From positions 1 through 62,342 of the forward strand of contig JACZWL010000015.1 in assembly GCA_022572185.1 (NCBI GenBank): a stretch of 62,342 nucleotides of DNA. The letters run 5' to 3'. This document shows positions 1-62,342 of the stretch, one piece after another. The translations under genes were made by a program, and so were the position numbers. Source of the DNA: Pseudomonadota bacterium (lineage in GTDB: Bacteria; Pseudomonadota; Gammaproteobacteria; Steroidobacterales; Woeseiaceae). Position 1 is the first letter of the stretch, and each line of letters begins with the position of its first letter. A model generated the notes under the pieces. That model ran no database searches. It was not told the origin of the DNA and saw only the letters and a list, made by a program, of their open reading frames with translations.

Positions 1-349
1 CAGACGCTATTGATTAGCTTACGAGCCGATAACGTCCTGTTAGTAAGCAACTGACCTCAACTGATAATTCGCCTAGCCTGGAAACGATCTCAAGCGGTCG
101 ATTTTGAGTTTTCACACAGCCTCGGCCGAAAGCGGTAGTTCGAATCGCTGGAGATTTAGTGGAACGAAGGACCACTATACCTCAGAAGCGGCCATACACA
201 TTTTGGTTGCGGAAAATTCAGTTCGAACTTCCGCTTCACACCCGATAGCGGCCCTTGAGCTGCTAGTATCCTGAAGGGCCGCTGCCGACCCAAAGCGGAC
301 GTCGTCGTGCCCGTCTCCTACACTTCGAGAGATCACTATCGGAGGACAT
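1..349. other. Repeat-rich non-coding strip left of the ASCH gene
   Basis: I see no convincing gene in this stretch. It holds several short motifs built around AAGCGG (near 92, 130, 184 and 293), the element GAAGGGCCGCT beside CCCAAAGCGGACG (about 272-301), and one copy of a 20-bp repeat listed separately. The good ribosome-binding sequence GGAGG at 341-345 belongs to the next gene. The look is that of intergenic mobile repeats rather than of a decayed gene. Confidence 0.5.
108..127 (+). repeat. 20-bp repeat, copy 1
   Basis: The sequence is GTTTTCACACAGCCTCGGCC. It recurs exactly at 1195-1214 in the same orientation and at 1038-1057 in inverted orientation. Copies 1 and 2 therefore face each other across the ASCH-domain gene, and copies 2 and 3 across 137 bp of non-coding DNA. 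The match with copy 3 extends to about 23 bp (GAG before, G after). Confidence 0.9.
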
Positions 350-352
350 GTG

Positions 353-967
353 ATGAACGCTGACCGAGTTAACTGCTGGCTGACGCAGTGGCCAATCGTC
401 TTGCTAGGGCGCTCGCAGACCTGCGGCATCATAAAGCGGATGAGACCACCGGTCATTGCTTTGGCTGCAAGTATGGTGTTGTCGACAGCTAGTTTCGGCA
501 ACCTTGCCTCACCGGAAGTCGAGGCATTTTGGTTATCGTGTCAGAGTAAACTTGAAACGTTGCCGGAGGATGGTTTTTACCGGATTCGGTATTTCGGCAC
601 CGACGCGGCAGTGGCCAAACTCTTGGCGGACTTGATCCGCAGAGGCGAGAAAACGGTTACCTTCACAACTCCGTGGATTTATGCGCACAATCGAAATGCT
701 ACGCCCGTGGCTGGCGGCTATACGATTGTTACCGATTTTGCCGGTACGCCCGAGTTGATTTTGCGCACTACCGGAGTGAAGACGATGCGCTTCGACGAGA
801 TTTCCGAGCGGGAAAGCCAGTTCGAGGGTCCCGGTGCCCGCCCGCTCGACGCCTGGCAGCGGATTCACTGGGACTATTTCAGTCAGGTTTTAGCGCCTAT
901 CGGTAAAGCGCCAGCGGATGAAATGCCTGTAACGGTAGAGTACTTTGAAGTGGTCTGTGCGGCATAA
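353..967 (+). CDS. ASCH-domain protein, possibly exported
   Basis: The product of about 204 residues resembles ASCH-domain proteins, which share a fold with PUA RNA-binding domains. Recognisable parts are GEKTVTFTTPWIY, the strand GGYTIVTDFAGTPELILRTT, FDEISERESQFEG and the end WQRIHWDYF. Its substrate is unknown. The start at 353 follows GGAGG (341-345) at good spacing; GTG 350 is in the same frame. An internal ATG at 440 would begin MRPPVIALAASMVLSTASF, which reads like a weak signal peptide, so the true start and location are uncertain. The gene stands alone, bracketed by inverted 20-bp repeats, and is probably accessory. I am fairly sure of the fold, not of any function. Confidence 0.75.
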   Translation: MNADRVNCWLTQWPIVLLGRSQTCGIIKRMRPPVIALAASMVLSTASFGNLASPEVEAFWLSCQSKLETLPEDGFYRIRYFGTDAAVAKLLADLIRRGEKTVTFTTPWIYAHNRNATPVAGGYTIVTDFAGTPELILRTTGVKTMRFDEISERESQFEGPGARPLDAWQRIHWDYFSQVLAPIGKAPADEMPVTVEYFEVVCAA

Positions 968-1037
968 ACGACACGAATGGGCCTCCAGAGTCTGACAACG
1001 CGAACATTGAGTAAAACTGCCAAAAGCGTCTGCTAAT

Positions 1038-1057
1038 GGCCGAGGCTGTGTGAAAAC
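1038..1057 (-). repeat. 20-bp repeat, copy 2 (inverted)
   Basis: GGCCGAGGCTGTGTGAAAAC is the exact reverse complement of copies 1 and 3. It lies 70 bp after the ASCH gene stop. With copy 3 it forms terminal inverted repeats of a 177-bp MITE-like unit (1038-1214); with copy 1 it brackets a 950-bp unit that carries the ASCH gene. Confidence 0.9.
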
Positions 1058-1194
1058 GCAAAATAAAAAGAATCGGTGGTAAATTGCACCGGCTCTCACA
1101 GTTATTCGATACCGATATGGGAAATCAGAATCTCGTTTGAGACGCCTTTGCAATCAAAGTGGAGTGCTGTCCCATCGGCTACGAAATTCGCCGA

Positions 1195-1214
1195 GTTTTC
1201 ACACAGCCTCGGCC
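1195..1214 (+). repeat. 20-bp repeat, copy 3
   Basis: Exact copy of the 108-127 element in the same orientation, followed by a GCGGCCCTTCG motif similar to the AAGCGG-type repeats on the far left. Confidence 0.9.
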
Positions 1215-1482
1215 GTTTGCGGCCCTTCGTTTCAACGGATTTGGAGCGTTTTGAACGACCGCTTTCGGGAAAAGCAGACATTCCCCTTTTTATTTTGTAG
1301 CAGCGTTACAAGCACCCTCATGACGTTATTCACGGGAACAATCTTTGCCCCCCGGCACCCCTCTGGATGGGACCCATTTCAGCAAGAACAGGCCAGTTTC
1401 TGACAATGCATGCAATCCACAATCTGGTCATGCTCACAGGATGTCATGCCTTCAATGTGATCTATCCGAAATCCTTCAGTAG

Positions 1483-1638
1483 ACCAGGCCACCCGATCCT
1501 GAATTGGTCGATCTGATCGAACAGGCGTTTCTTGAGGGGCAGATTGATAGCGAACGGGCTGACCTCGCCTATTTGTGGCTACAAGAAAGCAACGAAGACC
1601 ATATAGATATAGAGTGCTTTTCAAGCCCTAAACACTAG
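1483..1638 (+). pseudogene. Possible decayed small ORF
   Basis: Reading from 1483 gives TRPPDPELVDLIEQAFLEGQ and then an acidic, leucine-rich tail ending SSPKH before TAG at 1636-1638. The composition looks like real coding sequence, but no good ATG or ribosome site precedes it in frame. The only upstream in-frame ATG (1441) is separated from it by TAG at 1480-1482. It could be a gene remnant with a premature stop, or chance. I do not recognise a family. Confidence 0.3.
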
Positions 1639-1683
1639 GTGACCGGGAAAATATGTGGGTTCTTTTGTGGGCTTTATTCAGAT

Positions 1684-1718
1684 GACAAAAATAAGCCCCT
1701 GTAGAAACAGAGGCTTAT
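1684..1718 (-). terminator. Rho-independent terminator after tRNA-Ser
   Basis: On the minus strand ATAAGCCTCTG and CAGGGGCTTAT pair around a TTTCTA loop (11 bp with one T-G pair), followed by TTTTGTC. It lies 10 nt after the encoded CCA end of the tRNA. Confidence 0.85.
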
Positions 1719-1727
1719 CTCTATACT

Positions 1728-1818
1728 TGGCGGAGAGAGAGGGATTCGAACCCTCGAAGGGCTTCAAACCCTTACTCCCTTAGCAGGGGAGCGCTTTCAA
1801 CCGCTCAGCCATCTCTCC
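1728..1818 (-). tRNA. serV: tRNA-Ser(GCU)
   Basis: The minus strand folds as a long-variable-arm serine tRNA of 91 nt. The acceptor GGAGAGA pairs with TCTCTCC, followed by encoded GCCA. The anticodon stem CTCCC / GGGAG encloses CTGCTAA, giving anticodon GCU for AGC and AGU codons. The T arm has the usual GGTTCGAATCC. It follows csrA, the same order as csrA-serV in Pseudomonas. Serine tRNA genes are common island integration sites, and the accessory strip lies on its 3' side, but I found no duplicated tRNA 3' end. Confidence 0.95.
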
Positions 1819-1971
1819 TATTGACCGCCGGAAGCAACTTCGTACCGGCTTTCCGCGGACCACTTAGACGCAATCCGCCCCTGGCGCATGCTTTCATTCA
1901 ATGGCCGCGGTCGGACAGGGGGGCCGAATTATTACTTAGCGGGTGGTGCGAGGTAAAGGTCAGTGCCAGGC

Positions 1972-2178
1972 TCATTGTTCCTGGTCTGCCGGCTTTTCGG
2001 CTTCTTTGGCGTGCTTTTCGTTCTGGATTCGTTCGTATATCTCTTCCCGATGGACGGGCACGTCCTTGGGGGCATTGATGCCGATGCGAACCTGGTTTCC
2101 CTTGACGCCTAATACGGTAATGGTGATATCGCTACCGATCATTACTGTCTCACCGGCGCGTCGCGTAAGGATCAGCAT
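1972..2178 (-). CDS. csrA: Carbon storage regulator CsrA
   Basis: The 68-residue protein begins [15 protein letters not shown] and contains [22 protein letters not shown], the standard CsrA core of an interlocked beta dimer that binds GGA motifs in mRNA leaders. It acts in the cytoplasm as a post-transcriptional regulator of biofilm, motility and carbon metabolism. The tail [15 protein letters not shown] is variable, as usual. A clear ribosome site, AGGAG, lies 9 nt before the ATG. It sits between alaS and tRNA-Ser; the lysC gene often found between alaS and csrA in pseudomonads is missing. Confidence 0.97.
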
Positions 2179-2276
2179 GACTTCCCACTCCTGCTTCGCG
2201 AGAGCTGGTCCCGCTTATTATTACGCCCGTTCTATCCCTTAGACGATCATGATTCTAGTCGATTTTACGGTCCTGT

Positions 2277-2292
2277 GCCCGTCTGGACGGGC
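2277..2292 (-). repeat. GCCCGTC hairpin after alaS
   Basis: A perfect 7-bp stem, GCCCGTC / GACGGGC with a 2-nt loop, lies 41 nt past the alaS stop. The same stem occurs after lpxC (40504-40521). There is no strong U tract, so it is either a weak terminator or an RNA 3'-end stabiliser. Confidence 0.5.
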
Positions 2293-2332
2293 ATATGGTG
2301 CCTCCGGACCTTATTCATCATCGGCCTGGCTG

Positions 2333-4993
2333 TCAGGCCAATTGTTCTGCTACCCAGCCCGGGACAGAACCGAGCGCGGCATCAAGGGCCTCCGGTTTGC
2401 TGCCGCCCGCCTGCGCGAAATCAGGCCTGCCGCCGCCTTTGCCACCAACCTGCTCTGCGACCGGACGGATGACATCGCCGGCACGAATCCTGTCGACTGC
2501 GTCTTTGGTAACACCAGCGGCCAGACGGACCTTGCCGTTGTCTACAGAGCCCAGTACGACCACCGCACTTTCCAATTTGTCCTTGAATCGATCGACTGCA
2601 TCGCGGAGCGTCTTGGCGTCGGCGCCGTCCATACGCGTCGCGAGAACGTTCAGGCCGCTGACGACGACGATATCTTCCTTGAAATCACTTGTTTTGCCAC
2701 TAAAGAGCTTTTGCTTGGTGGCATCGAGCTCTTTTTCAAGCCCTTTCAGCCGGCGGAGAAGCTGTTCCACTCTTGCGGGCACCTGATCCCGTGGACTGCG
2801 CAACAACAATGCAACGTTGTCCAGCGCAAGCTGATTCTCATTTATCCACGCCAATGCCTGCTTGCCGCCGACGGCCTCTATGCGACGAATGCCTGAAGCC
2901 ACGCCACCTTCCGACGTAATTTTGAAAACGCCGATGTCGCCCGTGCTGTTGACATGGGTGCCGCCGCACAGCTCAACCGAGAAATCTCCAAGACGCAACA
3001 CACGAACCTCTTCATCGTATTTTTCGCCGAATAATGCGATTGCACCCGACGCAACCGCATCATCGTATTTCATCAGTTTCGTGTCGGCTGCGATGTTCTT
3101 TCGGATTTCATCGTTGACGAGTTTTTCGATTTCATGGAGCTGTTCATGGGTAACCGGTTCATCATGCGAGAAGTCGAAGCGCAGGCGATCCGGCGCCACA
3201 AGCGAACCTTTCTGCTGAACATGCTCGCCCAAGACCTGTCGGAGGGCAGCATGCAGCAGATGCGTTGCCGAGTGGTGAAGTACTGTGGCCTGCCGGCGCG
3301 CACTGTCGACTCTGGCCGAAACCATGTCGCCAATACTGATTATGCCGTGCTGCACCGATCCCCAATGCGCGATTGCCTGATTAATTTTCTGAGGAGTGTC
3401 GCCAACAAAAAATGTTCCATTTGAGGCGTCGAGCACGCCGGCGTCGCCGATCTGGCCGCCACTTTCCGCATAGAAGGGTGTCGATTTCAGAATTACGACA
3501 CCGATTTCGTCTTTTTCGAGCGACTTGACGGGCTTGCCACTCTTGTACAGCTCGACAATTTCCGATTGTCCCTCAGTTTGCAGGTAACCAGTAAAGTCGG
3601 TCTTAACGTTCGACTTCTCCGGGAGAATCATCGTTACAGCAGTACCCGGATGTCCTTTCAGCGTCGCCGATCCGGCACTTGAACTGACTTTAAAACTGCT
3701 GGCGGCTCTTGCACGATCACGCTGAGCTTCCATATTCTCCTCATAGCCCTGTTGATCAATCGTCAGCCCGCGTTCACGGGCGATGTCGGCGGTAAGGTCG
3801 ACAGGAAAACCGTAGGTATCAAAGAGCTTAAACACGACATCCCCCGGTATTTCCTTACCATCCAAACTGGAAATTGCGGTCTCGAGGATCTCCATGCCCT
3901 GGTCCAGCGTTTTTGCAAAACGCTGCTCTTCCTTCTTGAGGGTTTTCTCGACGTGCGTTTTCGCTTTTACAAGCTCGGGAAAGTCTTCGCCCATTTCCTT
4001 GCACAGGGGTTCTGCCAATTTATGGAAGAAAGTGTCATCGACGCCAAGTTTCTTACCGTGGCGAATGGCGCGCCTGATAATTCTGCGTAATACGTATCCC
4101 CTGCCTTCGTTGCCCGGCAACACACCGTCGACGATCAGGAATGCGCAAGCGCGAATGTGATCGGCGATGACGTTCAATGAACTCGAGCCGTCATTTTTTA
4201 CGCCGAGAATTTTCGCCGTCGCGGCAATCAGGTTTGCGAACATGTCGATGTCGTAGTTGCTGTGTACACCCTGCAATACGGCCGCTGTTCGTTCGAGGCC
4301 CATGCCCGTATCGACCGACGGCTTTGGCAGCGGCGTCATCTCTCCACTCGCAGCGCGATCGAACTCCATGAAAACGAGGTTCCAGATTTCGACAAAGCGG
4401 TCACCATGTTCATCCGGTGACCCGGGTGGGCCGCCGGCAACTTCCGGGCCGTGATCGTAGAAGATTTCGCTGCATGGACCGCAGGGCCCAGTGTCGCCCA
4501 TCGCCCAGAAATTGTCTTCAGCGCCCATTCGTGAAAAGTGATCGGGATCGATCTTGATGTCATGGAGCCAAATGTCTGCGGCTTCGTCGTCTTGGTCGAA
4601 GACGGTGATCCACAGGCGCTCGGGAGGCAGGCCGAGATCCTCTGTCAGGAACTCCCACGCAAGTTTTATTGCCTCTTTTTTGAAATAGTCGCCGAAACTG
4701 AAGTTGCCGAGCATCTCGAAAAACGTGTGGTGCCTGCCCGTATAGCCAACGTTTTCGAGATCGTTGTGTTTGCCGCCGGCGCGGACGCAACGTTGCGACG
4801 TCGCCGCTCTCTTGTATTTTCGCTCGTCCAGACCGAGGAAAACATCCTTGAATTGAACCATGCCGGCATTGGTAAAGAGCAAAGTGGGATCATTGCCCGG
4901 TACCAGCGGCGAACTCGGGACCAGCTCGTGACCTCGCTCTCCGAAGAATTCCAGGAAGGCCTGACGCAACTCGTTGGTTGTCATGAATTTCAT
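2333..4993 (-). CDS. alaS: Alanine-tRNA ligase
   Basis: The 886-residue cytoplasmic enzyme charges tRNA-Ala. The N-terminal class II catalytic domain starts near [20 protein letters not shown] and includes [14 protein letters not shown]. The editing domain shows its zinc ligands in HSATH and CGGTHV. The C-terminal C-Ala domain carries the [15 protein letters not shown] signature. Length matches the family (E. coli 876). Two ATGs are possible: 4993 (given) and 4984, whose product starts MTTNELR and fits homologs slightly better. It lies 56 nt after recX and ahead of csrA, probably in one long transcript. Confidence 0.98.
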
Positions 4994-5049
4994 TGAAAAG
5001 TCTTAGGCCGGAGGCGGCAAATCAACAGCCAGTAGTGTAGCGGGATCAA

Positions 5050-5571
5050 CTAGTCATCACCATGCGGCGCAGTCGCCGCCTGGATCTGGCCTGACTCAAA
5101 ACCACGGTATTGCAGGAAGCGCATCTGTCGCGCCTTTGCTTTGAATTCGACCGGCAACTCGGCACCGAATTTTTTCTCCCGAGTTTGCCTGGCCAGGACC
5201 CTCCAGTCTTCGCCGCACTCCGACAGGAGCTCATCGACAAGGCCGGCTTCGAGATTTCTCTCACCAAGATCAAGCCGGATTCGAACTGGCCCCTTACCCT
5301 GATTGATGCGGGACTGAATAAAGCACTCGACAAATCGACGATCGCACTGCAGGCCCTCGCAAGTCAGGCGATCAACGGCGACTCTCGCCGTCTCAGTAGT
5401 AAATCCTGCGGCCTCGAGTTTGGCCTGGAGTTCGAGTCGGCCGTACTCGCGACGGGCAAGATAATCCATCGCCTTTTTGCGTGCCTTGACCGGATCGTTA
5501 AAGGGATCGTCCTCTCCGGGTGTGAAAAGGTCCTTGTTCAGCTCGTTGACGGAGTGAACTGTTTCAGACAT
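5050..5571 (-). CDS. recX: RecA regulator RecX
   Basis: The 173-residue protein has the three helical repeats of RecX, with the typical text ARREYGRLELQAKLEAAGF, RFVECFIQSRINQGKGPVRI and the tail RQMRFLQYRGFESGQI. RecX binds in the groove of RecA filaments and restrains strand exchange and ATPase activity. It follows recA by 75 nt, as in most bacteria, so it is likely made by read-through of the recA transcript. Confidence 0.95.
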   Translation of the reverse strand: MSETVHSVNELNKDLFTPGEDDPFNDPVKARKKAMDYLARREYGRLELQAKLEAAGFTTETARVAVDRLTCEGLQCDRRFVECFIQSRINQGKGPVRIRLDLGERNLEAGLVDELLSECGEDWRVLARQTREKKFGAELPVEFKAKARQMRFLQYRGFESGQIQAATAPHGDD

Positions 5572-5646
5572 CCGGGAACCCTCTACTTGCCTGTTTCGCA
5601 GTTGCGTTGCTGCCCCAGCCGCTCAAATAGCAGAGAGTTCTGCCAC

Positions 5647-6699
5647 TCAGGCTTCTTTGGCAACTGCCTCCGCTGCTTCCGTATCGGCCGATTGGCTTTG
5701 TTTCACTTTATCCGGAAGAAGCCTGGCACGAATTTGTTGCTCGATCTCGGCGGCCATCTCCGGATGCGTTTTCAGGAACTCGCGGACATTTTCCTTGCCC
5801 TGACCAATGCGGTCATTCTTGTAGCTGTACCAGGAACCGGCTTTGTCGATGATTCCCTGCTCTACACCGTGATCGATGATCTCGCCTTCGCGGGAGATGC
5901 CCTCACCGTAGAGGATCTCGAACTCGGCGTTCTTGAACGGCGGCGCTACTTTGTTTTTGACCACTTTGACCCGGGTCAGGTTACCGATAATCTCGTCGCC
6001 TTTCTTGATCGCGCCGATGCGGCGAATGTCGAGTCGAACCGACGCGTAGAACTTGAGCGCGTTGCCCCCGGTCGTTGTCTCCGGGCTGCCGAATATGACG
6101 CCGATCTTCATGCGAATCTGGTTAATGAAAACCACCATCGTGTTCGAACGGCTAATATTGGCGGCCAGCTTGCGAAGCGCTTGCGACATCAGCCTGGCCT
6201 GTAATCCCATATGTGAGTCGCCCATCTCGCCTTCGATCTCGGCTTTGGGCGTAAGCGCTGCCACCGAATCGATGACGATGATGTCGATGGCACCGGATCG
6301 AACCAGCATGTCGGTGATCTCAAGCGCCTGCTCGCCGGTATCGGGCTGGGATACGAGTAATTCATCGACATTGACGCCCAGTTTTTCAGCATAAGAAGGA
6401 TCGAGCGCGTGCTCGGCGTCCACGAAAGCTGCTGTACCGCCCAGTTTCTGAGCCTCGGCGATGACTTGCAGCGTCATGGTCGTCTTGCCCGATGCTTCTG
6501 GTCCGTAGATCTCGACGACGCGGCCCCGGGGCAGGCCACCGATACCCAGCGCAACATCGAGGCCGATCGAGCCGCTCGATACCACATCAATACCCCTTGC
6601 GCTGATGGCGTCGCCCAGACGCATGACAGAGCCTTTTCCGAATTGTTTCTCAATCTGGCCTAGGGCTGCAGCCAGCGCTTTCTTGCGATTTTCATCCAT
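5647..6699 (-). CDS. recA: Recombinase RecA
   Basis: The 350-residue protein from ATG 6699 starts [20 protein letters not shown], the normal RecA N-terminus; upstream in-frame codons encode no conserved sequence. It shows Walker A GPEASGKT, the Walker B-like [10 protein letters not shown], the DNA-binding loop 1 region ([18 protein letters not shown]) and loop 2 ([20 protein letters not shown]). It forms filaments on single-stranded DNA for recombination and triggers the SOS response by stimulating LexA self-cleavage. It follows thpR by about 115 nt. No E. coli-type LexA box (CTGT-N8-ACAG) is visible there, and there is no strong ribosome site. Confidence 0.98.
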
Positions 6700-6814
6700 T
6701 TTTTTGTCGCCATAGAGGTGCCGAAAGAAGCCGCCATTATTCCATAAAAACCCGGCCGCAGGCAGCCACCGTGGCACGGACAATCGGAACTGAATATTAA
6801 GAAACGTGCCGAAC

Positions 6815-7324
6815 TTATTGTTTCAACGGCTTGTACTGCACGCCGGCCGGCGTCGAGACAGACTCGATCAGGTGGAAGTCGGACCATTGAAGTTCAACAG
6901 GCTGCGCCAGGCGGATTGACTCGAAGAATCTGGCCCGACGGGCAATCGTCATGTGCGGTTGGTAGCTGCGCTTTTCGGGCTGAAAGCCGAATCTCGTGGC
7001 TGCCTTTTCCAGCGATCTGACCAGCTCGATTAGCTGACTAGGGACGAAATCGGCCTGCAGGCACATGATCTTCGGCCTTGCCCAGAAATCGATCCGCTCG
7101 AATCTCAGTCTGATGGCCGGACTCCGTATGTTGGCCGCTGCCGCCTGCAATGCCGGTATGTCTTTTTCGGGAAAACCGCCGATGAATACGAGCGTCACAT
7201 GCAAGTTGTCACGCGAGATCCACTTGCCGGCGAGACTGGCCTTGCAGGGCTCTATTGCCGAGTCAATGATCTGCCGTTGCTTCTCCGACGGCCACAGGGC
7301 GAAGAACAGGCGACACTTTTTCAT
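6815..7324 (-). CDS. thpR: RNA 2',3'-cyclic phosphodiesterase ThpR
   Basis: This member of the 2H phosphoesterase family has both catalytic HxT motifs, HVT (in [12 protein letters not shown]) and HMT (in [10 protein letters not shown]), each expected to act on cyclic-phosphate RNA ends. In E. coli the enzyme was first described as a 2'-5' RNA ligase. The ATG at 7324 gives 169 residues starting [13 protein letters not shown], which fits the family. An upstream GTG at 7378 overlaps the pncC stop (GTGA) and would add 18 residues, so coupled translation from there is possible. Its place between pncC and recA suggests joint transcription. Confidence 0.9.
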
Positions 7325-7374
7325 TCCGTCAGTTTGAGAATCGTCCGTGAGAACAGGCTCCAGCAGAAACTCAG

Positions 7375-7881
7375 TCACAATTCCCGCAATCGTTCGCGAA
7401 TGCCCTGCAAGGCGATAACGACTGTCTGCGCGCGTATGCTTTCGCGCTCTCCCTTCAGGAGCCGTTTCTCAGCGTCGATCTCCGGTTTGCCCTTATTCCG
7501 TGTTGCCCATGCGAACCAGACAGCGCCTACGGGCTTCTCCTCGGAACCGCCGTCCGGCCCGGCGATCCCGCTGACCGCAGCCGCGATATCGGCGCCGCTC
7601 AGATTCAATGCGCCCGCCGCCATTTCCTTGACGACCGCCTCACTGACCGCTCCATGCTCCGTCAGCGTTGCCGGGTTGACGCCGAGCAAGGACGCTTTGG
7701 CGCCGTCGCTGTAACTGACGATGCCGTAGGCAAAACAGCCGGAGCTGCCGGAATTGTCGGTGAGCGACTTGGCAATCCACCCGCCGGTGCAGGACTCGGC
7801 GGTCGAGACGGTTTTACCGGCGGCAAGCAGCTCGCCGACCAGTGCTTCGGAGAGCGTAGCTATGGATTCAAGGTCCGCCAC
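7375..7881 (-). CDS. pncC: Nicotinamide-nucleotide amidase (CinA C-terminal family)
   Basis: The 168-residue protein is a stand-alone CinA C-terminal domain: TAESCTGGWIAKSLTDNSGSS, the strand GIVSYSDGAKASLLGV, and SGIAGPDGGSEEKPVGAVW. PncC deamidates nicotinamide mononucleotide to nicotinic acid mononucleotide in NAD recycling, notably of NMN released by DNA ligase. Placement before recA is the classic cinA-recA linkage. Its start lies inside the end of the glycosyltransferase gene (14-nt overlap). Confidence 0.95.
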   Translation of the reverse strand: MADLESIATLSEALVGELLAAGKTVSTAESCTGGWIAKSLTDNSGSSGCFAYGIVSYSDGAKASLLGVNPATLTEHGAVSEAVVKEMAAGALNLSGADIAAAVSGIAGPDGGSEEKPVGAVWFAWATRNKGKPEIDAEKRLLKGERESIRAQTVVIALQGIRERLREL

Positions 7882-8959
7882 TCAGAATCGACTCGTAAAG
7901 TTGTACATGATCATCAACCATCGCTTCGATCGAAAAGTCGTTTTGCATGCGGATACGGCCAGCTTCACCGAGTTCGCGTCGTAAAGCAGGACTCTCGATA
8001 AGTCTCGCAATAGCCCCCCGCAATGCCTCGACATCTTTCGGTGGCACCAGCAGGCCGGTCTCACCGTCCGCTACCGCTTCGGGTAAGCCCCCAGCCGCGA
8101 ATCCTACCACCGGAACACCGGCCGCCGCCGCTTTCAGGACCGCAACGCCCAGCCCTTCGGCGAGGGCCGGATGCACGAGCAGATCCAGACAAGCCAGGTA
8201 ATCGTCGAGATCCCGCCTGAAACCTGCAAATTGCACCAGGCCGCTCAAGCCCAGCTTTGCGATCTGCGCCCGCAGTTCTGTCTCGAGCGGGCCCTGGCCG
8301 AAAATGATGACCTTGAGCTGCGGGTAGTTGGCCTTGAGTTGCGCCACGGCTTCAAGCAGATACCGGTGACCCTTGCGCGGAATCAGTTGGGCGATTACGG
8401 CCACCGCAAAATCGCCATCGGACAAGCCGAACTCGACCCGAAACGCCTCCTGATCGGCTGGCGCCATGAATCCCTCGGTATCGACGGCATCCCGAATGAC
8501 CGTCAAGCGAGCCTCATCAAGCCCTGCCTTGCGCAATACGCAAGCGATCGCTGCCGAGATCGCAATGACTTTGCAAAAAGGCCGGTAACGCAATCCGGCG
8601 ATCAGCGGCGACTCCGTGTTATCGACCCGCCTGGAGATGACTGCCGGAATCGAGGTGCCGGTCACTGCCAGGCCGCCGAGAAAATCGCCGCCACGACGGC
8701 TGTGACAATGGATGATGTCCGGTTTTTGGTCCAGTACGCATTGGCGCAGGCGAAAGGCGAAGGCCAGGTCGTGATCACCGGCGCATTTGAGGTTGGCAAC
8801 GCTAACCCCCGCTTTGCGGGCAGCGAGGTCGATATCTGAGTCAGGCAGACAGACCAGAATATTGCCGATTCCCCTCTCCGTAAGCGCCCTGGTCAGGTAA
8901 AACACCTGCTGTGCGCCGCCATAAAGATGGCGTCCCGTTTCGACATGCAGTATTTTCAT
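7868..8959 (-). CDS. GT4-family glycosyltransferase
   Basis: The 363-residue protein has the GT-B fold of family GT4. The N-terminal acceptor half includes [20 protein letters not shown] and [16 protein letters not shown]. The C-terminal nucleotide-sugar half includes [32 protein letters not shown] and [19 protein letters not shown]. The usual E-x7-E pair is altered: the second Glu is Lys in EGLGVAVLK. Sugar and acceptor cannot be told; a lipid A, LPS or exopolysaccharide role is only a guess. It heads a minus-strand run into pncC-thpR-recA and is divergent from mutS with 27 nt between starts. Confidence 0.88.
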
Positions 8960-8986
8960 TGGGCACAGAATAGTTCATTTAAAACA

Positions 8987-11542
8987 ATGAGTGCCACAGT
9001 CACATCCGTCCATACGCCAATGATGCGTCAATACATGAGCATCAAGGCTGAGTATCCCGACATGCTCCTGTTTTATCGCATGGGCGATTTCTATGAGCTT
9101 TTTTATGACGATGCGAAACGCGCAGCAATGCTGCTGGACATCACCCTGACATCGCGCGGCAAGTCGGCCGGCGATCCCATCCCGATGGCGGGCGTGCCTT
9201 ACCATGCGGTGGAAGCCTACCTCGCCAAACTCGTTCGCAAGGGCGAATCGGTCGCAATCTGTGAGCAGATCGGTGATCCGGCAACAAGCAAAGGACCGGT
9301 CGAGCGCAAAGTCATGCGGGTCGTCACACCGGGCACTCTGACTGACGAAGCTCTGCTCGCCGAGAGCCGCGACAATCTCGTCGCCGCAATTCATAGGGAT
9401 CGAGTGGCGATCGGTCTCGCCTGGCTGGATCTTGCGGGCGGCCGGTTCCGCCTTACTGAAGTCGTTGACACCGAGGCGCTTGCGGGCGAACTCGAGCGTC
9501 TGCGTCCCGCCGAGCTCATCATCGACGAGGAACAACCACTGTCTGAGTCGCTTCGGGACGAAGTCCGGGTAACAGGCCGGCCACCCTGGCATTTCGACCT
9601 CGATAGCGCGACGCGCCTGCTTTGCTCCCAGTTCAAAACAAAGGATCTCGCCGGATTCGGTTGTGATGAATTCCCGCGTGGCGTTGCTGCCGCAGGTGCA
9701 CTGCTTCAATACGTCAGCGATACACAGAAAATGGCCTTGCCGCATTTGCAGTCGATCAGCGTGCAGCGGAATGACGATGCCGTCGTGATGGACGGGCCGA
9801 CCCGCCGCAACCTCGAACTGGAAGACAGTCTGAGCGGTCACCACGAGCACACGCTCGCAGGCGTGATGGACAGATGCAGGAGCCCGATGGGCAGCCGACT
9901 GCTGAAACGCTGGATACAGCGGCCGCTCCGCGACAGGAGCGTACTCCGGGCACGTTATCAGGCAATAGAAACCGTGATCCTCGGACGCCTCACGGGTTCA
10001 TTGCAGGACCAGCTCGCTGGCATCGGCGATATCGAGAGAATTCTGTCGCGGGTCGCACTACGATCCGCACGACCACGGGACCTGCGGCAGCTTTCGGCTG
10101 CCCTCGAGCGCATTCCTGCCTTAAGGGAATCGATCGAGGAAGCGGACTCGCCCCTACTCGAATCTTTACGCGAGCAAATCAGCAATCATGCGCGACAGCG
10201 AGAACTGCTGCAGAAAGCGCTCGTCGACAGTCCGCCGATGCTGATCAGGGACGGTGGCGTTATCGCTACGGGTTACGACGAGGAGCTCGATGAGCTTCGG
10301 GCAGTCGCCGAAAACGCCGATCAGTATCTGCTTGATCTCGAATCACGCGAGAGATCTCGCACCGGTATTTCGACCTTGAGACTCGGCTACAACCGGGTGC
10401 ACGGTTATTACATTGAGATCAGCAAAAGACAGGCCGACAAAGCGCCGGCCGACTATGTACGCCGGCAAACGCTGAAAAACGCCGAACGGTATATCACGCC
10501 CGAACTCAAGGAGTTCGAAGATAAAGTATTGAGCGCGCGGGAACGTGCCCTCAATCGTGAGAAGCATCTATACGAGGGCCTGCTCGACAAACTGATGGAC
10601 GTACTGGCGGACCTGCAATTAACGGCCGGCGGCCTCGCCGAACTCGATGTTCTCGTTTGCTTTGCCGAGCGCGCCGAAAGCCTGAACCTCTGCCAACCCG
10701 AAATCCTCAATGAACCCTGCATTGAAATTCGGGGCGGGCGGCACCTCGTCGTCGAGCAGGTTATTGATGTGCCATTTGTATCCAACGATCTCTCGCTGAA
10801 CGAACATCAAAGGCTCACGGTTATCACCGGGCCAAATATGGGCGGCAAGTCGACCTATATGCGGCAAGCCGCGTTGATAGTCATCCTCGCACACATCGGC
10901 AGTTTTGTGCCTGCTGACAGTCTAAGAATAGGACCGATCGACCGGATCTTTACCCGCATCGGTGCATCCGACGATCTCGCCGGCGGCCGTTCAACATTCA
11001 TGGTCGAAATGACTGAAGCAGCAACGATTCTGCATAACGCGACCGACTCGAGTCTGGTACTGATGGACGAAATCGGTCGCGGCACCAGTACCTTCGATGG
11101 CTTGTCGCTGGCCTGGGCTGCTGCACACTACATTGGCGAGCATGTGCGGGCGTTTACGCTGTTTGCGACTCACTATTTTGAACTTACCGCACTCGCTGAC
11201 GAGTTGCCGAATTGCGTGAATGTGCATCTGGACGCGACTGAACATGATGGCCAGCTGGTTTTTCTCCACGCCGTGAAGCCCGGACCCGCCAATCAGAGCT
11301 ACGGATTGCAGGTGGCAGCGTTAGCTGGAGTGCCACCACAAGTCATCAAACGCGCCAGGGAATACATGGACGCGCTGGAATCCCAACAGCTTCTTCACAA
11401 TGAGAGCCCACAGGCACAACTCCCGCTCACCGCAGCCAGGGAAGACGACGCGTTGCGTGACGAGTTGGCGGATATTGATCCGGATTCGCTGACGCCCAGG
11501 GATGCGCTGGAGGCGATTTACAAACTCAAGAATTTGTCGTAG
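8987..11542 (+). CDS. mutS: DNA mismatch repair protein MutS
   Basis: The 851-residue protein from ATG 8987 starts [20 protein letters not shown]. It carries the mismatch-recognition motif in [17 protein letters not shown] (Phe-x-Glu), the connector, lever and clamp regions, and the ABC-type ATPase with Walker [10 protein letters not shown], signature [14 protein letters not shown] and Walker [18 protein letters not shown]. It scans DNA for mismatches and recruits MutL. The C-terminal [16 protein letters not shown] is the usual tetramer helix. No good ribosome site precedes the ATG. The TAG stop is supplied by the palindromic repeat that follows. Confidence 0.97.
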
Positions 11543-11617
11543 GAGCGGCTCGTAGCGGCTTTAGCCGCGAATTTCGAATCCGATAAATCGTGCATCGCGG
11601 CTAAAGCCGCTCCTACG
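11539..11617. repeat. REP-like palindrome after mutS
   Basis: GTAGGAGCGGCT at 11539-11550 and AGCCGCTCCTAC at 11606-11617 are the outer ends of an imperfect palindrome whose inner parts read TTAGCCGCGA and TCGCGGCTAA. The left arm carries an extra 10 bp (CGTAGCGGCT) that looks like a small duplication. This is the type of REP element common in Pseudomonas and Xanthomonadales. It overlaps the mutS stop and lies between convergent mutS and the hydrolase gene, so it may also end transcription. Confidence 0.85.
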
Positions 11618-11625
11618 AACCATTC

Positions 11626-12279
11626 CTACGTGTCGCGCAGGAACTCACCGCGCTGCAGGAATGCCGCAGTCTGATCGGTGACGTATTTGGACAGAAGCAG
11701 GCCTGTGTGACTGACGGGCAGGCAAAGGTGATCTGTCAGCCCGGGCAGACGTGTCTCGGAAACGGCAATGGTTCCATCATTGTCTTCACCGAATGAGGTC
11801 ACAAGCCGCCCCATGCCTATCGGTACCGTTCCGGCGATGACGCCTATGTCACGAGATGCGCAGACCTCCCTGGCCCATTCACTGGCCGCGTCGTCGACCA
11901 CGCCAGCCGTGACAGACTTGCCGAGGATCGTGTTGCCCCAGTGCGTCCGGGTCAGCTGCGATGCGGCACGCGAACCGCAGAGCGGCGATCCCAGGCAAAC
12001 CACTCGGTGCACCGGCGCTTCCGGCTTCAGCACAAGCATTCGAAGTGCAACAACGCCTCCGAGGCTGTGTGCTACCAGATGCACCTTGTCGAACTCCTCC
12101 GCCACAATGAATGCGGCGAGTGACCGGGCATTGTCGTCGAGCGTACCGTGATGAGAAGGATAATCGAACAAGTGAGCGCGATACTGATTCTCGTTCTGCA
12201 AGCGGCGCTTCACTAACATCATCACACCGCCCGGCATCCAGACGCCGTGAATACACACTACTGTCTTTACCGGGCTCAA
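11626..12279 (-). CDS. Lipase-like alpha/beta hydrolase
   Basis: The 217-residue protein has an oxyanion-region CIHGVWMPGGVMML, the nucleophile elbow HLVAHSLGGVVAL (Ser in AHSLGG) and a likely acid and His near GEDNDGTIAVSE and VSHTGLL. It resembles PGAP1 or lipase-like esterases; the substrate is unknown. There is no signal peptide. It overlaps the nudB stop by 4 nt (ATGA), so it is the last gene of the aspS-nudB run. Its TAG stop falls in CGTAGGA beside the REP element. Confidence 0.85.
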   Translation of the reverse strand: MSPVKTVVCIHGVWMPGGVMMLVKRRLQNENQYRAHLFDYPSHHGTLDDNARSLAAFIVAEEFDKVHLVAHSLGGVVALRMLVLKPEAPVHRVVCLGSPLCGSRAASQLTRTHWGNTILGKSVTAGVVDDAASEWAREVCASRDIGVIAGTVPIGMGRLVTSFGEDNDGTIAVSETRLPGLTDHLCLPVSHTGLLLSKYVTDQTAAFLQRGEFLRDT

Positions 12280-12746
12280 CTGAGTTCGGCCTTAAGCTGC
12301 TTTATTGCATCCCGATTGGTCCAGGACCAGACAGTTTCGATCGCCTCATCAATCGGCAGCCATTGATATTCGGAATGCTCTTCTTTGTCGAGTTTGATAC
12401 CGCTGACTGCCGGCAGCCTGTAGCGCCACTCGAATTCGACATTTTCAACGACACCGGGCGCAAAGCGGTCGCGCCAGCGAGGATCGATCACGAACTGCCG
12501 GCTTACGCCACTGTAATTCAGCTCGCCCTCCTCGGTGAACCCGGTCTCCTCCAGCAACTCCCGGGCTGCCGCGTCCGCATGAGATTCATCATTCTTGAGG
12601 CTGCCTGTTACAGATTGCCAGAAATCGAATGGCTGGCATCTTCTGAGCAAGAGAATCTGTGCATCGTCTGTAAAAACAACGACCAGCACGGAAATCGGTC
12701 GGCGATATGTGGGTCCGGGCTCTCGTGCAATATTCGGGCTGGTCAT
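12276..12746 (-). CDS. nudB: Dihydroneopterin triphosphate diphosphatase
   Basis: The 156-residue Nudix hydrolase starts the fold with [20 protein letters not shown]. The Nudix box runs from [16 protein letters not shown] to LLEETGF and matches G-x5-E-x7-RE-x2-EE-x-G. NudB removes pyrophosphate from dihydroneopterin triphosphate in folate synthesis. The assignment rests on its similarity and on its place directly after aspS, as in E. coli. It overlaps aspS by 4 nt (ATGA) and the hydrolase by 4 nt, so the three genes should be translationally coupled. Confidence 0.92.
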
Positions 12747-14515
12747 TCGCTGCGAGGGATCCGCAACCGAATACCGGTTTCCTTGAGCTGCTCAGCGGAC
12801 ACTTCACTTGGCGCGTTAGTCAATGGACAACTGGCCGTTTGTGTTTTCGGGAACGCAATGACGTCACGAATGCTCTCCGCACCCGCCATCAGCATGACGA
12901 TTCGATCGAGACCAAATGCGATCCCGCCGTGCGGAGGACAGCCATATTCCAGCGCCTTCAGAAGGAATCCGAATTTCTCATCTGCCTCTTCATCGCTGAT
13001 ATCGAGGAGCTTGAATACTGCCGCCTGCATCGCTCTGCTGTGAATTCGAATCGAGCCTCCACCGATTTCAGATCCATTCAACACCATGTCGTAAGCGCGT
13101 GACAAAATAGTTCCCGCGGCGGCCTTTAGTTCTTCAGGATCATCGGTAGCGGGCGACGTAAACGGATGATGCAATGAATTCCACCGTCCGGTCTGATGAT
13201 CTTTTTCGAACATCGGAAACTCGACGACCCATAAAGGCTGCCAGCCCTCGGCAACAAGACCCTGATCCTCGCCGAGTTTCACGATTAACGCGCCCAGCGC
13301 ATCGTTCACAATGTGCGCTTTGTCGGCCCCAAAGAAAATAAGATCACCGTCTTGTGCCCCGGTACGCTCCATTATTCCAGCGACAGCGTCGTCCGGGAGG
13401 AATTTAAGAATGGGCGACTGCAGGCCATCTCGACCCCTGGACGCATCGTTCACTTTGATATACGCGAGCCCCCTGGCGCCATAATGGCCGACGAAGTTCG
13501 CGTAATCGTCGATCGCTTTCCGGCTGAGTTCACCGCCGCCCGGCAAACGCAAAGCGGCAACACGGCCATCCGCGTCTTTGGCCGGACCCGAGAAAACCTT
13601 GAATTCGACCGCTTCCATCAGATCGCCGACCTCGACCAACTCAAGCGGAATCCTGAGATCGGGTTTGTCGGAGCCAAATCGCCGCATTGCCTCGGCGTGA
13701 GTCATGCGGGGAAACGGCGACGGCAAATCGACCTCCATGACTTGCTTGAATACCGTTCGGATAAGCTCCTCCATCACGCCGGTTACGTCATCCTCGTTTA
13801 CAAAACTCATTTCGACGTCGAGTTGTGTGAATTCGGGCTGGCGGTCCGCGCGCAGGTCTTCGTCACGAAAGCAGCGGACGATCTGATAATAGCGGTCGAG
13901 GCCCGCCATCATCAGCAACTGCTTGAAGATCTGCGGCGACTGCGGCAGCGCGAAAAACTTACCGGCGTGAGTCCGGCTTGGAACAATATAATCGCGCGCG
14001 CCCTCAGGTGTCGCCCGGGTCAACATCGGCGTTTCGACATCGATGAAACCGTTGGCATCGAGGAACTTACGCATTGCCTGCGTGACTCGATGGCGCAATC
14101 TCAGGTTCTCCAGCATCGACTCGCGACGAAGATCTAGGTAACGATACTGCAGACGCAACTCTTCGTTCGCGTGTTCATCATGATGAAACGGCGGCGTCTT
14201 GGAATCGTTGAGCGTTGTCAGCTCCTGTGCAAGGAGTTCGACCTTGCCGGTTGCCATATTCGGGTTCACGGTCCCTTCGGGTCGCGACCTCACTTTCCCT
14301 TTGACCGCCAACACATACTCGCCGCGAATCCTTTCAGCCTCGGCAAAGATCTCCGGCGTATCCGGGTCGAAGACAACCTGCAGCAGGCCCTCGCGGTCAC
14401 GCAGGTCGACGAAGATCACGCCGCCATGGTCGCGGCGACGGTGAACCCAGCCCGTGACGGAGATTTCTTGTCCGATCAGGCTTTCATTAACTTGTCCGCA
14501 ATAGTGGCTGCGCAT
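12743..14515 (-). CDS. aspS: Aspartate-tRNA ligase
   Basis: The 590-residue class IIb synthetase has the same length as the E. coli enzyme when started at ATG 14515 ([18 protein letters not shown]), which has a GGA ribosome site. The N-terminal OB fold includes [21 protein letters not shown]. The catalytic core has [15 protein letters not shown], the GAD insertion, and the C-terminal motif 3 in [17 protein letters not shown]. It charges tRNA-Asp; whether it also acts on tRNA-Asn is not decidable here. Upstream in-frame codons at 14545 and 14572 encode nothing conserved. Confidence 0.97.
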
Positions 14516-14579
14516 GGTGGAATCCGGGTGAAAAGGAGGCGGCATGGTAAGGGCTGAACACGGTGTCTGCAATAGAACA

Positions 14580-14594
14580 GGGGACGGGCCCCTA
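14580..14594. repeat. AGGGG-CCCCT palindrome at the DUF502 stop
   Basis: AGGGGACGGGCCCCT forms a 5-bp stem with a 5-nt loop. On the minus strand it begins exactly at the TAG stop of the DUF502 gene. Similar GGGGACGG-type elements lie at 24937-24951 and 59811-59825. Confidence 0.6.
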
Positions 14595-15245
14595 TTCCTT
14601 GTTTTTCGCCGGTAGCTCCAACGGCAGTTCGGCGATCTGATCTTTTCCCCAGGTCGGAATTATGACGCCGAGCGATATGATCATCTTGAGGGCTTCATCG
14701 ATCTCCATGTCGAGTTCGATGATGTCCTTCTTCGGCACAATGATGATGTAACCGGATGTTGGATTCGGCGTTGTCGGAACGAAGGTGCAGACCATCTGTT
14801 CGCCCATTCGTCCCTGCACCTCGCCCAGATTAGTCGCAGTCTGAAACGCCAGGCTGTAGATACCTTTCCTCGGATACTCAATCAGTAATACTTTCTTGAA
14901 TGACTGGCCTGAATCCGAGAAAACAATTTCGGTAAAATTCTTGGCAGCCGAGTATACGGATCGTACTACCGGAATGCGGTCGAGCAACGATTCCCAGAGA
15001 CCGACCATGCTGCGGCCGACTATATTTGCTGCCAGCAGGCCAGTGACCAGCAGGACCAGCAAGGTCAGTATCAACCCCAGTCCCGGGACCGAAAAACCGA
15101 GCCACTCTTCCGGACGGTACTGTTGCGGGATCAGGAGAAGGGTTCTGTCCATGAGGCCGATCAGGACTTTCAGAATGAAAATAGTGACTCCCAGAGGAAT
15201 CCAGACAAGGAGCCCTGCAACCAGGTAGCGGCGGAGATGCTTCAT
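14592..15245 (-). CDS. DUF502 inner-membrane protein
   Basis: The 217-residue protein has two membrane segments: [23 protein letters not shown] near residues 9-31 and [21 protein letters not shown] near 56-76. A soluble domain follows, with [20 protein letters not shown] and a strand-rich part containing [21 protein letters not shown]. The family's function is unknown. It sits between an FmdB-like gene and aspS, a linkage common in proteobacteria. The stop codon lies within a short palindrome. Confidence 0.9.
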
Positions 15246-15267
15246 CCTGTATGCCTGTCAGTTTGAT

Positions 15268-15618
15268 TCACGCCGAGTCTACCTTGCCGCCCGCCTTCTT
15301 GTCGGACGATTTTTTCGATTCCGTCGGTTTCTTGCCGGCCCCAGCACTTTCCGAACTGTCACCCTTCCCGGTTTTGGCGTCGGCTTTGTCGCTCTTTTGA
15401 CGCTCTGTATCGCTGCGCAACAGATTGCGCTGGTTGTCTTTCTTAAAATCAGTCTCGTACCACCCCTGCCCTTTCAGACGGAACCTGGGCGCAGAAATAA
15501 GGCGCTTCAGTCTGGGTTCGCCACATGACGGGCAATACACAAGCGGATCCTCATTCATCTTCTGCAGCGCATCGAGCGTGTGATCACAGTTCTTACAGGC
15601 ATACTCGTAAATCGGCAT
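15268..15618 (-). CDS. FmdB-family zinc-ribbon protein
   Basis: The 116-residue protein starts MPIYEYACKNCDHTLDALQK and has two zinc knuckles, CKNC and CPSC, about 20 residues apart, typical of the FmdB putative regulatory domain. The rest is a charged, low-complexity tail rich in Lys, Ser and Asp (KSDKADAKTGKGDSSES). The role is unknown; a nucleic-acid or regulatory function is inferred from the family. It leads the run DUF502-aspS-nudB. Confidence 0.88.
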   Translation of the reverse strand: MPIYEYACKNCDHTLDALQKMNEDPLVYCPSCGEPRLKRLISAPRFRLKGQGWYETDFKKDNQRNLLRSDTERQKSDKADAKTGKGDSSESAGAGKKPTESKKSSDKKAGGKVDSA

Positions 15619-15657
15619 GCATCAGCCTCCTTCGCTCGTCGATTGTTGGCCGGGAAA

Positions 15658-18237
15658 TCAGGCCGCGTTCTGAAACTCCAACTCGTCCTCTTTAACGCCG
15701 ATCTCGATGACATCGCCGGGCTGGAACTTGCCTTGCAATATCTCCTGGGCCAACGGATTCTCGACCTGCTGCTGGATCGCCCGTCTTAGCGGTCGGGCGC
15801 CGTAAACCGGATCGAAACCTGCCGCCGCCAGCTTGTCCTTGGCAGCATCCGATAGATGGATCTGCATATCGCGATCGGCGAGTCGTGCCTGCAGGTAACC
15901 AAGCTGAATATCCACGATGCTGCGAATGTGCTCGCGACTGAGCGGGTGAAAGACGACAACATCGTCGACGCGGTTAATGAACTCGGGGCGGAAATGCTGC
16001 GAAACGATTTCCATAACCGAGGATTTCATCGTCTCGTAGTTTTCCTCGCCGGCGAGTTCCTGAATCATCTGTGACCCGAGATTCGATGTCATGATGATCA
16101 CCGTGTTACGGAAATCGACGGTGCGGCCCTGGCCATCGGTCAGTCGGCCGTCATCAAGGACCTGCAGCAATACATTGAACACATCGGGATGTGCCTTTTC
16201 GACCTCGTCGAGCAGGATAACCGAATACGGGCGACGGCGAACCGCTTCCGTCAGGTAACCGCCTTCCTCGTACCCCACATAACCCGGAGGTGCACCGATC
16301 AGACGCGCAACCGAGTGTTTCTCCATGAACTCGGACATGTCGAGTCGCACCATCGCATCATCCGTATCGAACAAAAAGTGGGCCAATGCCTTGCATAGCT
16401 CGGTCTTGCCGACGCCGGTCGGGCCGAGGAACAGGAATGAGCCGACTGGCCTGTGCGGATCCGACAACCCGGCCCGCGACCGGCGGATGGAATCGGCGAC
16501 AGCCGTGATTGCCTCATGCTGACCGACAACCCGCTCCTGAATCACAGACTCCATTTTCAAGAGTTTGTCTTTTTCGCCTTCGAGCATCTTGGATACCGGG
16601 ATGCCGGTCCATTTTGACACGATCTCGGCAACTTCCTCCTCGGTAACATTGTTGCGCACCAGTGTCGTCTCTTTTTTCTCGGCCTTGAGCGCGCTCTCAA
16701 GCTCTTTTTCGAGCTCGGGAATCCTGCCGTACTGAAGTTCCGACATTCGGGTCAGGTCACTCGCACGATGTGCCGTCTCCAGCTCGAGCCGTGCACGTTC
16801 GAGTTCTTCCTTCAGATGCGTTGTGCCCTGCACCGCTGCTTTTTCCGACTTCCAGATTTCCTCGAGATCGGAGAACTGCTTCTCAAGTTCGCTCAGCTGC
16901 TCGTCGAGATCGCTCAGCCGCTTGCGCGATGCCTCATCGGATTCTTTCTTGAGCGCTTCACGCTCGATCTTGACCTGAATAATTCGGCGCTCGAGCTTGT
17001 CCAACGCTTCGGGTTTTGAATCTATTTCTATGCGGATGCGTGCCGCGGCTTCGTCAATGAGGTCGATCGCCTTGTCCGGCAGCTGACGGTCACTGATGTA
17101 GCGGTGTGACAAGGTCGCAGCAGCGACGATCGCCGGATCCGTTATCTCCACGCCGTGATGAACTTCGTAACGCTCTTTCAAGCCACGAAGAATAGCAATC
17201 GTATCTTCGACACCAGGCTCAACCACAAGCACTTTCTGGAAGCGCCGCTCCAGGGCCGCATCTTTTTCGAGATATTTTCGATACTCGTCCAGCGTCGTCG
17301 CGCCGACGCAGTGCAACTCGCCCCTCGCCAGGGCTGGTTTCAGCATATTGCCCGCATCCATGGACCCTTCGGCCTTGCCGGCACCGACCACCGTATGCAA
17401 TTCATCGATGAAGAGAATGATCTGACCTTCCTGTTTGGCGAGGTCATTCAGGACTGCTTTGAGCCGTTCCTCGAATTCACCACGGAACTTCGCGCCGGCG
17501 ATCAGTGCGCCCATATCCAGCGACAGGATGCGCTTGTTGCGCAAACCCTCGGGAATTTCATTGTTGACGATTCGCTGGGCCAGGCCCTCAACAATGGCCG
17601 TTTTACCGACCCCCGGTTCGCCGATCAGCACGGGATTGTTCTTTGTCCGGCGCTGCAATATCTGGATAGTTCGGCGGATCTCGTCATCGCGACCGATAAT
17701 AGGGTCGAGTTTGCCTTGCTCTGCGCGCTCGGTCAGGTCGATTGTGTATTTCTCGAGCGCCTGGCGAGTATCTTCGGCATTCGGGTCATTGACCTGCTGG
17801 CCACCGCGGAGCTCATCTATGGCCTTTTCGACGGCGCCGCGGACCGCGCCTGCCTGCTCCAGGATCTTGACGAGCGGCGATTTGCCATCCATAGCGGCAA
17901 GCAGGAAAAGCTCGCTCGAAATGTACTGATCATCACGTAGCTGCGCTTGCTTGTCTGTCAGATTCAGGAGTTTGCTGAGGTCGTTGCCAATGTGCACTTC
18001 GCCGCCAGCGCCCTCGACTTTGGGCAACCTGTCCAGCGCATCGCCCAGCTGCGAGCGCAGCAGATTGACGTTGACGCCGGATTTCGTCAACAGACCCCTG
18101 ACCGACCCGCCCTGCTGGTCCAGCATTGCCACCATGACATGTGACGGTTCGATAAACTGGTGATCCAGGCCGACAGCGAGGGATTGCGCCTCGGCCAGCG
18201 CCATTTGAAATTTGTTGGTCAGTTTGTCCATTCGCAT
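15658..18237 (-). CDS. clpB: Disaggregase ClpB
   Basis: The 859-residue cytoplasmic Hsp100 chaperone starts [18 protein letters not shown] at ATG 18237, which has AAGG upstream; ATG 18231 is a close alternative. It has the N-terminal Clp domain, a first AAA+ domain (Walker A GEPGVGKT), the long coiled-coil middle domain ([20 protein letters not shown]) that distinguishes ClpB from ClpA, and a second AAA+ domain (Walker A GPTGVGKT, pore loop GYVGYEEGG). With DnaK it rescues aggregated proteins. It follows pgeF, as in E. coli. No sigma-32 promoter was identified with confidence. Confidence 0.97.
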
Positions 18238-18326
18238 AGCAATACCTTGTTGGACCACTAGTCTCCGCGGAAAGCTTTGCAATAAATTGAGCCGAATCGG
18301 GGCAATTCAAGCAGGAAATCACCGTT

Positions 18327-18348
18327 TGTGGGAACGGCCGTTCCTACA
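18327..18348. repeat. Palindrome overlapping the pgeF stop
   Basis: TGTGGGAACGGCCGTTCC followed by TACA forms an 11-bp inverted repeat with one mismatch. On the minus strand its TGTAGGAACGGCC end provides the TAG stop of pgeF, resembling how GTAGGAGCGGC supplies the mutS stop. Confidence 0.7.
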
Positions 18349-19087
18349 GGCCGTCACTACGAAATATATACGTTGCCATCCTGCCACAGCGGCTATCGCG
18401 CCGGTAGGAGAAGAATCGATCCTGCTCGGTGTAGGTACAGCATCCGCCACCGAATACTCTGGTCACGCCGCAGTCTTCGAGGCGCAGCGTTGCCAGCCCG
18501 TACAAGTCAGCCTGCCAGCGTCCCCTGTCATTTTCCGAAAAAAAGTCGGCGGCAGCCTCTCCCTTGTTCACAAACTGCTCGCGAACCTCGGCGCCTACCT
18601 CGAAAGCCGGCTTGGAGATGGCGGGGCCCAGCCAGACGAGTATTTGCTCAGGCGGCAGCCTGAATGCCGCAACGGTCTCCTCGAGGATGCCGGCACAGAG
18701 TCCCCGCCAGCCGGCATGCGCCGCAGCGACTTCACTTCCGTCCTCAGTTGTCAGCACGACGGGCAGACAGTCCGCGGTAAGAATCGCACAGACCACGCCC
18801 GCCTCGCGGACTACGATTGCATCGGCTTCGGGTTGCGTCAGCGCCGAATCTCCGAGTACGACCCGCGTGCCATGTACTTGTCTGAGCCACACCGGCTCCT
18901 TCGGCAAGGCACAGTTGATCTGGAAACGTCTCCGGTTTTCCTTCACCGAGACCGGATCATCGCCCACGTGCGCGGCAAGATTCAAGGCAGCGAATTCGCC
19001 CTGACTGACTCCTCCGCTTCGCAGCGTCGTGCCTGCGACCACATTGGCCGGTGCCGGCCAGTCGGCAGGAATCCCCACGGCATTCAT
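18344..19087 (-). CDS. pgeF: Peptidoglycan editing factor / purine nucleoside phosphorylase family
   Basis: The 247-residue YfiH/DUF152 protein has the metal and active-site motifs VHGTRV, ILTADCLPVVL and AAAHAGWRG, and the end GGGCCTYTEQDRFFSYRRD. Members have been described as polyphenol oxidases, as PgeF that keeps L-Ser out of the peptidoglycan stem peptide, and as purine nucleoside phosphorylases. The order rluD-pgeF-clpB is the same as in E. coli. The gene overlaps the rluD stop by 4 nt (ATGA). Confidence 0.93.
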   Translation of the reverse strand: MNAVGIPADWPAPANVVAGTTLRSGGVSQGEFAALNLAAHVGDDPVSVKENRRRFQINCALPKEPVWLRQVHGTRVVLGDSALTQPEADAIVVREAGVVCAILTADCLPVVLTTEDGSEVAAAHAGWRGLCAGILEETVAAFRLPPEQILVWLGPAISKPAFEVGAEVREQFVNKGEAAADFFSENDRGRWQADLYGLATLRLEDCGVTRVFGGGCCTYTEQDRFFSYRRDSRCGRMATYIFRSDGL

Positions 19088-20046
19088 AGCTGTTGCCGAC
19101 GGCCCGAGTGCCTGCGAAGCACCTCGAGCAAACCCTGGAAGTCAGCCGGGGGTGGTGCCTCGACCTCGATGCGGTCGCCAGTTACGGGATGCGAAAACTC
19201 CAGGCGGGTGGCGTGCAATGCCTGCCGACGAAAGTTTCGGAGTGTGTCCCGAACCGTATCATCACACCCCGGGGGTACTGTCATGCGGCGGCCATAGACC
19301 GGGTCGCCGACGAGTGGGTGGCGCCGGTATGCGAAGTGGACCCGGATCTGATGAGTGCGTCCGGATTCGAGTTCGACACTTATATAAGTATGCGCTGCGA
19401 AGCGTTCGAGCACACGGTATCGGGTGATGGCGGGCTTGCCGTTATCAATCACGCTCATGCGCAGCCGGTCGACTGGATGCCGCCCGATCGGGGCATCAAT
19501 GGTCCCCCCGCCGGTCAGCACACCGTGGCAGACAGCGAGGTAACTTCTGGATACCTCCCGCGCTGCGAGCATACGCAGGAGTGCTGTATGTGACTGCAGG
19601 GTCTTGCCGACCAGTAGAAGACCGCTGGTGTCTTTGTCCAGCCGGTGGATGATTCCCGCGCGCGGCAGTTCCACCAGGCAGGGTATCCTGTGCAACAGCC
19701 CGTTCATCAATGTTCCGCGCAGGTTCCCTGCACCCGGGTGAACGACCAGGCCGACAGGTTTGTTAACGACCAGCAATGCGTCGTCTTCGAAACTGATATC
19801 GAGCTCCATTGGCTCCGGGGCGCTGACGACGCCGAGCTCTTCCGCCGGCCGCAACGACACGGTTTCGCCACCGGACACCAGGTCCCGCGGCCTCTTTTCG
19901 CCGCCGTCGACCGTCACAAAGCCCTGCAGAATCCAGCTTTTCAAACGGCTGCGCGAATATTCCGGAAACATCTGGGCCAGGGCCCGGTCAAATCGTTGAC
20001 CGGCAAGATCATCAGGAATCACTTTTGTTTGGAATTCTTCCGCCAT
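19084..20046 (-). CDS. rluD: 23S rRNA pseudouridine synthase RluD
   Basis: The 320-residue protein from ATG 20046 starts MAEEFQTKVIPDDLAGQRFD. An S4 RNA-binding domain (residues about 15-75) is followed by the RluA-family catalytic domain with HRLDKDTSGLLLV, whose Asp is the nucleophile, and ELESGRTHQIRVHFAY. RluD modifies positions 1911, 1915 and 1917 (E. coli numbering) of 23S rRNA helix 69. The RluD assignment over RluC rests on context: it is divergent from bamD and followed by pgeF, as in E. coli. Confidence 0.93.
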   Translation of the reverse strand: MAEEFQTKVIPDDLAGQRFDRALAQMFPEYSRSRLKSWILQGFVTVDGGEKRPRDLVSGGETVSLRPAEELGVVSAPEPMELDISFEDDALLVVNKPVGLVVHPGAGNLRGTLMNGLLHRIPCLVELPRAGIIHRLDKDTSGLLLVGKTLQSHTALLRMLAAREVSRSYLAVCHGVLTGGGTIDAPIGRHPVDRLRMSVIDNGKPAITRYRVLERFAAHTYISVELESGRTHQIRVHFAYRRHPLVGDPVYGRRMTVPPGCDDTVRDTLRNFRRQALHATRLEFSHPVTGDRIEVEAPPPADFQGLLEVLRRHSGRRQQL

Positions 20047-20090
20047 CCAGCTGCCACAGTGTTTCTTTTCAGGCAACTCCGGAGTTTACG

Positions 20091-20098
20091 GTATACTC
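20091..20098. promoter_or_regulatory. Possible -10 box in the rluD-bamD divergent region
   Basis: GTATACTC contains TATACT on the plus strand (20092-20097), 75 nt before the bamD start, and a TATACC-like box on the minus strand. No convincing -35 box was seen for either direction, so this is a tentative shared promoter site. Confidence 0.3.
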
Positions 20099-20172
20099 GG
20101 CGGTTTGGCCGAGATCACGCATGGCGCCCCGGGCACAGGGTCTTAAACGTATGCAGAGAATTTGAACAGCAG

Positions 20173-20970
20173 ATGAACACAGGATCCAGATCAGCCAGTG
20201 TCTTGTCGCGGATAGTCCAGGCACGCTCCGTTCTGGCATTGCTTGTCGTTGTCGGCTTGCTTGCCGGCTGTGCCGGCGACCCGGAAGAATACGACGCGGT
20301 GCAGGATATTCGGGAGGCCTATGAGACCGCCGAAGCTGCGATGATGGGTCAGAATTACCGCAAGGCGATCGGCATTTTCGAGGCGCTGCAGGCGCGCTTT
20401 CCGTTTAGCGATTTCGCCAAGCAGATTCAGCTCCAGCTGATGTATTGCTATTACAAGGTCGGACGGCAGGACGAAGCGATCAGCGCAGCCGACCAGTTCA
20501 TTCGGGAAAACCCCACCCATACCAGAGTGGATTACGCGCTTTACATCAAAGGGCTTGCCTATTTTGAAAAGGGGCCCGGCTTTCTCGAACGCTGGTTCAG
20601 GAGAGACGTGGGAGGCCGGCCGCCTCGTGACGGGGAGCTGGCATTTTCATTATTAAGTCGTCTCGTCGAACGCTACCCCGCCAGCCCTTATGCTGAAGAT
20701 GCGCACCAGCGCATGATTTATCTGAAGAACCGCCTGGCGTCATACGAAAACAGGGTTGCTCGTTTCTATCTCGAGCGTGACGCTTATGTAGCGGCACTCA
20801 ATCGCGCCAAGGGCGCCATCGAGAAATACAACGGCGCCGACAGCGGCAGAGAGTCTCTGGAGATAATGATCGAAGCTTATGAAGGCCTCGGCATGATGGA
20901 ACTTGCCGCAGACACCAGGCGCGTGCTGCAGTCAAACTTCCCAAACGATAGCCAGGCGTCTGTGCAGTAG
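20173..20970 (+). CDS. bamD: Outer membrane assembly lipoprotein BamD
   Basis: The 265-residue protein from ATG 20173 (MNTGSRSASVLSRIVQARSV) has a lipoprotein signal with lipobox LLAGC, Cys at residue 33. Tetratricopeptide-type repeats follow: YETAEAAMMGQNYRKAIGIFEALQ, YKVGRQDEAISAADQFI and later DAYVAALNRAKGAIEKY. BamD is the essential partner of BamA that inserts beta-barrel proteins into the outer membrane. It is divergent from rluD as in E. coli. It ends 115 nt from nadE, which is convergent. Confidence 0.95.
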   Translation: MNTGSRSASVLSRIVQARSVLALLVVVGLLAGCAGDPEEYDAVQDIREAYETAEAAMMGQNYRKAIGIFEALQARFPFSDFAKQIQLQLMYCYYKVGRQDEAISAADQFIRENPTHTRVDYALYIKGLAYFEKGPGFLERWFRRDVGGRPPRDGELAFSLLSRLVERYPASPYAEDAHQRMIYLKNRLASYENRVARFYLERDAYVAALNRAKGAIEKYNGADSGRESLEIMIEAYEGLGMMELAADTRRVLQSNFPNDSQASVQ

Positions 20971-21085
20971 AAAGTATGCCTACTCGGCGCTGGCATCCTG
21001 CTTCGCTCTACCTCCTGCATCCCTGCAGTCGTGCGAAAGCGCAAGGAACTGGTGCAATATGCGGGCCTGTTGCAGCCCGGACCGT

Positions 21086-22717
21086 CTATTCGGGGAATTG
21101 GTAACCGGAAGTTATCGGATATCGCCAATCGCGGCCGAAGGCGCGGCCGCTGATGCGAATGCCTGGCGGCGCCTGACGGCGTTTGTATTCGCTGCGTTTG
21201 ACGAGCTCCAGGACGCGCACGACGACATCCCGGTCAAAGCCGCGCTCCGTGATTTCAGCGACCGACAGGTCTTTTTCAATGAAGGCCTCCAGAATCGGAT
21301 CGAGAACATCGTACTCGGGCAATGAATCACTATCCTTCTGGTTTGCTTTCAACTCCGCCGATGGCGGCCTTGTGATGACTCGTTCCGGAATGACCTGACT
21401 GACCGTATTGCGGTACCTCGCGAGACGATACACGAGAGACTTGCTGCAATCTTTGATCGGCGCGAAACCACCGGCCATGTCGCCGTACAGGGTCGCGTAA
21501 CCGACCGCCATTTCGCTCTTGTTACCCGTCGTCAGTAACATCAGGCCGGTCTTGTTCGATATTGCCATCAGCAACATGCCCCGGCACCGGGCCTGAATAT
21601 TTTCCTCGGTCGCATCTTCCTTGCCACTTTCGAAGGCTTTTGCAAGCTGCTTTACCGTCGCCTCATACATCGGTTCAATCGGAATGACACTGTATTTCAC
21701 ACCGAGTCCGGCAGCCTGAGCCGCCGCATCCTCCTGGCTCATCGTCGATGTATAACGAAAGGGCATCATGACTGAACTTACACGCTCCGCACCGATGGCA
21801 TCGCATGCGATCACCAGGATCAACGCCGAATCGACGCCTCCGGACAGGCCGAGGATGACGCCCGGGAAACCGTTTTTTTCGACGTAATCCCGAGTGCCGG
21901 TTACAAGCGCTTCATATACGCTCTGTTCCGCAGACAGTTGAGGTTCAACGTCGCCCGGTTCAGGAACTACACCCGACGCGGTTGCGTTCATCAGGATTCG
22001 ATGCAGCCCTTCCTTGAATGGCTTTGCTCGAAACGCGATCTCGCCGTCAGCATCCATGACAAAAGATCCGCCGTCAAAGACGAGTTCGTCCTGCCCGCCA
22101 ACCATATTCAAATACACGACCGGTAGCCTGGTCTCCTGCACTCGCTGACGTACCACATGTTCACGTTTCGACTGGGTCTCCAGTTCGTAGGGTGAGCCAT
22201 TGATGGCGATGATAAATTCTGCACCGGCCGCCTTGGCAGCGGCGGCGGGACCCGGCTGCCAGACATCCTCACAAATATTGAGGCCGATACGAACACCATT
22301 CAGCGAAAAAACAGCGGCTTCCTTGCCGGCCGTAAAGTATCGCTCTTCGTCGAATACCCGGTAATTTGGCAGCAGTTGCTTCCTGTAGCGCGCGAGTATG
22401 TCGCCGTCCTGGAAGACCGCGCAGGCATTATAGATCTTGTCGTTTGAATATTCCGGGAAGCCTACGAGAATTGCGATTCCCCTGACTGAGCTGCGAATTT
22501 CGTCGAGTGCCTCATCGACACGGCGTAGCAGGCCGGCATGGAACAACAGATCCTCCGGCGGATAGCCACAGATGGCGAGCTCCGGAAAGACGACGAGATC
22601 GGCCTGCAACTCATCGCGTGCCCGCGTTGCATAGCCCAGGAATTTTTCGGTGTTACCCGTGACGTCGCCGACGAACAGATTGAGCTGGGCCAATGCGATG
22701 CTGACGGATTTGTTCAT
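21086..22717 (-). CDS. nadE: Glutamine-dependent NAD+ synthase
   Basis: The 543-residue enzyme from ATG 22717 ([20 protein letters not shown]) fuses an N-terminal nitrilase-type glutaminase to a C-terminal NAD synthase. The glutaminase triad is visible: Glu46 (FPELA), Lys113 (RYRKQLLPN) and Cys149 (NICEDVW). The synthase has the ATP-binding [13 protein letters not shown] and the typical [21 protein letters not shown]. It amidates deamido-NAD to NAD with ammonia from glutamine. An in-frame TTG at 22732 is a less likely start. Together with PncC this window carries two NAD-cycle steps. Confidence 0.96.
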
Positions 22718-22771
22718 TGTGTTATCAGGCAATGTGAGCAGGTATGAGCAGCCACGGGCTGCACATGTCCG

Positions 22772-23644
22772 TCAGTTGCCAAGTAATTCCATCATTGTAC
22801 TGCCAAGCTCGGCCGGCGACCGGACTGTGGTGGCGCCTGCTGCATCGAGTGCCTTGAACTTGTCCTCGGCCGACCCCTTGCCGCCCGCAATGATTGCGCC
22901 TGCATGTCCCATCCGTTTGCCCGGCGGCGCCGTCACGCCGGCAATATACGCGACAACGGGCTTGCTGAATTCCGATTTTATGTATTCGGCGGCCGCTTCC
23001 TCATCCGTACCACCGATCTCACCCACCATGATCACGCCTTCTGTCTCGGGATCTGCCTGAAAAAGTGCCAGGCAGTCGATAAAATCCATGCCGCGAACGG
23101 GATCGCCCCCGATGCCAATGCAGGTACTTTGGCCCAGACCATTCTGAGACGTCTGATAGACCGCTTCATATGTCAACGTGCCGGATCGGGAAACGACACC
23201 GACCTTGCCCTTCTTATGAATGAAACCAGGCATTATGCCGATCTTGCATTCCTCCGGCGTAATGATGCCCGGACAGTTGGGACCGATAAGACAGCTTTCG
23301 CTCCCCTTCAGAGCCGCTTTCACCAGCACCATGTCGAGGACCGGAATGCCCTCGGTAATACAGACAATCAACTTCAGGCCGGCTTCGGCAGCCTCGATGA
23401 TCGCGCTCTTGGCAAACGGAGCAGGCACGTAGATCATGCTGACCTCGGCGCCAGTGTCGGCAACTGCTTCCTTCATTGTATTGAATACCGGCACGCCGAG
23501 ATGCTCCTGCCCGCCGCGCCCCGGTGTAACACCGGCGACAACCCTGGTCCCGTACTCGATGCATTGTTCAGTGTGAAACGAACCCTGATTGCCCGTGATG
23601 CCTTGACAGATAACCCGGGTTTCTTTATCGACGAGTACGCTCAT
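22772..23644 (-). CDS. sucD: Succinate-CoA ligase alpha subunit
   Basis: The 290-residue subunit from ATG 23644 starts [20 protein letters not shown], the CoA-binding Rossmann part. The active-site His region reads [22 protein letters not shown] (within it GHAGAI), and the Cys region [13 protein letters not shown] is intact. With SucC it makes succinate, CoA and nucleoside triphosphate in the citric acid cycle. It begins 13 nt after sucC. Upstream in-frame codons are not conserved. Confidence 0.97.
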
Positions 23645-23657
23645 TCTGTTAACATTC

Positions 23658-24818
23658 TCACGCAGTTGCAGCGACAACTTTCTGCGCCGCATCTGTAAGA
23701 TCATCAGCGCCAATGATGTCCAGGCCGCTGGATGCCAACATCTGGCGTCCTCTTATGACGTTCGTGCCCTCGAGGCGGACCACGACGGGAACGCTGACAC
23801 CAACGTCTCTGACCGCGATGATGATTCCTTCGGCAATCAGGTCGCAGCGTACGATGCCACCAAAAATATTGACGAGGATTGCCGCAACTTTGTCATTGGA
23901 GAGTATGAGTTTGAATGCCTCGGCAACCCGCTCGCTGGTGGCGCCACCTCCGACATCAAGAAAGTTCGCTGGTTCACCGCCGTGAAGCTTGATGAGGTCC
24001 ATCGTCGCCATCGCGAGCCCGGCGCCGTTAACCATGCAGGCGATATCCCCGTCCAGTGACACATAATTGAGATCGTGTTCAGCCGCCTCGCGCTCGTGTT
24101 TGTCTTCCTGAGATATATCGCGAAGCCTGGCGAGGCGCTCCTGCCTGAACAATGCGTTTTCCTCGATGTTGATTTTGGCGTCCAGCGCAATGACATCGCC
24201 GCTCTTGGTAACTATTAGTGGATTGACTTCAATCAGACTCGCATCGCATTCGACAAAAAGCTTGTACAGGCGAACAATCAGATTCGCGAACTGTTCGCTT
24301 TGATTATCTTTGAGACCGAGACCGGCAGATAACTCTGCAAGCTGGGAATCCTGAACACCGGCATCCGGATCGATGGCGACCGTGAAGATTTGTTCGGGCG
24401 TATCGGCCGCCACTTGCTCGATGTCCATCCCGCCGGCCGCAGAAGCAATGAAGGACACCTGGCTCAGTTCGCGATCTACCAGCATGCTGAGATAAAGCTC
24501 CCGGGCAATGTCCGAACCTTCCTCGACATAGACGACGTTCACCGGCAGGCCTTCCGGGCCCGACTGCTGCGTGACGAGTTGCCGGCCGAGCATTTCGCCG
24601 GCGTACTGCCCGACCTCTTCGATCGACCGGGACAGCTTCACGCCGCCCGCTTTGCCCCGCCCCCCGGCATGCACCTGGGCTTTGACGACCCAAAGATCGC
24701 CTCCGAGTTTCCTGGCCGCGTCCTCCGCTTCTTGCGCTGACCTCGCCGGATATCCCTTCGGTACCGGAATACCATATTCGGCAAACAATTCCTTCGATTG
24801 GTATTCGTGGAGATTCAT
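23658..24818 (-). CDS. sucC: Succinate-CoA ligase beta subunit
   Basis: The 386-residue subunit starts [20 protein letters not shown] and has the ATP-grasp domain with [17 protein letters not shown], the acidic metal site LIEVNPLIV and the C-terminal domain [17 protein letters not shown]. It binds nucleotide and Mg2+. Unlike in E. coli, the sucAB-lpd genes are not next to it. Upstream lies a 322-nt repeat-bearing region shared with divergent pilS. Confidence 0.97.
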
Positions 24819-25140
24819 TGTTCTGGTTTGTCTTCCTTCCGGGCCGCTGATCTGTGCCTGTATGCCGGGCGGCGAACCGGCGGAAAATCCGGCGTATTTT
24901 GTAGCAAAGCGCTCACAGACGCAAAAGGCATTATCAAAGGGGACGAACCCTGTCTTTTGGCGCCGCTCCGGGAGAACCGTAATCGATTCGGAAATTTAAG
25001 GGGTCAGGACTTGGGGTCGAACCGCTAAGTGACCTTAGCGGTTCGACCCCATTTCTATTTTTGAACCGGGTCCATCGCTATTTTCCCAACGATTCCACTA
25101 CAATCGGCACGTTCACCGAGACGAGCGCTCATTAATCCTC
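24819..25140. other. Divergent sucC/pilS intergenic region with palindromes
   Basis: No gene is seen. Towards sucC the minus strand reads TTGCGT, 17 nt, then CAAAAT, a weak possible promoter. The middle has AAGGGGACGAACCCT (24937-24951) and GGGGTCAGG (25000-25008), followed by a long perfect hairpin listed separately. Its pattern is that of repeat insertions into a promoter region. Confidence 0.5.
25013..25050. repeat. 17-bp perfect hairpin upstream of pilS
   Basis: GGGGTCGAACCGCTAAG pairs with CTTAGCGGTTCGACCCC across a TGAC loop. On the plus strand ATTTCTATTTTTG follows, so it could act as a terminator, but no plus-strand gene precedes it. It ends 90 nt before the pilS start. It fits the GGGGTC-type palindromic repeats seen in many gammaproteobacteria. 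Confidence 0.85.
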
Positions 25141-26814
25141 ATGGAACAAGAAGTTACGGCAAAGAAGGGAACAGCTGCGTGGGTAAGCCGTGAGCTGCGT
25201 CCTGCCGAAGAACCGGACCTGACCTGGCGGATTCTCGGCACCCTGAACGTTTCTCGCCTGCTGGTCGCCGTCATGCTGCTCGGCGTATTTTTTGCCGGCG
25301 GTGACCCGCGACTTTTCGGTGACCGGTACCCGGCACTTTTCTCTGCGACGGCAGCCGGTTATCTCGTTTTTTCCGTAGTTTCAGGACTGGCGATACGGCA
25401 GCGGTGGGTCTCAGCAGGACTGCAGGCATTGGCGCAGATAACGGTCGATATTGTCGCGATCGTGGTCCTGATGCATGCAAGCGGCGGCATCACCAGCGGC
25501 CTCGGCGGGCTGCTGGTCGTCTTTCTCGGTGCCGGCAGCCTGGTATTGCCGCTGCAGGCGCCGGTGATATTCGCGGCACTCGCGGCACTGGCAGTGCTCG
25601 GCGAGCAGTTTTTCTCACAGCTGGCCGGCGTCAGCGATACAGGGAACTTCCCGGCCGCCGGTATTCTCGGGGCGATCATTTTCGCCATAGCCACGGCGGT
25701 ACGCCCGCTCGCCCGGCGGATCCAGATGAGTGAGGCACTCGCCCGGCAGCGCGGCGTCGATCTCGCCAACCTTTCCGAACTGAACGAGTACATCGTCCAG
25801 CATCTTCGTGAGAGCATTGTCGTCGTCGATGCCGACAACGCCATCCGTCTGATCAACGGGTCGGCGGCCCAGCTCCTCGGTGCGCCGGAGCACTGTCACG
25901 GTATGCCTCTGCACAAAGCATCCGAGGACCTCGCGGAGTACGTCACCGGCTGGCGAAGTGATCATTCCCGCAAGTCACATACCGAATTCACGATGATCGC
26001 GGCCGATGACAGCGCAAGGCTTACTGCCCATATCGCACCGCTCGATAAAAGCGACGAACGGTCGGGACCGATCCTGATTTTCCTGGAAGACTCCAGCATC
26101 ATGAATGCGCGGGTCCAGCAGTCAAAGCTTGCCTCGCTGGGCCGGTTGAGCGCGAGCATCGCGCACGAAATCCGCAATCCGGTCGGGGCAATGAGCCACG
26201 CCGGACAGCTGCTGGCCGAGTCCGACAGGCTGACAGATGACGAAAAGCGACTGACAGAGATAATCCAGACGCACGCCGAGCATGTCAGTCATATCATAGA
26301 TAATGTGTTGCAGCTGTCCCGGCGGGAATCGAGCCACCCGGAGCGATTCCAGCTCGAGTCCTGGCTGGACGATTTCGCTCAGGAATTTACGCGAACGCTG
26401 GAACTTCAGGCTGGTGAGGTCGCCGTCGCCAAAGTCGCAGAGAACCTCGAGGTGAGGATGGACCCGAGTCACCTGCGCCAGGTGCTCTGGAATCTTTGCG
26501 ATAACGCCGTCAAATACGCCGGTGAAACAGGTGGCGTTCTGGTCGAATTGCAGGCCGGGCGCATGCAGCGTACCGGCCGGCCCTATCTCGAAGTTCTTGA
26601 CCAGGGTCACGGTGTTGACCCCACAAATGTCGATAAAATCTTCGAACCGTTTTATACCGACCGAAGTGGCGGTACCGGGCTCGGCCTCTACATATCGCGG
26701 GAATTGTGCGAACTTAATCGGGCAACGCTTGTGTACGAAGGCAGAGCACAGGGCGGCAGTATATTCAGGATAGTTTTTGCCGATCCCAGTCGTTGGGAAT
26801 CGCTGGATAGTTGA
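25141..26814 (+). CDS. pilS: Type IV pilus sensor kinase PilS
   Basis: The 557-residue membrane histidine kinase has about six membrane segments in residues 35-190, a PAS-like domain (VVVDADNAIRLINGSAAQLLG), the dimerisation and phosphoacceptor box ASIAHEIRNPVGA with His342, and a HATPase with LWNLCDNAVKYAGE, DQGHGVDP and GGTGLGLYISREL. In Pseudomonas PilS senses PilA in the membrane and controls pilin transcription through PilR. Its stop overlaps the pilR start (TGATG), so the pair is coupled. Confidence 0.95.
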   Translation: MEQEVTAKKGTAAWVSRELRPAEEPDLTWRILGTLNVSRLLVAVMLLGVFFAGGDPRLFGDRYPALFSATAAGYLVFSVVSGLAIRQRWVSAGLQALAQITVDIVAIVVLMHASGGITSGLGGLLVVFLGAGSLVLPLQAPVIFAALAALAVLGEQFFSQLAGVSDTGNFPAAGILGAIIFAIATAVRPLARRIQMSEALARQRGVDLANLSELNEYIVQHLRESIVVVDADNAIRLINGSAAQLLGAPEHCHGMPLHKASEDLAEYVTGWRSDHSRKSHTEFTMIAADDSARLTAHIAPLDKSDERSGPILIFLEDSSIMNARVQQSKLASLGRLSASIAHEIRNPVGAMSHAGQLLAESDRLTDDEKRLTEIIQTHAEHVSHIIDNVLQLSRRESSHPERFQLESWLDDFAQEFTRTLELQAGEVAVAKVAENLEVRMDPSHLRQVLWNLCDNAVKYAGETGGVLVELQAGRMQRTGRPYLEVLDQGHGVDPTNVDKIFEPFYTDRSGGTGLGLYISRELCELNRATLVYEGRAQGGSIFRIVFADPSRWESLDS

Positions 26815-28127
26815 TGACCAGACCTCTAGCACTCGTAATTGATGATGAGCCGGACATTTGTGAGCTCCTGAATCTCACTCTGGACCGTATGGACATCGAT
26901 ACGGAGACGGCCACCGATGTCAGGACGGCCAAGGAGAAGTTCGCAAACCACAAGTTTGATCTCTGCCTGACGGATATGCGCCTGCCGGACGGCGACGGCC
27001 TCGAACTCGTCGAATGGATGCAGGCCAACGCGAGCGGCGTGCCCGTTGCCGTCATTACGGCACACGGCAACATCGAGACGGCCGTGCAGGCCCTGAAGCT
27101 CGGCGCCTTCGATTTCATTTCGAAGCCGCTGGACCTGCAGAATCTCAGGAACATCGTCCGCAGCGCACTGAAGCTCGGGGCACCGGACTCGGATAGCGAA
27201 TCGCGCCTCTTGGGCGATTCCCCGGCGATGCAGCAGTTGCGCGAGATGGTGGGTAAAGTGGCACGCAGCCAGGCTCCCATCCACATCTCAGGAGAATCCG
27301 GCACCGGCAAGGAGCTCGTGGCCCGGCTTATTCACGACAGCGGCCCCCGGAAAGACGGGCTGTTCGTCCCCGTCAACTGCGGCGCCATTCCGACCGAGCT
27401 GATGGAAAGTGAGTTTTTCGGCCACCGCAAAGGTTCTTTCACCGGGGCGGTCAGAGACAAAGTCGGCCTGATTGAAACCGCCAACAGCGGCACCCTGTTC
27501 CTCGATGAAATTGCCGATTTGCCGCTCGCTATGCAGGTCAAACTGCTACGGGTCATTCAGGAGAAGAGCGTCCGGCCTGTCGGTTCATCGAAGGAGCAGC
27601 CCGTCGATGCCCGGATTCTCTCGGCGACACACAGAAACCTTGCCGATATGGTAGCCAACGGCGACTTTCGTGAGGATCTCTACTACCGCATCAACGTCAT
27701 CGAGCTGCATGTGCCGGCCCTGAGGGAGCGGGGCGCCGATATCCTGGCACTCGCTTGCCACATTCTCGAGCGACTGGGATCGGCCGATGCAAGGCTGGAG
27801 GAGAGCGCGAAATCCGCCCTCATGCAGTATCCATTCCCGGGTAATGTCCGCGAGCTCGAAAACATGCTGGAGCGAGCCGTCACGCTCTGCCCGACCGGAA
27901 CCATCACGGCATCTGATCTGCACCTGCGGCGCATGAAATCGGAGGATGCCGCAGAACCGCCGCTGGCGACCGGCACAGATCTTGGCGACCACATCGAGGA
28001 CGTGCAGCGCCAGGCGATTGTCGATGCCCTTGAGAAGACCCGCTATAACAAGACGGCAGCGGCAAAGCTTCTTGGCCTGTCTTTCAGGCAACTCCGCTAT
28101 CGGATCAAAAAGCTGGGCATTGACTGA
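26814..28127 (+). CDS. pilR: Sigma-54 response regulator PilR
   Basis: The 437-residue regulator from ATG 26814 has a receiver domain with acidic residues in VIDDEPD and the phosphoacceptor Asp54 in CLTDMRLPDGDG. A sigma-54 AAA+ domain follows, with Walker A GESGTGKE, the sigma-contact loop GSFTGA and the Walker B LFLDEIADLP. A Fis-type helix-turn-helix at the end reads YNKTAAAKLLGLSFRQLRYR. It should activate the sigma-54 promoter found at 28297-28312 before pilA. Confidence 0.96.
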   Translation: MTRPLALVIDDEPDICELLNLTLDRMDIDTETATDVRTAKEKFANHKFDLCLTDMRLPDGDGLELVEWMQANASGVPVAVITAHGNIETAVQALKLGAFDFISKPLDLQNLRNIVRSALKLGAPDSDSESRLLGDSPAMQQLREMVGKVARSQAPIHISGESGTGKELVARLIHDSGPRKDGLFVPVNCGAIPTELMESEFFGHRKGSFTGAVRDKVGLIETANSGTLFLDEIADLPLAMQVKLLRVIQEKSVRPVGSSKEQPVDARILSATHRNLADMVANGDFREDLYYRINVIELHVPALRERGADILALACHILERLGSADARLEESAKSALMQYPFPGNVRELENMLERAVTLCPTGTITASDLHLRRMKSEDAAEPPLATGTDLGDHIEDVQRQAIVDALEKTRYNKTAAAKLLGLSFRQLRYRIKKLGID

Positions 28128-28296
28128 ATTCGGCTGGCACCGTCTGAGTTCGGCGACTGAACTGACAATTTCCGTCACCTTGCGACAAAGATTGCCATGA
28201 ATTGCCCCTGATCCGCAGGCGCCGGACCTCTCAACTTTGTCAGACCAGGACCATAGTTCTTTAGTTACCAACAACTTACATCGTGAACCTCATTTT

Positions 28297-28312
28297 TGGC
28301 ACGGGGTTTGCT
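28297..28312 (+). promoter_or_regulatory. Sigma-54 promoter of pilA
   Basis: TTGGCACGGGGTTTGC matches the -24/-12 consensus TGGCACG-N4-TTGC, with GG at 28298-28299 and GC at 28310-28311, exactly 10 nt apart. It lies about 70 nt before the pilA start and right after pilR, a sigma-54 activator. Confidence 0.93.
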
Positions 28313-28383
28313 TCATAGAAGGTACAGGCAAAAACGCCGTCAACGAAACAAGCGACACTCTCGTCTTTCAAGGAGACATGGAA

Positions 28384-28833
28384 ATGAAGAAGGTTCAACA
28401 AGGTTTTACGCTTATCGAACTGATGATCGTCGTCGCGATCATCGGCATTCTGGCGGCTATCGCCATCCCGGCTTACCAGGACTACACGGTCCGCGCACAG
28501 GTATCTGAAGGTCTGAACCTGGGCGGTGGTGCAAAAACCGCGGTAACAGAGTATTTCCAGGATCGTGGTTTATGGCCGGTCAATAACACCGAAGCTGGTC
28601 TTGACGCCGTTCCCACCAATATTAAAGGTAAATACGTCCTGTCGGTTGCGGTGTCGGCCGGCGGCGCTGTTCCCAGCATTGTCACCGTCACGTACGGTCT
28701 TTCTGCTCACGCCACTTTGCTTAAAGGCAAGACTCTGACGTTGACCCCGGCCAATGCCGGCGGCAGTGTAACCTGGGAGTGTAGGAGCGCCACCTTGCCT
28801 GACAAGCACCTGCCGTCCGCATGCCGACCGTGA
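28384..28833 (+). CDS. pilA: Type IV major pilin PilA
   Basis: The 149-residue prepilin from ATG 28384 (AAGGAG 8 nt upstream) starts MKKVQQG, cut by PilD before [20 protein letters not shown]. The +5 Glu needed for assembly is present. Residues 8-32 form the hydrophobic helix spine. Two C-terminal cysteines (WECRS and SACRP) should close the disulfide loop. An ATG at 28378 is in frame but too close to the ribosome site. It is expected to be the main, PilS/PilR-controlled pilin. Confidence 0.94.
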
Positions 28834-28857
28834 TGATAATACTTTTTCTCAGGGCTT

Positions 28858-28873
28858 AGGCGTTCGAACGCCT
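28858..28873. repeat. 16-bp palindrome after pilA
   Basis: AGGCGTTCGAACGCCT is a perfect palindrome 24 nt past the pilA stop and just before the terminator. It might be a protein-binding site or a second stem protecting the mRNA 3' end. Confidence 0.5.
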
Positions 28874-28897
28874 GAGACAAAGAAAATAGAAAACCCA

Positions 28898-28925
28898 AAG
28901 CCCCGCTTATCCGGGGCTTTTTTTT
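28898..28925 (+). terminator. Rho-independent terminator after pilA
   Basis: AAAGCCCCG and CGGGGCTTT pair around CTTATC, followed by a run of eight or more T. It should make pilA a mostly single-gene transcript and separate it from the second pilin gene. Confidence 0.95.
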
Positions 28926-29061
28926 GCGAAACCTGCCAATCCCTCCGAACTGCTTCATTCTTTGCCGGATGACACCGGTGACGGCCAGGCTGGGCAAGCC
29001 CGCCAGGCTCACCTGCGGTAAGATGCCCGACCGGGGATCGCCAGGCAGGACCACCAGTACG

Positions 29062-29559
29062 ATGCATCACCGTAGCGAAGGGTTTACGCTGATCGAACTG
29101 ATCATCGTGATAGCGATCATCGGCATTCTTGCCTCCCTGGCAATTGCGGCCTATCAGACCTATACGGTAAGGGCCCAGGTCGCCGAAGCATTGATTTTTG
29201 CGGATGGTGCAAAGGTGCCGATCGTGGACGCATTCACGCAAAACGGCATACCACCGGTGGACCGGGCTGCAGCCGGCATGACGCCCGCCCCGACCGATAC
29301 GCAGGGCAACTACGTCAGCCAGATCGCAATATCGAATGGCCGCATCGACATGACCTTCGGTAATAATGTCCACCAGGACATTTTTGGCGACACCTTGTCG
29401 GTCACGCCCTATCAGACGGCCGGCGGCGACGTAGTCTGGCGCTGCGGCGCCGCATCAGTGCCGGCCGGGAGCTCGGAATTGAGCGGTGGCGGCGTTACGG
29501 CAGCCCATCTGGCACCGACCGTGGAGCTTCGTTACCTGCCCGGTCCGTGCCGTCCTTAG
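29062..29559 (+). CDS. Second type IV pilin
   Basis: The 165-residue prepilin from ATG 29062 has leader MHHRSEG before FTLIELIIVIAIIGILASLA, with the +5 Glu. The mature part resembles PilA at the start (YTVRAQVAEALIFADGAK) but is longer and diverges later; two cysteines (WRCGA, GPCRP) could form the C-terminal loop. It lies behind the pilA terminator and has no visible sigma-54 promoter, so it is probably expressed separately as a minor or alternative pilin. The ribosome site (AGGA) is weak. Confidence 0.88.
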   Translation: MHHRSEGFTLIELIIVIAIIGILASLAIAAYQTYTVRAQVAEALIFADGAKVPIVDAFTQNGIPPVDRAAAGMTPAPTDTQGNYVSQIAISNGRIDMTFGNNVHQDIFGDTLSVTPYQTAGGDVVWRCGAASVPAGSSELSGGGVTAAHLAPTVELRYLPGPCRP

Positions 29560-29731
29560 GCGGTCAGTGTGCCGTTCATGGCCCGAATTCAGCCAATGTG
29601 GCAGGTTTGACTTAATCAAATTTCGCAATTGTGAACGGCAGCACAAAATCCGGTTGATACGCGCACTTAGATCAGTGAGACTGTGAAGTCGGTTAAATCG
29701 CTCTTGGGCAAGAATCCGGGTTTCCAAAAGC

Positions 29732-31450
29732 ATGGCAGCAACAGCGTCTCAATCCAATCTTTCGGGCCTGCCAAGGCGGCTGGTTCAGGACGGTATTGTT
29801 TCTGCAGAAGACGTACAGAAAGCCTCCGCAGCCGCACGCAAGGAGAAAGTTCCCCTTGTTGTCTATCTCGTGGCAAACGAGATGGCCGATCCCCGGGCTA
29901 TTGCAGTGGCTGCGTCACACGAATTCGGTGTGCCGCTCCTCGATCTCGACGCCCTTGAGATAGACCTCGACTGCCTGCGCGAAGTCGATCAGAAGCTCCT
30001 GAACAAACACCGGGTGTTGCCGCTGATCAAACGCGGCCAGCGCCTGTTTCTCGGCATTTCCGACCCGACGAATCTGCAGGCCATCGATGACCTGAAGTTC
30101 CAGACGAGCCTGCGAATCGACCCGGTTATCGTCGAACAAGACAAACTCGAGGAGTGTATTACCAAGGCTCTCGAAGCCGTCGATACGAGCATGTCTTCGC
30201 TGGAGGATGACGACTTCGACCTCGAGAACCTGGACGTCTCCAGCGGTGACGACGAACAGGAAGACGTAACGAGTAACGACGTCGATGATGCACCGGTCGT
30301 CCGGTTCGTCAACAAGATTCTATTGGACGCAATCAAACGCGGCGCTTCGGACGTTCACTTCGAACCATACGAAAAAGAGTTTCGCGTAAGAACACGACTT
30401 GACGGTGTCTTATCAAAGGTTGCTGCACCACCGGTTGCGCTTGCGAACAAGGTATGTGCGCGGCTGAAGGTAATGTCCAGGATGGATATCGCTGAGCGTC
30501 GTGTGCCGCAGGACGGCCGCATCAAGATGCGCCTGTCGAAAAATCGCGCGATCGATTTCCGCGTCAGCACCTGCCCCACCCTGTTCGGCGAAAAAGTCGT
30601 TTTACGTATTCTCGATCCGGCCAGCGCTAAAATCGGCATCGATGCCCTGGGCTACGAAGACAGGCAGAAGGCCCTGTTTCAGAAGCACCTGGACAAGCCC
30701 TACGGCATGATCCTGGTCACCGGTCCGACCGGATCCGGTAAGACGGTTTCACTCTACACGGGCCTCAATATCCTGAATGAGGAATACCGAAATATTTCCA
30801 CGGCTGAGGATCCGGTGGAAATCAACCTGGTGGGCATTAACCAGGTTAACGTCAATCCGAAAGTCGGCCTGACATTCGCATCGGCAATGAGGGCGTTCCT
30901 GCGACAGGATCCGGACGTCATCATGGTCGGTGAGATTCGTGATCTCGAAACGGCGGAAATTGCCATCAAGGCTGCGCAAACGGGCCATCTCGTCCTCTCG
31001 ACGCTGCACACGAACGACGCGCCCAGTACGCTGACCCGGCTCGTCGATATGGGTACAAAACCTTATGCGATTGCCACTTCGGTCAGCCTGATTATCGCTC
31101 AGCGTCTCGCGAGACGACTTTGCGAGAACTGCAAAGAGGTGAAGGACGTTCCCCGCGAAGCTCTGGAGAAAGAAGGTTTCGGCGCCGAGGATTTTGATGG
31201 CGATCTGACCATCTTCGGTCCGGTCGGTTGCAAGTCGTGCAACGATGGTTACAAGGGGCGTGTCGGCATTTTCCAGGTCATGGAGGTCTCCGAGACGATG
31301 GGCCGGATTATCATGGAAGGTGGCAACGCCATACAGATTGCGGACCAGGCCGCAACCGAGGGGGTCATCGATTTGCGTCGCGCCGGATTGAACAAAGTCA
31401 AGGAAGGGCTTACCGGCCTTGCGGAAATCAACCGGGTTACAATTGACTAG
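29732..31450 (+). CDS. pilB: Pilus extension ATPase PilB
   Basis: The 572-residue hexameric ATPase has an N-terminal MshEN-type domain (LVQDGIVSAEDVQKA, FLGISDPTNLQAIDDL), a very acidic linker at 157-186 (DDDFDLENLDVSSGDDEQED), and the catalytic domain with Walker A GPTGSGKT (331-338), Asp box, Walker B MVGEIRD and His box TLHTND. Four cysteines, CENC and CKSC, form the zinc site. It drives pilus polymerisation from the cytoplasm. MshEN domains often bind c-di-GMP, which matters given the c-di-GMP riboswitch in this window. Confidence 0.96.
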   Translation: MAATASQSNLSGLPRRLVQDGIVSAEDVQKASAAARKEKVPLVVYLVANEMADPRAIAVAASHEFGVPLLDLDALEIDLDCLREVDQKLLNKHRVLPLIKRGQRLFLGISDPTNLQAIDDLKFQTSLRIDPVIVEQDKLEECITKALEAVDTSMSSLEDDDFDLENLDVSSGDDEQEDVTSNDVDDAPVVRFVNKILLDAIKRGASDVHFEPYEKEFRVRTRLDGVLSKVAAPPVALANKVCARLKVMSRMDIAERRVPQDGRIKMRLSKNRAIDFRVSTCPTLFGEKVVLRILDPASAKIGIDALGYEDRQKALFQKHLDKPYGMILVTGPTGSGKTVSLYTGLNILNEEYRNISTAEDPVEINLVGINQVNVNPKVGLTFASAMRAFLRQDPDVIMVGEIRDLETAEIAIKAAQTGHLVLSTLHTNDAPSTLTRLVDMGTKPYAIATSVSLIIAQRLARRLCENCKEVKDVPREALEKEGFGAEDFDGDLTIFGPVGCKSCNDGYKGRVGIFQVMEVSETMGRIIMEGGNAIQIADQAATEGVIDLRRAGLNKVKEGLTGLAEINRVTID

Positions 31451-31481
31451 TGTAAACCCCAGGTAATGGAAGAGAACTACG

Positions 31482-32699
31482 ATGGCTGAATCAGCGGTAA
31501 TGAGCAAGGTACCCTTTCTCTGGGAGGGAACGGATCGCAAGGGCAAAAAGGTCAAGGGCAAGAGCATGGCGGCTGACGAGGCGCATGTGCGTGCTGACTT
31601 GCGCCGCCAGGGCGTTGTACCGAGCAGAATCAGGAAGCAGGGTCGAGGCCTCATGAGAGGCGGTACCATAACGCCTGGCGATATTGCGATCTTTTCACGC
31701 CAGCTGTCGACGATGCTGGCCGCAGGTATTCCGCTGGTACAGGCTTTCGAAATCGTCGGACAGGGCCACGAAAACGCAGCGATGCAGAAGCTGATTCTTG
31801 CAGTGAAGACAGACGTCGAGGGCGGTAGCGCTCTTGCGGAGGCGCTTGCCAAACACCCGCTGCATTTCGACGACCTATTCGTCAACCTGGTCGCAGCAGG
31901 CGAGCAGGCAGGCGCTCTCGAGAGCCTGCTTGACAAAATCGCAACGTACAAAGAAAAAACCGAGGAGATCAAGAAAAAGATCAAGAAAGCGCTGACCTAC
32001 CCGGCTGCGGTCGTGGTGGTCGCCTTTGTCGTAACCATTATTCTTCTGATTTTCGTCATCCCGGCCTTCGAAGACCTTTTCAAGGGATTCGGCGCAGACC
32101 TTCCGGCGTTTACAAGAATGGTCGTCGACCTGTCGGTCTTCGTCCGGACGCAGGGATGGATGCTGGCAATCGTCGCAGGCGGCATCGTGTACACATTCTT
32201 CTACTTCAAGAAGCGCTCGCGTACGATGCGGCATTTCCTGGACCGCCTGTCCCTCAAATTGCCGATCGTTGGCCCCATACTGCAGAAGGCTTCCATCGCG
32301 CGATACGCGCGCACACTTTCGACCATGTTCAGCGCCGGCGTGCCGCTCGTTGAAGCGCTTGAATCCGTTGCCGGAGCGACCGGTAACATCGTCTATGAGG
32401 TCGGTGTGCTGCAGATGAGAGATGAAGTAGCCACCGGTCAGCGATTACAGCAGGCAATGGAAAACACCGACCTATTCCCCAACATGGTCATTCAGATGAT
32501 CGCAGTTGGTGAGGAATCCGGATCGTTGGATGAAATGTCGTCCAAGGTCGCAGATTTCTACGAAAATGATGTCGATAACGCGGTCGACAACTTGAGCTCA
32601 CTGCTCGAACCGATGATCATGGCGATCCTTGGTGTTCTCGTTGGCGGACTGGTAATCGCGATGTACCTGCCTATCTTCAAGATGGGTTCCGTTATTTGA
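31482..32699 (+). CDS. pilC: Pilus inner-membrane platform PilC
   Basis: The 405-residue protein has two copies of the type II secretion F domain. The first begins IAIFSRQLSTMLAAGIPLVQAFEI and the second IARYARTLSTMFSAGVPLVEALES. Three membrane segments are visible: AVVVVAFVVTIILLIFVIPAF, ILAIVAGG-type region near residue 225, and MAILGVLVGGLVIAMYLPIF at the end. It is the platform on which PilB acts. ATG 31482 is 31 nt after pilB; an in-frame ATG 18 nt later is an alternative. Confidence 0.95.
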   Translation: MAESAVMSKVPFLWEGTDRKGKKVKGKSMAADEAHVRADLRRQGVVPSRIRKQGRGLMRGGTITPGDIAIFSRQLSTMLAAGIPLVQAFEIVGQGHENAAMQKLILAVKTDVEGGSALAEALAKHPLHFDDLFVNLVAAGEQAGALESLLDKIATYKEKTEEIKKKIKKALTYPAAVVVVAFVVTIILLIFVIPAFEDLFKGFGADLPAFTRMVVDLSVFVRTQGWMLAIVAGGIVYTFFYFKKRSRTMRHFLDRLSLKLPIVGPILQKASIARYARTLSTMFSAGVPLVEALESVAGATGNIVYEVGVLQMRDEVATGQRLQQAMENTDLFPNMVIQMIAVGEESGSLDEMSSKVADFYENDVDNAVDNLSSLLEPMIMAILGVLVGGLVIAMYLPIFKMGSVI

Positions 32700-32761
32700 G
32701 GACGCGCATCAACCAGCGGAATCAAGTTGGACCACCGGATTGTTGCAGATGATCGAATGTG

Positions 32762-32788
32762 AACGGCGCCACGAGGCGCCGTTTCTTT
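32762..32788 (+). terminator. Hairpin between pilC and pilD
   Basis: AACGGCGCC and GGCGCCGTT form a perfect 9-bp stem with an ACGA loop, followed by TCTTT. The U tract is short, so it is likely a partial terminator that lowers pilD expression. Confidence 0.65.
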
Positions 32789-32811
32789 AATGGTTTGAGA
32801 GAGAGCCCGTA

Positions 32812-33696
32812 ATGCAGGAGCTTTTCCTGAGTTCGCCACTAATCTTCGTTGCATCGGCATTCGTTGTTTCGCTCCTGGTCGGCAGCTTTTTGAATGTCGT
32901 AATTTACCGGCTGCCGATTATGATGGAACGGGAGTGGCGGGACCAATGCAAGGAGCTCAGCGAGACGGCGGCGACGGACATTCCAGAGGGGCGTTTCGAC
33001 ATTGTTTTCCCACGATCCCGTTGCCTGTCCTGTGGTGCACAGATTACGGCGTTGCAGAATATCCCGATCCTGAGCTACCTGATCCTGGGTGGAAAATGCG
33101 CCAGCTGCAGCGCAGCGATCGCAAAGCGCTACCCCATTGTCGAGTCACTGACGGCGATCCTGACCGCAATCGTCGCGTGGCGATTCGGTTTCGGCTGGGA
33201 GTCTGCTGCAGCCATCCTGCTGACCTGGGCTCTTATCGCAATCAGCGTCATTGATATCGACCACCAGATAATCCCGGATTCGATCTCCCTGCCGCTCCTC
33301 TGGATCGGACTGTTCCTAAGCCTGTTCCATCCGATGGCGGGTGCCGATGTCCTGTTTGTCGATCCAAAAACGGGAATTATCGGCGCCCTGGCCGGTTACC
33401 TGAGCCTGTGGTGCATTTATCAGCTGTTCCGCCTGGTGACAGGCAAGGAAGGCATGGGCTATGGGGACTTCAAATTGCTGGCCGTGCTCGGTGCCTGGCT
33501 GGGCTGGCAAGTGCTGCCGCTGATCATTTTGCTGTCTGCTGCTGTCGGGGCAGCCATCGGCATCACGATGATTGTCCTGCGCCGCCAGGACCGCAGCGTA
33601 CCGATTCCTTTCGGTCCATATCTCGCAGCGGCGGGCTGGATTGCGATGTTGTACGGCCAACAGATCGTTGCCGGTTATCTCGACTTCATGGGCTAG
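32812..33696 (+). CDS. pilD: Prepilin peptidase PilD
   Basis: The 294-residue inner-membrane aspartyl protease cleaves leaders such as KVQQG before FTLIE and N-methylates the new Phe. The N-terminal methyltransferase region has the two cysteine pairs CLSCG and CASCS. The catalytic aspartates are in ISVIDIDHQIIPD and GMGYGDFKLLA. About eight hydrophobic segments are visible. Placement after pilC is as in Pseudomonas. Confidence 0.96.
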   Translation: MQELFLSSPLIFVASAFVVSLLVGSFLNVVIYRLPIMMEREWRDQCKELSETAATDIPEGRFDIVFPRSRCLSCGAQITALQNIPILSYLILGGKCASCSAAIAKRYPIVESLTAILTAIVAWRFGFGWESAAAILLTWALIAISVIDIDHQIIPDSISLPLLWIGLFLSLFHPMAGADVLFVDPKTGIIGALAGYLSLWCIYQLFRLVTGKEGMGYGDFKLLAVLGAWLGWQVLPLIILLSAAVGAAIGITMIVLRRQDRSVPIPFGPYLAAAGWIAMLYGQQIVAGYLDFMG

Positions 33697-33784
33697 GGAA
33701 CAGGGCATCGAAGCGCATTGCTGGAATTCGGGCAAGAGCTCTAAAAATGCGCTGCCACGCCTTTAATTGGCCGATAATGGTGAG

Positions 33785-34390
33785 GTGACCAAACCTCTTC
33801 GAATTGGCTTGACCGGCGGTATCGCAAGCGGCAAGAGCACAGTTGCAGACCTTTTTGCCGCGCACGGCGTAGCGGTTATAGACACGGACGTCATTGCCCG
33901 CCAGCTCGTCGAGCCCGGCAAACCTGCACTTGACGAGATTCGCTTCGCCTTCGGCAGCGATGTCTTTGATTCGGACGGCCGCCTGGATCGCAGATCACTG
34001 CGCGAGCTCGTGTTTTCGGATGCGTCCCGGCGCGAGCAGCTCGAATCGATTTTACATCCGAGAATTCGTGCGGAGACCGTCGCTCAGTCCGAAGCGGCGG
34101 GCAGCCCGTATCAGATAATTGTCGTGCCGTTGCTGGTCGAATCGCCCATGCGGCAATTCATGGATCGCATTCTGGTTGTGGATTGCGATGAGGACACTCA
34201 ACTCCAACGCCTTTTGGCGCGTGATACAGAAGACGAAAGCCAGGCGCGCCGCATTATGGCAGCGCAGGCGGGCAGGACAGACCGGCTGGCGATTGCCGAC
34301 GATGTTATTTCCAATAACGACGACCTGGGCAGCACCCGGAGCCAGGTCGATGTCCTCCACAGCGAGTACCTGTCGCTGGCAGGTGGCTAG
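33785..34390 (+). CDS. coaE: Dephospho-CoA kinase
   Basis: The enzyme phosphorylates dephospho-CoA, the last step of CoA synthesis. It starts TKPLRIGLTGGIASGKS, with the P-loop GGIASGKS, followed by IDTDVIARQLVEPG and the lid region RRIMAAQ. The GTG at 33785 gives 201 residues and fits homologs; an in-frame TTG at 33767 would add six codons. It follows pilD, the pilBCD-coaE order of pseudomonads. Confidence 0.94.
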   Translation: MTKPLRIGLTGGIASGKSTVADLFAAHGVAVIDTDVIARQLVEPGKPALDEIRFAFGSDVFDSDGRLDRRSLRELVFSDASRREQLESILHPRIRAETVAQSEAAGSPYQIIVVPLLVESPMRQFMDRILVVDCDEDTQLQRLLARDTEDESQARRIMAAQAGRTDRLAIADDVISNNDDLGSTRSQVDVLHSEYLSLAGG

Positions 34391-34485
34391 TACTCCGTCA
34401 AGGTGATATGGACCACCGGGAATAGGCCCCTGTCGCAAAATGGCGTCATTTGCCCTGAATAACCGCCTGGCGCAGAATACCGCCC

Positions 34486-35289
34486 ATGGCGAAGCCTGCC
34501 CCCAACATTGCGCCTCCCTCTGTCTGCCGCCGGTTTGCCGAATATGAGCAGCCCTTGAATGAGCGAATGAGAACTTTTCTCAGGCTCGAGTTCCTGTACC
34601 AGCAGATGCTGTATAACAGCGAGCTCGATGCCGACTGGGCGACCCGTGCTGCTACGTCAAGTTTGCTGGAAATAATGGCAATATTGATGCGCGGCGATGT
34701 GCGCAGCGATGTGCACAAGGAACTCGATCATCAGATTGAGAATCTGGAGCGATTTGTGAGCCGGCCCGGGGTGGATTCACGGCGGCTGGACGCCCTCTTG
34801 AGAAACCTCCTCGAGAGCCGCAATGAGGTCAACTCGGCCGGCACGCAGTTTCTGGAACCGTTAAGAGGCTGCGGATTTCTGGCGTCAATCAAACATCGCA
34901 GTTCTATTCCGGGCGGCACCTGCGAGTTCGACCTGCCGGAGTATAACCACTGGCTAAGACAGCCGTTTGCAAGACGTCAACAGGACCTGCAGGATTGGCT
35001 GAGCGTCATTCGACCGGTCTGCGACGCCGTTGTCGAATTGCTCTGGCTGATACGAGAGAGCGCGAAGCCGCTGGAGAAGACAGCGATAAACGGCATGTAT
35101 CAGCACAACATGCAAAAGCATGATCAGTGCCGTCTGTTGCGTGTCACGCTGCCCGACGACAGTCCCCTGTATCCCGAAATCAGTGGCAGCCAGCACCGCT
35201 TTACGGTGCGATTTCTGGAATGGTCGAGTATCAGCAGCCGCGCTGTACAAACCGGACACGACGTGGGGTTCCAAATCAGCATTTGTTGA
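34486..35289 (+). CDS. zapD: Cell division protein ZapD
   Basis: The 267-residue cytoplasmic protein contains the ZapD (YacF) signature YEQPLNERMRTFLRLEFLYQQ, then LEIMAILMRGDVRSD and YNHWLRQPFARRQQDLQDWL. ZapD binds the FtsZ C-terminus and cross-links protofilaments, so it belongs functionally with ftsZ 7 kb away. The yacG gene that often follows is not present in the 110 nt before mutT. There is no clear ribosome site. Confidence 0.95.
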   Translation: MAKPAPNIAPPSVCRRFAEYEQPLNERMRTFLRLEFLYQQMLYNSELDADWATRAATSSLLEIMAILMRGDVRSDVHKELDHQIENLERFVSRPGVDSRRLDALLRNLLESRNEVNSAGTQFLEPLRGCGFLASIKHRSSIPGGTCEFDLPEYNHWLRQPFARRQQDLQDWLSVIRPVCDAVVELLWLIRESAKPLEKTAINGMYQHNMQKHDQCRLLRVTLPDDSPLYPEISGSQHRFTVRFLEWSSISSRAVQTGHDVGFQISIC

Positions 35290-35399
35290 CTCGTTGGAGC
35301 TGTCCGACCGCCATGGATGGCGGGCGTGCAGGTGTTGCAGGAGCATTCACCTGCCTGACAGGCGATTTCCTGGGAGACTGTCCTGACGAGCGATTATTG

Positions 35400-35789
35400 T
35401 TACAGCTGACGCAACGCCCGAATTACCGGACCATCCGCCGGCAACAGGAAATCTTCCTCAAGCGCATCCGGACTGATCCACCTTAACGCCTGCCCATTCC
35501 TGCCTTCGGGCGTATTCGACCATTCGTTGATTAGATAGAAATCGATGCACACCGACCTGTCGGGATAATCATGCTCAAGGCTCACGAATAAGACCGGCTG
35601 GAAAATCTCTATGCCCAGCTCTTCGTCTATCTCTCGCTTGAGCGCCGACAAGCCCTCCTCGCCATCTCTTATTTTGCCGCCGGGAAATTCCCACAGGCCG
35701 GCAAATGCCTGATCTCCGATTCTTTCGGCGATCAGCACACGGCCGTCATCGTCACGAAGGATGCCTGCGACGACCCGAACGCGAGCCAT
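35400..35789 (-). CDS. mutT: 8-oxo-dGTP diphosphatase MutT
   Basis: The 129-residue Nudix hydrolase has the box GGKIRDGEEGLSALKREIDE followed by ELG, preceded by FAGLWEFPGG, the standard MutT sequence. It clears 8-oxo-dGTP from the nucleotide pool and prevents A-to-C transversions. It follows secA as in E. coli, but 170 nt away. A 16-bp inverted repeat pairs the secA stop region with the stretch just before this start, which itself has no ribosome site. Confidence 0.94.
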   Translation of the reverse strand: MARVRVVAGILRDDDGRVLIAERIGDQAFAGLWEFPGGKIRDGEEGLSALKREIDEELGIEIFQPVLFVSLEHDYPDRSVCIDFYLINEWSNTPEGRNGQALRWISPDALEEDFLLPADGPVIRALRQL

Positions 35790-35797
35790 TGCGGGTG

Positions 35798-35813
35798 GCC
35801 CGCATGTTGTATC
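35798..35813. repeat. Inverted repeat arm near the mutT start
   Basis: GCCCGCATGTTGTATC is the exact reverse complement of the arm at 35944-35959. It ends 9 nt from the mutT start codon. A second small stem, GCGGG / CCCGC, overlaps it at 35791-35803. Confidence 0.85.
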
Positions 35814-35943
35814 CGTTTGCTGCGCTCTCGCTGAGTCTTTAATTACCTGAAGAATTTTCTTCCCTCGGAAATATGCCCGATATGACTCTCAGTCAGAATA
35901 TCCTTCAGGCAATAAAATCCTCGACCGATCTTACGCAGCAACT

Positions 35944-35959
35944 GATACAACATGCGGGC
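35944..35959. repeat. Inverted repeat arm at the secA stop
   Basis: GATACAACATGCGGGC, the partner of 35798-35813, touches the first base of the secA stop codon (minus TAG, 35959-35961). The arms are 130 nt apart. Confidence 0.85.
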
Positions 35960-38682
35960 TAGGAAAGTCTGCCGTGGCATTGCTTGTACTTCTTGCCGGA
36001 TCCACACGGGCAGGGCTCGTTGCGGCCTACCTTTCGCTCGCTCCTGACGAACGGCATGTGTGAGGCTGTCGCAACTGCTGCCGCCCCACCGCCCCGCACG
36101 GCACCGGCCTGCCGCTGTTGTCCGAGTGCCGACGCCTCCGCGTGCTGGAACTCCATTGCCTGCACCGCGCGACGCTGCGCCTCCATTTTTTCGACGTCTT
36201 CCTGGCTCTGGATTCTGACCCTTGAAAGAATACTGATCGTGTCATGCTTGACCTGATCCAGCATCACACCAAACATCTCGAACGCTTCGCGCTTGTATTC
36301 CTGCTTTGGGTTTTTTTGCGCATAGCCTCGCAAGTGAATTCCCTGTCTAAGGTAATCCATGGCCGCGAGGTGTTCCTTCCAGTGATGATCGAGTTGCATC
36401 AACATCACTTCTTTCTCGACGTGATGCATCCTGTCTGCGCCGATCTCGTTCACTTTCGCGTCATAGCTTGTTTGTACTTCGTTTACACAGCGTTCGCGAA
36501 TACCCTCTTCGCTGAGCTTCGTGTCGTCTTTCAGCCACTGGCTTACCGGCAGGCGCACGGCAAAATCATCCTCGATCGCCTGGGTTACCCCGTCCGGATC
36601 CCATTGCTCCTCCAGACTGCCGGGCATGACGTACTGGTCAACGATCAATTCAACCACTTCCGCACGAATTGCCGTCACCGAGTCGGCAATCTCGTCCGCG
36701 GCCATGAGCTCGGACCGTTGATGATAAACAACTTTTCGCTGGTCGTTGGCGACGTCGTCATATTCGAGCAGGTTCTTGCGGATGTCGAAGTTATGGGACT
36801 CCACTTTGCGCTGTGCCCTCTCGATCTGGCGGGTTAACAGTTTGCTTTCTATCGCTTCACCCTCACGCATGCCGGCCCTGGCCAAAAGCGATTTGGTACG
36901 TTCCGGGTCGCCGAAAATTCGCATCAGACTGTCTTCCATGGCCAGATAGAATCGACTGGAGCCTGCGTCACCCTGCCTGCCCGAGCGTCCCCTGAGCTGA
37001 TTATCGATACGGCGTGACTCGTGCCTCTCCGTACCAACGATATGCAGGCCACCTGCCTCGAGCACGGTCGCGTGGCGCTTGTCCCAGTCAGCCCGGATGG
37101 CATCCTTGTCAGTGCCATCGGCGGATGCTGCCAACTCGGCGTCCAGATTGCCGCCCAACACAATGTCGGTACCGCGGCCCGCCATGTTGGTCGCGATGGT
37201 CACGGCACCCGGGCGCCCCGCATGTTGCACGACGATGGCTTCACGCTCATGTTGTTTGGCGTTCAGTACCTCATGCTTGACGTTCTTTTTCTTCAGGAAA
37301 GAGGACAATTTTTCGGATGTTTCAATTGACGTTGTACCGACCAACACCGGTTGTGCGCGATCACGACAGTCCTTGATGTCTTCGATGATCGCCTCGAACT
37401 TGTCGACCTCAGTCAGATATACGAGATCCGGCATGTCATCGCGAACCATCGGCATGTGGGTCGGAATCACGATGACCTCGAGACCATAGATACTCTGAAA
37501 CTCGAAAGCCTCGGTATCCGCGGTGCCGGTCATCCCGGACAGGTTGTCATAGAGCCTGAAAAAGTTCTGAAATGTGATGGACGCAACAGTCTGGTTTTCC
37601 TGTTTGATTGCAACGCCTTCTTTCGCCTCCACGGCCTGGTGCAGGCCGTCGGACCAGCGGCGGCCCACCATGGTGCGGCCCGTAAATTCATCGACGATGA
37701 CGATCTCGCCGTCTTTGACGATGTAGTCGACGTCCTTCCTGAACATGACGTGTGCGCGCAGTGCAGCGTTAAGATGATGGACCAGCCGGATATTTCCAGC
37801 GTCGTACAAACTCTCGCCTTCCCCCAAAAGCCCGGCGTTTGCCATCAGATCCTCTACCTTCTGATGGCCGTCCTCTGTGATGTGCACCTGCTTCGACTTC
37901 TCGTCCTTTGAATAATCGCCCGGGCCGTCTTCCTCCTTTTGTTCGACAAGCTTGGGAATCAGTTTGTTGATCTTTTGATAGAGGTCAGTGCTTTCCTCGG
38001 TGGGCCCCGAGATGATCAACGGCGTCCGGGCCTCGTCGATCAGAATCGAGTCCACTTCGTCGACGATTGCAAAATTCAGTTCGCGCTGCGACTTGGCTTC
38101 AAGAGAAAACGCGAGATTATCCCGCAGGTAGTCGAAGCCAAGTTCGTTGTTGGTCGCATAAGTAATGTCGGCGTTGTAAGCGTCGCGTTTCTCGTCCTGC
38201 GTTTGACCGCTCTTTGTTACGCCGACCGTGAGACCCAAAAACTCATAAACGGGTCCCATCCAGTCCGCGTCGCGTTGTGCCAGATATTCGTTGACGGTCA
38301 CAATGTGGACGCCCTGGCCGCTGATTGCGTTCAGGTAGGCGGGCAATGTCGCCACCAGGGTCTTACCCTCGCCGGTACGCATTTCGGCGATGTTGCCGTC
38401 GTGCAATACCATGCCACCGATGAGCTGCACATCGAACGGCCTCAGGCCGAGTGCGCGCAACGATGCTTCTCTGGCTACCGCGAACGCTTCCGGAAGTAGC
38501 TCCTCGAGGCTCTCACCGTCTGCAAATCGCTTGCGAAATTCCACCGTCTTGGCTCGCAATTGATGCTCGTCAAGACGCTGGATGCCCTCTTCGAGCGCAT
38601 TGATCTTGTCGACAATTTTAGAATATTGCCGAAGCAGCCGTTGGTTCCGGCTACCAAAGATTCGGGTTAGATAGTTTGCCAC
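35959..38682 (-). CDS. secA: Preprotein translocase ATPase SecA
   Basis: The 907-residue motor starts at GTG 38682 (AGGAG nearby) with [20 protein letters not shown]. It has the DEAD-type motor with [38 protein letters not shown] and [14 protein letters not shown], the two-helix finger region, and the C-terminal zinc tail [17 protein letters not shown] that binds SecB and phospholipid. It pushes preproteins through SecYEG. No secM-like gene or arrest peptide was found upstream; the M23 endopeptidase gene is there instead, 188 nt away. Confidence 0.97.
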
Positions 38683-38870
38683 CTACGGCTCCTGGCACGG
38701 ACGATCTGATTGAAGCCACAAAGGCCGCTATTTTACGGACTGGCGCAAATAATGCACCAATGAACACTCCATTTCTCGCCACGCGAAGTGACAAGGATAA
38801 GCAGCAAAGCTATGTATGGTCGATCGAGGAAAAGACAAGGCGCGCGGCGCTGTCAGCGACCGTGAAGCGT

Positions 38871-39806
38871 CTAGTTCGCGCCCTGGCGTATGAATTTTAC
38901 CGGGTTGACGCGATGGCCACGATGGAGCACTTCGAAGTGCAGGTTAGGTCCCGTGGCCCGGCCGCTGTCGCCCATCAGCGCCACGGTCTGGCCTTTTCTA
39001 ACCTCCTGGCCGATAGAAACCAGGTTTTCCGAGTTGTGCGCGTAGCGCGTCGAGTAGCCATTACCGTGGTTGATCTCGATGAGCTTGCCGAAGCCATATC
39101 GTGACGACGACCAGGTCACGACGCCGTCTGCCACGGCGATAATCTCCGCCCCTAATTTACCGGCAAAATCGACGCCCTTGTGATTGGCGGGTTTCCCGGT
39201 GAAAGGATCCGTGCGTCGTCCGAAATACGAGGACATCCAGCCGGACTTGACGGGCCGCCCTTTCGGATAGACTCTTTCACTGAGATTCTTGTTCATGAGG
39301 ACGCTCTCCAGAACGCCCAGTTGCACTTCACGGTCATCGAGCTGCCTGTCGAGGCCTGCCATTGCTGCGAGCACCTCGGGTACTGCAATGGCTGAGCCGG
39401 TGGCATACGGCTCTTCAGGTCCACCAAACGCAGGATCCGAGTCGAAATCGAACTCGCCGTCCTCGAGGCCAGCCATGCCGGTGAGCCGTCTGCCAAGCGC
39501 ATCGAGGCGGATGATGCGGGCATTCATCTGACCGATGCGGATGGCCAGCGCGTCAAGGGTATCCTCTGTTTGCTGCCGCGTGGTGGCGATTGCCTCGCGT
39601 TGCGAGGCGAGTTCTCCGCTCAGGTTCTCGACCTGGGTCATACTCACGCCGGAGCCCGTCTGCACCGAATACCAATAGCCGCCAACAAAAGCAGTTGAGC
39701 AAAGCGCGCCCGCAACGAGGACGGCGAGGGCAGCCACTGACCTGCCAGACAGGTTAAGCTGCCGGGGTCTTCCGAACCCCTTGCCGAATATGACTATATT
39801 TATCAC
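38871..39806 (-). CDS. M23-family endopeptidase, membrane anchored
   Basis: The 311-residue protein has a short cytoplasmic N-terminus, one membrane anchor at about residues 24-46, a coiled-coil-like periplasmic stretch (60-110) and a C-terminal LytM/M23 domain. Active-site residues: His209 and Asp213 (NHKGVDFAG), His257 (RYAHN) and His290, but the first His of the usual HxH is Asn288 (GPNLHFEV). The fold suggests cleavage of peptidoglycan cross-bridges or regulation of another amidase. The GTG start lies 112 nt after a c-di-GMP-I riboswitch candidate on the same strand, so its expression is probably second-messenger controlled. It lies between lpxC/dciA and secA. Confidence 0.9.
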   Translation of the reverse strand: MINIVIFGKGFGRPRQLNLSGRSVAALAVLVAGALCSTAFVGGYWYSVQTGSGVSMTQVENLSGELASQREAIATTRQQTEDTLDALAIRIGQMNARIIRLDALGRRLTGMAGLEDGEFDFDSDPAFGGPEEPYATGSAIAVPEVLAAMAGLDRQLDDREVQLGVLESVLMNKNLSERVYPKGRPVKSGWMSSYFGRRTDPFTGKPANHKGVDFAGKLGAEIIAVADGVVTWSSSRYGFGKLIEINHGNGYSTRYAHNSENLVSIGQEVRKGQTVALMGDSGRATGPNLHFEVLHRGHRVNPVKFIRQGAN

Positions 39807-39918
39807 GTGCGCCCCGGTGGCGTGTTTTTCGAATTATTAGTCCTTGATATGCAACCAGTTGACTCGCAGACGAGCTGCCACGGCTGGCGCCCTCTCGTTG
39901 TTGTCGGCCCACGCTCAA

Positions 39919-40014
39919 TGGTCACTTCGGTAGCCCCGCTATCCTAGGAACAATTCCCTTAGATCGGTGGTTTTGCGTCCCCGTCTTTCGGCGGGTATGC
40001 CCTTATCGATCGGG
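39919..40014 (-). promoter_or_regulatory. c-di-GMP-I (GEMM) riboswitch candidate
   Basis: The minus strand reads GATAAGGGCATACCCGCCGA, then AAGACGGGGACGCAAAACCA, then CCGATCTAAGG, a variable loop, and ATAGCGGGGCTACCG. This follows the known GEMM-I aptamer, such as V. cholerae Vc2, element by element: AGGGCAnACC, a GAAA tetraloop closed by C/G pairs, GGGACGCAAA, CCnCCG, CTAA, and TAGCGGGGnTACCGA. It sits upstream of the M23 gene in sense orientation. No U-tract terminator lies in the following 112 nt, so control of translation start or of processing seems more likely than attenuation. This is pattern matching by eye without a covariance search. Confidence 0.9.
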
Positions 40015-40114
40015 TAAATATGCATAATGCAGCTTTCCATTACAAGATCAGGCGCCCGGAACCTTGATTCCGGTCACCTGGAAGCCCGAAAATTGCCAAC
40101 TCCGTCACACTTCT

Positions 40115-40426
40115 ATGTCGATAATTCGCCTCGAAAAATTGCTAAAAACGGGCTCCGGCGGGGCCCTGGAGAAAATTGTCCAACGTGCTCAAAATATGGA
40201 CGATTTGACGACCGCCCTGAGGGCGTTTTTGCCGGCCGACGCGCAATCGCATTTGCTCGCAGCCAATCTGCGCGAAAATGGGGAACTGGTGCTGATCTGC
40301 AGCACGTCATCCTGGGCCGCGCGGCTCCGTTTCGAAAGCGACCAGCTGATTGAAGCCGCCCGCATGACGGGTGCCGTCGTCAACAGCTGCAAGGTCAAGG
40401 TATCTCCGTCGGCAGGGAGCATGTAG
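40115..40426 (+). CDS. dciA: DUF721 / DciA-type helicase-loading protein
   Basis: The 103-residue protein from ATG 40115 starts MSIIRLEKLLKTGSGGALEK and contains FLPADAQSHLLAANLRENGELVLICSTSSWAARLRFESDQL, the DUF721 core, which has a KH-like fold. DciA is the common, non-enteric bacterial loader that interacts with DnaB at replication forks. The upstream frame is open to 40064 but not conserved. It is divergent from the M23 gene and convergent with lpxC; its 5' flank overlaps the riboswitch in antisense. A DUF721 gene near lpxC and secA is common in gammaproteobacteria. Confidence 0.85.
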   Translation: MSIIRLEKLLKTGSGGALEKIVQRAQNMDDLTTALRAFLPADAQSHLLAANLRENGELVLICSTSSWAARLRFESDQLIEAARMTGAVVNSCKVKVSPSAGSM

Positions 40427-40503
40427 GTGTTGTGTCGGAGCGCAGTCCGCCTGCCAGTGCTATTAGCAGCTTTCTGCTCGCTGCGGACCCGCATTTATTG
40501 ATT

Positions 40504-40521
40504 CGCCCGTCAGGACGGGCG
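40504..40521 (-). repeat. GCCCGTC hairpin after lpxC
   Basis: CGCCCGTC and GACGGGCG form a perfect 8-bp stem with a 2-nt loop, 6 nt past the lpxC stop. It shares its core with the stem after alaS (2277-2292). A U tract is missing. Confidence 0.6.
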
Positions 40522-40527
40522 ATCTAC

Positions 40528-41436
40528 TTACGCGTAGGCGGGAGCTGCGTACGAAATCGGCGCTTTGCGGGAATCCTCGAAGGTCACCTCTTCCCACGCA
40601 GCCGCATCATCCAGAAGAGCACGTAACAACTTGTTGTTGAGTCCGTGTCCGGACTTGTGCCCTGAGAATTCACCAACAAGGCTGTGTCCCAGCAGATAGA
40701 TGTCGCCAATCGCGTCCAGAATCTTGTGAATAACGAACTCGTTCGAATAGCGCAGTCCGTCTTCATTCAGAATCCGGTAGTCATCCAGCACGATCGCGTT
40801 ATCCATGCTGCCGCCCAGCGTCAGGTTGCGCTCGCGCAGTGTCTCGACGTCTCGGAGAAAACAAAACGTTCTTGCACGACTGACTTCTTTCAAAAAAGAA
40901 GTCGATGAGAAATCGATCGAGGCATCCCGGCTAAGCTTATTGAAAACAGGGTGATTGAAGGAAATCTCGAAATTGACTTTGAAGCCGTTGAACGGTGTCA
41001 GTTGCGCCCATTTGTCCTCGTCCTCGACCCGGATCTTTTTCTTGATGCGAATAAAGCGCTTCGCCGCTTGCTGTTCTTCAATGCCCGCCGACTGCAGGAG
41101 AAATACGAAGGGTGCAGCGCTGCCATCCATTATTGGTACTTCTGGTGCCGATAAATCGACCGTCAGATTATCAATCCCCAGTCCGGCCAAAGCAGACATC
41201 AGGTGCTCAACCGTCGCGACCTTGACGCCGTCTTTAATCAGCGTTGTACCCAGCATCGTCTCGCCGACCATTCTCGGGTCGGCTTTGATATCGACCGGTT
41301 TGTCGAGATCTACACGGCGGAACGTAATTCCGGCATTTACGGCTGCCGGGCGCAGGGTCATATAGACTTTTTCGCCAGTATGCAGCCCGACGCCGGTAGC
41401 ACGAATCGCCGTTTTTATGGTTCGTTGTCGCAACAT
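40528..41436 (-). CDS. lpxC: UDP-3-O-acyl-GlcNAc deacetylase LpxC
   Basis: The 302-residue enzyme from ATG 41436 starts [20 protein letters not shown]. It carries out the committed step of lipid A synthesis. Zinc ligands are visible in [11 protein letters not shown] (His) and HKILDAIGD (His and Asp), and the catalytic His in [10 protein letters not shown]. Family length is about 305. It follows ftsZ across a 419-nt gap, as at the end of the dcw cluster in E. coli and Pseudomonas. Upstream in-frame codons to 41571 are not conserved. Confidence 0.97.
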
Positions 41437-41637
41437 AGCTACAAAGTTCCGCGTATTGGCTGCCGGCCGCCTGTTCGCGCCTGACACTCGTCGAAGCCCT
41501 TGATTAGCAGGCCACTGACACTCAAAAAAGACCGGTATCCCCAAAAAAGCCGACATTGTTACGCCGGCCACTGTTGTGCAACCACCACCGAGATTTAAAG
41601 GCTTACGGCAATTGTTTCACACAGGTTAGCGCGAGAG

Positions 41638-41665
41638 GGTATCACATTGCCGAAAATTACATCAA
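41638..41665 (-). promoter_or_regulatory. Possible lpxC promoter
   Basis: On the minus strand TTGATG, 16 nt, then GATACC preceded by TGT (an extended -10). It lies about 200 nt before the lpxC start, so a long leader would follow. Confidence 0.4.
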
Positions 41666-41759
41666 ATATCAGCAACATAAATGCGGCCTGAATCACGCAT
41701 CCCGGCGTAGCTGGGAAACGACGAGTTTGTTTCCTTGGCGAGCGGCATGTTCAGGAGAA

Positions 41760-41798
41760 GCCGGCCCTGAGATTTCCGACGGAAATCTCAGGGCCGGC
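41760..41798. repeat. 18-bp perfect hairpin after ftsZ
   Basis: GCCGGCCCTGAGATTTCC pairs perfectly with GGAAATCTCAGGGCCGGC across a 3-nt loop, 58 nt past the ftsZ stop. It has no U tract on either strand. It may end or protect the ftsZ transcript, or be an inserted palindromic repeat. Confidence 0.8.
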
Positions 41799-41855
41799 GG
41801 AGCGGAGAAACGACGATCTCACCGAGTGAGCGTATGACAGCGTCGTTTTCTGGTG

Positions 41856-42998
41856 TCAGTCAGCCTGGCGCCTCAGGAACGCTGGAATATCCAGTAGCTC
41901 TTCCTGCAAGCCGGCTTCGTCCAGACCGTCACCGACTGCCCGTTTACGCTGCACAGTTGGCTTGTCGAGAACCTGATAGTTCGGCTCGATGGTAGCTGCC
42001 GTCTGGCGCACGACGCGCATCGGTGACTCGGCCTGCGCGGCCTGCTGACCCAGTCCGGTTGCAACCACGGTTACGCGAATCATGTCGGTCATGCTCGGAT
42101 CGATAACAGTGCCCATGACGATCGTTGCATTTTCCGACGAGAATTCCTTGATCGTATTGCCGACTTCCTGGAATTCGCCGATGGAGAGGTCCGTCCCCGC
42201 CGTGACATTGACGAGGATGCCCTTTGCCCCGGCCAAGTTGATATCCTCGAGCAGCGGGCTGGAGATCGCCGCTTCAGCGGCTTCGCGTGCCCGGTCTTCT
42301 CCTGACGACGAACCGGACCCCATCATGGCCATACCCATTTCAGCCATAACCGTGCGAACGTCGGCAAAATCGACGTTGATCAGGCCCGGGCAGGTGATCA
42401 ATTCTGCAATACCCTGAACCGCGCCCTGCAGAACCTGGTTCGCCGATCTGAAGGCATCCAACAGGGTTGTCTCGCCGCCAAGAACGGTCAGGAGCTTCTC
42501 GTTCGGAATCGTAATGAGGGAATCGACATACTTGCCGAGTTCGGCGATGCCTTGCTCGGCGACCGCCATGCGTTTGCGGCCCTCCATGACGAATGGCTTC
42601 GTCACGATAGCAACCGTCAGAATGCCGAGTTCCTTTGCGACCTGTGCGACAACCGGCGTCGCCCCGCTGCCGGTGCCGCCACCCATGCCGGTGGTAATGA
42701 AGAGCATGTCGGCGCCCTCGATAACCTCCTGGATCCGGTCCCGGTCTTCCATCGCCGCCTGACGCCCGATATCGGGGTCGGCTCCGGCGCCGAGTCCTTT
42801 CGTGATGTTGCAGCCGATCTGAAGCGCCGTGCGCACACGCGCACTGTTCAGTGCTTGCGCGTCGGTATTCGCGCAAATGAAATCGACACCCTCGATACCT
42901 GCATTGACCATGTGAGCGACGGCGTTACCGCCGCCGCCGCCGACACCAATCACTTTTATCACCGCGCTCTGGCTGTGCGCATCCATCAGTTCAAACAT
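41856..42998 (-). CDS. ftsZ: Cell division GTPase FtsZ
   Basis: The 380-residue tubulin homolog has the N-terminal [15 protein letters not shown], the GTP-binding GGGTGSG at 106-112, the T7 catalytic loop [11 protein letters not shown], a short linker and the C-terminal peptide [13 protein letters not shown] that binds FtsA, ZipA and ZapD. It forms the Z ring. It follows ftsA by 103 nt, a gap that may hold its own promoter. Confidence 0.98.
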
Positions 42999-43101
42999 TT
43001 TAGTTCCCTCCGCTAAGGAATTTTTTGTTTAAAAACCTGCTCACTCGTTTACTTCGCTTGTCTTCAAACACTCGAAAATCTCTGTCGTTACTTCTGTTCA
43101 A

Positions 43102-44340
43102 TCAATACTGACCCTGAAACCAGGATTTCATCTGTCCCCACGTGTCGGCGATGCGACCAGAGCCCGGCGCGCTGCGCTGGTTTCGCCGCACGATGTTTTC
43201 ATAGCCGTAGAGAAGCAATCCCACGCCCGTTGCGTGTATGGGGTTTCTTACGACGTCCATGAGTCCGGTGACGTACTGCGGCGCACCGAGCCGCACGGGC
43301 ATATGGAAGACTTCTTCGGCAAGCTCAACAGCACCTTCCATCTTGGCGCTGCCACCGGTAATAATGACGCCCGCTGCAATAAGTTCTTCGAAGCCGCTGC
43401 GTCTTAATTCGTCTCGAATCAGACCGAACAACTCTTCAAAGCGCGGCTCCACAATTTCTGCGAGGGTCTGCCGCGCCAGCCTCCTGGGCGGGCGGTCACC
43501 AACACTGGGAACCTCGATCGTTTCATCCGGGTTAGCGAGTTGCGATAAGGCGCAGGCATATTTGATTTTGATTTCCTCGGCATACTGTGTCGGCGTCCGC
43601 ATGGACACAGCGATATCGTTCGTTACCTGATCACCGGCTATCGGAATGACCGCCGTGTGCTGAATCGCCCCACCAAGGAATACGGCAAGGTCTGTCGTCC
43701 CGCCGCCTATGTCGACGAGACAGGCGCCCAATTCCTTTTCGTCGTCAGTCAGCACCGCATAACTCGAGGCGAGTTGCTGAAGTACGATGTCGTCAACTTC
43801 GAGGCCGCAACGCTGTATGCACTTGACGATATTTTGCGCGGCGCTTTCCGCGCCGGTAACCATATGTACTTTGGCTTCCAGGCGAACGCCCGACATGCCG
43901 ATCGGCTCGCGAATGCCTTCCTGGTTATCGATCACGAATTCCTGCGGCAGGATATGCAGAATTTTCTGGTCGGCCGGTATGGCAACTGCGCGCGCCGCAT
44001 CGATGACTCTGTCAACGTCGCCGAAGCTAACTTCCTTATCGCGGATGGCCACGATGCCGTGAGAGTTCAGGCTCCTCACATGACTGCCTGCGATACCCGT
44101 ATGTACGGAACGAATATCGCAACCTGCCATCAGTTCGGCTTCCTCGACCGCCCGTTGGATCGAATGAACCGTGGATTCGATGTTGACGACGACGCCTTTC
44201 TTTAGCCCGCGGGACGGATGCGAACCGATACCCACCACTTCGATATTACCGTCTTCACTCAGCTCACCGACGATCGCAACTACCTTGGACGTGCCGATAT
44301 CCAGCCCGACGATGAGGTTCTTATCGATTTTTTTCGACAC
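43102..44340 (-). CDS. ftsA: Cell division protein FtsA
   Basis: The 412-residue actin-like protein has LIVGLDIGTSKVVAIVGE, the phosphate-2 loop CLVDIGGGTTDLAVF and GVIITGGSAKMEG, and ends in a membrane-targeting helix, WGQMKSWFQGQY. It tethers FtsZ to the inner membrane and recruits later divisome proteins. The GTG start overlaps the ftsQ stop by one base (TAGTG). Confidence 0.97.
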   Translation of the reverse strand: MSKKIDKNLIVGLDIGTSKVVAIVGELSEDGNIEVVGIGSHPSRGLKKGVVVNIESTVHSIQRAVEEAELMAGCDIRSVHTGIAGSHVRSLNSHGIVAIRDKEVSFGDVDRVIDAARAVAIPADQKILHILPQEFVIDNQEGIREPIGMSGVRLEAKVHMVTGAESAAQNIVKCIQRCGLEVDDIVLQQLASSYAVLTDDEKELGACLVDIGGGTTDLAVFLGGAIQHTAVIPIAGDQVTNDIAVSMRTPTQYAEEIKIKYACALSQLANPDETIEVPSVGDRPPRRLARQTLAEIVEPRFEELFGLIRDELRRSGFEELIAAGVIITGGSAKMEGAVELAEEVFHMPVRLGAPQYVTGLMDVVRNPIHATGVGLLLYGYENIVRRNQRSAPGSGRIADTWGQMKSWFQGQY

Positions 44341-45152
44341 TAGTCAGCGCCTCGCGATGCCATCATTTTTAGTTTCTTACTGAGCCGATTTTCAGCGGGC
44401 GGTCGAGACCCGTTTTTCCAGCCAATCGTGAAACCGTTGTTGTAACGCATGTCAACGTAGTCGATGTCTGCCGCACGGCTCGTAATTATGTTTGCGACTA
44501 CGTCCAGAAACAGCTTCGTGCGCTGCACGATTTCCCGCCTGCCGAATCTGATATCGACACCGTTTTGCAATGTCATCTCCCATGCACCGCGTGCATCCAT
44601 GTGAACGCGACGCAGGTCCAGCCCGAGCGGAATCAGCTGCTCACGAATCGCCAGGTAGCGCTTGGCAATTTCGGCGGATCGGTTCGGTGGACCGCTCAGC
44701 CGTGGCAGCTCGGCGGGAATGTGGCGTGCATCGGTAACGAAAAGCTCACCACGCGTGTTCAGGAGTCCGCGCTCGCCCCAGCACGCGGCGGGAACCTGTT
44801 CGATCACGCTGATTTCGAGCTGGCTGGGCCAACGTCTGACAACGTTCGCCTGATCGATCCAGGGCAGTGCGACGATCAAGCGCTGAATCTCGGACAGATT
44901 CACACTCAGGAAACCATCACTGAGCGCGCCAGATATCGCTTCTTCGATTTGTAGTGCACTCACGCGCTGAAACGACCCTTCAATCGTTATCGAACGGATT
45001 GGCCGGTCGAGCAACGTGGCGCTCAACTCGTAGCTCAGAAAAATGACGCCTGCCGCGATGAGCGGAGTCATTAGTTTGGCCAACGGAATCTTCGGCAGCC
45101 GGATCCTTCCTGGCCGCTGCGGCTTACGTCTCATTGCCTGTTTACGCGCCAT
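44340..45152 (-). CDS. ftsQ: Cell division protein FtsQ
   Basis: The 270-residue bitopic protein from ATG 45152 has a basic cytoplasmic tail (MARKQAMRRKPQRPGRIRLP), one membrane segment (LIAAGVIFLSYELSATLL), a POTRA domain beginning PIRSITIEGSFQRVSALQIE, and the periplasmic beta domain with PWIDQANVVRRWPSQLEISV. It links FtsA-Z to FtsL and FtsB. It overlaps ddlB by 11 nt; an in-frame TTG at 45167 is a less likely start. Confidence 0.95.
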   Translation of the reverse strand: MARKQAMRRKPQRPGRIRLPKIPLAKLMTPLIAAGVIFLSYELSATLLDRPIRSITIEGSFQRVSALQIEEAISGALSDGFLSVNLSEIQRLIVALPWIDQANVVRRWPSQLEISVIEQVPAACWGERGLLNTRGELFVTDARHIPAELPRLSGPPNRSAEIAKRYLAIREQLIPLGLDLRRVHMDARGAWEMTLQNGVDIRFGRREIVQRTKLFLDVVANIITSRAADIDYVDMRYNNGFTIGWKNGSRPPAENRLSKKLKMMASRGAD

Positions 45153-46137
45153 TGGCGGCCGCCTCAATGTGAGCTAGTTCCGACTGGTCCGAAATGCTGG
45201 TTTCCAGAATTCGCCAGCCAAGCTCGGCAAAATCGATGCCGGCAGTTTTTGCCGCCATTGGTACAAGGCTGTGGCTGGTCATGCCCGGCACGGTGTTTAC
45301 CTCGAGTACCTGTGGTTCACCGTCACTGCACGTCATGAAATCGACCCTGCCCCAGCCCGAACAGCCCAGCACGTCAAATGCGGCAATGGCGAGCTTCGCA
45401 TACACTGCCTCCAGCGCAGGGTCGTCAGTACCCGGACACCGGTATTTGGTGCTGTCCGCTTCATACTTCGCGCGATAATCGTAAAAGACACGTGGCGTTT
45501 CGATGCAGATACTCGGCAGTGCCTCGCCCTGAAGAACGGCAACAGTCATTTCGTCGCCGACGATGCATCGCTCTGCCAGGGCCGGGCCGGAGAAACTAAG
45601 CGCCAGATCCACGGCAGCGCCTAGTTCGCCGGATTCAAATATTTTGGTCATGCCAACGCTGGATCCCTGATTCGACGGCTTCAATATGAGTGGATAACCA
45701 AACTCTTCTGCCGCCAGGACTGCATCGGCTTTCTTTTCAACGATGGAGAAATCCGGCGTCGCAATGCCTGCCTCTCTAAAAAGGCGCTTGCTGCGGATCT
45801 TATCCATCGCGAGCGCCGATGCCATGACGCCGCTTCCCGTATAAGGAGTATTGAGCCATTGCAACGCACCCTGAATAGCGCCGTCTTCACCGCCCGTTCC
45901 ATGCAAAGCTATCCAGACGCGATCAAATCCGGCCTCGCCGAAGTCGTGCATGCTTCTCTCAGCGGGATCCCAGGCTTGCGCCTCGACACCACGCGATTGA
46001 AGCGCGGCGAGGACAGCATTGCCGGAATTCAAAGACACTTCCCGCTCTGACGAAAAACCGCCGAACATGACGGCGACTCTGCCGAAGTCGGCGGCATTAC
46101 TGACTACGATGCGATATTCTTCACTCACGGCGCTCAC
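45142..46137 (-). CDS. ddlB: D-alanine-D-alanine ligase B
   Basis: The 331-residue ATP-grasp enzyme makes the D-Ala-D-Ala end of the stem peptide. It shows VAVMFGGFSSEREVSLNSG, LHGTGGEDGAIQGALQ, LKPSNQGSSVGMTK and EVNTVPGMTSHSLVPMAAK. The N-terminal 15 residues before the first strand are not conserved, so the real start may be slightly internal. It overlaps murB by 4 nt. Confidence 0.96.
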   Translation of the reverse strand: MSAVSEEYRIVVSNAADFGRVAVMFGGFSSEREVSLNSGNAVLAALQSRGVEAQAWDPAERSMHDFGEAGFDRVWIALHGTGGEDGAIQGALQWLNTPYTGSGVMASALAMDKIRSKRLFREAGIATPDFSIVEKKADAVLAAEEFGYPLILKPSNQGSSVGMTKIFESGELGAAVDLALSFSGPALAERCIVGDEMTVAVLQGEALPSICIETPRVFYDYRAKYEADSTKYRCPGTDDPALEAVYAKLAIAAFDVLGCSGWGRVDFMTCSDGEPQVLEVNTVPGMTSHSLVPMAAKTAGIDFAELGWRILETSISDQSELAHIEAAANGA

Positions 46138-47033
46138 GGCGCTGGATTTCCGACAATGCGAACTTCGTGGACCAGTTCGACGCCGTGTCGCTCAGCAACA
46201 GTCTGCTGTACGAAATTTATGAGTTGCTCGACATCGGCCGCGCTGGCTTTGTGGCTGTTGATAATGAAATTGGCGTGCTTGGCCGATACTTCGGCACCGC
46301 CGATGCGGTGTCCCTTCAGCCCCGCTACCTCGATCAACCTGGCGGCGTGATCGCCCGGCGGGTTTCTGAACACCGAACCGCAGCTCGGCAACCCGATCGG
46401 TTGAGTTGCCTTGCGACGATCGAGCATCTCCTTCAGCGTTTCCATGCTGGCTTCTGCCGCCGGATCGAATGCCAGCACCGCTTCAAGGAACCACTCGTCG
46501 GCGGGCCCGCTGACGCTGCGATAAGCAACCTTGTAGTCTGATGGCAGACGCTCGTGGATTTCGCCCTGCCGGTCGATTGTCTTGACGGACTTAATGCGCT
46601 CCCAGGTCTCCCCGCCGTACGCGCCGGCGTTCATTGCAAGCGCACCACCGAGTGTTCCAGGGATACCCGCAAAAAACTCGGCCGGACCGAGGCCCCAGCG
46701 AATGCATTGCCGCGCGAGCTGGGTGCAGGGACAGCCGGCACCCACCGTAGCCTCGTACGGGCCGGTTTGTTCAATATGTTTCAGAACACCCGCAACCGAA
46801 ATGACGACACCCGGCAGGCCACCGTCGCGGACCAGCAGGTTGCTGCCGGCGCCAAACCAGAACACAGGCACTTCAGTATCGAGCTCGCGAAGGAATATTG
46901 CCAGATCGTCAATATTCGCCGGCCTGAAGAAATATTCTGCCGGCCCGCCAACTCGCCATGAGGTATGCCGACTCATGGGTTCGTCGTGGAGCAGGACTCC
47001 TGTCACCGATGGACTCTTCTCGGCCGCCATCAT
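46134..47033 (-). CDS. murB: UDP-N-acetylenolpyruvoylglucosamine reductase, type II
   Basis: The 299-residue flavoenzyme reduces enolpyruvyl-UDP-GlcNAc to UDP-MurNAc. It has [16 protein letters not shown], the FAD site [13 protein letters not shown] and [20 protein letters not shown], and the catalytic Ser in [10 protein letters not shown]. The short form without the extra Tyr-loop domain marks it as type II, unlike the about 340-residue type I of E. coli. It is placed between murC and ddlB. Confidence 0.95.
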
Positions 47034-48454
47034 GAGTGCACCCTTAGTGATGGCTTCTTACAGAGCAGTTTCGGCAACTGAGACGCAAGGGCGCCGATAT
47101 CTCCGGCACCCATCGTCAACAGCAGATCGCCGTCAGCAAGTACACTTTCGAGCACCGCGGCGAGACCATCGAGCTCTTCCACAAATACGGGTTCCACACC
47201 GCCGCGACTCCGTACGGCACGAGCAATTGCCCTGCCATCCGCACCGGCAATCGGATCCTCTCCTGCCGCATACACTTCGAGAAGGATGAGCACATCGGCC
47301 TCGGACAGGACAGCGGCAAAATCGTCCATCAGGTCGCGCGTCCGCGAATACCGGTGTGGCTGGAAGGCAAGCACAATACGCTTGCCGGGCCAGCCAGCGC
47401 GCGCAGCCTCCAAGGTTGCTGCGATTTCAGTAGGGTGATGGCCGTAGTCGTCAATGAGCAAGACGCGGCCATTTGCAGTCTCAATCTCTCCGTGACTCTG
47501 GAAACGGCGTTCGATTCCCTCAAAGTTTTCGAGCGCCGTGACGACGGCCTGGTCACTAATCTGCAGTTCTATTGCGACGGCGATTGCAGCAAGCGCGTTA
47601 CGAACGTTATGCAAACCGGGTAATCGCAGGCTGACGTCCAGCGACTCTTTTTCGTTTGCTCGCACAACCCGGAAACGGCTCAGGCCTTCCGAAAACTCGA
47701 TATTTTCCGCGCGTATATCTGCGTCGCTGTCGATGCCATAGGTCACCGTCGATCTGCCCACCTGACCGAGCACTTCATTTATGCCGGGATCATCGGTGCA
47801 GAGAATGGCGAGACCGTAGAACGGCAGGTTGTGCAGAAACTCGACAAAGCTGTTTCGTAGTTTCTGCAGGTCGCCGTCATAGGTAGACATGTGGTCTGCG
47901 TCGATGTTGGTCACAATTGCAAGCATCGGCTTCAAATGCACAAAGCTGGCGTCGCTTTCGTCGGCTTCGGCCACGAGGTATTCGCCCTGACCGAGTCGCG
48001 CATTACTGTCCGCGCTTTTCAGGCGGCCGCCAATCACAAATGTCGGATCGAGGCCGCCCTCGGCAAGAATGCTCGCTATGAGGCTGGTGGTCGTCGTCTT
48101 TCCATGTGTACCGGCCACCGCGATCGAATAGCGAAAGCGCATGAGCTCGGCCAGCATCTCGGCCCGCTGCACAATCGGCATGAGCTGTTCACGTGCTGCT
48201 GCGACCTCCGGGTTGCTTTCATCGACGGCACTCGACACGACGACTGCATCGGCATCGCGGATGTTCTTTTCGTCGTGCCCGATGAATATGGTGGCACCAA
48301 GGTTTTTGAGTCGCAGAGTTGATGCGTTGTTTTTGAGGTCTGAACCCTGCACCTGATAACCCAGGCTCAGCATGACTTCGGCGATCCCGGACATCCCGGA
48401 ACCGCCTATGCCGACGAAGTGCACGCGGTTGATTCGTCGCATGCGCTGGATCAT
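47030..48454 (-). CDS. murC: UDP-MurNAc-L-alanine ligase
   Basis: The 474-residue Mur ligase has the N-terminal Rossmann [17 protein letters not shown], the ATP loop [34 protein letters not shown] in the central domain and [17 protein letters not shown] in the C-terminal domain. It adds L-Ala to UDP-MurNAc. It overlaps murG and murB by 4 nt each. Confidence 0.97.
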
Positions 48455-49539
48455 GCGCTTGCTCCCGCGAGTTCGAGACAGACATCGGTAATGCGCTGCA
48501 ACGCATCCGGCTTTGCCAGGGCCCGCGCCTTTGAGGCACGCGTTTTCAACTCGTCCCGGCTGCTCAGCCAGTCCTTCAACAAGCCGGCGAGCGATTCATC
48601 GCTCAGATCCTTTTCCGCCATGATTGCTGCAGCACCTGCCTCTGCCATCAGCCTCGCGTTAGCGGTCTGATGGTCATCGACGGCTGTCGGATACGGTACG
48701 AAGATAGCGGCGAGGCCGGCTGCCGACAGCTCAGCGACAGTCAGCGCGCCAGCCCGGCAGACAACCAGATCCGCCCATGCGTAGGCTTCGGCCATATCCT
48801 CGATATAGGGTACCAACTCGACCTCCAGCGCTTGCTGTGCGTATGCTTCGCGTGCCGCTTCAATGGTCAGGCTGCCGCTCTGGTGCCGTACGACCGGCCG
48901 TAATTCCTCCGCTAGCCTTGCGAGTGCGGCCGGCACCACTTTATTCAGCGCCAATGCGCCCTGGCTGCCGCCGAGCACCAGCAAGCGTAAAGAGCCTTTG
49001 CGTGCACTGAAGCGCATCGCCGGTTCTGCCAGTGCCGCAATATCGGCGCGTACCGGATTGCCAACGGTCTGTGTTTTTATGTTGGCGGGAAAACTGCCCG
49101 GGAAGGCTTGCAGCACAACCCGGGCAAGACGCGCCAGAAGACGATTTGTTAAGCCTGCAACAGCGTTTTGTTCGTGGATTACGAGCGGCCGCCGCATCAG
49201 CCAGGCTGCCAGGCCGCCGGGGCCGCTCACGAAACCACCCATACCGAGAACAGCAGCGGGACGATGCCGGGCCATGATGCGAAGGGACTGAGCAAGCGCC
49301 CAAATGAGGCGGAACGGCGCCAGCAGCAAGGTCATTCCACCCTTTCCCCGGAGTCCGGCAACGCTGATCCATTCCATATCGATGTCGTTGGCGGGCCCGA
49401 CCCTGGATTCGAGTCCGCGATGTGTACCGAGCCAGACAACTTCACGTGACTGCTGCTGCAACGCCTTGGCAACGGCGAGCGCCGGGTACACGTGGCCACC
49501 CGTGCCGCCTGCCATCACAAGAATCGGCCTTCCGCTCAT
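48451..49539 (-). CDS. murG: Lipid II synthase MurG
   Basis: The 362-residue GT28 glycosyltransferase adds GlcNAc to lipid I on the inner face of the membrane. It has the glycine-rich loop [45 protein letters not shown] and the donor-site [15 protein letters not shown]. Length matches the E. coli protein (355). Confidence 0.97.
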
Positions 49540-50729
49540 CGTTTTGTCCCCGATGACTTGCGTTTGCGATTGACCGGACTGGCATCCGTCGCCAGTTCAT
49601 GATGCACACGGAGCAAAAGTCCTATGCTGATCATCGCGATAATCAGGCTGCTTCGGCCATAGCTGATCAGCGGTAAAGTCAGGCCTTTTGTCGGCAACAA
49701 TCCCATGTTGACACCGACGTTGATAAACGCCTGAAGACCAAGCCACGTACCCAGACCTACCGTCAGATACGCCTCGAAAAACCTTTCGGCGTTGGCAGCG
49801 CGCATGGCCAGTTTGAAAATCCGCCAGAGGAGACCAAGGAATAAGCCGATAAGCAACAGCGAACCTAAGAGACCGAACTCTTCAGCAAACACGGCGAACA
49901 CGAAATCCGTGTGCGCTTCGGGCAAATAAAACAGCTTTTGAACGCTGGCGCCGAGGCCGACGCCGAACCACTCACCGCGGCCGATCGCGATAAGCGACTG
50001 AGTTAACTGGAATCCGGAATCGAACGGATCAGACCATGGATCCAGAAACGCGGTCAGCCGTTCGAGGCGATAAGGCGATGTTATCGCCAGCGCCGCCATC
50101 GCAATTATCGTTGTACTGAAAAACAGCAGGAAATCACGAATGCGTGCGCCGGCAACAAAAAGCATCGCCAGCGCCGTCGCGAGGAGTACGATCGCGGCAC
50201 CAAAATCAGGTTCCGCCAGCAAAAGCCCGCAAGCGACGCTCAGGATCAGCATCGGCCGCAGGAAGCCGACGAACTGTTCCCGCAGAGACCTGTTCTGTCT
50301 GACGAGATAGCCGGCGATGTACAACAACAGGCAAAGCCGTGCCGGTTCCGATACCTGGATGTTCATGACGCCAACCCTGAGCCAGCGTGTACTGCCGTTG
50401 ACCGTGTAGCCGACACCCGGAATAAGAACCACGAGAAGCAACGCCAGACCGATCAGCAGCATCAATGGCCCGAGGTTTCGCCACACACTCATTGGTATGA
50501 AAAGGCAAAGGAACGCGGAAGCGCCGCCGATTAGCGCAGCGATCGCCTGGCGTTGAACGTAGTAGAACGGATCGCCGACCGCATTATCCGAGACCGATAT
50601 CGATGCCGATGCCAGAATGACCAGACCGCCGATCAAGAGTGTCAGCCCCATCGACAGCAGTACCGGATCCACCTGCAACGGCGTCTTCAGGCGAGCCGGA
50701 AACGGCATTGTGGCGCTCGAGATACTCAT
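49536..50729 (-). CDS. ftsW: Septal peptidoglycan polymerase FtsW
   Basis: The 397-residue SEDS protein has about ten membrane segments and the motifs NGSTRWLRVGVMNIQVSEPA, EPDFGAAIVLL (with the catalytic-region Asp), and GLLPTKGLTLPLISYGRSS at the end. It polymerises septal glycan with FtsI. The C-terminal tail ([11 protein letters not shown]) is short and basic. Confidence 0.97.
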   Translation of the reverse strand: MSISSATMPFPARLKTPLQVDPVLLSMGLTLLIGGLVILASASISVSDNAVGDPFYYVQRQAIAALIGGASAFLCLFIPMSVWRNLGPLMLLIGLALLLVVLIPGVGYTVNGSTRWLRVGVMNIQVSEPARLCLLLYIAGYLVRQNRSLREQFVGFLRPMLILSVACGLLLAEPDFGAAIVLLATALAMLFVAGARIRDFLLFFSTTIIAMAALAITSPYRLERLTAFLDPWSDPFDSGFQLTQSLIAIGRGEWFGVGLGASVQKLFYLPEAHTDFVFAVFAEEFGLLGSLLLIGLFLGLLWRIFKLAMRAANAERFFEAYLTVGLGTWLGLQAFINVGVNMGLLPTKGLTLPLISYGRSSLIIAMISIGLLLRVHHELATDASPVNRKRKSSGTKR

Positions 50730-52099
50730 ATCGGTAAACCCAGAACTGCCTTGCCGAAAGCGTCGCCGCGAACTTCAAAATTCGGAAATTGATCAAAGCT
50801 GGCGCAGGCCGGCGCGAGCAGAACCGTGTCGCCGTACTGGGCGAAACTGGCCGCACGCACTACCGCTTCATTGATGTCGTTAACGATATGAACCGGCGCC
50901 TGGTCCTCCAGTGCCCGTGCAATCTCATCGGCATCGCTACCGATCAGAACTGCCGCTCTAAGCCTGTTGGTGAGCGCTGCCGACAGGTGCCTGAAATCAC
51001 CGCCTTTTGCCTCGCCACCCGCAATGAGCACGACGATGCCGTCGATCGATTCGATCGCGGCAACTGCTGCGCCGATATTGGTCGCTTTCGAATCGTTGAT
51101 GTAGTTCACCCCGCCTTTGCGTGCGACCAGTTGCATGCGATGCGGTAATCCCGGAAATTCCGGAAGTACCTGCAGCATCGCAGACAGCGCGAGTCCCATG
51201 AGATCTCCGGCGGCAAGCGCGGCAAGCGCATTCAATTGATTGTGCCGACCGACCATCGCCAGCTCGGACGTCGCAAGCAGCAGCTGCTCTCCACGGGCGA
51301 GAAAAACTATGCCGTCTTCCTCGAGCAGCCCGTAGTGTCCTTCCTCAGGTGCGTCCAGGCCGAAACTCACGACCGCGGTCTCTGTGCCGACATGTTTGGC
51401 GATATCGGGGTCGGCGCGATTGATTACCGCAGCGCCGGCGTTCTCGAAAATCCGGTACTTCGCCTTGCGGTAGTTCTTTTCACTCTCGTGCCAGTCGAGA
51501 TGATCCGCCGAGATGTTCAGCAACACCGCGACTTTCGCCGGCAGCTTCTGTGTGCGCTGAAGCTGAAAACTCGAAAGCTCTAGTACGTAAAAATCGGGTT
51601 TGTCGTACTCCAGCAGATCGAGCGCCGGCTCACCGAGATTTGCGCCGGCCAGCGCTGTTTGTCCGGCGGCATCACACATCAGTGACAGCAGTGTCGTCAC
51701 CGTGCTCTTGCCGTTCGAGCCGGTGACCGCGACGATTGCTGCGCGCGCCTCGCGCGCGAACAACTCGATATCAGAGACGATTTCTATGCCGGCTGCGCGC
51801 GCCGCTTTGAGGAGCGGCTCCGAGTCGGCAACGCCGGGAGATACTATGATCCGGTTGATATTCTCGAGTACAGCATCTGCGCTATCGCCGAGAATGACCT
51901 CGGCGTCCGGTGCAAGTTCGTTTAGCTCATCAAGTCCCGGCGGCTCGCTTCGGCTATCGAAAAACCTGGCATCGATACCATTTCGCTGCAAATACCTTGC
52001 GACAGACAAGCCGGTGACGCCCAGACCGAGCACAAGGTTTTCGACCTTCGCCGCAGCAGGCTTTCTGTAGCTTCGTTTTTTCTTCTTCGCCGCATTCAT
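50726..52099 (-). CDS. murD: UDP-MurNAc-L-Ala-D-Glu ligase
   Basis: The 457-residue ligase from ATG 52099 starts [20 protein letters not shown], then [15 protein letters not shown]. It has the ATP loop [34 protein letters not shown] and [12 protein letters not shown]. The frame stays open upstream through mraY but that part is only antisense-free shadow of mraY. The start overlaps the mraY stop (ATGA). Confidence 0.96.
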
Positions 52100-53178
52100 C
52101 GGATCTTCAGACTCGCCAGACCAATCAGGACCAGAATGACCGTGATAATCCAAAAGCGGACGATGACCTTGGGCTCCGCCCAGCCTTTCAGTTCGAAGTG
52201 GTGGTGCAACGGCGCCATGCGAAAGACACGGCGGCCTGTCAGCTTGAATGAAACGACCTGAATTATGACGGACACCGTTTCGACGACGAAAACACCACCC
52301 ATGATTGCCAGCACGATTTCCTGCCGGACTATGACCGCAACAATGCCGAGTGCGGCCCCGAGGGACAGCGCGCCGATATCGCCCATGAATACCTGTGCCG
52401 GATATGTGTTGAACCACAGGAATCCCAGACCTGCCCCGGCAAGCGCCGAACAGAACACGAGGATTTCGCCGGTACCGGCAACATAGGGGATGCTGAGATA
52501 TTCCGAGAAGTTCACGTTGCCGGTGAGATAGGCAAAAACGCCGAGCGCCCCGCCAACCAGTACTGTCGGCATGATCGCCAGGCCGTCAAGACCGTCAGTC
52601 AGATTAACGGCGTTGCTAAAACCAACGATAAACAAATAAGTGACGGCGATCTGTAATACGCCGAGCGGTAACGCCAGGTCTTTGAAATAAGGGATCAGAA
52701 GCGAGGTGCTGACCGGGTCGACAGCCAGCAGGTAAAGTGAAACTGCTGCAATGATTGCTGCGATCGATTGCCAGAACAGTTTCTTGCCGGCAGACAGTCC
52801 GGCGGGATCCTGCAATACGAGCTTTTTGTAATCGTCGACGTAACCGATCGCGCCGAATGCAAGCGTCACGAACAAGACAATCCAGATAAAGCGGTTCTCG
52901 AGGTTTGCCCAAAGCACCGTGCTAACGACGATCGCCGTCAATATCAACGCACCGCCCATCGTCGGCGTGCCGGCCTTTGGCAGGTGGGTCGGCGGCCCTA
53001 GTTCGCGAACCGGCTGCCCAACCTGACTAAGGCTGAGCTTTGCAATCATTCGCGGGCCGATAATGAATGACAGGATCAGGGCTGTCAGGGCACCAAGGAT
53101 TGCGCGCAAGGTCAGGTAGCTGAAGACGTTGAACCCGGACTCGAACTGCGTGAGGTATTCGCTGAGATATAGCAGCAT
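52096..53178 (-). CDS. mraY: Phospho-MurNAc-pentapeptide translocase MraY
   Basis: The 360-residue membrane enzyme makes lipid I. It has about ten membrane segments, [18 protein letters not shown], the Mg2+ site [30 protein letters not shown] and the C-terminal [13 protein letters not shown] with its His cluster. Length equals the E. coli protein (360). It starts 2 nt after murF. Confidence 0.98.
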
Positions 53179-53180
53179 GA

Positions 53181-54545
53181 TCAGGCCTTGCGTCTCATCG
53201 GCGGCTTGTTGATCAAGGCCTCGACCACACGCTCCATTTGCATGAACCTTGATCCCTTAATCAATATATTTGTGTCTTCGGTTGCCGAACGCTGTATCTC
53301 CTCAATCAAGCCATCGATGTCCTCGTACCACTGTCCGCCGCTGCCGAAAGTTTTTACCGTGTTTTGTGACAAGACGCCGGTTGCCAGAAGCCGATCAATG
53401 CCTAAGCGCCGCGCTGCCCGGCCGACTGCCTTGTGCAGCAGTACTTCGTCCTCGCCCAGTTCACCCATGTCGCCGAGCACGAGCCATTTCTGACCAGGCT
53501 GTGCGACCAGAAACTCGGCTGCCGCGATGACGCTCTGCGGATTCGCGTTGTAGCTATCGTCGTAAACAGTCAGGCCTGTTATGCCTTCGACCGGGTGCAG
53601 CCTTCCCGAGACTGCCTGCACGGATTCAAGGCCCTGCCGGATCTGTTTGCTGTCTATTCCGAGCCCGTGGAGTACAGCTGCCGCAGCACAGGCGTTTTTG
53701 ACGTTATGCAGACCTGCAAGCGGCAATCTGATCGGAATCTCTTCCTGGTGGATGTGCAGGCTGAATCTCATCTGGTCGCCGTGCGCCTGGATGTCCGTGG
53801 CAAATACGGATGCGTCGGCTTCGACTCCGAAACTGATGATCGTGTCGTCCGCTATCAGCGAGCTCCAGTGAGAGAAATAGTCATCGTCTGCATTCAGCAC
53901 TGCGAAGAGCGGCGCAACCTGCCCCTGAAGTATTTCTCCCTTGGCCCTGGCGACGCCGTCGAGGTCTCCGAATCCCTCGAGGTGTGCGGGCGCCACATTG
54001 GTAATAACGACGACTTCCGGTTCCGCCAGGGATGTCAGGTAGGCAATTTCTCCCGGATGGTTCGCGCCCATTTCGATAACGGCGTAACGATGTTCTTCCG
54101 ACAGGCTCAGCAGCATCAACGGCAGGCCGATCTCGTTGTTGAGATTGCCGCGTGTTGCCAGCGTTTCAGCCGATAGCGAGAGGCAATTCGCGATCATTTC
54201 CCTGACTGTCGTCTTGCCGTTGCTGCCGGTAACGCCGATGACCTTCGCAGGCATTCGTTTGCGCCAGGCCGAGGCCAGCCTGCCCAACGCAAGCCGCGTG
54301 TCATCTACCGTGATGTATGGCAGATCAACGTCGGTTGCTGCTGGCAGCACGGCAGCAGCAGCGCTCTTCTCGGCAGCTTTCGAGACGAATTCACTGCCAT
54401 CGTAGTTTGGTCCTGCCAGCGCGAAGAACAGCTCGCCGGGGCCAAGCGTCCGCGTATCGGTACTGACGCCGGCAAAGTTGCGGTCGGTTCCGTGTAGCGT
54501 ACCGTTCATGATGTCTGCTGCCGCTATCAAGCTGCCCTCCATCAC
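53181..54545 (-). CDS. murF: UDP-MurNAc-tripeptide-D-Ala-D-Ala ligase
   Basis: The 454-residue ligase adds D-Ala-D-Ala. It has [19 protein letters not shown], the ATP loop [31 protein letters not shown] and [11 protein letters not shown]. Start codons GTG 54545 and ATG 54542 are adjacent; both overlap the murE stop. Confidence 0.97.
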
Positions 54546-56062
54546 TGCCGCCGGGCGCTTCGACTCCGGCGAGCGAAAACATTCGCCAGCGCCGCGTCGT
54601 AGTCCGAGAATGAAAGGCGTTGATCGCCGATTAGTTGATAGTTTTCGTGTCCTTTTCCGGCAATCAGCACAATATCGTCGTCAGCCGCTTCGTGGATAGC
54701 ATATGCGATCGCAGTGGCCCGGTCCTCGATAGCGGTTGCGCCGGGCTTTTCGCCAATGCCCTGTAAGACGTCAGCGATGATGTTGCCGGGTAGTTCGGAG
54801 CGGGGATTATCGTTCGTTATGACGACGCGGTCGGCAAGTCTTGCCGCTACTTTGCCCATCAGCGGCCGTTTGCCGCGATCACGGTCACCGCCGCAACCAA
54901 AAACGCACCACAGCGACTTCCCGCAATGCGAACGCAGTGAACGCAGTGCTGCCTCAAGTCCGGCAGGGGTATGCGCGTAATCGACATAGACGGTGGGTGC
55001 ATGTGAGTCTGCGACCCGCTGCATGCGGCCGGGCGGTGCGGTGACTTTGCCCAGAACATCGCAGGCATCAGCGACCTGGATTTCCCAGGTCAGAAGAAGC
55101 GCCAATACTTCAATTGCATTGGCAACATTGAAATCTCCGGGCAACGGCACAAAAAATTCGAAATCGCCCCACGAACTGTTGACAGCGACATTCGAGCCCC
55201 CTCCCGTTGCAACGACCGACCGAACGAATACAAACGATCGACCATTGGCAATTCGGTCAAATCGTGTCGACACTGTGACGACATCTCTGTCGCATCGGTC
55301 GGCGAGCTCCTGGCCGAATTCGGTATCGAGGCTGACTATCCGGTGTGAAACATCTCTGTCGAGGATGAGCCTCGCCTTTGTCTCGCCGTATGCCCGCATA
55401 CTGCCGTGATAGTCCATGTGATCCCGGCTCAAGTTCGTAAAAATTGCGCAATCGAAATGGACGCCATTGATTCGGTCCTGCTGGAGTGCATGTGATGACA
55501 CTTCGATTGCAGCATGACCAGCACCGGCGTCACGGAAAGCCGCCAGTTTTTCATGCAGGTCGATGCACGCCGGTGTTGTCATATCGCTGTCCGTATCAAG
55601 TTCCCCTGTGCCAAAACCAAGCGTTCCGAGGTATCCGCAAATATCGCCCAGCAACTGCATGCACTGAGCGACGAGGAATGAAACGGTTGTCTTGCCATTG
55701 GTGCCGGTGACGCCGACGACTTTCATGTTCATGGATGGTGAGTCGAAAAAACGGTTTGCGATTTCGCCGATATGCGTCGTCAAGCCGGCGACCGGTATGA
55801 GAGGCACGCCGGCATGGTCCGGCGCAACGACATCGGCACTCGAGTCCCAGACAACGGCCTCGGCACCTGCTTCGAGCGCTTCGTCGACATGGTCCAGCCC
55901 ATGACCGGTTTCTCCGACCAGCGCGAAGAACACACTACCGGGTGACAGCTTCTTGCTGTCACTCGAGATGCCCGTGATCGCGATATCCGGCGCATCGGCA
56001 AGGCCCTCAAGCAGTTCTTTCAGGGTATTGTGCGGTTTCAGGGCTTCAGCCGGCATGTTCAT
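54542..56062 (-). CDS. murE: UDP-MurNAc-L-Ala-D-Glu-meso-DAP ligase
   Basis: The 506-residue ligase has GISSDSKKLSPGSVFFALVG, the ATP loop GVTGTNGKTTVSFLVA, and EVSSHALQQDRI. The C-terminal DNPR (ITNDNPRSELP) is the motif that selects meso-diaminopimelate rather than lysine, so the wall is of the usual Gram-negative A1-gamma type. It overlaps ftsI and murF by 4 nt. Confidence 0.97.
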   Translation of the reverse strand: MNMPAEALKPHNTLKELLEGLADAPDIAITGISSDSKKLSPGSVFFALVGETGHGLDHVDEALEAGAEAVVWDSSADVVAPDHAGVPLIPVAGLTTHIGEIANRFFDSPSMNMKVVGVTGTNGKTTVSFLVAQCMQLLGDICGYLGTLGFGTGELDTDSDMTTPACIDLHEKLAAFRDAGAGHAAIEVSSHALQQDRINGVHFDCAIFTNLSRDHMDYHGSMRAYGETKARLILDRDVSHRIVSLDTEFGQELADRCDRDVVTVSTRFDRIANGRSFVFVRSVVATGGGSNVAVNSSWGDFEFFVPLPGDFNVANAIEVLALLLTWEIQVADACDVLGKVTAPPGRMQRVADSHAPTVYVDYAHTPAGLEAALRSLRSHCGKSLWCVFGCGGDRDRGKRPLMGKVAARLADRVVITNDNPRSELPGNIIADVLQGIGEKPGATAIEDRATAIAYAIHEAADDDIVLIAGKGHENYQLIGDQRLSFSDYDAALANVFARRSRSARRQ

Positions 56063-57786
56063 TGACTCATTGCCTGCATGACGCTGCCGGAATCGAGTGC
56101 AGGCAACGCGTCCGGCGGGACAGCGAGCAGCCGCAAAGATTCAGCCATGACATCGGCGAAGACGGGCGCCGCAACATCGCTGCCGTAATACAGGTCACCG
56201 CCGGGCTCATCGATGACGACGACTATAGCCAGTCGCGGATTGCTGGCGGGTGCCAGGCCGGCGAAAACGGAGACGTACTTGTCCTCTGAATACCCGCCAG
56301 CCGCAAATTTCCAGGAAGTTCCCGTTTTGCCGGCAACGCGATATCCCGTTACGCTAGCCTTCGTGCCAGTGCCACCCGGACGCACGACTTCCTCCATCAT
56401 GCGCCTGATTGCTTTGGCCGTGTCATCGCTGATGATCCGCTCACCCACATTCGGCTGGTCCAGTTTGACGAGGGACACGGGCCGGAGCCAACCGTCACTG
56501 CCGAGCGCTGCGAAAGCTTGTGTGAGCTGCAACGGCGTTACGGACACGCCATAACCATAAGCAAGTGTTGCCCGACTTATCGGTTGCCAATGGCTGTAAT
56601 GCGTCAATAGTCCGGCGGACTCACCCGGAAAGCCTGAGGATGTCAGGGAACCGAGACCGAAACTCTTCATCGTCCGCCACAATTGGTCAGGCTCCAGCGA
56701 CATTGCAATTTTGCTTGCGCCTACGTTGCTCGAACGCGAAAGAACTGTTGTCAGGCTGATTCTTCCCAGGTTTCGGTGGTCTTCGATTTTCTTCGGCCCG
56801 ACCATAATGTAGCCGGGAGTGGTATCGACAGTGCTGCTCGGTCGGTATCGGCCGCTTTCAAGGGCAGCTGCAAGAATCAGTGGTTTGATGCTGGACCCGG
56901 GTTCAAAAATGTCGGTTATTGCCCGGTTGCGATATCGCTCTGCCGAGAACTGCGCCCTGTCATTCGGGTTATAGGTAGGCTGGTTGACCATCGCCAGGAC
57001 CTCGCCCGTCAATACGTCGAGAACTACGATAGACCCCGAGTCCGCATGATGCTGCTGAATCGCCGCTTTGAGCGTCCGGTATGCGAGGTATTGGAGACGC
57101 AAGTCGATACTCGCGGCCAGATCCTTGCCATGACGCGGCGGCCGAATGCTCTCGACGTTTTCAACGGGCCGGCCGAGGCGGTCTTTCAACACGCGCTTGG
57201 CGCCCGACTCACCGCCCAGCCAGTGGTTAAACGCAAGCTCAAGCCCCTCCTGACCATCATCATCGACACTGGTAAAGCCGATAAGATGACCCGCTACCTC
57301 CCCGGCGGGATAATAGCGGCGGTACTCACGTAGCACGTTGACACCCGGCAGCTTCAGGGCCATCACCCGATGTGCCTCGTCCGGCCTCAGGTGACGCTTA
57401 AGATAAAGAAACTGCTTGTCCATGCTCCGCGTTATGCGACGCATCAGCAATGGCGAATCGAGATTCAGCGCAGCTGCAAGCTTCGGCACGCTGTCCACGG
57501 CCGAGGCGAGTTCCTTCGGATTTGCCCAGACGCTGTCGACCGGTGTACTGATGGCCAACGGTTCACCGTTACGATCGGTGATCGAGCCTCGATGCGCAGA
57601 GATTTTTTCCGTGTGCAGATGTCGCGTATCCGCCTGGCGGTTCAGAAAGTCCTTATCAAGAACCTGTAAGTAGACGGCACGCGCAACCAGTGACGACGCG
57701 GCCAGCACAAAGAATGTGAGCACTATCGCGACTCTGCCGGCGAACCGCCGCGTAGTCTGTTGTTTGGTTTCTGCTGCTCGGCTCAT
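56059..57786 (-). CDS. ftsI: Septal transpeptidase FtsI (PBP3)
   Basis: The 575-residue class B penicillin-binding protein has a short cytoplasmic tail, a membrane anchor (VAIVLTFFVLAASSLVARAVYL), a PBP-dimer domain, and a transpeptidase domain with the nucleophile Ser298 in SSIK, SSN at 351-353 and KTG at 486-488. It cross-links septal peptidoglycan with FtsW and is the target of several beta-lactams. It overlaps ftsL by 4 nt. Confidence 0.97.
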   Translation of the reverse strand: MSRAAETKQQTTRRFAGRVAIVLTFFVLAASSLVARAVYLQVLDKDFLNRQADTRHLHTEKISAHRGSITDRNGEPLAISTPVDSVWANPKELASAVDSVPKLAAALNLDSPLLMRRITRSMDKQFLYLKRHLRPDEAHRVMALKLPGVNVLREYRRYYPAGEVAGHLIGFTSVDDDGQEGLELAFNHWLGGESGAKRVLKDRLGRPVENVESIRPPRHGKDLAASIDLRLQYLAYRTLKAAIQQHHADSGSIVVLDVLTGEVLAMVNQPTYNPNDRAQFSAERYRNRAITDIFEPGSSIKPLILAAALESGRYRPSSTVDTTPGYIMVGPKKIEDHRNLGRISLTTVLSRSSNVGASKIAMSLEPDQLWRTMKSFGLGSLTSSGFPGESAGLLTHYSHWQPISRATLAYGYGVSVTPLQLTQAFAALGSDGWLRPVSLVKLDQPNVGERIISDDTAKAIRRMMEEVVRPGGTGTKASVTGYRVAGKTGTSWKFAAGGYSEDKYVSVFAGLAPASNPRLAIVVVIDEPGGDLYYGSDVAAPVFADVMAESLRLLAVPPDALPALDSGSVMQAMSQ

Positions 57787-58070
57787 TGTCGTTCGATTAC
57801 GTAAATTTCCCCGGACTGCGGGCGTACAAGCGACATTTCTTCGACTGCAAGGCGCTCAATTCGCGCATGGGTTGCCCACGTACTCTGTTCGATTTGGAGC
57901 TGACCCCATTCGATGTTCAGTTCGTCGCGCTCGGTCGTCAGGTTTTCAAGTTCGACAAATAACTTGCGGGAATCGTGTTTCGTATAGATCACGGCAAGTG
58001 CCGACAGAGTGCAAACCGCTACGAACACCGCTATCAGGAGAAATGACTGTCGACCGCTGCTCGTTTCCAT
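57783..58070 (-). CDS. ftsL: Cell division protein FtsL
   Basis: The 95-residue bitopic protein from ATG 58070 starts METSSGRQSFLLIAVFVAVC, whose membrane segment runs from about residue 9 to 29, followed by a coiled coil (LFVELENLTTERDELNIEWG) and the tail RPQSGEIYVIERQ. It forms the FtsQ-FtsL-FtsB complex. The frame is open further upstream inside rsmH but not conserved. Start and rsmH stop overlap as TGATG. Confidence 0.93.
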   Translation of the reverse strand: METSSGRQSFLLIAVFVAVCTLSALAVIYTKHDSRKLFVELENLTTERDELNIEWGQLQIEQSTWATHARIERLAVEEMSLVRPQSGEIYVIERQ

Positions 58071-58999
58071 CACAAGCGCTCCGCAATTCTGAGATGTGCG
58101 CTGCGTGCGCGAACATTCGCCGCGATTTCCTCGGCTGTAGCGCTGATCGCTTTGCCAATTAGTTTGAACGTGGGTTTGCTCTCCACCGGTATGCACGGCA
58201 ATCCGCGATATTGTTCGGGTTCCCTCGATGCGTTCCGCATGAATCGCTTGACGATCCGGTCTTCGATCGAATGAAAACTGATCACACAAAGACGCCCGCC
58301 GGGGCGTAACAGATCCACAGAAGCTGCCAGCGCGGATTCGAGTTGCTTTAGCTCGTCGTTAATCTGGATGCGAATGGCCTGAAACGTTTTCGTCGCAGGA
58401 TGTTTGCGGCGCATACGACGAGGAGCTGCTGCCGATACGACTTCAGCCAACTGTTCGGTTCGTAAGATTGCTTCATTCGATCTTGCCGCAACGATTGCCC
58501 GCGCAATCGGGCCAGCGAACTTTTCATCAGCGTATTTGATGAGCACTTTTTTCAACGTTTTTTCATCCACATCCGCGAGCCATTCGGCTGCGCTGATCCC
58601 TGATTGCGGATCCATTCGCATGTCCAGGGGTCCTCCCCGCATAAAGCTGAATCCCCTCTCCGCCTGATCCAGTTGTGGTGATGAGACCCCCAGATCGAGT
58701 AGCAAACCGTCCACTTTTCCGAGCAGGTTCCTGTCCAGCGCAATTTTCTTAAGTTCCGCAATTTCACCCCTAACAATTTCAAACCGCGGGTCGTCGGTCA
58801 GTGCTTTCGGAGCTGCGGCTATAGCCTCCGGATCACGATCAAGCGCAATCAATCGGCCCTCCGACCCCAGTATTTCGGCTATCGCAGTGCTATGTCCCCC
58901 ACGACCAAACGTTCCATCCACGTAGCAACCGTCTGGCCGGATGTTCAGTCCTTCAAGAACCGGTCCTTTGAGGACCGGTACATGCTCGTGGTTCTTCAC
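58070..58999 (-). CDS. rsmH: 16S rRNA m4C1402 methyltransferase RsmH
   Basis: The 309-residue SAM-dependent enzyme starts HEHVPVLKGPVLEGLNIRPD and has the SAM motif DGTFGRGGHSTAI, LLLDLGVSSPQLD and the end RVNPVKF-independent FHSIEDRIVKRFMR. It methylates N4 of C1402 in the ribosomal P site. It follows mraZ by 17 nt. Confidence 0.97.
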   Translation of the reverse strand: MKNHEHVPVLKGPVLEGLNIRPDGCYVDGTFGRGGHSTAIAEILGSEGRLIALDRDPEAIAAAPKALTDDPRFEIVRGEIAELKKIALDRNLLGKVDGLLLDLGVSSPQLDQAERGFSFMRGGPLDMRMDPQSGISAAEWLADVDEKTLKKVLIKYADEKFAGPIARAIVAARSNEAILRTEQLAEVVSAAAPRRMRRKHPATKTFQAIRIQINDELKQLESALAASVDLLRPGGRLCVISFHSIEDRIVKRFMRNASREPEQYRGLPCIPVESKPTFKLIGKAISATAEEIAANVRARSAHLRIAERL

Positions 59000-59016
59000 C
59001 GCTCGCCCGCATTTAT

Positions 59017-59466
59017 CTACAGCGAGAGCGACTCAAGCTCGGGCGGCAATTCCCCGTCATCGTCGGTACCAAGCCACTCGTCCCGTTTCCTGTTCCAGCG
59101 TTCCTCGTCCCAGAGCTCAAACTTATGTCCCTGCCCGATCAGAATTGCCTGTCGATCGAGGCCGGCGAAATCGCGTAGTTCCCGTGACAGTAAAATGCGT
59201 CCATGCCCATCGATATCGACTTCGGTCGCGTATCCGAGCATCATCCGCTGCATCGTCCGGGTCCGCTCGTGGAAACTTGGCAGGCGTACGAGTTTTCGCT
59301 CGATCTCCTCCCAGTCCGGCAATGGATAAATGAGGAGGCAATGGTCTTTATCCACCGTGGCAACGAGTTGATTGTCGCAACGCGCAGCGAGGCGCTCCCG
59401 ATATCGAGTCGGAATAGCCAGGCGCCCTTTGGCGTCCAATGTGATTTTGGTGGCCCCACGAAACAC
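59017..59466 (-). CDS. mraZ: Transcriptional regulator MraZ
   Basis: The 149-residue protein has two AbrB-type halves: TKITLDAKGRLAIPTRYRE and ATEVDIDGHGRILLSRELRD. MraZ forms a ring-shaped oligomer and represses its own operon by binding short TGGGN repeats. A matching site lies at 59506-59530 just upstream. The start is GTG 59466. It is the first gene of the dcw cluster. Confidence 0.96.
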   Translation of the reverse strand: MFRGATKITLDAKGRLAIPTRYRERLAARCDNQLVATVDKDHCLLIYPLPDWEEIERKLVRLPSFHERTRTMQRMMLGYATEVDIDGHGRILLSRELRDFAGLDRQAILIGQGHKFELWDEERWNRKRDEWLGTDDDGELPPELESLSL

Positions 59467-59505
59467 GGTATGATTGATGAGCTCTTGGCCATGACGAATG
59501 CACTA

Positions 59506-59530
59506 GCTCATCTTCTCCCACTTTTTTCCA
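59506..59530 (-). promoter_or_regulatory. MraZ operator
   Basis: On the minus strand TGGAA-AAAAG-TGGGA-GAAGA-TGAGC shows three TGRRN units spaced 5 nt apart, the 10-nt period known for MraZ boxes. It lies just downstream of the predicted start of transcription and 40 nt before mraZ, so binding should repress the operon. Confidence 0.7.
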
Positions 59531-59539
59531 CTTTTCGAC

Positions 59540-59568
59540 ACTATATTCGCGAGATACATCAGCGTCAA
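59540..59568 (-). promoter_or_regulatory. Sigma-70 promoter of the dcw cluster
   Basis: TTGACG (59563-59568), 17 nt, then TATAGT (59540-59545), read on the minus strand. Both boxes differ from consensus by one base. It lies directly before the MraZ operator. Confidence 0.85.
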
Positions 59569-59837
59569 CTCAGCGGTCCAAATAATTCTTGTTGTACAGG
59601 GACTTAGAGACTATTTCGTGGCTGAATTCGGGCGAATTGTGGCACTCAATTGGAACTATAAATCAGTCACTTAAGGCTGATTTCTCGATCTGCACTTATA
59701 TATATGTCGCCAGTCCGCGACAGCATTGGATTTTTCGACCATTGCGCGGGCCCGCTTTCGGCCAGCGCCGACTATTCGCGCAACACGGTCTTGTGTAAGA
59801 AAGGCGGGTGCGGGGACGGACCCCGAAAAGGTGAGAA

Positions 59838-60217
59838 AGCAGGAGCCGGCAATAAGCCGGGTTCTGTCGTGGACAACCATTCATCTGGGACGACCGTCAC
59901 CGATCGCCTCTAGCGACCTACCCGGGAGTCCGCTCGGGGCCGGCGGTGCAGGCATAAGTCTGCGCACTCCCCTATTTGGTCTTGCTCCAGGCGGGGTTTA
60001 CCGTGCCGCGGCGTGTTACCAGCCGCGCGGTGCGCTCTTACCGCACCTTTTCACCCTTACCGGCGCGCAATGCGCGCTTAGGCGGTTTGTTTTCTGTGGC
60101 ACTTTCCATGGGCTCTCGCCCTCCAGGCGTTACCTGGCGCCCTGCCCGATGGAGCCCGGACTTTCCTCCGAAATCGCCCCGAAAGGCGACCCGGCGGTTG
60201 TCTGGCCGACTCCTACT
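59838..60217 (-). ncRNA. rnpB: RNase P RNA, type A
   Basis: The minus strand carries the M1 RNA of about 380 nt that cleaves tRNA 5' leaders with RnpA. Conserved stretches are GAGGAAAGTCCGGGCTCCAT, CAGGTAACGCCTGG, AAGGGTGAAAAGGTGCGGTA, AGAGCGCACCGCG, AGCAAGACCAAATAGGGG and GACAGAACCCGGCTTAT. Helix P1 pairs 60205-60214 with 59841-59850. The ends are set by P1 and by comparison with E. coli (377 nt). It is transcribed in the same direction as mraZ. Confidence 0.97.
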
Positions 60218-60294
60218 TTCTCGAACTGCTTATTTTACAACAATGATCTTCAATCGGGGCAGATCATTGCCGGGCACCTGTTGTGAACTCGAGT

Positions 60295-60360
60295 GGTATG
60301 CATCGGGCGTATCCCACGAGGGAGTCTGCCCGAGTGAGGGGGATATGCCCGATGCATGCC
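60295..60360. repeat. Large inverted repeat between actF and rnpB
   Basis: The arms GGTATGCATCGGGCGTATCC (from 60295) and GGATATGCCCGATGCATGCC (to 60360) pair over 21 positions with two mismatches, around a 20-odd nt loop. A second inverted repeat, AATGATC / GATCATT, lies at about 60242-60268. No U tract follows. Confidence 0.8.
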
Positions 60361-60432
60361 ACGAGCAGCCGCAGGAAGCACCTTCGTGTTGCCCGCCAGC
60401 CAGTGGTCCAACAAGGCTATATTGATGGATCA

Positions 60433-61701
60433 CTAATAGGCAGGGCCCTCTTCACCGGCCGCGTCCCGCATTTCCCAGGTGGAGATCATCGGAAAAACCT
60501 TGAAGAACAAGAGAAACATCATCAGGAACCCGGCAACGAGCCCGGCAACCAATATCAACTCTGACGGCGAGGAGAATGGCGTGTGGTTTTCCAATCGGGC
60601 CGGCACCACCAGGAGATAACGATTAATCCAGACACCGACATTGATCACTGCCGCCACCAACAGCAATGACCACCAGTTACGCTTGACGGACGCAAATATC
60701 ATCGCAGCAATCGGCAGGCCAAAGACGCAAATTATCATCGTCCAGAAATACGGTGCGTAGTGTCCGAACATCCGTGACCATAGCGGCCCGGTTTCCTGGG
60801 GAAGGTTGCCGAACCACGTAACAAAAAACTGCGCCCAGAACATATATAACCAGAGCAACGAGAAACCGGTGAGAACGATGCCCATGCTCTTCAACTGCCC
60901 GGTTTTGAAAAAATCTCCGAAACCCAGTGTTCGAGAAGTGACTGCCCCGAGAATCAGGATGGCTGCGCTGCCTGCGAGCATGTTGCCCAAAATGAAGTAC
61001 ATGGGAAACACCGTGCTGTGATAATGAGGAAACAACATCATGCCGAAATCCCAGGCGATGAACGTGTTAGCGATAACGGCGACGACCAGCACGACCGGCG
61101 CAAAAAGATACATATTGGATTTCATCGTTTGATCATCGCGGCGCTGTCGTAATGACCACAACCATCTATACAGACTACGGCGCCAGCCCGGGCCGGTTTC
61201 TGCTGATTCCCTCGTGACATCCGGCAGCAAGCCCATCAGGAAGTAGACGATCGCCAGTCCGTAAAACGCCGACTGCGCAAGCAGAGTTCGAATCAATAAA
61301 AAGTTCAGGTCCAGCCAGGGACTCAGATGTTCGCCTGGTTCCGGTGCCAGCCAAAAGAACAATTGTTCCTTGCCGAACGTAAAAATGAGCAAAAACATGA
61401 TAATGGCGAAAGGCAGGAATGCGAGCGTCGCAATCTCGCCCAGGCGATAAAACGGCCGCGCCCAGTTCGTCCTGCAAATCCGCATAAGCGCGGAAAACGC
61501 GATACCGAACTGGCTGATGCCAAGCAGAAAAACAAAGCTCGCCGCAAAGAAACTCCACGGAACCGATTCAGGCGCCGTGGCAAGCATGTAAGCCAGGCTG
61601 CCGGCACCGGCCAACAACAACGCAGCAAGGACAAGCAAAGTCGTCGCATAGCCCCGCCGCCCTTCTGGTACCCCAATTGCAATTTCCGGAATCGCGCTCA
61701 T
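60433..61701 (-). CDS. Alternative complex III quinone-binding subunit ActF-like
   Basis: The 422-residue protein has about ten membrane segments, among them YATTLLVLAALLLAGAGSLAY, LLGISQFGIAFSAL and LYMFWAQFFVTWFGNLP, and matches the NrfD-like ActF subunit of the quinol:cytochrome c oxidoreductase that replaces cytochrome bc1 in some bacteria. It overlaps the cytochrome gene by 4 nt (ATGA). The ActF name over ActC rests on length and on position after the ActE-like gene; the paralogs are similar. Confidence 0.8.
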   Translation of the reverse strand: MSAIPEIAIGVPEGRRGYATTLLVLAALLLAGAGSLAYMLATAPESVPWSFFAASFVFLLGISQFGIAFSALMRICRTNWARPFYRLGEIATLAFLPFAIIMFLLIFTFGKEQLFFWLAPEPGEHLSPWLDLNFLLIRTLLAQSAFYGLAIVYFLMGLLPDVTRESAETGPGWRRSLYRWLWSLRQRRDDQTMKSNMYLFAPVVLVVAVIANTFIAWDFGMMLFPHYHSTVFPMYFILGNMLAGSAAILILGAVTSRTLGFGDFFKTGQLKSMGIVLTGFSLLWLYMFWAQFFVTWFGNLPQETGPLWSRMFGHYAPYFWTMIICVFGLPIAAMIFASVKRNWWSLLLVAAVINVGVWINRYLLVVPARLENHTPFSSPSELILVAGLVAGFLMMFLLFFKVFPMISTWEMRDAAGEEGPAY

Positions 61702-62228
61702 GTCTCGCCAAAGGCTTCCTTGATGAAGTTGACCAGATGCCAGCGGTCTTCCGCCGCTATTGCCTGCCGATAAAACGGCATCGCAATGCTGCCGTGGCTG
61801 ATCGTATAAAAGATCTGCCCGTCAGGCTGCAGCTGTACATAGTCGAGGTTCAGCTCCATGGGCTGGGGCACGAACTGACGACCCACGGGCCCGTTTCCCC
61901 GGCCCTGTTCACCGTGACAGATCAGACAGTGCCGTTCGTACATTTGTCTGCCCCTGGCGAGAGATTCCGGCGATTTACGTATCGGGTTGACCAGGGTCCG
62001 CCCTGCCTCCAGTCGGGCTCGCACCAGCTCGATGATATCTTTTGGCGGCGGATAACCGTCTTTGCCCCCTACGGGCACAGAAGAGCGGTTTGTCGAGACC
62101 TGGGTTTCCTGGGGCTTCACGGACGGCTGGTCCTGCATGTCCTTGTCCCAGGGCAGCGTCACAGCCGTCGCCGGTATTGCCAGAAGGCAAAAAACGCATA
62201 CCAGTTCTGATAAGCGCCGGAAAATCAC
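61698..62228 (-). CDS. Monohaem cytochrome c, ActE-like
   Basis: The 176-residue protein has an N-terminal signal or anchor (LSELVCVFCLLAIPATAV), one haem motif CLICH and a likely Met ligand in AMPFYRQ. The stretch ARGRQMYERHCLICHGEQGRGNGPVG is a standard class I cytochrome c. In alternative complex III the ActE subunit passes electrons towards periplasmic cytochromes. The GTG start overlaps the preceding stop (GTGA). Confidence 0.83.
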   Translation of the reverse strand: MIFRRLSELVCVFCLLAIPATAVTLPWDKDMQDQPSVKPQETQVSTNRSSVPVGGKDGYPPPKDIIELVRARLEAGRTLVNPIRKSPESLARGRQMYERHCLICHGEQGRGNGPVGRQFVPQPMELNLDYVQLQPDGQIFYTISHGSIAMPFYRQAIAAEDRWHLVNFIKEAFGET

Positions 62229-62342
62229 TGGTCTTCCTCCACATGCCGAATCTCCTCCGCCCCTGCCTGTCTGATAATTGCCTCCGCCCTGACCGCTTGC
62301 TCTCCCGCGGCGTCTTCAACGACGACCACGAAGCGATCGATA
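62225..62342 (-). CDS. ActD-like subunit, C-terminal fragment
   Basis: Only the last 38 codons are in the window. They read IDRFVVVVEDAAGEQAVRAE and then AGAEEIRHVEEDQ, which fits the C-terminus of the DUF3341 membrane subunit ActD (typically IDRF... then an alpha-beta end with GAxEVxxVE). The gene runs off the window's right edge. Order actD-actE-actF is that of known alternative complex III operons. Confidence 0.65.
   Translation of the reverse strand, partial: IDRFVVVVEDAAGEQAVRAEAIIRQAGAEEIRHVEEDQ

Follow-up and report, generated by a model that had tools for sequence, protein, structure and literature searches.

A c-di-GMP-I riboswitch aptamer followed by a maintained leader reading frame, a putative translational relay, upstream of an M23 peptidase-domain gene in Woeseiales-type Gammaproteobacteria

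Background

The described systems closest to the locus reported here belong to two riboswitch classes. Two class I c-di-GMP switches of Vibrio cholerae work without transcription termination, and switches of this class can act in either direction (PMC6366702). The other system is the B12 riboswitch of ppe2 in Mycobacterium tuberculosis, which is reported to be a translational OFF switch that masks the start of a short open reading frame (ORF), uPPE2; this ORF acts as a landing pad, overlaps ppe2 by an AUGA, and is coupled to it mainly by termination-reinitiation, as was shown experimentally (PMC11260477). In our own literature search neither a leader ORF nor an M23 target turned up for any c-di-GMP riboswitch, which given the partial coverage of that search is weak evidence.

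Here we analyze a stretch of 62,342 nucleotides from a member of the Woeseiaceae (hereafter the window), in which an initial annotation made from the sequence alone had placed a candidate c-di-GMP riboswitch in front of an M23 endopeptidase gene.

Results

Identification of the aptamer

The initial annotation had read the minus-strand leader as a GEMM-I aptamer and had proposed that the Rfam covariance model be run on it. The model RF01051 matches over its full length (1–87 of 87) at positions 40011 to 39926 of the minus strand with 79.7 bits against a gathering cut-off of 35 (E = 4.6e-14 for the whole window and 3.2e-16 for a stretch of 431 bases), which confirms that reading, and the GAAA loop as well as the GGGACGCAAA and TAGCGGGGNTACCG blocks are all present in the sequence. 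In the alignment to the Rfam model the consensus helices are formed, with two pairs flagged as non-standard. An alignment of 34 aptamers, taken from the source genome (the window's among them) and from related genomes, shows a conserved core and changes on both sides in 14 of 22 pairs, with 94.1% of the cells paired; none of 500 shuffles reached the real alignment on any of five measures, and in slid controls pairing dropped to 31–46%. By comparative sequence, the aptamer (39926..40011, minus strand) is thus a new member of a known riboswitch class, presumably with c-di-GMP as its ligand.

The G at window position 40000 (position 12 of alignment A3), which is invariant in the 34 aptamers, we take to be position 20 in the literature numbering of c-di-GMP-I riboswitches. 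A G20A change at that position is reported to lead to recognition of cGAMP (PMC7288161).

The source genome contains ten GEMM-I matches, eight of them above the cut-off, and 16 GGDEF matches, two of which lie within one frame; c-di-GMP is therefore probably made in this cell. The ORFs located 3' of seven other aptamers of the genome fall into four with a Pfam match (He_PIG/fn3 domains, a FAD-binding domain, a PagL lipid A deacylase, and a weak DUF11 match below the cut-off) and three without any. The PagL-type lipid A 3-O-deacylase (L005, 732-1313, minus strand) starts 187 nt downstream of its aptamer. At a related M23 locus, L098, a second GEMM-I match of 53.9 bits is found nearby on the opposite strand (1519-1632, minus).

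Genomic context and candidate promoter

The gene order at the locus is ftsZ, lpxC, dciA (divergent), aptamer, M23 and secA. The proximity of the M23 gene to lpxC, secA and a pilus block, as noted in the initial annotation, is borne out by Pfam for LpxC (40528-41571, minus), for the M23 gene and for a PilB-type ATPase with an MshEN domain (29732-31450, plus; about 8–10 kb from the riboswitch). FtsZ was named by reading, and SecA (35959-38682, minus) was named from the ORF list and then used as a query. MshEN domains bind c-di-GMP in other proteins, and the one in the PilB-type ATPase represents a second possible c-di-GMP receptor near the riboswitch.

Immediately upstream of the aptamer lies the divergent dciA (40064..40426, plus; PF05258, 42.7 bits), which had gone unmentioned before and whose true start, by reading, is probably an internal ATG near 40115. 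In the named loci in which tblastn detects dciA it is likewise divergent. Directly upstream of the aptamer, the elements TTGTAA (40045-40040) and CATATT (40022-40017), separated by a 17-nt spacer, constitute a probable promoter (40017..40045, minus), as judged from columns that are largely invariant among 25 aligned leaders; a generic sigma-70 scan returned no site in this stretch. Between the aptamer and the M23 gene no terminator-like site was found on the minus strand, in agreement with the earlier statement that no terminator follows.

Linkage of aptamer and M23 gene among relatives

Within the same family the M23 gene was found in 28 genomes, of which 27 could be assessed (G015 was excluded, its gene being cut by a contig end). 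Conservation of the leader, which the initial annotation had asked to be checked, holds in most but not all of these relatives: the aptamer lies upstream of the gene in 25 of the 27 and is absent in two (G007 and G030), while in the order's other families 20 genomes were compared, of which 11 keep it, covering 8 of 14 families, and nine lack it. Combined, 36 of the 47 order members that retain the M23 gene and could be assessed show the linkage. Loss of the aptamer with retention of the gene, which had been named as evidence against the proposal, therefore does occur, and reads as scattered absence. Outside the order, the aptamer was found in none of the 60 M23-bearing genomes of the class that were examined; these were taken from 77 such genomes, leaving out G145 (contig start) and the 16 weakest matches. 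One M23 copy was counted per genome, which leaves out second matches in G008, G012, G043, G049 and G056; a second M23 match in G042 (L088) is without an aptamer.

Among 80 named loci, a set which overlaps that of the order relatives, 33 have the aptamer, although its absence says little for L107, which is cut before the leader, and for L126, which has less than 150 nt of upstream sequence. These loci were scored only with model R1, built partly from M23-linked aptamers, while other loci were also scored with Rfam. Some of the named aptamer loci carry labels such as Steroidobacter (L112). Ten of the 18 named loci nearest to the window protein (66–81% identity) are labelled Woeseia or Woeseiaceae, the remaining eight Proteobacteria, Deltaproteobacteria, Gammaproteobacteria or Chromatiales. 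Because the aptamer was seen in none of the 60 genomes outside the order, as against its presence within, the link between aptamer and M23 gene looks, from the genomes compared by order, like an innovation of the order with scattered absence.

Two observations concern genomes in which the arrangement differs. L068 (G039; 2524-2606, minus) carries in front of its M23 gene a decayed or divergent aptamer-like sequence of 18.5 bits, counted here as lacking the aptamer, which is possibly a riboswitch in the course of being lost or changed. Eight small same-family genomes of genus g5 (G004, G014, G019, G022, G025, G028, G031 and G034; 1.1–2.0 Mb, completeness 65–99%) have neither an M23 match nor a GEMM-I match, as if the regulon had been lost through genome reduction.

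A leader ORF between aptamer and M23 gene

The interval between aptamer and M23 gene contains an ORF which the initial annotation did not report (39803..39925, minus). It begins with a GTG (39925-39923) at the first base after the aptamer (offset 0), comprises 40 codons and ends with a TGA (39805-39803) that overlaps the M23 start as GTGA; in relatives the overlap is mostly ATGA. We counted the full layout as present when a start codon lay between -2 and +5 relative to the aptamer end and a stop between -12 and +15 relative to the M23 start, using 70 leaders that were reduced to 62 by dropping eight near-duplicates, and calling those with at least 60% protein identity Woeseiaceae-type. This layout is present in 35 of the 37 dereplicated Woeseiaceae-type leaders and in 15 of 25 more distant ones, whereas with shuffled spacers it arose on average in 0.9 of 37 and in 1.0 of 24 leaders, and never in more than 5 of either set (L117, whose start was set by hand, was omitted from the shuffle test). 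In all, a leader-ORF stop within the given distance of the M23 start occurs in 50 of the 62 leaders. In L086 and L117 the M23 frame itself opens at the aptamer end, the aligned M23 start of L086 lying 82 nt further on in the same frame. Ten of the 62 leaders are without the ORF, eight of them from distant relatives that do have the aptamer, so a different platform exists in these eight.

The frame test, in which 43 leaders were dereplicated to 37, showed stops in the leader-ORF frame in four leaders and in each of the other frames in 34, with 30.8 expected from shuffles. Of the four exceptions, L098 and L052 nevertheless have an ORF that terminates at the M23 start, the one in L051 stops 17 nt before it, and L062 lacks the ORF altogether. 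As a control, the same frame was followed over the last 117 nt in front of 56 M23 genes without GEMM: stops were found in 42, against 51 and 50 in the other frames, meaning that these leaders too are somewhat more open in this frame (14 of 56 versus 5 and 6 of 56). Spacers in the 37 leaders are mostly 122 or 119 nt long, with 116 and 101 also occurring, and in two spacers of 123 and 112 nt the start codon is displaced, by which the frame is restored. Since M23 proteins mostly begin with Met-Asn, a TGA in the +1 frame arises automatically at their start and the overlap alone proves little; the informative evidence is the start position together with the open frame, both of which, like the position of the stop, are established by comparison of the leaders.

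The association with M23 was also apparent among 39 aptamer loci, where all ten upstream of M23 open at least 34 codons right after the aptamer, and only four of the other 29 open at least 30 codons, two of these being long genes (L004 and L017). The L017 product, in G005, has 404 aa and carries AAA and FHA domains. In L004 of the source genome (1501-3002, plus) the aptamer is followed directly by the ATG of a gene for a 472-aa protein without a Pfam match, and there is no leader ORF.

Peptide, frame and an internal stem-loop

Over the middle codons of 21 leaders, pooled pairs differ 3048, 3632 and 3409 times at codon positions 1, 2 and 3, without an excess at the third position, and these counts rule out a strongly conserved leader peptide. 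A weak constraint on the peptide is possible, because 10 of 12 close leader pairs had a dN lower than their dS in the middle codons, albeit pairs that are short and overlapping. The length of the ORF is 34–41 codons in those Woeseiaceae-type leaders that have it and 15–90 codons in other families. From these comparisons, the leader ORF looks to be selected mainly for being translated through.

Within the ORF we identified a stem-loop (39866..39912, minus; 39912-39906 with 39872-39866, inner helix 39891-39886 with 39879-39873) on the basis of covariation. Its helices, numbers 2 and 3 of alignment A4, show both-sided changes in 9 of 13 pairs, and none of 500 shuffles scored as high as the whole A4 structure; A4 consists of 17 hand-picked leaders, and the structure was tested on the same alignment that produced it.

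The M23 protein

The M23 gene (38871..39806, minus) starts with GTG, 5 nt downstream of a GGGG (39815-39812), and encodes 311 aa with an M23 peptidase domain at residues 208-302 (PF01551, 108.8 bits) and, as judged by eye, a hydrophobic stretch at the N-terminus. Its designation as a wall endopeptidase in the initial annotation holds as far as the domain and the zinc ligands are concerned: H209, D213 and H290, and likewise the upstream H257, do not vary among 19 aligned sequences, the window's being one of them. The first His of the HxH motif, however, is replaced by Asn288, as it is in 15 of these 19 sequences (the window's included), which makes the term endopeptidase unsure. According to a review, this His is not a zinc ligand but the proposed activator of the water, and M23 proteins without the full catalytic set act mostly via protein contacts (PMC9662197).

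Among the named loci, Asn is found at this position in 22 of 31 with the aptamer, two further aptamer loci giving no reading, and in 4 of 47 without it, one of these four being L107 with its leader cut off. Shared ancestry alone may account for this association, which does not prove that Asn and aptamer are functionally linked.

Discussion

A model for control through the leader ORF

In the initial annotation, control of M23 translation had been considered more likely. The lack of a detectable terminator is in line with this, but the first target is probably the leader ORF and not the M23 start. We favour, with a probability of roughly 0.65, a model built on the comparative sequence data in which the aptamer gates the entry of ribosomes to a relay ORF whose translation is coupled to that of M23. 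In detail, a promoter in the dciA/M23 intergenic region would give rise to an mRNA beginning near the c-di-GMP-I aptamer. Ribosomes would enter at GCGGGG in the 3' strand of the aptamer, begin at the codon right after it and make a peptide of some 40 residues with little conservation, melting the conserved stem-loop en route; termination at the stop overlapping the M23 start, followed by re-initiation, would then yield the M23 protein. Binding of c-di-GMP would stabilise the aptamer and block ribosome entry, and M23 would be reduced via the coupling, making this an OFF switch.

The proposed ribosome-binding sequence GCGGGG (39934..39939, minus) forms the 3' side of the second helix of the aptamer, is paired in the Rfam consensus and lies 8 nt before the GTG of the leader ORF in the window; relatives also have the variant GCGGAG. 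The fifth base of this strand, G or A, changes together with its helix partner (columns 43/95: CG 21, UA 6, UG 5, other 2), so the Shine-Dalgarno-like strand should stay paired in the folded aptamer. From this position we infer that it serves as the Shine-Dalgarno sequence of the leader ORF.

Given the rest of the model, an OFF switch is somewhat favoured over the opposite sign. A more confident assignment is hampered because class I switches work either way, because in the free ensemble the Shine-Dalgarno sequence of the leader ORF is already mostly paired (over 62 leaders its mean probability of being unpaired is 0.21), and because enforcing the aptamer in ensemble folds of 25 leaders did not consistently alter the accessibility of the region around the M23 start. 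The single-sequence fold of the window leader is unremarkable (z -0.29). A P1 pairing of the 5' flank with the start region, by which the start codon of the leader ORF would be buried, was unsupported by a partner-swap test, in which swapped partners were at least as good in 39 of 300 cases overall, in 285 of 300 within the Woeseiaceae-type leaders and in 15 of 300 in the rest.

Alternative explanations

The aptamer might instead control M23 directly, with the leader ORF being incidental or secondary: without ligand its 3' strand (GCUACCG) would pair with CGGGGC before the M23 start, and c-di-GMP would free this sequence, giving an ON switch such as Vc1 of V. cholerae, a class I ON switch (PMC4744006). 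The consensus fold of 17 leaders does pair aptamer columns 6-12 with the M23 Shine-Dalgarno columns 124-129, with 87.3% of the cells paired. This helix, however, shows a both-sided change in just one pair, each of its strands has another reason to be conserved (one as aptamer core, the other as M23 Shine-Dalgarno sequence), and the lack of a consistent shift in accessibility upon enforcing the aptamer argues against it as well. As direct pairing would also leave the conservation of the frame unexplained, we regard it as unlikely. A further step down in probability is control of the Rho type, in which the ligand-bound aptamer would stop translation of the leader ORF and expose the transcript to Rho termination, while without ligand the translated ORF would protect it. 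No intrinsic terminator was detected from the aptamer to the gene, and an open ORF with little conservation of its peptide would suit such protection too, yet under this model the ORF could end anywhere, whereas in 35 of 37 leaders it ends at the M23 start.

A functional small protein under c-di-GMP control as the product of the leader ORF appears improbable. The open frame, the similar size within the Woeseiaceae-type leaders and the excess of dS over dN in most close pairs are compatible with it; the missing third-position excess and the wide range of lengths in other families are not what would be expected. Least credible of all is that the aptamer is a relic kept by chance without a regulatory role: its occasional absence or decay (as in G007, G030 and L068) might be read this way, but the conserved core, the covarying helices in 34 aptamers and the linkage to M23 in most relatives of the order speak against it.

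Possible significance

The favoured model, control of M23 through the relay ORF, leads us to a broader and more tentative proposal, which we consider possible rather than probable. A Woeseiales-type c-di-GMP riboswitch would control an M23/LytM protein via a maintained relay ORF, whose frame, start and stop/start overlap are selected while its peptide is largely free; the Asn-bearing target may regulate other wall enzymes instead of cutting, which would tie the decision between sessile and motile life to wall remodelling at a division and envelope locus. If true, c-di-GMP signalling would be joined directly to cell-wall remodelling in Woeseiales-type Gammaproteobacteria, which are common in marine sediments. 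It would also mean that a riboswitch architecture, an aptamer-gated relay ORF that keeps its frame while its peptide changes, has been held by selection across families, and such a relay would explain how an aptamer about 120 nt distant could control a gene without a terminator. The comparative-genomic signature described here is offered for the detection of coupled leader ORFs behind other riboswitches.

Comparison with known systems

The best match of the M23 protein among solved structures in a profile search is ShyA, of the M23/LytM type (E 8.1e-33). With M23 proteins such as ShyA it shares the M23 domain, the H(x)3D motif and the zinc-binding second His of HxH; it differs from them in Asn288, which takes the place of the first.

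Like the GEMM-I switches Vc1/gbpA and Vc2/tfoX of V. cholerae, the riboswitch of the window fits the complete aptamer model, has the conserved blocks and is located in a 5' leader. Unlike the V. cholerae switches, as far as these are covered in the sources consulted, it has an M23 target beside lpxC, dciA and secA and a leader ORF that abuts the aptamer. In this latter respect it resembles ppe2/uPPE2, where a start codon also lies beside the aptamer and the stop overlaps the main start, and the likeness would extend to a Shine-Dalgarno sequence within an aptamer helix. It differs from ppe2 in ligand, aptamer and phylum, and here different families of one order share the arrangement with peptides that have changed. 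What is new here is thus the putative aptamer-gated relay ORF behind a c-di-GMP aptamer, for which we found one close precedent, ppe2, in another riboswitch class.
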